The notes beneath the pieces are model-generated. The model made no database searches. It saw only the letters and a list, made by a program, of their open reading frames with translations, and had not been told where the DNA came from. A stretch of DNA of 33,007 bases from Desulfobulbaceae bacterium. GTDB taxonomy: Bacteria; Desulfobacterota; Desulfobulbia; Desulfobulbales; Desulfobulbaceae. The stretch spans positions 1 through 33,007 of the forward strand of contig JABMJC010000014.1 of the NCBI GenBank assembly GCA_013201405.1, read 5' to 3'. Numbering within the stretch: position 1 is the first letter of the stretch; every line of letters begins with the position of its first letter. Position numbers and translations under genes: made by a program. Below, piece after piece: positions 1 to 33,007 of this stretch.

Positions 1-2
1 CA

Positions 3-371
3 CTTGCCGGATATGTCATTGTCTTGGTCAACCCGGGTATTGCGGTTTCTACTCAGTGGGTGTATCAGAATTTTGACTTGACAAGCATAGACTCAAAAGA
101 TAGTCTTTTCAGTTTTCAAGACGGGTTTGCTGGTGGGGATGAAAGTTTGGCTTGTTTCAATGATTTGGAACAGGTTACAATCAGGCGGTATCCTCTTGTT
201 GGGGAGCTGAAAGAAGAAATGCTGCACCATGGTGCAGTGGCCACCCTGATGTCCGGTTCCGGGCCCACCGTGTTTGGTCTGTTTGCCCATGAGGCACAAG
301 CTGTGCAGGCTGTGCAGTTTTTTCAGGGCAGGTTTGAGGACAGCTACTTGGTGGAACCGTTACAAGGCTGA
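3..371 (+). CDS. ispE: 4-diphosphocytidyl-2-C-methyl-D-erythritol kinase, 3' part only
   Basis: This is the C-terminal part of a GHMP-family kinase; the gene begins upstream of the window, and the first full codon is at base 3. IspE phosphorylates CDP-methylerythritol in the cytoplasmic MEP pathway to isoprenoids. The visible part opens with VLVNPGIAVST, typical of IspE just after the central ATP-binding region. Near its end it has the third GHMP motif, LMSGSGPTVFGLF. The neighbour order ispE, tRNA-Gln, prs, rplY, pth is a common bacterial arrangement and supports the call. The stop at 369-371 lies about 45 bases before the tRNA. No N-terminal motif can be checked. Confidence 0.9.
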   Translation, partial: LAGYVIVLVNPGIAVSTQWVYQNFDLTSIDSKDSLFSFQDGFAGGDESLACFNDLEQVTIRRYPLVGELKEEMLHHGAVATLMSGSGPTVFGLFAHEAQAVQAVQFFQGRFEDSYLVEPLQG

Positions 372-415
372 TCCCTGGCCTACTGGTACTGTTCGAACTG
401 TTGATGCAAATATAC

Positions 416-490
416 TGGGGCGTCGTCAAGCGGTAAGACACAAGGTTTTGATCCTTGCATTCGGGGGTTCGAATCCTCCCGCCCCAGCCA
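416..490 (+). tRNA. tRNA-Gln (anticodon UUG)
   Basis: A full cloverleaf can be folded. The acceptor stem TGGGGCG pairs with CGCCCCA, followed by G and an encoded CCA end. The anticodon stem CAAGG/CCTTG encloses loop TTTTGAT, giving anticodon TTG, which reads CAA and CAG. The T arm carries GGTTCGAATCC. It lies between ispE and prs and is probably processed out of their common transcript, since no convincing promoter of its own was found. Confidence 0.97.
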
Positions 491-508
491 GCTTTTAGAC
501 ACGGAGCC

Positions 509-1447
509 ATGCCAAACAAACTCAAGGTTTTTTCGGGCAATGCCAATCGGGAAATTGCTGCGGAAATTTGTGCCCATTTGAAGATTGATCTGGGCAAGGC
601 AGAGGTAAAGCAGTTTTCCGATGGAGAAATTTCCGTTGAGATCGGGGAAAATGTACGTGGTGCGGATGTTTTTGTTATACAACCCACCTGTACCCCGGTC
701 AATGATCACCTGATGGAGTTGTTGATCATGGTTGATGCGCTGCGCCGCGCATCTGCCCGACGAATTACAGCGGTCATGCCCTATTACGGGTATGCTCGCC
801 AGGATCGCAAGGTTCGGCCGCGGGTACCGATTACTGCCAAGGCCGTGGCTGATATGCTCATGGTGGTGGGTACCCGGCGGGTGCTGTGCATGGATTTGCA
901 TGCCGGTCAGATTCAAGGTTTTTTCAATATCCCGGTGGATCATCTTTATGCTGCTCCTGTGATCTTGCAACATATCCGCAGGCATTTTACTGATGTAGTG
1001 ATGGTTTCCCCAGATGCCGGAGGGGTGGAAAGAACCAGGGCTTTTGCCAAGCGACTCAATTCGGATTTGGCCATTGTGGACAAGCGCAGGGAACGGGCCA
1101 ACGAATGTGAGGCCGTGCAGGTTATCGGCAATGTGGCTGGCAAGACGGCAGTTTTGCTTGATGATATGGTTGATACCGCTGGCACGCTCTGCAGCGGAGC
1201 AGAGATTCTGATGCAGGCCGGGGCGAAAGAAGTGCATGCCTGCTGCTCGCATGGGGTACTTTCCGGGCCGGCCATGGAGCGAATCGAACGATCCTGCCTG
1301 AAATCGCTGGTGGTGACCAACTCCATTCCACTGCGCGACAAGGCGTTAAAATCTGGGAAGATAACCGTGTTATCCGTGGGGCAGCTCCTCGGTGAGGCCA
1401 TTAAACGGATTCATAACGAGGATTCGGTAAGTTATCTTTTTGTTTAA
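509..1447 (+). CDS. prs: ribose-phosphate pyrophosphokinase (PRPP synthetase)
   Basis: Makes PRPP from ribose 5-phosphate and ATP, feeding nucleotide, histidine, tryptophan and NAD synthesis. The 312-residue length is typical of class I enzymes. Visible signatures are the N-terminal [12 protein letters not shown], the [16 protein letters not shown] loop, the [11 protein letters not shown] region, and the PRPP-binding loop [11 protein letters not shown] near residue 220. The ATG at 509 is chosen because it is preceded by GGAG at 503-506 and matches the family N-terminus. The open frame extends further upstream, but that part runs through the tRNA. The next gene, rplY, starts 38 bases after the stop, which suggests cotranscription. 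Confidence 0.97.
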
Positions 1448-1484
1448 TTTTCATGCTATTATTCCCACGGGAAAAGGGGGTTAT

Positions 1485-2042
1485 ATGCTACAGGTGGAAA
1501 TGAGTTCAGAGGTGCGCACGGTCTTCGGCAAAGGCCCGATGCGGCAGTTGCGCATGCAGGAGATAACCCCTGGAGTAGTGTATGCCAGCGGTTTGGAGCC
1601 TGTACCTCTGCAATTTGCCACGGCGCAGTTGTTCAAAGATTTGCTCTTCATCGGTGGCCGCAATGCGGTGATTGCTCTAGATATTGCCGGAGACAGCAAG
1701 GGCAAGCGGCATGTTTTGGTACAGGAAATTCAAAAAGATCCTGTCTCCGACGAGTTGCTTCATGTAGACTTTGTGGAGGTTGATCTGGAAAAACGAGCCA
1801 AATTTACCGTGCCCCTGAAGTTTAGAGGAACCCCGAAAGGAGTGGATTTGGGTGGTGATTTACAGATTCACCGGACAGAGGTGCAGTTGCTCGGCCGTCC
1901 CCTGGATATTCCCGACCTGATTGAGGCAGATATCACTGCACTTGAGCAGGGGGGCAAGGGTTTCACCTACGGTGATCTCGTCGTTCCCGCTGGTGTTGAA
2001 ATGCTCAACAAGGCCACGGCAATCTGTGCGCAGGTTGTGTAG
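1485..2042 (+). CDS. rplY: 50S ribosomal protein L25, long CTC/TL5 form
   Basis: A 185-residue protein of the L25 family that binds 5S rRNA in the large ribosomal subunit. The N-terminal half (about residues 1-95) carries L25-like sequence, including VRTVFGKGPMRQLR and VLVQEIQKDPVSDELLHVDF. The C-terminal beta domain of the long, general-stress (CTC) form follows (LKFRGTPKGVDLGGDLQ and on). The ATG at 1485 has a run of five G at 1476-1480 as ribosome-binding site. The frame stays open back to 1440, but that stretch overlaps the end of prs and lacks family similarity. The position between prs and pth is a widely conserved arrangement. Confidence 0.95.
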   Translation: MLQVEMSSEVRTVFGKGPMRQLRMQEITPGVVYASGLEPVPLQFATAQLFKDLLFIGGRNAVIALDIAGDSKGKRHVLVQEIQKDPVSDELLHVDFVEVDLEKRAKFTVPLKFRGTPKGVDLGGDLQIHRTEVQLLGRPLDIPDLIEADITALEQGGKGFTYGDLVVPAGVEMLNKATAICAQVV

Positions 2043-2121
2043 CCATTCAGCACCAGGCAAGGTGAGGGTGGCGCGTTGCCGAAGTCGGCACATTGTGCTG
2101 GGCTGGATAGACTTATAGGTT

Positions 2122-2718
2122 GTGGCTTTGAGCAAATATCTTGTGGTGGGGCTGGGTAATCCTGGTCCCAACTATGAAATGACCCGGCATAATGCCGGGT
2201 TTTATTTTCTTGATGCCTTTGCCGCCCAGCAGGGCTGGTCTTTGGCCAGTCGGAAGATGCAGGCACTACATGGCCAGGGGCGGCTGGGCAGGGCCCAACT
2301 GCTCTGTATCAAACCCCAAACCTTCATGAATCGCTCGGGGCAATGCGTGCGCGCTTTTGCCGACTACTTTGATGTTCCTCTCCATAATATCCTTGTCCTC
2401 CACGATGACCTCGACTTGGCAGAAGGTAGAATCAAGGTGGCTCGGGGCGGTGGTGCTGGTGGCCACAATGGGGTGCGCTCCCTGATCGAGCATCTGGGCA
2501 GCCGTGATTTTGCCCGGATTCGGATCGGTATTGGTCGGCCGGTTGGGATGGCTGCAGCAGGCGAGCGCAAAATAGAGCAGTATGTGCTTGCCCCGGTGGG
2601 TGCGGCAGGCCAGGCGCTCTGGGATGAGAGGCTGGATCTGGTGGCTGAAGCAATCGAAATTTTTGTGAGCCAAGGCGTGGATGCCTGCATGAACAGCATC
2701 AACGGCCGCCCCACTTGA
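2122..2718 (+). CDS. pth: peptidyl-tRNA hydrolase
   Basis: Releases tRNA from peptidyl-tRNA that has dropped off the ribosome. The sequence shows VGLGNPGPNYEMTRHNAGF, with the catalytic histidine in TRHNAG, followed by KPQTFMNRSG, LVLHDDLDLAEGRIK and GGGAGGHNGVRS, all classic Pth motifs. The length, 198 residues, fits the family. The start is uncertain. GTG at 2122 sits only one base after AGGT (2117-2120). TTG at 2128 has better spacing from the same AGGT and would remove just two residues. The gene follows rplY after 79 bases and is probably in the same operon. Confidence 0.95.
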   Translation: MALSKYLVVGLGNPGPNYEMTRHNAGFYFLDAFAAQQGWSLASRKMQALHGQGRLGRAQLLCIKPQTFMNRSGQCVRAFADYFDVPLHNILVLHDDLDLAEGRIKVARGGGAGGHNGVRSLIEHLGSRDFARIRIGIGRPVGMAAAGERKIEQYVLAPVGAAGQALWDERLDLVAEAIEIFVSQGVDACMNSINGRPT

Positions 2719-2727
2719 GCCGCGCCA

Positions 2728-2747
2728 AGGGGGTGGCTGTACCCCCT
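2728..2747 (+). other. GC-rich stem-loop after pth
   Basis: AGGGGGT (2728-2734) is exactly complementary to ACCCCCT (2741-2747), with a 6-base loop. It lies just after the pth stop. No T-run follows, so it is not a standard intrinsic terminator. It may protect a 3' end or pause polymerase before the carD promoter. Confidence 0.5.
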
Positions 2748-2762
2748 GTGCCCATGCAGTCT

Positions 2763-2791
2763 TTGCGGAAAAAGACACAATATGGTAGAAT
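2763..2791 (+). promoter_or_regulatory. candidate sigma70 promoter of carD
   Basis: TTGCGG (2763-2768) and TAGAAT (2786-2791) are 17 bases apart, and the -10 box matches five of six consensus positions. The predicted transcript start near 2798 lies downstream of the ATG at 2782. That makes the internal GTG at 2842 the likely start of carD. Judged by eye only. Confidence 0.45.
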
Positions 2792-2841
2792 ATCATTCGT
2801 ACCCCTTCTCCTACCATATTTTCTTTTATAGCGAGGACGAC

Positions 2842-3321
2842 GTGTTTGTACAAGGTGATATGGCTGTATATCCAGCCCATGGCGTTGGACTCATTGAAGC
2901 CATTGAGACAAAATCCATTGGCGGAGTGAATCAGAGTTTCTACGTCATGCGCATATTAAATAACGACATGACCATCATGATCCCCACGGCAACCAGCCAG
3001 AATGTGGGTTTGAGAAACATCATTTCAATGGAAGAGGTCCATCAGGTACTGGAGATTCTCCAGGAGCGGGATATAGAATTGACCACCCAAACCTGGAACA
3101 GGCGCTACCGTGAGTATATGGACAAGATCAAGACCGGATCTGCCTTTGAGGTGGCTGAAGTACTGCGTGATTTGTACCTCCTGCGCAGTGACAAGGATCT
3201 TTCCTATGGTGAGCGCAAGATGCTGGATACGGCCATGAATCTTTTGGTCAAGGAAATATCTTTGGCGCAAAAAAAGGATGAGGCTGCAGTGGTGGAGCAG
3301 ATTGAACAGCTGTTCTGCTGA
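2842..3321 (+). CDS. carD: CarD family transcriptional regulator
   Basis: A 159-residue CarD/TRCF-interaction-domain protein. The family binds the RNA polymerase beta subunit and stabilises open promoter complexes, often tuning rRNA and growth-related transcription. The N-terminal part FVQGDMAVYPAHGVGLIEAI is the hallmark Tudor-like RNAP-interacting domain (about residues 1-60). The rest is the helical DNA-binding part ending with SYGERKMLDTAMNLLVKEI. The GTG start at 2842 is preferred because it has GAGGA (2833-2837) upstream and gives the family's usual N-terminus. The frame continues upstream to an ATG at 2782, but those 20 extra residues do not look like CarD and lie within the candidate promoter. 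Confidence 0.92.
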   Translation: MFVQGDMAVYPAHGVGLIEAIETKSIGGVNQSFYVMRILNNDMTIMIPTATSQNVGLRNIISMEEVHQVLEILQERDIELTTQTWNRRYREYMDKIKTGSAFEVAEVLRDLYLLRSDKDLSYGERKMLDTAMNLLVKEISLAQKKDEAAVVEQIEQLFC

Positions 3322-3378
3322 TTGTGGATTGAGGAGCCATCTCGTTTCCCATTGATGCATTGATGTAGTCGGGGCGCC

Positions 3379-4332
3379 ATGCCGCATACTTTCCCTGCAG
3401 AAGCAAAGCGGCTGCAGTGTCAGGTTGAAACCCAGGAAGCGGGTTGGCGTTTAGATCAATTTCTTGCGGTACGCTTTCCCAGTTTTTCCCGTTCTTTTTT
3501 TTTGAAGCTCATCCAGCAGCAGCGTATACAGATCAACGGCCTGCCTGCGGCCAAAGCAGGGTTGCGTCTGCGCACCGGGGATGAGATCGAATGTGTGCTA
3601 CCGCCGCCGCAATCTTCTGAGCTCGTTCCCGAACCAGTGGCCTTTAAGGTCCTTTTTGAGGATGCTCACCTGCTGCTCATCAACAAGCCGCCAGGCTTGG
3701 TCGTACACCCAGGCAGTGGCCATACAAGTGGTACCTTGGCGCACGGTCTCGTGCATCTCTACAATGGTCTGCCCGGTGTGGCAGAGGGTAGAGCAGGTTT
3801 GGTGCACAGACTGGACAAGGATACCTCTGGCATCCTGCTTGTTGCCAAAGATGAGCAGACTTTGCAGGCCATGATGGTTGCCTTTAAGAAGCGCCTGGTA
3901 GAGAAAATCTACCATGCACTGTTACTGCGCAGCCCACAAGAGTCACGTGGCCGTATTGTCGCGCCCCTGGGGCGACATCCGGTTGCCCGGCAGAAAATGG
4001 CTGTTATGCAGCAGGGCGGGAAGTATGCGGCGACCAGCTGGCGCATTCAAGAACGCTATCCCAATGGCTGGTGTTTGGCTGAAATAGGCCTGGAAACAGG
4101 CAGAACCCATCAAATCCGGGTGCATATGGCCTCGCAACACACTCCCATTGCAGGAGACAGGTTGTATGGGGGGGCAGTGCCACCGGCAAGTCCTATCAGG
4201 GTGGAGAGGCAGATGCTGCACGCCAGTACCTTGAGCTTCACCCACCCGTTCAGTGGGGAGTATCTCAGTTGGACGGCACCACTCTGGCCGGATATGCAGG
4301 CTGTGCTCCGGCAATTACGGGAGCAGGGCTGA
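3379..4332 (+). CDS. rluD: RluA-family 23S rRNA pseudouridine synthase (RluD-like)
   Basis: A 317-residue protein with an N-terminal S4 RNA-binding domain (about residues 22-75, starting GWRLDQFLAVRFP). A RluA-type catalytic domain follows. The active-site motif HRLDKDTSG places the catalytic aspartate at residue 146. LLLINKPPGLVVHPGSGH and ETGRTHQIRVHM are the other family motifs. The S4 domain favours the RluC/RluD group, which modifies helix 69 or other large-subunit rRNA sites, but the exact target cannot be told from sequence. A run of nine T at 3495-3503 lies in the coding region, and the frame stays intact across it. coaE begins three bases after the stop, suggesting translational coupling. 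Confidence 0.92.
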   Translation: MPHTFPAEAKRLQCQVETQEAGWRLDQFLAVRFPSFSRSFFLKLIQQQRIQINGLPAAKAGLRLRTGDEIECVLPPPQSSELVPEPVAFKVLFEDAHLLLINKPPGLVVHPGSGHTSGTLAHGLVHLYNGLPGVAEGRAGLVHRLDKDTSGILLVAKDEQTLQAMMVAFKKRLVEKIYHALLLRSPQESRGRIVAPLGRHPVARQKMAVMQQGGKYAATSWRIQERYPNGWCLAEIGLETGRTHQIRVHMASQHTPIAGDRLYGGAVPPASPIRVERQMLHASTLSFTHPFSGEYLSWTAPLWPDMQAVLRQLREQG

Positions 4333-4335
4333 GGC

Positions 4336-4956
4336 ATGGCTAAAATACTAGGGATAACCGGTGGGATCGGGTCGGGCAAGAGCAGTGTGAGTCGCTTGCT
4401 CTCCTGCTATTGCCTGGCGCCTCTGATTGATTTGGATCAGTGCTGTCGAGGCCTGCTTGACCTTGGCGAGCCTGGTTGGCAGGCTCTGCATGCCGTTTAT
4501 GGCACGCTGTATCAGCATCCAGATGGCACGGTGCACCGTCGTAAGCTGCGTGAAGCCATTTTTAACGATGCCAACCTCCGCCAAGAAGTGGATGCGCTCT
4601 TGCATCCTTTGGCTTTGGCATGTATGCAGAGCGCAATTCAGAGCCACACCATGCGGCCAGAGGTAAGCTTGGTGCTGATCGAGATTCCTCTGCTTTTTGA
4701 GGCTGGTTGGCAGACGCAGGTGGATGAAATCTTGGTGGTGTATGCCCGGCGGGCGGTGCAATACTGCCGCCTGATGCGACGCGACCAAGTGAGCCGGAAA
4801 GAAGCCAGGCAGGCCTTGGCTGCGCAGATGGATTTGGCCGAAAAGGCACGACGTGCCGATTATGTCATTGAGAACAGTGGCAGTTGGGCCTGTACCCGTG
4901 GAGATGTCGTAGCCCTTGGAAATAGGCTTTGCAGCATGCTGCAGCGTCAATTTTAA
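4336..4956 (+). CDS. coaE: dephospho-CoA kinase
   Basis: Catalyses the last step of coenzyme A synthesis, phosphorylating the ribose 3'-hydroxyl of dephospho-CoA. The 206-residue protein has a P-loop GGIGSGKS at residues 9-16, the DLDQCCRGLL segment replacing the usual DAD-type motif, and LVLIEIPLLFEAGW around residue 120, all typical of CoaE. The ATG is preceded by AGGG at 4325-4328, inside the end of the upstream rluD-type gene, so the two genes are likely cotranslated. The C-terminus reads DYVIENSGSW, the usual family ending. Confidence 0.95.
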   Translation: MAKILGITGGIGSGKSSVSRLLSCYCLAPLIDLDQCCRGLLDLGEPGWQALHAVYGTLYQHPDGTVHRRKLREAIFNDANLRQEVDALLHPLALACMQSAIQSHTMRPEVSLVLIEIPLLFEAGWQTQVDEILVVYARRAVQYCRLMRRDQVSRKEARQALAAQMDLAEKARRADYVIENSGSWACTRGDVVALGNRLCSMLQRQF

Positions 4957-4975
4957 AACAAACAGGAGAAAGTGC

Positions 4976-5004
4976 TTGACAGCCGCTCCTGAACCAAATA
5001 TCAC
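4976..5004 (+). promoter_or_regulatory. candidate sigma70 promoter of rho
   Basis: A perfect TTGACA (4976-4981) is followed after 17 bases by TATCAC (4999-5004). Transcription from here would give rho an untranslated leader of about 325 bases. Long leaders are known for E. coli rho, where they serve autoregulation. Confidence 0.55.
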
Positions 5005-5335
5005 TTGCACTGCGTAGCAGATTCCTTCGCATTTCCATCAATATTTCTGAATCCACAAACAACACTTGCCTCTTCCGGTTCCTGCATAACTCTGCTCCGG
5101 GAAAGAGAAGCCTTTGTTTAACCATTGTTGTCTTTTGAATGCGTTTAATTCTCGCATAATACCTGTCTTGTTCACGAAGCTGCCATCAGTTGCTTCGTCC
5201 TTGCTCTGCGCATGCAGGCGCGTACGCTACAGGCCCATACTTGCTGCCTCCTGACATGGAATGCGCAGTCAGTTTTAATAATTCCAATTTGTTACAGAAC
5301 ATTTTCCACCAGGTCCCAAAGAAACGCACCCACTC
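5005..5335 (+). other. rho leader region with stem-loops, no gene seen
   Basis: No convincing coding sequence lies in these about 330 bases. A hairpin ACGAAGC/GCTTCGT (5174-5180 with 5192-5198, 11-base loop) can form. A longer-range 8-bp pairing joins CTGCGCAT (5206-5213) and ATGCGCAG (5261-5268). A CATAAT at 5155-5160 could be a second -10 box, but it lacks a well-placed -35. The part before the rho ATG is C-rich and has no clear ribosome-binding site. Function as an autoregulatory leader is inferred from position. Confidence 0.5.
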
Positions 5336-6583
5336 ATGAACCTTGCCGATTTAAAAAACAAAAAAATCAAGGAATTGGTCAATATGGCCGCGTCCCTCAA
5401 TCTCGAGGGGTACAGCAATATGACCAAGCAGGAACTCATTTTTGCCATCTTGAAGGAGCAGGCAGACGAAGACGGCAGACTCAGGGGGAGCGGGGTGCTG
5501 GAAATTCTCCAGGACGGTTTTGGTTTCCTGCGCGCACCTGATTACAATTACCTGCCCGGGCCGGATGATATCTATGTTTCTCCTTCGCAGATCCGCAGGC
5601 TCAATCTGCGTACCGGTGACACGGTGGAAGGGGAGGTACGTTCCCCCAAGGACAATGAACGGTATTTTGCCCTGCTCAAGGTGGATAGCATCAACTACGA
5701 TCCTCCTGAGGAGGCCAAGAACAAAACCACCTTCACCAACCTGACTCCGCTGCATCCGGATGAACTGATCAATCTGGAAACTACACCCGACAATCTCTCT
5801 ATGCGGGTGCTCAATATCACTGCACCCCTGGGCAAGGGCCAACGCGGCCTGATTGTTGCCCCGCCGCGTACCGGCAAAACAGTGCTCATGCAAAAAATTG
5901 CCAATTCGATTGTCACCAACCACCATGAAGTCATCCTGATTGTCCTGTTAATCGATGAACGGCCCGAAGAGGTGACTGACATGCAGCGCAGTGTGCGCGC
6001 CGAGGTGGTCAGTTCCACCTTTGACGAGCCACCGCAGCGCCATATCCAAGTGGCGGAAATGGTGATTCAGAAGGCGCAACGTTTGGTGGAACACAAGAAG
6101 GATGTGGTCATCCTGCTGGATTCCATCACCCGTCTGGCCAGGGCCTACAATACGGTGACCCCTGCCTCGGGCAAGATCCTCTCCGGTGGTGTCGAGGCCA
6201 ATGCCCTGCACCGGCCCAAGCGTTTTTTCGGCGCAGCGCGCAATGTGGAGGAGGGCGGCAGCCTCACCATCCTGGCCACAGCCCTGATTGATACCGGCAG
6301 CCGCATGGATGAGGTAATTTTTGAAGAGTTCAAAGGCACCGGTAACATGGAAATCGTGTTGGATCGCAAGATGGCCAACCGCCGGGTTTATCCGGCCATT
6401 GATATTCTCAAGTCCGGCACCCGTAAGGAAGACTTGCTCCTGCCGCCGGATGAACTCAACCGTATCTGGATCCTGCGCAAATTACTCTCCTCGATGAATC
6501 CGGTGGATGCCATGGAATTTTTGCTCGACAAGATGGGGCAAACCAAGACCAATCAGGAATTTTTCGCGGCCATGAATCGTTAG
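5336..6583 (+). CDS. rho: transcription termination factor Rho
   Basis: Hexameric RNA-dependent ATPase that ends transcription. The 415-residue protein shows the Rho N-terminal helical domain ([13 protein letters not shown] at the start) and the cold-shock-like RNA-binding domain with DGFGFLR near residues 60-66. The ATPase core carries P-loop APPRTGKT (175-182), [14 protein letters not shown], the Walker B stretch [16 protein letters not shown], and KILSGGVE (the R-loop region). Length is that of a standard Rho without a large insertion. No good ribosome-binding site precedes the ATG, which may matter for control through the long leader. Confidence 0.98.
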
Positions 6584-6598
6584 AATCAGTATTTTTCT

Positions 6599-6626
6599 TT
6601 GCAAAGTAGACCTTTTTGTTTATATT
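6599..6626 (+). promoter_or_regulatory. candidate promoter of rpmE
   Basis: TTGCAA (6599-6604) and TATATT (6621-6626) are 16 bases apart in the AT-rich gap between rho and rpmE. The boxes match consensus in four and five positions. Read-through from rho is also possible, since no terminator with a T-run after a good stem was found in this gap. Confidence 0.4.
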
Positions 6627-6671
6627 TGACGCTTTTGGTTTTTAGAGATCCTTTCAGCAGGAGAGTGCCAT

Positions 6672-6890
6672 ATGAAATCGGATATTCATCCAGAATACCA
6701 CAAAATCAAGGCGGTTTGCGCCTGTGGCAATGAAATTGAACTGGGCTCGGTGAACAAGGAGATGCATGTGGAAATATGTTCCGCCTGCCATCCTTTTTTC
6801 ACGGGTAAGCAAAAATTGGTGGATACTGCTGGCCGCATCGAGAAGTTCAAAAAGAAATACGCCAACCACCTGGCAGCTAAAAAGAAATAA
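6672..6890 (+). CDS. rpmE: 50S ribosomal protein L31, zinc-binding type
   Basis: A 72-residue small-subunit-bridging protein of the large ribosomal subunit. It opens with [19 protein letters not shown] and carries cysteines at 16, 18, 36 and 39, the zinc-ligand set of the C+ form of L31. It is therefore the zinc-containing type, which is exchanged for a zinc-free paralogue under zinc starvation in some bacteria. A strong ribosome-binding site AGGAGAG (6659-6665) precedes the ATG. The order rpmE, prfA, prmC, murA is a conserved housekeeping cluster. Confidence 0.97.
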
Positions 6891-6967
6891 TCAGAAATAT
6901 TTGTTTTCGATTTGGGATGTAGCCTCGCGCCCAAGTTGTTCCGTGCCCTTGCCTCTTTTTTGTACCC

Positions 6968-8038
6968 ATGTTTGAACAATTGGCAGATATTAGCGACAAG
7001 CTCGCTGTTTTGGAAAGGCAGCTTGCCGATCCGCAGATGGTCGCCCGTCAGGAGCGGTACCGGGAACTTGTGCGCGAGCATGCCCAGGTTGCCCGCCTGG
7101 CTGAGTTGCATGGACAATACAAGAGGCTGTGCACACAGATACGGGACAACCGCGAGCTGATTCACAACGATGCCGAAGATCCAGAACTTGTGGCCATGGC
7201 CAGGGCTGAGTTGGAGGAGCTGGAAACAAAAAAGGGCGAACTGGAACAGGTCATTCGTTTACAGCTCTTGCCCAAGGATCCGAATGACGAGAAGAATATT
7301 TTTCTCGAAATCCGGGCCGGAACCGGCGGCGATGAGGCTGCCCTGTTTGCTGCTGATCTGTTTCGCATGTACAGTCGTTTTGCCGAAGCCCAGGGCTGGA
7401 AAGTGGAGGTGATGAGCTCCAACGGTACCGGCATCGGTGGTTTCAAGGAAATCATTGCTCTGATCAGCGGTAGTCAGGTGTATTCCCGGCTGAAGTACGA
7501 ATCAGGCGTGCATCGAGTGCAGCGGGTGCCAGATACCGAAACCCAGGGACGTATCCACACCTCGGCCGTTACCGTGGCCATCATTCCCGAGGCTGAAGAG
7601 GTGGATTTGCACATCGAAGCACATGAGTTGAAATTCGATGTATACCGCTCCTCCGGGCCCGGTGGCCAGTCAGTGAACACCACGGATTCGGCGGTGCGGG
7701 TTACCCATCTGCCCACTGGCATGGTGGTGACCTGCCAGGATGAAAAATCCCAACACAAGAACAAGGCTAAGGCCGTGCAGGTGCTACGTGCCCGTTTGCT
7801 GGATCATCTGGAGCAGGAGCGCCATGACCGTATTTCCGAAGACCGCAAGGGTCAGGTGGGCAGCGGTGATCGCAGCGAGCGTATCCGTACCTACAACTTT
7901 CCCCAAGGACGCATTACCGACCATCGCATTAATCTGACTATTTATCGCCTGGACCAGGTGATGGAAGGAATGTTGGACGATGTGATCCTGCCCCTCATCA
8001 CTCATTTTCAGAGCCAAGCCCTGAGCAAGGCTCACTAG
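6968..8038 (+). CDS. prfA: peptide chain release factor 1
   Basis: Recognises UAA and UAG stop codons and triggers peptide release. The 356-residue protein has the GGQ motif at residues 232-234 ([17 protein letters not shown]), which reaches the peptidyl-transferase centre. The codon-recognition tripeptide is PDT at 188-190 within [14 protein letters not shown]. The P-x-T form marks RF1 rather than RF2 (which has SPF). The N-terminal coiled-coil domain and the [12 protein letters not shown] segment are as expected. No clear ribosome-binding site is visible before the ATG. The modifying enzyme PrmC is encoded immediately downstream. Confidence 0.97.
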
Positions 8039-8051
8039 AGAGGCTGCTTGG

Positions 8052-8915
8052 GTGGCAGACCTTTCCATTGCCGATCTGCTCCACGGAGCAGCGGAATCCT
8101 TCAGCCAGGCGGGTATCGATAGCCCCGAACTGGAGGCCCGCCTTCTCTTGCAGTTTGTCCTGGGAATTGACCGGGCCACGCTCATTCTACGCTGGCAGCA
8201 ACACCCGCCCATATCAGCACAAGAACACTTTGCCGCCCTCGTTGCCAGACGACTTGGCCGGGAGCCGCTGGCTTATATCACCGGGGAGCGTGAATTTTGG
8301 TCACTTCCCTTTGCCGTGTCGCCGGCAGTGCTCATTCCCCGGGCAGAGACCGAATTTCTGTTGGAGCAGGTCCTGCAGCAGGTGCAGGCAAAGGATATTC
8401 GCCACGCGCTTGACCTGGGCAGCGGCAGCGGGGTGATTGCGGTGGTGCTGGCTCGGGAATTGGGTTGCCGGGTCACCGCGGTGGATGTTTCCGCCGCTGC
8501 TTTGCAGGTGGCGGCAGACAATGCCAGGCGCCACGGGGTGGCCGAGCGTATCAACTGGCTCTGTGGCGATTTTTTTTCAGCCCTCCCACCGGCAGCCCGC
8601 TTTGATCTTCTGGTGAGCAATCCACCGTATGTTGCTGATTTGACGATGAAACAACTGGCGCCTGAGGTGCGTCTGTACGAACCGCATCTGGCCCTGTCTG
8701 GTGGGATGAACGGTTTAGACTGCATTGCACATATCAGTCGTCGGGCTGGAGATTTTCTCTATCCCGGCAGCTGGGTTTTTGTCGAAATCGGTGCCGACCA
8801 GAAAGAGGCGGCGCATCAACTCTTCACAGGCTCGCCCCATCGTTATGAGGACGTGCAGGTGAGGGAAGATCTGGCCGGGCGGCCACGGGTGTTGGCCGCC
8901 CGTTTTGCCGGGTAG
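8052..8915 (+). CDS. prmC: release factor glutamine methyltransferase
   Basis: Methylates the glutamine of the GGQ motif in release factors, using S-adenosylmethionine. The 287-residue protein has the N-terminal substrate-binding helical domain (about 1-75), the linker motif EPLAYITGEREFW, the SAM site DLGSGSG (121-127) and the catalytic NPPY (190-193). The GTG start at 8052 is supported by AGAGAGG at 8037-8043, eight bases upstream, overlapping the prfA stop. Placement 13 bases after prfA fits the well-known prfA-prmC pairing. Confidence 0.96.
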   Translation: MADLSIADLLHGAAESFSQAGIDSPELEARLLLQFVLGIDRATLILRWQQHPPISAQEHFAALVARRLGREPLAYITGEREFWSLPFAVSPAVLIPRAETEFLLEQVLQQVQAKDIRHALDLGSGSGVIAVVLARELGCRVTAVDVSAAALQVAADNARRHGVAERINWLCGDFFSALPPAARFDLLVSNPPYVADLTMKQLAPEVRLYEPHLALSGGMNGLDCIAHISRRAGDFLYPGSWVFVEIGADQKEAAHQLFTGSPHRYEDVQVREDLAGRPRVLAARFAG

Positions 8916-8987
8916 GTTTTTATTAACTTTCATGTGCCTGGCCGTGATCGTCTGTGGTTCAGGTGCTTTGCATAAACGACTGTACAC

Positions 8988-10271
8988 ATGGATAAACTGC
9001 TTATAGAGGGCGGTGCACCCCTGCACGGCGAGGTGCGGATCAGCGGCGCCAAAAATGCAGCCCTGCCACTTTTGGCGGCGACCCTGCTGACCCCAGGCAC
9101 GCACATTCTGCACAATGTGCCGGATTTACGCGATACCCGCACCATGCTTCGCGTCATCGAAACGCTGGGTGCTCGTTGGGAGCGGCAGGGAGCGACAGTA
9201 CGCATCAACACCGATACGCTGAGCGGCGCCGAAGCCCCGTACGATCTGGTTAAAACCATGCGGGCCTCAGTGCTGGTCCTGGGGCCACTTTTGGCCCGAG
9301 CGGGCTTTGCTCGGGTCTCCCTGCCAGGTGGTTGCGCTATTGGTGCCAGACCCATTGATTACCATCTCAAGGGATTTGAACGCCTGGGTGTGGAGGCTCA
9401 TCTGGCACAGGGCTATGTCGAGGCCAGGGTACCTGGCCGGCTACAGGGGGGCAGCATGTATTTTGATGCCCCTTCGGTGACCGGTACTGAAAACCTGCTC
9501 ATGGCTGCGGTCTGCGCCCAGGGACAAACCCTGATTCAGAATGCAGCCAGGGAGCCAGAGGTGGGCAACCTCATTGACATGCTTGTGAACATGGGGGCGC
9601 AGATCGAGGGCAAGGATACAGACACCCTTGTCATCCGGGGCGTGGAGCGGCTTAGTGCCGCGGAGACCTCGGTTATTCCCGACCGAATTGAAACCGGCAC
9701 CTACATGATTGCAGTGGCTGCCTGTGGTGGCAAGGTGCTTTTGCGTGACTGTGTGCCGCAGCACCTGGTCGCCCTGTCGGAAAAGCTGCGGATCTGCGGC
9801 TTGGTGATCGAAGAGGAGCAGGATTGCATGCAAGTGTCCTGCCCCGAGGTGGGTGATCGTAGCTTGTGCGCGTTGCAGAGTGTGGATATCACCACCCAGC
9901 CCTATCCGGGCTTTCCCACCGATCTGCAGGCGCAGTTCATGGCCCTGATGACCATGGGCGAAGACACGGCCATTATTCATGAAACCATTTTTGAAAATCG
10001 TTTCATGCACGTGGCTGAATTGAACCGCATGGGTGCAGACATCACCATTGAAGGCTCACGGGCCATTGTGCGTGGCGGTGGCCGCGACAGCATCTCTGGT
10101 GCACCGGTCATGGCCACAGACCTGCGCGCTTCAGCCTCCCTGGTTATTGCCGGGCTTGCTGCCCAGGGCTGTACCGAAATCTCGCGCATCTACCATCTGG
10201 AACGCGGCTACGAAAATATGGCGGCCAAGCTGCAGGAGCTGGGCGCGCGGATTCACCGAATCAGCGAGTAG
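8988..10271 (+). CDS. murA: UDP-N-acetylglucosamine 1-carboxyvinyltransferase
   Basis: First committed step of peptidoglycan synthesis: transfers enolpyruvate from PEP to UDP-GlcNAc. The 427-residue protein shows [13 protein letters not shown] with the substrate-binding Lys22-Asn23. The loop [16 protein letters not shown] carries the catalytic cysteine at residue 116. The presence of Cys rather than Asp predicts ordinary fosfomycin sensitivity of the enzyme; this is inference. The ATG lacks a strong ribosome-binding site. The 3' end overlaps the end of the convergent histidine kinase gene by 11 bases. Confidence 0.97.
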
Positions 10272-12006
10272 GCCGTGCAGGCTGGGGCAGTACCAGGCGG
10301 ATAACACAGTTGAATGCAGCCTCGCTGTGTACGGAGACCGTGCCGCCATGCTGCTGCACCAACTGGTGGACTATGGCTAACCCCAGGCCAGACCCATCGG
10401 CCCTGTGCGAGAAAAATGGAATAAAAATCTGCTTGTGCAACTCCGGCGGAATGCCGGGCCCTTGGTCGCACACCTCAAGGGCCAGTGCCTCTTCGCCCTG
10501 TATGCGCACTGTTTGCGTACGAAGTACCACTTTTTGCGCTGTTTCCTGCACAGCCACGCAGGCATTTTCTACCAACTGGCGCAGCATGTCGCCAACCTGT
10601 TGCCGGTCAGCCCAAAAGAGTAACCCTGCCGGAAGATCCCATTCAATAGCTGTATAGGCAAACCGCTTGTTTTCGCTGAGAAAGCTGGAGATGAGTTCGG
10701 CCACCAGGGGTGCCAGTTCAAACCATTCCTGCCGGGTTGGTCTGGGCCGGGCAAAGAGCAGAAAGTCGGCAATGGTTTTCTCCATACGATCTGCTTCCCT
10801 GAGAATAATATCAAGCAGGGCCTTGGCTGGATCAGTACCGTCTCCTCCGGAAGGGCAGCACTGTCCCATGGCGAGCATCTGCGCAGAGCCGGATATTGCT
10901 GCCAATGGATTTCTGAAGTCATGGGCGATTTGGGCGCTCATTTGGCCGATGGCAGCCAGCTTCTCCGCCTCCCGTGTCCGCCGTTCCATCCGTTCCACCT
11001 GGCTGATGTCTTGTAAGGTAATGACCTTGGCTTTGCTGGTGCTGCTGCCGCTGTTTTTTTCAGCGGGCAGATTCAGCCGGCTAAGGGAGTAGCCGATGCG
11101 GATAGATTCTCCGTCTTGCCGGGTGAAATCACACACATTTCGTCCGGGAGTTGTCGGCTCGATATGCGCCAGAGTCGGAAAGTAGCGTTCAAGTCTCTCG
11201 CCCACAACCTGTTCTCGACTGTACCCGATGATGCATTCTGCTGCCTGGTTATACGAGTTGATTCGGTTTTTTTCGTCTGTGGTAATGATGCCGGTGCTGA
11301 TATCGTCAAAAATTTGTTGATAGAGTTGGGCGAGCTGGTCATAGGCGTGGGTAGTTTTGCGGAGTTCTTGCTGGGTGCGATGTAGACGGCTCCCCATTTG
11401 TCCACTGATGAGGGCGGTAAGGAAAAAAAGCAAGCCGTAAAAGGCAAAAAGATCGAGAGTGGCTGTGAGGTGAATGGGCGGCTTATAGCTGGTTTGGCCA
11501 AAATACGTAGGGATCAGCCCGGACAATTCGATGAGCAGCACGGTTGCGTAGAAAAAAGTGCTGGTTGCAGCCAGAAAAAGACTGCCTGTCTTGTAGAGAA
11601 TGAGCCCAGCAGCAGTAATGGGCAGGATGAAAAGCGGGGTAAAAATGGAGAAGCTGCAGCCAGTGGTATAGACAAAAATAGCCACAAACAGGGCGTCGGC
11701 CCAAAGCTGACCAAGGCCAAAGTTTCGCAATTTCCAGCTCGTGGGCGAGCTTTTCTGCAGGATAACAGCAGAGACAATGGAAAAGAGATAGAGGGCTAGT
11801 AAAATAAAACTGGTTTGCGGCAGGGGGGGTACGATGGCATTGCTGGGTGTATCACGCAGGACTGCCGCAGAGGTGCACAGGGTAGTTGACAGGAGCATGC
11901 GCAGCAAGATCCACCAGAGCAGATGCTGCCGGGTAACGGTTTCGCTGTCAGGTACAGGCCGGAAGAGCTGGGAAAAAAAGATTTTCAGGTTTTGGTGCAC
12001 AGACAT
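10261..12006 (-). CDS. pilS: membrane PAS sensor histidine kinase, PilS-like
   Basis: A 581-residue sensor kinase. The first ~200 residues hold six hydrophobic segments, the membrane layout typical of PilS. A PAS domain follows ([18 protein letters not shown]), then a HisKA dimerisation domain with the phosphoacceptor His362 in [13 protein letters not shown]. The HATPase domain ends the protein (N-box [27 protein letters not shown]). The ATG at 12006 has AAAGGT seven bases upstream; an in-frame GTG at 12039 would add 11 residues without similarity. It lies 48 bases after the regulator gene, so the two form an operon. The PilS name rests on architecture and on the PilR-like partner; no pilin gene is in view. 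Confidence 0.85.
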
Positions 12007-12054
12007 GGCTCTACCTTTCCGACACATCAGCGGAAACACGCTGCGTGTTGTTCT

Positions 12055-13461
12055 TCAGTCGATCCCCAGTTTTTTTGTTCTGTAGCGCAGACTGCGAAAG
12101 CCCAACTTCAGTAGTTTGGCTGCCTTGGTTTTGGAATTGTCGGCCTTAGTCAGGGCGTGCAGAATAAGACTACGCTCCACATCCTCGAGCACAGCCTCAA
12201 GGCCCCGTTCAAACAGCTCTTCCTCGTCCCTGGCTGCCACAAACATGGCTGCTTTGTGTTCTGTATCACTTTTCTGTTCTCCAGAAGCCAACGTCACTGC
12301 CATACCCCTTTTTTTTCTGCTGTGTGTCGAGAGAATAAGGTTGTCTGGCAGGATGATATTGGACGACTCCATGGCCACGCCCCGCTCAATGATGTTCTCC
12401 AACTCGCGTACATTGCCTGGGAAGTCATACTGCATTAAGACTTCCATGCCATAGGAAGAAATGGTCTGCATATTTTTCCCCAGGAGTTGTGCATATTTCC
12501 TAAGAAAATAATCGACGAGCAGGGGGATATCACCGCCGCGTTCCCGTAGGGGAGGCACTCGAATGGGTACTACTGCCAGGCGGTAATAGAGATCTTCACG
12601 GAAGTTGCCGTCAATGACTTCCTGCTCCAGAATGCGGTTGGTGGCGGTGATGATGCGCGCATTGAACTGCAGGGTCTTGGTGGAGCCCACGGGCATGTAT
12701 TCGCGTTCCTGCAGCACACGCAAAAGTTTGGTTTGGATGGTGGGAGTGAGCTCACCAATTTCGTCAAGAAAGGCGGTGCCGCCGCTGGCCAGATGGAACA
12801 ACCCGGGTTTATCGGCAACGGCTCCGGTGAATGCACCCTTGGCATGGCCAAACAGCTCGCTTTCCAAAAGGGTTTCGGGAATGGCGCTGCAAATAATGGG
12901 CACAAAGGGCTTATCTGCCATCTGGGAACGGTTGTGGATGGCTTGGGCCACCAGCTCTTTGCCAGTGCCGGATTCGCCGTAGATGAGCACATTGGCCGGT
13001 GTAGGGGCAATGCGCCGGATCAGATCAAAAATTTTCAGCATTTCCGGGCTCTGACCAATTATTTCCGGAAAGGTGTCCTCAATCTGCCCGGCCTGCGCCT
13101 CCTTTTTATGCAGTGCGCACTCGACAATGCGCTTGACCTCATCCAGGTTGAAGGGCTTGGTGATATAATCAAAGGCCCCGTTTTTCATGGCAAGCACTGC
13201 GTCATCCGGCGAGGCAAAGGCAGTGATGAGGATGCAGGTAAGTTCAGGCTGCAGGGCCTTGAGCCGGGCCAGCAATTCAAGCCCGTTCATACCCGGCATG
13301 CGGATGTCGGAGATGGTCAGGTCAAAATGCTCTTCCTGCACCATGTGCAACGCCTTTTCGCCGTTGGCGGCGGTGCGCACTGTATACCCATGCTTTTCTA
13401 AAAATATGGAGAGAAACTCACGCATGCTGAGTTCATCGTCCACCACAAGAATGGAAGCCAT
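12055..13461 (-). CDS. pilR: NtrC-family sigma54 response regulator, PilR-like
   Basis: A 468-residue activator with three domains. The receiver domain (1-120) has the phosphoacceptor Asp52 and the acidic pair Asp8-Asp9. The AAA+ sigma54-interaction domain has Walker A GESGTGKE (162-169), the sigma54-contacting GAFTGA (209-214) and FLDEIGEL. A C-terminal Fis-type helix-turn-helix ends in FRSLRYRTKKLGID, which closely resembles the PilR ending. It should switch on sigma54 promoters when phosphorylated by the kinase encoded next to it. AGAGG precedes the ATG with five-base spacing. Targets are not visible here; type IV pilus genes are the guess from family resemblance. Confidence 0.88.
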   Translation of the reverse strand: MASILVVDDELSMREFLSIFLEKHGYTVRTAANGEKALHMVQEEHFDLTISDIRMPGMNGLELLARLKALQPELTCILITAFASPDDAVLAMKNGAFDYITKPFNLDEVKRIVECALHKKEAQAGQIEDTFPEIIGQSPEMLKIFDLIRRIAPTPANVLIYGESGTGKELVAQAIHNRSQMADKPFVPIICSAIPETLLESELFGHAKGAFTGAVADKPGLFHLASGGTAFLDEIGELTPTIQTKLLRVLQEREYMPVGSTKTLQFNARIITATNRILEQEVIDGNFREDLYYRLAVVPIRVPPLRERGGDIPLLVDYFLRKYAQLLGKNMQTISSYGMEVLMQYDFPGNVRELENIIERGVAMESSNIILPDNLILSTHSRKKRGMAVTLASGEQKSDTEHKAAMFVAARDEEELFERGLEAVLEDVERSLILHALTKADNSKTKAAKLLKLGFRSLRYRTKKLGID

Positions 13462-13626
13462 GCATGCCTCTGGAAAGTGATCGTTATCAGGCGATTATTG
13501 CACAATAAGGTATAGTCAAGTCCTCTGTAGGAAGTCAAATAAATATCCACACCAACCTGTGCAGGCATTTACAAGTGGCTCTGGATACGGTACAAAGACC
13601 ACAATCTCTTTAACCACCTCAGGATC

Positions 13627-14405
13627 ATGGCGAAAACAGAACAGTTCGAACAACAACCACTAAGCGTGCATCTGGCTGAACTGCGTTCCTGCTTGATTAT
13701 TTCACTGGTTGCCGTGGCATTGTCCTTTGTCCTGACGTATGCAGTGGTGGAGGAACTGGCCGACTGGTTTCTCAAACCATTGATCAGCGTGTTGCCAGAG
13801 GACAGAGTCCTTATTTTTACCTCGTACCAGGCAGGGTTTTTTTTTATCTGAAACTTGCCCTGGTTGCCGCAATTGTACTGGCCAGCCCTGTTATTTTCCT
13901 ACAAATATGGCGTTTTGTTGCCCCGGGCCTGTACTACCATGAAAAACAGGTGTTGCTGCCCTTTGTGCTGGTTTCCAGCCTATGTTTTATTGGTGGCGCG
14001 CTCTTTGGCTATTTTTTTGTCTTTCCCCCGGCTTTTCGTTTTCTTATCGGCTACTCCAATGAGTTTTTAGAAGCCATGCCAGCGGTGGAAGAGTATTTTC
14101 CCCTGGCACTGCGGCTTTTTCTCGCCTTTGGTGTCATCTTTGAACTGCCGGTTCTTATGGTCTTCCTTGGCAAGATAGGCGTGGTGGATAGGAGCTTTCT
14201 TGCCAAGAATCGAAAATATGCCATTCTCATTGCCTTTGTGGTTGCAGCCATACTGACACCGACTCCGGATGTGGTCAACCAGTTGCTCATGGCCGGGCCG
14301 ATTATTCTCTTGTATGAATGCAGCATTTTGGCGGTAGCCTTTTTTGCCAGGCATCCGTTCAAGGGTTTCCCCCTGGAAAAGGACAGCAATTCGACAAATG
14401 AGTAA
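13627..14405 (+). pseudogene. tatC: tatC, twin-arginine translocase subunit, interrupted by a one-base frameshift
   Basis: TatC is the polytopic inner-membrane receptor for folded proteins carrying twin-arginine signals. The first 74 codons (13627-13851) give PLSVHLAELRSCLIISLV, the usual TatC start, and end at a TGA just after a run of nine T (13837-13845). The other frame resumes at once at 13845 with YLKLALVAAIVLASPVIF and runs to the stop at 14403-14405. It includes LPFVLVSSLCFIGGALFGYFFVFP and the TPTPDVVNQLLMAGP segment typical of the last helices. One extra T would restore a normal 259-residue protein. A sequencing error, a real mutation, or slippage across T9 could explain this. No tatA or tatB is adjacent. 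Confidence 0.88.
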
Positions 14406-14454
14406 ACAAGACAACCGCGGTGTACTGTGGTGTTGAAATAAAACGTAATAAAAC

Positions 14455-14498
14455 GTGCAGATGTATCTGCACCTATCTAATCGCCTGCCCATGGGCAG
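14455..14498 (+). other. two short perfect palindromes in the leader of the epimerase gene
   Basis: GTGCAGAT/ATCTGCAC spans 14455-14472 with almost no loop. CTGCCCATGGGCAG spans 14485-14498, ending two bases before the ribosome-binding site AGGGAG. They could act as RNA hairpins or as protein-binding half-site pairs. Neither has a T-run, so termination is unlikely. Confidence 0.45.
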
Positions 14499-14511
14499 GA
14501 AGGGAGAATGT

Positions 14512-15537
14512 ATGCAGCATATCCTTATTACCGGCGCAGCCGGCTTTATCGGGCATGCCCTGGGCAAACGGCTTCTTGCCGAGGGGCGTACGGTGGTGGG
14601 CCTTGACAATCTCAATGACTACTATGACGTGCAGCTCAAGCGCGCTCGCCTGGCTGAGCTTGAGGCAAGCCCGCGCTTTACCTTTGTGCATCAGGACATG
14701 GCCGAACGCGCAGCCATGGCCGATCTGTTTCGTAGCCATCAATTCGATGCAGTGGTCAACCTGGCTGCCCAGGCAGGAGTCCGTTATTCGCTGATCAATC
14801 CGGGTGCCTACGTGGATACCAATCTGGTGGGTTTTGTCAACATTCTGGAGGGTTGCCGGCACAGCGGAGTCAAGCATCTGGTGTATGCTTCGTCCAGTTC
14901 CATTTATGGCGCCAATACCAAGATGCCCTTTTCCGAGCACGATACTGTTGACCATCCGGTATCTTTGTATGCAGCCTCCAAAAAGGCCAATGAACTGATG
15001 GCCCACACCTACAGCCATCTCTTTGGTTTACATTGCACAGGCCTACGTTTTTTTACTGTGTACGGGCCCTGGGGACGGCCGGACATGGCGCTTTTCCTCT
15101 TTACCAAGGCCATTTTGGAAGACAAGGCCATCAATGTTTTCAATAATGGCAATATGGAGCGTGATTTCACTTACATTGATGATATTGTCGAAGGGGTGGT
15201 ACGGGTGGTGGACAGGTTACCACAACCTGACCCGAACTGGGATGGCAACGATCCCGATCCGGCCACCAGCTACTGTCCTTGGCGGGTATACAATATCGGT
15301 AACAACAACAAGGAACAGCTGATGCGCTACATCGAGGTGCTGGAGCAGTGCCTGGGACGGACAGCCAAAAAAAACTTCATGCCCATGCAGGCCGGCGACG
15401 TGCCCGCCACCTATGCCGATGTCAGTGCATTGGTGCGGGATGTGGGCTTCCGGCCGAACACTCCCATTGAGGTGGGGGTGCGCCGCTTTGTCGACTGGTA
15501 TCTGCAATACTACAAACCAGAGATTCAAAGGCTCTGA
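14512..15537 (+). CDS. NAD-dependent epimerase, UDP-glucuronate 4-epimerase-like
   Basis: A 341-residue short-chain dehydrogenase of the extended type. The NAD-binding GAAGFIG is at residues 8-14, and the catalytic Tyr153 and Lys157 are in YAASK. The segments [32 protein letters not shown] and [18 protein letters not shown] are characteristic of bacterial UDP-glucuronate 4-epimerases, which make UDP-galacturonate for surface polysaccharide. A plain UDP-glucose 4-epimerase role cannot be excluded. The ATG at 14512 is chosen because AGGGAG (14501-14506) lies five bases upstream and the N-terminus then begins directly at the Rossmann fold. No other sugar genes are adjacent. Confidence 0.88.
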
Positions 15538-15634
15538 TTCTCTTCTCTGCGCAGGGTACAGTGAGTTTTTGATGCAGAGTCCTGGTTTCGTTTCCGGTGC
15601 GATGTCTGTCGCCAGAGCACCAGCGATGAACTGT

Positions 15635-15663
15635 TTGCCACTTTACAGGAAGTAGGGTAGAAG
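15635..15663 (+). promoter_or_regulatory. candidate promoter of ribF
   Basis: TTGCCA (15635-15640) and TAGAAG (15658-15663) are 17 bases apart in the 182-base gap before ribF. The -35 matches five and the -10 four consensus positions. The gap otherwise holds no feature that could be recognised, and no FMN riboswitch. Confidence 0.35.
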
Positions 15664-15719
15664 GTGCGGACGATTGCAGGGTATTTCTGCTTTTTCTGCA
15701 TTATGTTGACCGATATTGT

Positions 15720-16652
15720 ATGAAAATTTACACTAGTCTGGAACAGGTGGCAGCACCCCGCGCCCCGGCACATGTCACCATTGGTAACTTCGATGGCGTG
15801 CATCTGGGCCACCAACAACTTTTTTCCAGAGTTGTGCGCCGGGCCAGGCGTGAGGGCGGAGTGAGCGTGGCCATCACCTTTGACCCGCATCCGCTCAAGG
15901 TGCTCAGTCCCAAGGGGATTCGTCTGATTTCCACTACCGAACAAAAGATTGAACTGATCGAGCGGGCAGGGGTGGATGAACTGTTGATCATTCCCTTTAC
16001 TAAGGAAATGGCTGCCACCAATGCTGAAGATTTTGTAGACGATATCCTGCTGCGGCAGGTGGGCATGGTGAGCCTGGTGGTTGGCTATGATTATGCCATG
16101 GGTAAAGGGCGAGCCGGTGGTACGGAGTTTTTAAAGCAGCAGGGAGCGGCCAAGGGGTTTGTGGTTGAGGTGGTACCCGCGTTTTACGTGGGGGGCAAAC
16201 TGGTGTCCAGCTCCACTATCCGGGACTTGGTGGCTGCCGGCAAGATGCGTGATGTGCGTACTCTGCTGGGCCGTTACTACCAGATACGTGGTGAGGTGCA
16301 GTACGGCCGGCAGCGCGGTTCGCAATTGCTGGGCTATCCCACGGCCAACCTCCGTATTCTTGCGGAAGACCTCTGTCCCAAGCAGGGAGTCTATGTTACC
16401 CAGGTCATTTATGATGGCACCTGTTACGGTGGTGTTTCCAATATCGGTTACAATCCGACCTTTGGTGAAAAAACCCTGGTGGCAGAAACACATATTTTTG
16501 GTTTCAAGGACGATATCTACGGCCGGCCTCTGCGCATTAATTTATTGCGCCACCTGCGTGAAGAACGAAAGTTCAATTCCCTGGATGAACTGATCCGGCA
16601 GATTGAAAAGGATATTGCCGTGGCGCATCGGGTACTGGCCAGGGAAAAATAG
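15720..16652 (+). CDS. ribF: bifunctional riboflavin kinase / FAD synthetase
   Basis: Converts riboflavin to FMN and then FAD. The 310-residue length is standard. The N-terminal nucleotidyltransferase domain shows GNFDGVHLGHQ (22-32), FDPHPLKVL and VSSSTIRDLVAAG. The C-terminal flavokinase domain shows RGSQLLGYPTANL and GVYVTQV. The product supplies FAD to AprA, QmoA and QmoB encoded further along. The ATG has no obvious ribosome-binding site. A separate promoter follows the gene, so the downstream TPR/riboflavin operon is probably independent of it. Confidence 0.96.
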   Translation: MKIYTSLEQVAAPRAPAHVTIGNFDGVHLGHQQLFSRVVRRARREGGVSVAITFDPHPLKVLSPKGIRLISTTEQKIELIERAGVDELLIIPFTKEMAATNAEDFVDDILLRQVGMVSLVVGYDYAMGKGRAGGTEFLKQQGAAKGFVVEVVPAFYVGGKLVSSSTIRDLVAAGKMRDVRTLLGRYYQIRGEVQYGRQRGSQLLGYPTANLRILAEDLCPKQGVYVTQVIYDGTCYGGVSNIGYNPTFGEKTLVAETHIFGFKDDIYGRPLRINLLRHLREERKFNSLDELIRQIEKDIAVAHRVLAREK

Positions 16653-16694
16653 GGCGGCAGGGTGTGCGGGAGCCCCGCATCTTCTGAGGCTGGC

Positions 16695-16723
16695 TTGGCA
16701 AATGTGGGTGTTGTGCCTATAGT
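16695..16723 (+). promoter_or_regulatory. candidate promoter of the TPR/rib/nusB/ftsK operon
   Basis: TTGGCA (16695-16700) and TATAGT (16718-16723) are exactly 17 bases apart and each match five of six consensus positions. This is one of the best promoter-like pairs in the window. It lies about 75 bases before the first gene of a string of closely packed genes. Confidence 0.5.
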
Positions 16724-16799
16724 GCTAAAGATATATAGAGATCCATTCCATTGATACAGCTCCATTGTAGACCCTAGAGCGTGAATAAGGATAACGATT

Positions 16800-17444
16800 A
16801 TGACAACAACAGCGAAACAGGCTGATTTGAACGAAGTGATTGCCGACCTGGAAAAATTGGTGGCGGAAAAGCCAGATAATGTCATGGCTCGACACCATCT
16901 TGGCCTGGTGTATCGGCGCGTTGGCCGCAGCGACGATGCAGTGACCCAGTTGGAAAAGGCTATCGAATTGGACAACCAGTCCATGGAGAGTATGATTAAT
17001 CTGGGCGCTATTTATTTTGAACGGGGTGATTACGACCGGGCCTTAGATTTGAACCGCCGCGCCTTGCAGGTTTCGCCCAAGATGGCCGAAGCGTATGTCA
17101 ATATCGGCCTCATACTTCAACAGCGTGGCGAAGTGGTGCAAGCTGTTGAGAGCTATATCAGAGCCACCCAACTGGATGCCAAGCTTATTACTGCTTGGTT
17201 GAATTTGGCCTCGGCCTATACTGCCATTGAGGAGGATGCCAAAGCTGTGGAGGCTGCTCGTCAAGCGGTCACCTTGGAGCCGGATTCCCCCATGGCCCAC
17301 AACAATCTGGCCGTGGCTCTTTATTTCAGTGGCGAATACGTCGATGCCCAGCGACACCTTGAACGGGCCAGCGAACTGGGCTACAGTGTTGATCCTCGTT
17401 TTGTGGAAACCTTGCGGGCCAAAGTAGCGGTTGAAAATGAGTAG
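16800..17444 (+). CDS. TPR repeat protein
   Basis: A 214-residue protein made almost wholly of tetratricopeptide repeats. About five 34-residue units run from residue 28 to 197, each with the W/L-G-Y-A-P pattern (for example ARHHLGLVYRRVGRSDDAV and AYVNIGLILQQRGEVVQAV). No signal peptide or membrane helix is seen, so a cytoplasmic protein-protein scaffold is expected. AAGGA (16787-16791) precedes the ATG. Its last codons overlap the start of the next gene, so the products are probably made together. Specific function is not known. Confidence 0.9.
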   Translation: MTTTAKQADLNEVIADLEKLVAEKPDNVMARHHLGLVYRRVGRSDDAVTQLEKAIELDNQSMESMINLGAIYFERGDYDRALDLNRRALQVSPKMAEAYVNIGLILQQRGEVVQAVESYIRATQLDAKLITAWLNLASAYTAIEEDAKAVEAARQAVTLEPDSPMAHNNLAVALYFSGEYVDAQRHLERASELGYSVDPRFVETLRAKVAVENE

Positions 17445-18591
17445 TAAGACAGAGTATCAGCTTAAGCCCTGGTGCCCTTTTTGCGGCATGGATGTAGGGC
17501 GCCCCACCTTTGGGCAGGAGCGCAAGATGCGTGAGTTTCCCATGGGGCGTTGTGAATGCGGGGCAACCTATGTGGCCGAGGCCACCGGCCATAACGTAGG
17601 GGCCGCCATGGTGGAATGCCTGGTGAATGCCTGTGGTGGCAATTGGGATCTGGCCTGGGATCTGCTGCCGGAGGACGATTACCTCGTTGGCCAGATCGAC
17701 GATTATGATGAGGTGACCCACCAGGTGGTGCAGAAGCGCAACTTGGACGGCCGCGCTGTGCGCGGGGTGCTGTACTTTGTGCGTTTACACCGGGATATGG
17801 CTGAATTGGCCAGCCGCTACGAGAAAAAACACGGGCTGAGCACTGCTGGCCCTGCCAATGAGGTGGATGCAGGCAGCGCTCCATTTGCCGGTACGGTCCG
17901 TCGGCTCGATCCGAAACGGAAGCGACAAAAGGCAAATAAAAAAATCGTCCAAGACCTTGTTGGTGAGGGCAACGTTGAGGCCCTGATTGATCTATATTTG
18001 GATGATCGCAGAACCCTGCGTTTTCTGCAGCGTCTGCTCTACACTCCAGATCTGGCAGAGCGTTATCGAACGGCTTGGATCCTCGGCCGAGTGTGCGCAG
18101 AGGGCGCTCAACTTGAACCAGGGCCAGTGGCAGATCTCTTGCACAGGCTTTTTGAGGCTTGCGCTGACTCCGCCTCTTCCTCCTGGGGCATGGTAGAGGG
18201 GATTGGGGCCATCATTGCCAACCGGCCAGATATCTATGGTGCCTTCACCCGGCATCTTTTCGCGTACATGGGCGACCCGGGCACGCGTGAGGCAGTTTTG
18301 TGGGGAATGGGGGAAATCGCCGTATCCCGGCCGGATCTGATCCGCGCCCAGCCGTTTTATTCCCTTTTCCCGGTACTGACCCACGAAAAACCAGTATTGC
18401 GGGCACTTACTGTGCGCCTTCTGGGACGGATACAAGCCAAGGAGGCGGCGCTGCAGATCATGGGCCTAGGCCATGATTACACTGAAGTCGCCATATTCGA
18501 GCAGGGCGGGCTGCGCCACACGACAGTGGCAGAACTTGCCGATGAGGCCCTCCAACACATTCATCAGGAAGAAGAGTATGTCCACAGATAA
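17437..18591 (+). CDS. zinc-knuckle plus HEAT-like repeat protein, sulfate-reducer type, function unknown
   Basis: A 384-residue protein with no known activity. The N-terminus carries a putative metal site, CPFCG (Cys13, Cys16) and CECG (Cys39, Cys41). A conserved-looking stretch rich in acidic and aromatic residues follows (NWDLAWDLLPEDDYLVG). After a basic linker near residues 155-170, helical repeats of HEAT type occupy about 175-375. From memory, the C-terminal half (TLRFLQRLLYTPDLAERY) resembles the DVU0298 family annotated in sulfate reducers; this was not checked. The ATG at 17437 overlaps the upstream TPR gene stop. A TTG at 17431 would add two residues. Flanked by two TPR genes with overlaps on both sides. 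Confidence 0.85.
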   Translation: MSSKTEYQLKPWCPFCGMDVGRPTFGQERKMREFPMGRCECGATYVAEATGHNVGAAMVECLVNACGGNWDLAWDLLPEDDYLVGQIDDYDEVTHQVVQKRNLDGRAVRGVLYFVRLHRDMAELASRYEKKHGLSTAGPANEVDAGSAPFAGTVRRLDPKRKRQKANKKIVQDLVGEGNVEALIDLYLDDRRTLRFLQRLLYTPDLAERYRTAWILGRVCAEGAQLEPGPVADLLHRLFEACADSASSSWGMVEGIGAIIANRPDIYGAFTRHLFAYMGDPGTREAVLWGMGEIAVSRPDLIRAQPFYSLFPVLTHEKPVLRALTVRLLGRIQAKEAALQIMGLGHDYTEVAIFEQGGLRHTTVAELADEALQHIHQEEEYVHR

Positions 18592-19183
18592 TCTCCAACC
18601 ATTGAGCAGCTTGGGTCCCTTGCAGCAGCAGGGCGGCGATGCGGCAGCCGAGGATAATCCGGCTCGCCGCGACTACAAAGAAGCGCGCAGACTTTTTGAC
18701 AAGGGTGAATATGTGCAGGCCGCCATGGGCTTTCATAATGCCCTGCGCGGTTTTGAGGAACAGGGTGATCGTATCGGTGTGGCCAATGCCGCCGATCGGC
18801 TGGGCGATGCCTGTTTTGCACGCGAAGAGTATGCCATGGCCATGGCCAACTTCGAACGGTCACATGCCATCTGTGTTTTGGAAGAAGACAGTTTTTCCCA
18901 ACTCTCTCTCAACAAGAAGATGGTGCAGTGTTGCAGAAAGCTCGGCCAGTATAGCAAGGCTCTGTACCTGCTGGACGATATGCTGGAACACTATCAGCTC
19001 ACCCGTAACCCCAAGGGAGCGGTGGAAACACTGGAAACCCTGGCCGAGTTGTACGTGGAGCAGGGTGAAAAGGAGAAGGCTGCAGACGCCTACCGCTCGG
19101 CCGCAGGTATCCATACCCACTTTAAACATGCCCGCCGCGCCGAGGAGTTGGAACAGTTGGCAGCACAGTTGGAACAGGATTAG
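18578..19183 (+). CDS. TPR repeat protein
   Basis: A 201-residue protein. After a low-complexity, Gln/Ala-rich start (1-27) come roughly four to five TPR-like helix pairs (residues 31-198), for instance YKEARRLFDKGEYVQAAMGF and ETLAELYVEQGEKEKAADAY. It has the longer 40-residue spacing seen in TPR_12-type units. No secretion signal was found. The ATG at 18578 lies inside the end of the previous gene, preceded by GGAAGAAG. The frame is open upstream to 18473, but that part is a shadow of the HEAT-like gene. ribE begins three bases after the stop. Function unknown. Confidence 0.87.
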   Translation: MSTDNLQPLSSLGPLQQQGGDAAAEDNPARRDYKEARRLFDKGEYVQAAMGFHNALRGFEEQGDRIGVANAADRLGDACFAREEYAMAMANFERSHAICVLEEDSFSQLSLNKKMVQCCRKLGQYSKALYLLDDMLEHYQLTRNPKGAVETLETLAELYVEQGEKEKAADAYRSAAGIHTHFKHARRAEELEQLAAQLEQD

Positions 19184-19186
19184 TTG

Positions 19187-19837
19187 ATGTTTACCGGTAT
19201 TGTCCAAGGGGTGGGCACGGTGCTGGCGCGCCACACCACTGGCGGCGGAACAGTGTTAACTCTGGCGCCTAACTTTACCTTGGATGAGCCGCAGGAGGGC
19301 GAATCCATTGCCGTTGATGGGGTGTGTCTGACAGCACGTGCTATCAGCCCGGATCGGTTTTCCGCGGATGTATCCCCAGAAACCCTGCAGCGCAGCAGTT
19401 TGGGGCAACTGCGCACCGGTTCCCGGGTAAACCTGGAACGGGCCCTGCGCCTGGCCGACCGTCTGGGCGGCCATTTGGTTAGCGGCCATGTGGATTGCAT
19501 GGGCAGGGTGCTCAAGCGGCAGAATCTGGGTGATTTTACCCTGTTCACTTTCTCTATGGATGCGCGCTTGGGCCGCTATGTGGTGGAAAAAGGTTCAGTG
19601 GCCATTAGCGGTGTCAGCCTTACTGTGAACAGTTGCGCAGAGGCCTCATTTTCGGTGTCGATCATCCCCCATACCTTGAGGGAGACTACCTTGGGCCTTT
19701 TGGCCGTGGGCGATGCGGTGAATATCGAGGTGGATATCATTGGTAAATATGTGGAGAAACTGCTGGGCGGCCGTTTGTCCCAGCCAGCCGGACAGGTGCT
19801 TGATTCGGCTTTTCTTGCCCGGCACGGGTTTATGTAA
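19187..19837 (+). CDS. ribE: riboflavin synthase alpha chain
   Basis: Dismutates two molecules of 6,7-dimethyl-8-ribityllumazine into riboflavin. The 216-residue protein has two tandem lumazine-binding domains. The first begins MFTGIVQGVGTV and the second LVSGHVDCMGRVL near residue 97. Internal repeats of the type DGVCLTA and SGVSLTVN mark both halves. ATG at 19187 is preferred to the TTG one codon upstream because AGGA (19176-19179) is then seven bases away. The lumazine substrate is made by RibH, encoded two genes downstream. A ribD gene, often placed just before this one, is missing here. Confidence 0.96.
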   Translation: MFTGIVQGVGTVLARHTTGGGTVLTLAPNFTLDEPQEGESIAVDGVCLTARAISPDRFSADVSPETLQRSSLGQLRTGSRVNLERALRLADRLGGHLVSGHVDCMGRVLKRQNLGDFTLFTFSMDARLGRYVVEKGSVAISGVSLTVNSCAEASFSVSIIPHTLRETTLGLLAVGDAVNIEVDIIGKYVEKLLGGRLSQPAGQVLDSAFLARHGFM

Positions 19838-19895
19838 ACTACGTGAAAGGGACTTTTGTGCCCGTATGGAACGTACTTTGTCTTGAGGCGAAACT

Positions 19896-21137
19896 ATGGC
19901 GGTGAGCACTATAGAAGCAGTGGTGGAGGATATCAAAAATGGCAAGATGGTGATCCTGGTGGATGACGAAGACCGGGAGAATGAAGGCGATCTGTGCATG
20001 GCGGCCGAGATGGTTACGCCGGAGGCGATCAACTTCATGGCAAAGTACGGTCGTGGCCTCATCTGTTTGGCTTTAAGCCCAGACATCGTCCAACAGCTGG
20101 ATCTGCCCATGATGGTAACCAATAACCAGTCACCCTATGGCACTGGGTTTACTGTCAGTATCGAGGCCCGCACCGGGGTGAGCACAGGCATCTCGGCGGC
20201 GGACCGCGCCCGCACCATTGCCGCAGCAGTGCATCCTACGGCCAGCCCGCGTGATATTATTAGCCCAGGCCATATCTTTCCCCTGCGGGCCAAGGCGGGT
20301 GGTGTCTTGGTGCGCACTGGTCAAACCGAGGGCTCGGTGGATCTGGCCCGCATTGCGGGTTTACGTACTGCTGGTATTATCTGTGAGATCATGAAGGACG
20401 ACGGCACCATGGCGCGTATGCCGGATCTGGAGTTGTTCGCCCAGGAGCATGACCTTAAAATTGCGACCATTGCCGATCTGGTGGCCTACCGTTTGTGCAA
20501 GGATGTGCTGGTGCGCCGAGCGGCAGAGGCGCGTCTGCCCACCGACCTGGCCGGAGAATTTCGGGTCATCGCGTACCAGAATGATATTGATCAGTGCGAG
20601 CATGTGGCCCTGATCAAGGGTGAAATCAAGCCGGAGGAGCCGGTTATGGTGCGGGTGCATTCGGAATGTCTGACCGGAGACGTCTTTGGTTCAGCCCGCT
20701 GTGATTGTGGCTCGCAGTTGCACGCAGCCATGCAGATGGTGGCCCAGGAGGGGTGCGGCGTCATTGTGTATATGCGCCAGGAGGGCCGAGGTATCGGTCT
20801 GATCAACAAACTGAAGGCCTATGTCCTGCAGGATGATGGCTTGGACACGGTTGAGGCCAACACCCGGCTTGGTTTTAAGCCTGACCTGCGCGACTATGGC
20901 ATTGGTGCGCAAATCCTGCGTGATTTGGGGGTGCGCAAGATGCGACTTTTGACCAACAATCCCAAAAAAATTATTGGGCTTGAAGGCTATGGTCTTGAAG
21001 TGGTCAGTCGTTTGCCCATTGAAATCCCGGCTGATCAGGAGAGCAGACGTTATCTTTCCACCAAGCGGGATAAAATGGGGCATCTGCTCAAGTTTTGTGA
21101 TGAGCTGCCTTCGGGCTGTGCCATCAGCAAGTCTTGA
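19896..21137 (+). CDS. ribBA: fused 3,4-dihydroxy-2-butanone 4-phosphate synthase / GTP cyclohydrolase II
   Basis: Starts both branches of riboflavin synthesis. Residues 1-205 are the RibB domain, with DDEDRENEGDL and TGISAADRA. Residues 210-413 are the RibA domain, with the zinc cysteines Cys258, Cys269 and Cys271 (ECLTGDVFGSARCDCG), RQEGRGIGLINKLKAY and LLTNNPKKI. The RibB motif usually written GHTE reads GQTE here, so glutamine 143 stands where E. coli RibB has the functionally important His153; His126 is kept. GAGG (19885-19888) precedes the ATG. Length is normal for RibBA. Confidence 0.96.
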   Translation: MAVSTIEAVVEDIKNGKMVILVDDEDRENEGDLCMAAEMVTPEAINFMAKYGRGLICLALSPDIVQQLDLPMMVTNNQSPYGTGFTVSIEARTGVSTGISAADRARTIAAAVHPTASPRDIISPGHIFPLRAKAGGVLVRTGQTEGSVDLARIAGLRTAGIICEIMKDDGTMARMPDLELFAQEHDLKIATIADLVAYRLCKDVLVRRAAEARLPTDLAGEFRVIAYQNDIDQCEHVALIKGEIKPEEPVMVRVHSECLTGDVFGSARCDCGSQLHAAMQMVAQEGCGVIVYMRQEGRGIGLINKLKAYVLQDDGLDTVEANTRLGFKPDLRDYGIGAQILRDLGVRKMRLLTNNPKKIIGLEGYGLEVVSRLPIEIPADQESRRYLSTKRDKMGHLLKFCDELPSGCAISKS

Positions 21138-21219
21138 CAAAATCCCTGAACAAGAATCGTTCTGTGCGAGATCAGGGCGCAGGCGATATTATTATATTTC
21201 ATGACTGACGGAGAACAGG

Positions 21220-21705
21220 ATGGCGCACTATTTTGAAGGTTCCTTAAGGGGCGATGGCCGCACAATCGGGATCGTGGTGGCCCGGTTCAACTCTTTTATT
21301 GCAGAAAAGCTACTGGAAGGGGCGATCGATTCCCTGGTCCGTTCCGGAGTGCGCCCTGATGACATCACGGTCGCCCGTGTTCCCGGCGCCTTTGAAATTC
21401 CCCTGGTGGCGCAAAAAATGGCCAAAGCCGCCCAGTATGATGCGGTGCTCTGTTTGGGCGCGGTGATCCGGGGGGCCACCCCGCATTTTGACTACGTGGC
21501 CGGTGAGGTGGCCAAGGGAACAGCGCAGGTTATGCTGGACACCGGCGTGCCCATCCTTTTTGGAGTGCTCACCACCGACACCATTGAGCAAGCCATTGAG
21601 CGCGCCGGCACCAAGGCGGGAAACAAGGGGGCAGACGTGGCAGTGGCTGCCCTGGAAATGATCAACCTGCTGGATGAACTGGGGCAAATCCCAGCGAATA
21701 GCTGA
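21220..21705 (+). CDS. ribH: 6,7-dimethyl-8-ribityllumazine synthase
   Basis: Condenses the RibB product with the pyrimidine from the RibA/RibD branch to give the substrate of RibE; the family forms large hollow capsids or pentamers. The 161-residue protein shows [31 protein letters not shown] and [20 protein letters not shown] with the active-site histidine, and [23 protein letters not shown], all standard. GGAG (21210-21213) precedes the ATG. It sits 82 bases after ribBA and 45 bases before nusB, the usual ribBA-ribH-nusB order. Confidence 0.97.
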
Positions 21706-21750
21706 ATGGCCAGGCATATTTTTCAGCTTACAGTGGTGCGGTGAGATAGC

Positions 21751-22176
21751 ATGGGGCTTCGGCGAAAATCCCGCGAGTTGGCTTTGCAGTTTCTCTTTAG
21801 CTTTGACATGCAGGGCAGGCTGGAAGTGTCCCCCGCTGAGCAGGAAATAGCCTTTGCTGAGTTTTGTCAGAGTTTTACAGCCAGCAATCCTGCCTTGCCC
21901 TATGCTCGTGCCCTGGTGGAGGGTGTCTGCCAAAGCTGCCGGGAATTGGACCAGAACATTGCCAGTCATTCCCATAATTGGCGAGTGGAACGCATGTCCG
22001 TGGTAGACAGAAATATCCTGCGCATCGCGGCCTACGAATTGAAATGGGCCAAGGACGCACCGGCGCAGGTGGTGATCAACGAGGCCCTGGAGATTGCCAA
22101 ACGCTACTCCATCGATGATTCTGTGCCTTTTATCAATGGCATCCTCGATGGCATGCACGGAGCGCAGCACCGCTGA
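21751..22176 (+). CDS. nusB: transcription antitermination factor NusB
   Basis: A 141-residue all-helical protein that joins NusE (S10) on boxA RNA and takes part in rRNA antitermination. The start RRKSRELALQFLFSFDMQ and the C-terminal ERMSVVDRNILRIAAYELKW and VVINEALEIAKRYS are the family signatures. It closes the ribBA-ribH-nusB string, an arrangement widely shared among bacteria. The next gene, ftsK, starts about 65 bases on. Confidence 0.96.
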   Translation: MGLRRKSRELALQFLFSFDMQGRLEVSPAEQEIAFAEFCQSFTASNPALPYARALVEGVCQSCRELDQNIASHSHNWRVERMSVVDRNILRIAAYELKWAKDAPAQVVINEALEIAKRYSIDDSVPFINGILDGMHGAQHR

Positions 22177-22240
22177 CGTATCTTATTTTTCCGCAAGACA
22201 AACACACTTTATTCTTCAGGCAACTGGTGTTTCACGCAGT

Positions 22241-24436
22241 ATGGATGCCGTTTCCATGAGCAGACCGCCACAATCCGGACGCAGGTACGAGGTGGCAGCC
22301 CTTCTTATGCTCTTTTTGACCCTGCTTCTTTTGCTCAGTTTGGTCAGTTACCTGGTGCCTTTTTTTGGCGCAGAACCCAGGCTGCAGCAGCCAGATGAAA
22401 ATTGGTGTGGAGCCTTGGGTTTTTATACCGCCCATTACCTTTTTTCTTTTTTAGGGCTGGTGGCTTTTTTCCCTTTGCTTTTACTGTCGCTGACTACCCT
22501 TCGGGTTATCCGCGGTCATGAGGGCGAGCGCCGTTTGCCGCACCTGGTTGCCGGCATGAGTGGCATTGCTTTGGCCTCCTCTGCCCTGTTCGGGGCTTTT
22601 CCCCAGCTGTTTTTACCAGCTGCCTACATTAAACCCGGTGGCTATCTGGGTGGACTTGTCTGGCCTTTTTTAAATACACTTATTGGCACGGCGGGTAGTG
22701 TGTTGGCCCTGTTCCTGCTGCTGCTTTTTTCCTTGATGGCAAGCATGCGTCTGTCCCTTGCCAACTTGCGTGTCAAGACAAAGCGAAAGCGGCGAGCATC
22801 TTTCCGCAGAGAACATCCCGACAGATCGGAACTCTCTGCAGAGACAGTCCGCTCTGGCGATGAGCACCAAGAACATGTAGACAGGGAAGAAGGCTTTGCC
22901 CTTGATAAAACCCTGGATGAGAACGACCTGGATGCAGGTGCATCGGGTGAGGAGGCATATCTTCCACCCCGGGCCGCTGCAGCTGAACGAGCGCGGCAAG
23001 AACAGGCAGTGCCGCCCCGTCGCAAGGGACGGTTCAAGTTGCCCCAGCTTGAGCTTTTGGATGAAAATAACCAGGCTGAAAACGCGCTTGATCGTGAGCA
23101 CTACTACAACGTAAGTGCCATTTTGGTGGAAAAACTGCAGGACTTCGGTGTGCAGGGTGAAGTGGCTGGTATCTCGCCCGGACCGGTGGTGACCACCTAT
23201 GAGTTTTCACCAGCGCCAGGGGTGAAGATCAGTCGGGTGGTTGCCTTGGCCGATGATCTGGCCATGGTGCTCAAGGTGGACAGGGTACGCATTGTTGGCT
23301 CCATACCCGGCAAGGTGGCCATAGGGATCGAAATTCCGAATCCAGTGCGTAGCACTGTGTTCCTGCGCGACATCCTCTTTTCCGAAGAGTACCAAGCAGC
23401 CCGTTCTCGGCTCAGCCTGGCCATGGGTTTTGATGTGATCGGTGCGCCGGTAGTGGCCAACCTGGCCCGCATGCCGCATCTGCTCATTGCCGGTGCAACC
23501 GGAGCGGGTAAGTCAGTGGCCATCAATGCCTTTATTGCCTCCATCCTGTTCAAGGCTACGCCGGATGAGGTACGGTTGTTGATGATCGATCCCAAACGCA
23601 TCGAGCTGTCGGTGTATGACGACATCCCGCATCTCCTGCATCCTGTGGTGGTGGAGGCCAAGATGGCCAGTCGTGCGCTTTTGTGGGCAGTGCGCGAGAT
23701 GGAACGCCGCTACCGGCTCCTGGAAGAACAGCGGGTGAAATCTTTTCTCTCCTACAACGAGGTGGCAGAGGAACCTTTGCCGTACATCGTCATCATTATC
23801 GATGAATTGGCTGACTTGATGATGGTGGCCTCGAAAGATGTGGAAACCTCCATCGCCCGCCTGGCACAAATGGCCCGCGCCGCTGGTATGCACATCATCC
23901 TGGCCACTCAGCGTCCCTCGGTGGATGTGCTCACTGGCCTGATCAAGGCGAATTTTCCCACCCGTATCTCCTTTAAGGTATCTTCCAAGGTTGATTCGCG
24001 TACCATTTTAGACGGCTCCGGTGCCGAACACCTGCTGGGCATGGGTGACATGCTCTTTCTCCCGCCTGGTGCGGCCAAGCTACGGCGTATCCATGGTGCG
24101 TATATCTCCGAACAGGAAACCGAACGCCTGGTCGAGTACTTGAAGAGTCAGGGCAGGGCAGAATACGATGCCAATGTCTTGCAGGAGATGGAAGAAGAAC
24201 CGGAAATGGCCGGTGCCGGGGATGAAGAATACGACGAGAAGTATGATGAGGCCGTGGCCGTCGTCACGGAAACAGGGGTGGCATCAATTTCCATGGTACA
24301 GCGGCGTTTACGGGTTGGTTATAATCGTGCCGCCCGCATGATCGAGTTGATGGAGCGCGAAGGCATTGTTGGCCCGGCAGATGGGTCCAGGCCCAGGGAG
24401 GTGCTGGTGCGCTCCTCTTACGGAGCGGATGAGTAG
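22241..24436 (+). CDS. ftsK: DNA translocase FtsK
   Basis: Septum-bound ATPase that pumps chromosomal DNA during division and acts with XerCD at dif. About 731 residues: an N-terminal membrane domain with four hydrophobic segments (residues ~15-175), a charged linker much shorter than in E. coli, and the motor. The motor has Walker A GATGAGKS (418-425) and a Walker B ending IIIDELADL (Asp521-Glu522). A C-terminal winged-helix gamma domain follows (QRRLRVGYNRAARMIELMEREGIVG), which reads KOPS-type DNA signals. Start is uncertain: ATG 22241 or 22256, neither with a strong ribosome-binding site. The frame is open further upstream but overlaps nusB. Confidence 0.95.
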   Translation: MDAVSMSRPPQSGRRYEVAALLMLFLTLLLLLSLVSYLVPFFGAEPRLQQPDENWCGALGFYTAHYLFSFLGLVAFFPLLLLSLTTLRVIRGHEGERRLPHLVAGMSGIALASSALFGAFPQLFLPAAYIKPGGYLGGLVWPFLNTLIGTAGSVLALFLLLLFSLMASMRLSLANLRVKTKRKRRASFRREHPDRSELSAETVRSGDEHQEHVDREEGFALDKTLDENDLDAGASGEEAYLPPRAAAAERARQEQAVPPRRKGRFKLPQLELLDENNQAENALDREHYYNVSAILVEKLQDFGVQGEVAGISPGPVVTTYEFSPAPGVKISRVVALADDLAMVLKVDRVRIVGSIPGKVAIGIEIPNPVRSTVFLRDILFSEEYQAARSRLSLAMGFDVIGAPVVANLARMPHLLIAGATGAGKSVAINAFIASILFKATPDEVRLLMIDPKRIELSVYDDIPHLLHPVVVEAKMASRALLWAVREMERRYRLLEEQRVKSFLSYNEVAEEPLPYIVIIIDELADLMMVASKDVETSIARLAQMARAAGMHIILATQRPSVDVLTGLIKANFPTRISFKVSSKVDSRTILDGSGAEHLLGMGDMLFLPPGAAKLRRIHGAYISEQETERLVEYLKSQGRAEYDANVLQEMEEEPEMAGAGDEEYDEKYDEAVAVVTETGVASISMVQRRLRVGYNRAARMIELMEREGIVGPADGSRPREVLVRSSYGADE

Positions 24437-24770
24437 ATTTTTAGCCGCTGCGGCCGGTTTCAATCTGGAGCGGTTTAGGGTTGTTGTGCAAGTATTGATT
24501 CTTTTGATTTTTCTTTTAAGTTTTCTTGTTCAGCCTTGTTTTGACGATTTTTCTTGACATATTTTGGCGGACAAATTAAACCTTCTGACTACAGGTGATG
24601 AGTGAGTATTCATTTTTTGCCTGTGGCCAATTGCCAAAAAATAGAAAATAGAAAGTATAATTTTAGGCGGCCGGGCCGCATAGTGGTCCAGGAAAACACT
24701 AGCGCCCGAAAGGGTAATGACGACCAGTTCGGGAGTCACCAACTGAAAAACCAAGTGAGGAGGTAGTTGA
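24437..24770 (+). promoter_or_regulatory. regulatory region and structured leader of aprBA
   Basis: No gene is seen in this 334-base gap. A perfect TATAAT (24656-24661) has TTGCCA (24631-24636) 19 bases upstream. A second, weaker start could use TTGACA (24554-24559). Downstream of TATAAT come three possible stems: GCGGCC/GGCCGC (24667-24679), TAGTG/CACTA (24681-24685 with 24697-24701) and CCCGAA/TTCGGG (24705-24710 with 24728-24733). They are followed by a very strong ribosome-binding site GAGGAGGT (24757-24764). This fits a highly expressed transcript with a stable 5' end. Regulator sites could not be recognised. Confidence 0.55.
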
Positions 24771-25199
24771 ATGCCAAGTTACGTAGATCCTTCAAAATGT
24801 GACGGTTGCAAGGGTGGTGACAAGACCGCCTGCATGTACATCTGTCCCAATGACCTGATGGTTCTGAATGTGAAGGAAATGTTGGCTTACAATCAGGAGC
24901 CGGATGCTTGCTGGGAATGCTACTCCTGTGTCAAGATCTGCCCGCAGGGTGCGATCTTTGTTCGCGCCTATGACGACTTTGTTCCCATGGGTGGGCAGGT
25001 TCACCCTATGCGTTCTTCCGATTCCATTATGTGGACAGTGAAGTTCAGAAACGGAAACATCAAACGCTTCAAATTCCCCATCCGCACTACCGCAGAAGGC
25101 GCTGCCAACGAGTATCCCGGAGAGCGGGGCGCGAGCCTGGATGATGAATGCCTTCTGCTTGAGAGCAACCTGCCCACTCCGAGCAAACTGGCGAAGTAA
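24771..25199 (+). CDS. aprB: adenylylsulfate (APS) reductase beta subunit
   Basis: The iron-sulfur subunit of dissimilatory APS reductase, which passes electrons to FAD in AprA in the cytoplasm. The 142-residue protein has two [4Fe-4S] motifs: Cys10, 13, 21, 25 (with the longer insert typical of AprB) and Cys47, 50, 53, 57. Its C-terminal tail, which wraps around the alpha subunit in known structures, is present (residues ~105-142). The upstream ribosome-binding site GAGGAGGT is the best in the window. aprA follows after 67 bases. The sat gene is not next to it. Confidence 0.98.
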   Translation: MPSYVDPSKCDGCKGGDKTACMYICPNDLMVLNVKEMLAYNQEPDACWECYSCVKICPQGAIFVRAYDDFVPMGGQVHPMRSSDSIMWTVKFRNGNIKRFKFPIRTTAEGAANEYPGERGASLDDECLLLESNLPTPSKLAK

Positions 25200-25266
25200 G
25201 TTTTGTTCGAACGGTTGAATCTATCAGGGTTTTTTCATCTACTGAATGTAAAAAGGAGAAAATACT

Positions 25267-27282
25267 ATGGCATTGCCAAATAAGCCGAAAGGCGAACTCG
25301 AAGCAGTAGTCGATCCGGAAATCGTAGAGCACAGCTGTGATGTGCTGATCGTAGGTGGCGGTATGGCTGCCTGTGGTACTGCTTTTGAAATTAAGAAGTG
25401 GGCGCCTGAAGACATGAAGATCATTCTGGTCGACAAGGCTGCCTTGGAGCGTTCCGGCGCCGTTGCTCAGGGTCTTTCTGCCATCAATACCTATATCGGT
25501 GAAAACGCCATTGAAGACTATGTCAAGATGGTACGTAATGACCTGATGGGTGTAGTTCGTGAAGACCTGATCTATGATCTTGGTCGTCACGTTGACGAGT
25601 CGGTCAAGCTGTTTGAAGAGTGGGGTCTGCCCATCTGGAAGCGCGCCGAAGATGGTAGTGCATTGGGTGGCGACAAGCCTGCCAAGACCCTGCGTGAGGG
25701 TGGCACGCCTGTACGTACCGGCAAGTGGCAGATCATGATTAACGGTGAGTCGTACAAGCCGGTTGTTGCCGAGCCTGCCAAAAAGGCCTTGGGTGAGGAA
25801 AACATTCACGAGCGTGTATTCATCGTCAAGATGCTGCTTGACAAGAACAAGGAAAACACCATCGCTGGTGCAGTAGGTTTCTCTACCCGCGAAAACAAGG
25901 TGTATGTCTATACCTGTAAGGCCGCCATGGTGGCCTGCGGTGGTGCGGTAAACATCTTCCGCCCGCGCTCTACCGGTGAAGGTAAGGGCCGTGCATGGTA
26001 TCCGGTATGGAACGCTGGTTCCACCTACACCATGTGTGCGCAGGTTGGTGCAACTTTGACCATGATGGAAAACCGTTTCACACCGTCCCGCTTTAAAGAT
26101 GGTTATGGTCCGGTTGGCGCATGGTTCCTTCTGTTCAAGGCCAAGCTGCAGAACGGTTTGGGCGAGTTCTATGCCAACAGCCCCGAGGTCAAGGAAGAAT
26201 TGGCCAAGTTTATGCCCTATGGTCAGTCTGCAGTAACCCCGACCTGTTTGCGTAACCACCTGATGCTCAACGAGCTGAAGGCTGGTCGTGGCCCCATCTA
26301 CATGGCCACTGACGTTGCTCTGAACGCCTTTTTGGAAGAGCAGCGCGCTGCTGGTAAGGACGAGAAGGAAGTCAAGAGGATGTGGAAACACTTAGAGTCC
26401 GAAGCATGGGAAAACTTTTTGGATATGTCCGTTGGTCAGGCTGGACTCTGGGCCGGCATGAACATCGAACCCGAAAAGGTTGGCTCTGAGATCATGCCGA
26501 CCGAACCGTACATGCTGGGCTCTCACTCTGGCTGTTGCGGCATCTGGACCTCCGGTCCTGAAGAGGACTGGGTGCCAACGGTTGATGGCCCGCGTTCCCA
26601 TCAGTACAAGTGGGGCTACAACCGTATGACCACGGTTAACGGCCTGTTCACCGCCGGTGACGGTGTTGGTGCATCTGGTCACAAGTTCTCCTCCGGCTCC
26701 CATGCCGAAGGCCGTATTGGTGCCAAGCAGATGGTCAAGTACTGCCGCGACAATGCAGATTTCAAACCGGAATTGGCACAATCTGCCAAGGAACTGGCCG
26801 ATGAGATCTATGCACCGGTACGCTTGTATCATGAGCACAAGGGTGCCTCTACTGCAGCAGACGTGAACCCCCACTACGTCAAGCCTTCTGGCCTGATGAT
26901 GCGTCTGATGAAGGCTACCGACGAGTATGGTGGTGGCGTGGCTACCTATTACATGACTTCTGGTAAGCTGCTCAATATCTGTCTGGATTTGCTCCGTCTC
27001 CTGCGTGAAGACGCCGAGAAGATGGCTGCCGGCGATCTGCATGAGCTGCTGCGCGTCTGGGAAAACTACCACCGCATCTGGTGTGTGGAGACGCACATCC
27101 GTCACATTGAGTTCCGGAAAGAGTCCCGCTATCCGGGCTTCTACTATCGCTCTGACTATCCGACTTGCGATGATGAAAACTGGAGAGTTTTTGTCAACTC
27201 CACCTTCGATCCGAAGACCCAGGAGTGGAAGTGCGAGAAGGTCGAGTGTATCAACATCATTGAGACAGATCCTTGGATTTAA
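25267..27282 (+). CDS. aprA: adenylylsulfate (APS) reductase alpha subunit
   Basis: FAD-containing catalytic subunit that reduces APS to sulfite and AMP, the second step of sulfate respiration. The 671-residue protein has the N-terminal dinucleotide fold DVLIVGGGMAACG (GGG at 30-32), RSGAVAQGLSAINTYIGENA, and GVGASGHKFSSGSHAEGRIG. These are typical of the fumarate reductase-like AprA family, and the length is standard. AAAAGGAG lies before the ATG. Codons such as GGT, CGT and GTT seem more frequent than in neighbouring genes, as expected for a very abundant protein. It ends in a strong terminator. The reverse direction (sulfite oxidation) is used in sulfur oxidisers; the Qmo genes and overall context favour sulfate reduction or sulfur disproportionation. 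Confidence 0.98.
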   Translation: MALPNKPKGELEAVVDPEIVEHSCDVLIVGGGMAACGTAFEIKKWAPEDMKIILVDKAALERSGAVAQGLSAINTYIGENAIEDYVKMVRNDLMGVVREDLIYDLGRHVDESVKLFEEWGLPIWKRAEDGSALGGDKPAKTLREGGTPVRTGKWQIMINGESYKPVVAEPAKKALGEENIHERVFIVKMLLDKNKENTIAGAVGFSTRENKVYVYTCKAAMVACGGAVNIFRPRSTGEGKGRAWYPVWNAGSTYTMCAQVGATLTMMENRFTPSRFKDGYGPVGAWFLLFKAKLQNGLGEFYANSPEVKEELAKFMPYGQSAVTPTCLRNHLMLNELKAGRGPIYMATDVALNAFLEEQRAAGKDEKEVKRMWKHLESEAWENFLDMSVGQAGLWAGMNIEPEKVGSEIMPTEPYMLGSHSGCCGIWTSGPEEDWVPTVDGPRSHQYKWGYNRMTTVNGLFTAGDGVGASGHKFSSGSHAEGRIGAKQMVKYCRDNADFKPELAQSAKELADEIYAPVRLYHEHKGASTAADVNPHYVKPSGLMMRLMKATDEYGGGVATYYMTSGKLLNICLDLLRLLREDAEKMAAGDLHELLRVWENYHRIWCVETHIRHIEFRKESRYPGFYYRSDYPTCDDENWRVFVNSTFDPKTQEWKCEKVECINIIETDPWI

Positions 27283-27310
27283 GTAATTATCTGTCTTGAC
27301 CGGTGCAACG

Positions 27311-27347
27311 AAAACTCCAGACTCCGCCCGGAGTCTGGAGTTTTTTT
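27311..27347 (+). terminator. intrinsic terminator of aprBA
   Basis: A perfect 15-bp inverted repeat, AAAACTCCAGACTCC against GGAGTCTGGAGTTTT, with loop GCCC, ends in seven T (27341-27347). It lies 28 bases after the aprA stop. The A-run on the other side could let it work on the minus strand too. It separates aprBA from qmoABC. Confidence 0.93.
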
Positions 27348-27460
27348 GTGTTGGCAGTGTTTTTGTTTGAGTTGCAACGCAGGATGCAGTATTTTTTATG
27401 GTTTAGACACAATTTCCGGCAATCACCTTTCATCAATACCAGCAGTAATGGAGGTCTGGC

Positions 27461-28714
27461 ATGAGTGACACTGCAGGCAATGGTGCGGTCTTGGTTGTGG
27501 GCGGCGGTATCAGTGGACTTACCGCAGCTCTGGAAGCAGCCGAAGTCGGCAGCGATGTTTATCTTGTCGAAAAGAACGCCTATCTGGGCGGTCGAGTCGC
27601 ACAGCTCAATCATTATTTTCCCAAACTCTGTCCCCCAACCTGTGGGCTGGAGATCAATTTCAAACGCATCAAGGATAACCGCAGGATCAGAACCTACACG
27701 CTCACCACCGTCACCTCTATTTCCGGCAGTCCTGGCAACTACGAAGTAAAGTTGGAAACAGCGCCTCGCTTCATCAATGCCAACTGTACGGCCTGTGGCG
27801 ATTGCGTGGCCGCCTGTACGGAAGAAATCGATGATCCTTTCAACTTGGGCATGCGTAAGATCAAAGCTGTTTATTTGCCCCATGAAATGGCGTTTCCACG
27901 TCGGTTTGTTTTGGCCAAGGAGGCCTGTTCTGCCGAAACACTTGACGCAGTGAAAGCTGCCTGCAAGTACAATGCGGTTGAACTGGATATGCAGCCCAAA
28001 ACCTTTACCCTGCAGGTCAGCGCAATTGTCTGGTCGACCGGCTGGAATCCGTATGATGCCACCAAGATAACCCAACTCAATTTCAACAGCTCGCCTGCCA
28101 TTGTCACCAATATGATGATGGAGCGGCTGGCTGCGGAGAACGGTCCCACCCAAGGCAAAATTCTCCGTCCGGGCGACAATAAGGAACCCGAATCATTTGC
28201 CTTTGTGCAGTGTGCTGGTTCCAGGGATGAAAATCACCTTGAGCACTGCTCCTATATCTGCTGCATGGCCACGTTCAAGCAGATTTCCTACATCCGTGCA
28301 CAGTATCCCGAGGCCAAAATCTACGTCTTTTACATTGACCTGCGCACGCCCGGCAAGTATGAGCATTTCCGTGAAAAATTCATGCATGATCCCAACACCA
28401 CCTTTATCAAGGGCAAGGTGGCTGACATCGTTGCCGAGCGCGATGGCGGGGTTACGGTAACGGCTGAGGATACGCTCACCACCCATAAGGTCAGCCAAAA
28501 GGTTGATATGTGTATCCTGGCTACTGGCATGCAGCCGGCACTTGGCGACGCAGGCAAGGCGCTGGGCCTGAAAATGGATGGGAGCGGCTATGTGGTTTCA
28601 GAACCTGAAAAGGGGATGATCGCCGCTGGATGCGCCAAGTCGGCTGTTGACGTCTATACCAGCGGACAGTCGTCCACCGCTGCAGCCCTTAAAGCAATTC
28701 AGATCGCACGCTAG
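27461..28714 (+). CDS. qmoA: QmoA, HdrA-like flavoprotein of the quinone-interacting oxidoreductase complex
   Basis: Soluble subunit of the Qmo complex, thought to carry electrons between the membrane subunit and APS reductase. The 417-residue protein starts with an FAD fold (VLVVGGGISGLTAALEAAE, residues 10-28). It then has the HdrA-like pair Cys57/Cys61 in CPPTCGLEINFKR and a [4Fe-4S] motif at Cys109, 112, 115, 119. GGAGGT lies upstream of the ATG. Twelve bases separate it from qmoB. The gap before it (27348-27460) is AT-rich, but no promoter could be picked with confidence. Confidence 0.96.
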   Translation: MSDTAGNGAVLVVGGGISGLTAALEAAEVGSDVYLVEKNAYLGGRVAQLNHYFPKLCPPTCGLEINFKRIKDNRRIRTYTLTTVTSISGSPGNYEVKLETAPRFINANCTACGDCVAACTEEIDDPFNLGMRKIKAVYLPHEMAFPRRFVLAKEACSAETLDAVKAACKYNAVELDMQPKTFTLQVSAIVWSTGWNPYDATKITQLNFNSSPAIVTNMMMERLAAENGPTQGKILRPGDNKEPESFAFVQCAGSRDENHLEHCSYICCMATFKQISYIRAQYPEAKIYVFYIDLRTPGKYEHFREKFMHDPNTTFIKGKVADIVAERDGGVTVTAEDTLTTHKVSQKVDMCILATGMQPALGDAGKALGLKMDGSGYVVSEPEKGMIAAGCAKSAVDVYTSGQSSTAAALKAIQIAR

Positions 28715-28726
28715 GAGGACTAGGCA

Positions 28727-30979
28727 ATGGATAAGGTATATGGAGCGTATCTCTGCACTGGTTGCGGCATCGGTGAGGTTCTTGATGTGGAGGGCCTGAA
28801 GGCGGCCGCATCGGAAACCGGCATGGAGATGCAGGAGCATGCCTGCCTCTGTGGCGCCGATGGCCGGGCCTTTATCGAAAAGGACATCAAGGAAAAAGGT
28901 GTTAACACTGTCGTTGTCTGCGCGTGCTCGCCCAGGGTCATGCAACAGGAGTTCAGTTTTGGCGAGGGCACAATTACTGTACGTGGCAATCTGCGAGAGC
29001 AGGTAGCCTGGACAGCTGATGAGGCATCGGAAGACGGCGGTGTGGACGAGTTTTTACAGGAAATGGGCGCAGACAATGTACGCATGGCTGTCACCAGGGC
29101 CCAGAAAACAGCCCTGCCCGAACCCTATATGCTGGAGAGTATCTCCAGGAAGATTTTGGTTATGGGTGGCGGCCTCGCCGGTCTGACTGCAGCCAAAGAG
29201 GCTGCGGCTGCCGGTTACGAGGTGACCGTAGTGGAAAAAGACGCGGTTTTGGGCGGCAAAGCCCTGGGCTGGAGAAAGATGTTTCCCACGGCCTACCCCT
29301 ATACCACGCTGGAAGACCCAACCATTGACCAGCTGGTTGCCGAAGTGTCGCAAAATGCCAAAATCACGGTGAAGACTGATACTGAAGTTGCCCGTGTTGC
29401 CGGTGCTCCTGGCCAGTTTAATGTAACTTTCAAAAAGACCGGTGAAAAGACAGAATGGGACGCTCCAGCTCGGGTAACGGTTGAAGAGCAGGAGCAGATC
29501 GCCAATGGCGAACTGGAAGATCCGAACAAGGGTATGAAAAAGTACACCTTGCTCAATCCGGATGGTGAGCTGTTTGGTGCCGTAGTCATCGCCACGGGTT
29601 GGACGCCGGCCAGCGTGAACGAGTTCGAGCATCTGGGATATGGTACGGTCAAGGCTGTGGTCACCAATGCCGAGTTCGAAAAGTTGGCCAAGGACGGCAA
29701 GGTGCCTGCTCGGGTTGCCTTTGTGCAGAGCCCAGGTGCCAAGGATACGGATCAAGACTTCCCCTACTGCAACTCGGTCACCTCCATGGTTGCGCTCAAG
29801 CAGGCCAACTATGTTGTGGAAGACAACCCCGAAGACGGGCAGGCCTACATCCTGTACCAACACATGCGCACCCCCGGCAATGCCGAACTGTTCTACAAGG
29901 CCATGCAGTCCAAAGACGGCATCTTCATGACCAAAGGTTCGGTGACCAAGGTCGAGCAAAGCGCCTCCGGTGCAACCGTTTTGGTGGAGAACACCCTTTT
30001 GGGTGAAGATTTGCGTCTTGAAGTGGATATGGTGGTTTTGGCTGCTGGTATGGTGCCGACCACCCTGAACAAGGCAGTGGCCAACCTGGCCTACCGACAA
30101 GGACCAGGTTTCAGTGATCTGGATCTGTTTGACGGCTATGCTGACTCCAACTTTGTCTGCTTTCCCTACGAGACCCGGCGCACCGGTGTGTACGCCTGTG
30201 GTGGCGTACGCAAGGCCGAAACCATGGAGGAAACCATTGATGATGCCACTGGCGCAGCCTTGAAAGCGATTCAGTGCATTGAATCTGCCAATCGCGGGGT
30301 AGCGGTGCATCCGCGTTCCGGCGATATGACCTATCCGGACTTTTTCTTCCAGCGCTGCACCCAGTGCAAACGCTGCACCGAAGAATGTCCCTTTGGCGCG
30401 CTTGATGATGACGAGAAAGGTACACCATTGACGAATCCGACTCGCTGTCGTCGCTGCGGAACCTGTATGGGGTCCTGCCCAGAACGTATCATCAACTTTG
30501 CCGATTACAGCATCGACATGATCGGTTCCATGGTTAAGGCAATCGAGGTGCCGGACGATGATGAGGACAAGTTGCGCATCGCTGTGTTTGTCTGTGAAAA
30601 CGATGCGTATCCAGCCCTCGACATGTCGGGCATGCACCGTAACAAGATGAATAGACTGGTTCGCTTCATTCCGGTGCGCTGTCTCGGTTCCGTCAACATG
30701 GTATGGATCAAGGATGCCATGTCAGCCGGCATGGATGGAGCGCTCTTGCTGGGCTGTCACTATGGTGACGATTATCAGTGTCACTTTGTCAAGGGCTCGG
30801 AAATCGCCACCCGTCGCATGGAAAACATCGGTGAAACTCTGGGTTCACTCGGCCTTGAGCCGGAACGCTGCGGCGTACGCCAGATTGCTATCTCCGATTA
30901 CGACAAGATTCCGGCGATCATTGATGAATTTGTTGAAGAGATTATCGCCATGGGGCCCAACCCCTTCAAGGGCTTCTGA
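28727..30979 (+). CDS. qmoB: QmoB, HdrA/MvhD-like flavoprotein of the Qmo complex
   Basis: A 750-residue subunit combining several modules. The N-terminal cysteine-rich part has CTGCG and CLCG. An FAD fold follows at KILVMGGGLAGLTAAKEAAA (GGG at 147-149). Two ferredoxin-like [4Fe-4S] motifs lie near residues 543-590 (CTQCKRCTEECP and CRRCGTCMGSCP). The C-terminal MvhD-like domain spans about 620-740 (VFVCENDAY, PVRCLGSVN, LLGCHYGDDYQCHF). In methanogens, related HdrA and MvhD proteins serve flavin-based electron bifurcation. Whether Qmo does so is debated. AGGAGG precedes the ATG. Confidence 0.96.
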   Translation: MDKVYGAYLCTGCGIGEVLDVEGLKAAASETGMEMQEHACLCGADGRAFIEKDIKEKGVNTVVVCACSPRVMQQEFSFGEGTITVRGNLREQVAWTADEASEDGGVDEFLQEMGADNVRMAVTRAQKTALPEPYMLESISRKILVMGGGLAGLTAAKEAAAAGYEVTVVEKDAVLGGKALGWRKMFPTAYPYTTLEDPTIDQLVAEVSQNAKITVKTDTEVARVAGAPGQFNVTFKKTGEKTEWDAPARVTVEEQEQIANGELEDPNKGMKKYTLLNPDGELFGAVVIATGWTPASVNEFEHLGYGTVKAVVTNAEFEKLAKDGKVPARVAFVQSPGAKDTDQDFPYCNSVTSMVALKQANYVVEDNPEDGQAYILYQHMRTPGNAELFYKAMQSKDGIFMTKGSVTKVEQSASGATVLVENTLLGEDLRLEVDMVVLAAGMVPTTLNKAVANLAYRQGPGFSDLDLFDGYADSNFVCFPYETRRTGVYACGGVRKAETMEETIDDATGAALKAIQCIESANRGVAVHPRSGDMTYPDFFFQRCTQCKRCTEECPFGALDDDEKGTPLTNPTRCRRCGTCMGSCPERIINFADYSIDMIGSMVKAIEVPDDDEDKLRIAVFVCENDAYPALDMSGMHRNKMNRLVRFIPVRCLGSVNMVWIKDAMSAGMDGALLLGCHYGDDYQCHFVKGSEIATRRMENIGETLGSLGLEPERCGVRQIAISDYDKIPAIIDEFVEEIIAMGPNPFKGF

Positions 30980-30995
30980 TAGGAATGCGGAATCG

Positions 30996-31038
30996 TGTAT
31001 GCTGTCAGTCACTTGTTCGCCAAGGCTGACAGCATACA
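30996..31038 (+). other. 13-bp stem-loop between qmoB and qmoC
   Basis: TGTATGCTGTCAG (30996-31008) is the exact reverse complement of CTGACAGCATACA (31026-31038), with a 17-base loop. No T-run follows, so it does not look like an intrinsic terminator. It sits in the 122-base gap after the qmoB stop and could stabilise the qmoAB mRNA end, mark a processing site, or weaken expression of qmoC. A binding site for a dimeric protein is also possible. Confidence 0.7.
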
Positions 31039-31101
31039 TCCTGCGCCGACAAACAATCTTTCAGACATAGAGATCATTACCGCTCGTCAGAGGAGGAACC
31101 A

Positions 31102-32310
31102 ATGTCAATAAATGTGCAGCCAGATCGTGAATTTATTCAAGCCATGAAGGAGGCGGGCGGAGATACGCTGAAGCAGTGCTACCAGTGCGCAACTTGTTCG
31201 GTGGCCTGCCCGCTTTCCACCGATGGAAGCCCTTTCCCACGCCGCGAAATGATTTATGCGCAGTGGGGGCTTAAAGATAAACTGGTGAACGACCCCAATG
31301 TGTTTTTGTGTCATCATTGTGGCGACTGCACCACCATGTGCCCGCGTGGCGCCCGGCCGGGCGATGTGCTTGGCGCTATCCGTTCCTACGTATATACTAG
31401 CTTGGGCTGGCCACAGTCCCTGGCCAATCTGTGCACTTCCTGGAAAAACATGCCCATGCTGGTTGGCATTCCCGCCCTGGTTGTGTTCATAATGTGGCTC
31501 ATTTCCGGAGGCATGCAACTCCCCACGGGCGAGCATTTCGCCAAGGTCGGGTATCAGCAGTTTTTTGGGCACTGGGATTTTCATTTACTCGCCAAGAACG
31601 TGGTATTCATTGACATCATTATGCTGACGGCCGTAGGTATTGCCGTGTATTCACTCTATCGGGGCGTTACCTTGATGTGGAAGGGGATGGCCTCTTCACT
31701 CCACAAGGGCGAGTTGGGGTATAGGCCAGGTGTTATTCAGTTTGTGCAGGAATTCCTCTGGCCCTCGCTGGTGGAAATTGTACAGCATAAGCGTTTTGAA
31801 GAGTGCGGGGAAAACAACAGCCGGACACGCGGCCACAAACCCCTGATGCTCGCCTTTATTGCTCTCTTTTTTGTTACCATCTATTCAATGGTCAAAAATG
31901 ATGTGTTCGGTATTTTTTTCCCATCCTTGCATGGACCGATCTCTCTGTGGAACCCGGTAAAATGGCTGGCTAACGTAGCGGCTGTGGCCATGATTTTTGG
32001 TATTGTTGTTCTGTGGCGGAACCGCAAGAAGATGGAGGCCGAGGGCAAAGCCAAAAGTACCTTCTACGATTGGTTCTATATTTGGGTTATTGCCGCAGTT
32101 GGTGTTACAGGGCTGGGTGCCGAATTGCTGCGTGTTGTAAGTATTCCATCGCTTGGGTATTTGGTGTATTATCTGCACTTGGTTTCTGTGGTCATGCTTT
32201 TTCTGTATCTCCCCTACAGCAAGTTTGCCCACATCGTTTACCGTACTACTGCCTACGCCTTTGAGCGCTATAGTCAGTCGGCCTTTGTAAAAAATCCACT
32301 GAATGAGTAA
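31102..32310 (+). CDS. qmoC: QmoC, membrane cytochrome b / iron-sulfur subunit of the Qmo complex
   Basis: The 402-residue subunit joins an HdrC-like N-terminal domain with two [4Fe-4S] motifs (Cys26, 29, 32, 36 and Cys70, 73, 76, 80) to an HdrE/NarI-like membrane domain. The membrane part has about six hydrophobic helices from residue ~115 to 385, with histidines that could bind haem b (for example HWDFHLLAK and YYLHLVSVV). It should take electrons from menaquinol and pass them to QmoA and QmoB. AGGAGG lies upstream of the ATG. A terminator follows 33 bases after the stop. Confidence 0.96.
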   Translation: MSINVQPDREFIQAMKEAGGDTLKQCYQCATCSVACPLSTDGSPFPRREMIYAQWGLKDKLVNDPNVFLCHHCGDCTTMCPRGARPGDVLGAIRSYVYTSLGWPQSLANLCTSWKNMPMLVGIPALVVFIMWLISGGMQLPTGEHFAKVGYQQFFGHWDFHLLAKNVVFIDIIMLTAVGIAVYSLYRGVTLMWKGMASSLHKGELGYRPGVIQFVQEFLWPSLVEIVQHKRFEECGENNSRTRGHKPLMLAFIALFFVTIYSMVKNDVFGIFFPSLHGPISLWNPVKWLANVAAVAMIFGIVVLWRNRKKMEAEGKAKSTFYDWFYIWVIAAVGVTGLGAELLRVVSIPSLGYLVYYLHLVSVVMLFLYLPYSKFAHIVYRTTAYAFERYSQSAFVKNPLNE

Positions 32311-32343
32311 GCACCACACCGTGTGTTTGGTGGGGATAGACAG

Positions 32344-32372
32344 CCGGGAGTTCCAGAACTCCCGGTTTTTTT
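32344..32372 (+). terminator. intrinsic terminator of qmoABC
   Basis: CCGGGAGTTC pairs fully with GAACTCCCGG across a two-base loop and is followed by seven T (32366-32372). It is well placed to end the qmo transcript before the tRNA operon promoter. Confidence 0.92.
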
Positions 32373-32384
32373 GTCAAATACGAC

Positions 32385-32413
32385 TTGCATTTTTCTTAAA
32401 ACTGCGGTATAAA
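32385..32413 (+). promoter_or_regulatory. promoter of the tRNA-tuf operon
   Basis: TTGCAT (32385-32390) and TATAAA (32408-32413) are 17 bases apart, and each box is close to consensus. The predicted start near 32420 lies about ten bases before the first tRNA. The preceding terminator makes an independent promoter here necessary. Confidence 0.65.
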
Positions 32414-32430
32414 AATAAGTTTCCAAACGC

Positions 32431-32506
32431 GCTGGCGTAGCTCAACTGGCAGAGCACCTGATTTGTAATCAGGGGGTTGCGGGTTCAAGTCCCATCGCCA
32501 GCTCCA
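32431..32506 (+). tRNA. tRNA-Thr (anticodon UGU)
   Basis: Acceptor stem GCTGGCG pairs with CGCCAGC, followed by T and an encoded CCA. The anticodon stem CCTGA/TCAGG encloses TTTGTAA, giving TGT, which reads ACA. First gene of the four-tRNA cluster. Confidence 0.97.
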
Positions 32507-32576
32507 TATTTTTGTTGCATTAAAACTGTAAAAGAGGCAAAGTGTCTCTTTGTATGTTTTGGACTGCGAGTTGAGT

Positions 32577-32661
32577 GGAGGGGTTCCCGAGCGGCCAAAG
32601 GGAACAGACTGTAAATCTGTCGGCGGAGCCTTCGGAGGTTCGAATCCTCCCCCCTCCACCA
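32577..32661 (+). tRNA. tRNA-Tyr (anticodon GUA)
   Basis: An 85-base tRNA with a long variable arm, as expected for tyrosine. GGAGGGG pairs with CCCCTCC, followed by A and encoded CCA. The anticodon stem ACAGA/TCTGT encloses CTGTAAA, giving GTA. In the 70-base spacer upstream, AAAGAG and CTCTTT (32531-32551) can form a small processing hairpin. Confidence 0.97.
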
Positions 32662-32710
32662 CGGCCAACTAGCGCTTGGTCGGCGCAATGTTGTGATGAG
32701 CAGGGATTGG

Positions 32711-32785
32711 GCGGGAATAGCTCAATGGTAGAGCATCAGCCTTCCAAGCTGAGGGTCGCGGGTTCGAGTCTCGTTTCCCGCTCCA
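32711..32785 (+). tRNA. tRNA-Gly (anticodon UCC)
   Basis: GCGGGAA pairs with TTCCCGC, followed by T and encoded CCA. The anticodon stem TCAGC/GCTGA encloses CTTCCAA, giving TCC, which reads GGA and GGG. Third in the cluster. Confidence 0.97.
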
Positions 32786-32816
32786 TTTTTCCCGACACTT
32801 GCAGCATTCTTACAGT

Positions 32817-32891
32817 GCCCACGTAACTCAGTGGTAGAGTACCTCCTTGGTAAGGAGGAAGCCATCGGTTCAAGTCCGATCGTGGGCTCCA
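32817..32891 (+). tRNA. tRNA-Thr (anticodon GGU)
   Basis: GCCCACG pairs with CGTGGGC, followed by T and encoded CCA. The anticodon stem CCTCC/GGAGG encloses TTGGTAA, giving GGT, which reads ACC and ACU. It lies 61 bases before tuf, probably in the same transcript. Confidence 0.97.
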
Positions 32892-32952
32892 GTCAAATTG
32901 GTCAATCGCGCAAGGTCGATTGAAACTTGAACAATGTCCAGGGAGACATGAA

Positions 32953-33007
32953 ATGGCGAAGGAGAAATTTGAGCGGAAGAAGCCGCATGTCAATGTGGGG
33001 ACGATCG
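32953..33007 (+). CDS. tuf: elongation factor Tu, 5' end only
   Basis: Only the first 18 codons are inside the window: MAKEKFERKKPHVNVGTI, the almost invariant EF-Tu start just before the GHIDHGKTT P-loop, which would follow outside. GGGAG (32941-32945) lies seven bases before this ATG. Another ATG at 32949 is out of frame. EF-Tu carries aminoacyl-tRNA to the ribosome. The tRNA cluster directly upstream matches the tufB operon layout. Confidence 0.95.
   Translation, partial: MAKEKFERKKPHVNVGTI

Follow-up and report, generated by a model that had tools for sequence, protein, structure and literature searches.

Three overlapping genes that precede ribE in a 33,007-nucleotide stretch of a Desulfobulbaceae genome (the window) very probably serve the reductive Dsr (dissimilatory sulfite reductase) system as an accessory module. 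DsrAB, the enzyme of that system, catalyses the step of sulfate respiration in which sulfide is formed, and this respiration is a major part of the anaerobic sulfur and carbon cycles. Assembly of DsrAB or loading of its cofactors is put forward as the role of this module, tentatively and with somewhat less than an even chance. The analysis was computational and covered the integrity of the genes, their co-conservation, the fusion of zh with tprC, the linkage of these genes to dsrABD and dsrN, and the presence of dsrAB in carriers without detectable aprA.

The three genes, designated here tprA (16800-17444, 214 aa), zh (17437-18591, 384 aa) and tprC (18578-19183, 201 aa), all lie on the forward strand. 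They overlap at their starts and stops as the first-pass annotation had reported, with 8 bases shared by tprA and zh (ATG at 17437) and 14 bases by zh and tprC. The gap of three bases between the end of tprC (19183) and the ATG of ribE (19187; 19184-19837, forward strand), a local neighbour that lies outside the module, was likewise found as described. Further surroundings are ribF upstream and ribBA, ribH and nusB downstream, followed from 25267 on by an apr-qmo cluster that begins with aprA (25267-27282, forward strand; 944 bits with TIGR02061) ca. 6 kb downstream of the trio. When compared to a congener (G005), dN/dS was 0.03 for tprA, 0.11 for zh, 0.08 for tprC and 0.09 for ribE, all of which are rough values because dS is near saturation. 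The trio consists of real genes that are kept by purifying selection. The "good promoter" that was said to precede them did not hold up: the best sigma-70-like site upstream is TTGGCA-17-TATAGT (16695-16723), and the two such sites found in the region are at chance level when compared to the 1.9 expected from shuffled sequence. Elsewhere, a nucleotide-sugar epimerase gene occupies positions 14455-15537 of the window, between a tatC-like gene and ribF, in a section that is otherwise of a housekeeping nature.

All three products are of the scaffold type, as had been noted from their sequences, with TPR repeats in the products of tprA (Pfam TPR) and tprC (Pfam TPR_12; alignments A2 and A7) and HEAT repeats in the C-terminal half of that of zh. 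The latter is made of an N-terminal domain (residues ca. 9-120) and a HEAT solenoid (ca. 158-383), and its residues 171-373 match the whole NCBIfam model NF045662 (182.4 bits for a cut-off of 75; model positions 2-213 of 213), which describes the DVU0298 family of HEAT proteins of unknown function. The N-terminal domain falls outside this model and distinguishes zh from the shorter HEAT-only paralogs of ca. 240 aa that occur in the same genomes; such paralogs are found elsewhere in most genomes (for instance at G000:C81:3317-3619). The CxxC/CxC site previously pointed out in the middle protein corresponds to Cys13-x2-Cys16 (CPFC) and Cys39-x-Cys41 (CEC), encoded within 17473-17558 on the forward strand; the four cysteines are invariant across 60 aligned relatives and represent a putative metal site. 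In sequence searches the domain had no Pfam family and no clear relative in the PDB, its matches to zinc ribbons were weak and the window protein received no family assignment from them; it is an undescribed CxxC/CxC domain that may bind a metal. The AlphaFold model of zh (mean pLDDT 90.2) predicts a mixed N-terminal domain that holds the four cysteines, a disordered linker (residues 136-148) and the HEAT solenoid. In PDB and Foldseek/VIA searches with this model, the matches listed were all HEAT/ARM solenoids and covered residues 155-384, the solenoid having filled the listing; they point to a binding surface and say nothing of function.

The trio behaves as a unit. The order tprA-zh-tprC and the adjacency of the genes are kept in 28 of 29 loci from relatives, and in the 29th the contig ends before tprC. 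The tprA products share the C-terminal signature LG[FY]xVxPxF and, with a profile built for this family (A9), scored 256-342 bits in eight genomes in which the next TPR protein reached at most 98 bits, a gap that identifies a specific ortholog rather than a random TPR match. In several other families zh and tprC are fused into a single protein of 572-578 aa with tprC at the C terminus of zh, which supports a physical association; the model of the fused protein has a pLDDT of 90.3 within domains, with a pTM of 0.54 that leaves the relative placement of the domains loose. A complex had been suggested from fixed stoichiometry and gene order; the conserved order and the fusion bear out the behaviour as a unit, and the three proteins probably associate physically. 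The unit proposed in the first-pass annotation is real, and a complex tied to sulfate reducers was rightly suspected.

In a sample of 395 genomes of the phylum, 75 carry a full-length zh. Among these, 72 have dsrA (Fisher p 5.5e-23, a value that ignores relatedness) and 72 have aprA, in agreement with the tie to sulfate reducers that had been noted for the family of the middle protein. Since dsrA and aprA themselves co-occur (both are present in 156 genomes), counts of zh alone cannot separate the two partners. The three zh genomes without aprA (G040, G226 and G236) all have dsrA, whereas dsrA is absent from three others, two of them with a completeness of just 62-67% and one (G339) a 97% complete draft. 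Beyond the phylum, Moorella sulfitireducens and M. mulderi possess zh, tprA and dsrAB and gave no aprA match at E 1e-50 in their draft genomes; M. stamsii has dsrA and a single aprA match that falls below the family cut-off, and no aprA match was obtained in the draft of Desulfotomaculum copahuensis, from which the gene may have been missed. The occurrence of zh therefore extends past aprA-bearing genomes (G040, G226, G236 and the first two Moorella, as judged from drafts). Carriers that are dsrA-positive and aprA-negative are strong hints that the partner is the Dsr system rather than APS reductase, with the proviso that drafts can miss genes. Co-occurrence of the trio with aprA and continued adjacency had been proposed as a check; adjacency is retained in 28 of the 29 loci from relatives and aprA accompanies most carriers, but these exceptions depart from it.

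Conversely, full-length zh is missing from 118 of the 190 dsrA-positive genomes, so that DsrAB can be made without it, and ca. 98 of these also lack the N-domain. Family f53, which we guess to be Desulfovibrionaceae, shows the best aprA scores and has no full-length zh. A search restricted to the N-domain detected it in 95 genomes, and ca. 20 genomes, mainly of families f20 and f64, have it as a separate short protein in an open frame of ca. 115-180 aa. No dsr genes were found beside the stand-alone N-domain in the four f20/f64 loci examined (L095, L096, L097 and L098), and in genome G055 it lies 15 kb from dsrA. Another stand-alone copy (G324:C28:268-594) belongs to a genome without dsrA or aprA matches, for which contamination or loss of the pathway is possible.

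Within the phylum, the genes around zh encode DsrA and DsrB (NIR_SIR domains), DsrD (PF08679), DsrN-type CbiA/GATase_3 proteins and CxxCxxCC proteins, along with zinc ribbons of the FmdB type; YcaO-TPR proteins are also encoded there in some cases. The starts of zh and dsrA are 2.2-6.6 kb apart in 31 of the 57 zh-positive genomes in which the place of dsrA was listed, when well under one such case would be expected by chance among 57 genomes of 2-5 Mb. Families rather than genomes were taken as the more independent observations, and the linkage was found in ten of them (f3, f5, f30, f42, f46, f51, f61, f62, f90 and f104), f3 and f5 belonging to the window's own order. Overall, zh and tprA are located 2-7 kb from dsrABD in at least 10 families of the phylum and in Bacillota (Desulfotruncus, Desulfocucumis and Moorella), often with dsrN. 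From family to family the module varies in its strand and in its order with respect to dsrAB, so the linkage does not reflect a single frozen block. The genome that contains the window has the trio and dsrA on separate contigs (G000:C162 and C68, respectively), and its dsrABD locus is devoid of the trio.

The zh alignment was also scanned over 84,980 species genomes, which yielded 316 relatives, the best 80 of which were taken as named loci. These 80 include the Bacillota Desulfocucumis palustris, Desulfotruncus alcoholivorax, D. arcticus and Desulfotomaculum copahuensis, the three Moorella species mentioned above and a MAG labelled Armatimonadetes. Among the best 80 of 316, tprA occurs within 10 kb of zh in 68 loci, many of the others being truncated by the contig, dsrA or dsrB within 10 kb in 46, Bacillota included, and dsrN, the siroheme amidase gene, near zh in 34. 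A common gene order is FmdB zinc ribbon, zh, CxxCxxCC protein, tprA, dsrD, dsrB and dsrA. By profile, tprC was found in only 20 of these best 80 loci and was not detected in most dsr-linked loci of Bacillota and many other lineages; zh and tprA form the wider core, and only part of the Desulfobacterota has the complete trio as a trait.

Several other genes recur at these loci. In the best 80 of 316, an FmdB-type zinc ribbon (Zn_ribbon_8) occurs just upstream of zh in 45 loci (e.g. L148:9697-9966), a CxxCxxCC protein (PF03692) of ca. 210 aa between zh and tprA or dsrD in 47 (e.g. L084:11592-12218), and a protein of ca. 360-400 aa, designated c6, directly after zh in many dsr loci, 27 in all (e.g. 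L076:7898-9043, reverse strand); the c6 family had no match in Pfam or NCBIfam. YcaO-domain TPR proteins are found near zh in a few dsr loci (L069:131-1594, L102 and L105), and in some Bacillota a second, HEAT-only relative of zh is located beyond dsrA (L129, ca. 16954; L122, ca. 16663).

The window itself would suggest other readings. A flavin-related or flavoenzyme-assembly scaffold of the riboflavin operon was suggested, as speculation, in the first-pass annotation, and the trio is indeed tightly coupled to ribE in the window and its close relatives, with the flavoenzyme genes of apr-qmo nearby. The trio was also said to take the usual place of ribD, which is correct for its position only, as ribD is present on another contig of the genome (G000:C13). 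In relatives of the same genus ribE follows the block, but at several loci of the order's other families rib genes are missing while the block is intact; adjacency of ribE to the trio is confined to the family of the window and a small number of related families, and linkage to rib was seen in Desulfobulbales only. Among the best 80 of 316 relatives, ribE is near zh in 12 named loci, all Desulfobulbaceae or their relatives by label, so that rib linkage does not follow the module wherever it occurs. Distant lineages have dsrABD and dsrN as neighbours instead, some carriers have dsrA without detectable aprA, the flavoenzyme gene of the pathway, and most of the phylum sample has no module at all (75 of 395 genomes carry zh). 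A riboflavin role as main function was rejected on the confinement of rib linkage to Desulfobulbales, and a flavin scaffold is highly improbable. The setting among riboflavin genes results from a local relocation and is misleading as to function; in part of the Desulfobulbales, the trio would have left the dsr locus and come to lie between ribF and ribE, close to apr-qmo. An accessory module of APS reductase or of the Qmo complex would agree with the 72 aprA-bearing carriers and with the 7.5-9 kb that separate aprA from the module in the window's family. That aprA count is uninformative given how strongly aprA and dsrA co-occur, and the reading is disfavoured by the five carriers, two of them Moorella, that have dsrA without detectable aprA; we regard it as quite unlikely. 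Finally, TPR and HEAT repeats are common and their profiles cross-match, as a chance grouping of generic repeat-protein genes would have it, but specific orthologs score far above the other TPR proteins of the same genomes, order is kept over distant families, zh and tprC are fused and purifying selection is strong. These observations refute such a grouping, the probability of which is negligible.

As for what the module does within the Dsr system, zh would be a metal-binding HEAT scaffold acting with both TPR proteins, and together they may hold a folding or assembly intermediate of DsrAB during siroheme/[4Fe-4S] loading or the joining of subunits. The architecture, zinc-ribbon-like, HEAT and TPR, suits the binding of a protein client, and a metal-site HEAT scaffold with TPR partners beside the genes of the enzyme and of siroheme amidase fits a holding or loading factor. 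A bolder form of this proposal, doubtful at present, is a dedicated DsrAB maturation complex of at least two phyla that distinguishes one of two routes to the enzyme, other sulfate reducers doing without it. The trio might also regulate or organise the working Dsr system as a scaffold, modulating DsrAB or joining it with DsrD, DsrC or DsrMK(JOP). This possibility, to which we give less than one chance in two by a clear distance, fits nearly as well as an assembly role: tprA is often directly beside dsrD, work cited in PMC13047784 describes DsrD as activating DsrAB allosterically, and TPR and HEAT proteins are commonly scaffolds. A scaffold alone, however, leaves the conserved cysteine domain unaccounted for, as it does the recurrence of dsrN and CxxCxxCC proteins as neighbours. 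A pathway tied to Dsr that modifies a peptide or cofactor, with YcaO-TPR, zinc-ribbon and CxxCxxCC proteins and the trio presenting the substrate, is unlikely. The YcaO-domain TPR proteins beside zh in a few loci and the effect of one such protein, DVU2210, on molybdate sensitivity in D. vulgaris (PMC7774982) are in line with it, but only 4 of the best 80 of 316 loci have YcaO near zh, and a DVU2210 deletion grew normally on sulfate (PMC7774982).

The assembly role preferred here has a parallel in NarJ and TorD, which are dedicated maturation chaperones of redox enzymes. The likeness concerns the proposed role only, that is, holding the apo-enzyme until the metal cofactor would be in place; neither zh nor tprC matched a NarJ or TorD family of Pfam, their complete match lists consisting of HEAT, TPR and weak unrelated matches. 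Other than the siroheme amidase DsrN, no dedicated factor for DsrAB assembly is known to have been described. A gene set that is conserved, dsr-linked and unnamed is a concrete candidate for one; it would account for neighbours that are uncharacterised at many dsr loci, improve on annotations such as "TPR protein" or "HEAT protein", and allow one to test why such genes are needed in some lineages and not in others. DsrN, a CbiA/CobB homolog, is itself conserved as an accessory of the Dsr pathway, and its gene often lies beside dsrAB (PMC10504309), as it often does beside zh, but it is a tetrapyrrole amidase whereas no enzyme domain is recognised in the trio. Like the trio, dsrD is a non-catalytic accessory gene linked to dsrAB, and it adjoins tprA in many loci; its product is a winged-helix protein of ca. 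80 aa (PF08679) with no similarity to the trio.

A study of Dsr synteny deals with DsrAB, DsrC, DsrMKJOP, DsrEFH, DsrL and DsrN and does not mention TPR or HEAT proteins (PMC10504309), nor are such genes mentioned in the passages found in a survey of 950 dsrAB genomes (PMC10591310) and of a comparison of cable bacteria (PMC13047784). In the open-licence literature, no description was found of the trio, of DVU0298 or of TPR/HEAT genes near dsrAB, the sole mention of DVU0298 being an entry in a CO-dehydrogenase table. An older fosmid study (J Bacteriol 2005) reportedly dealt with clustered genes of sulfate respiration, and the genes may have been noticed earlier as "conserved hypothetical". For Moorella, one dsrAB copy of M. 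thermoacetica is described as flanked by dsrD and DsrMKJOP genes (PMC10504309). M. sulfitireducens has, within 7 kb of its main dsrAB, a second and divergent dsrAB pair accompanied by dsrN (L148:18877-21077).
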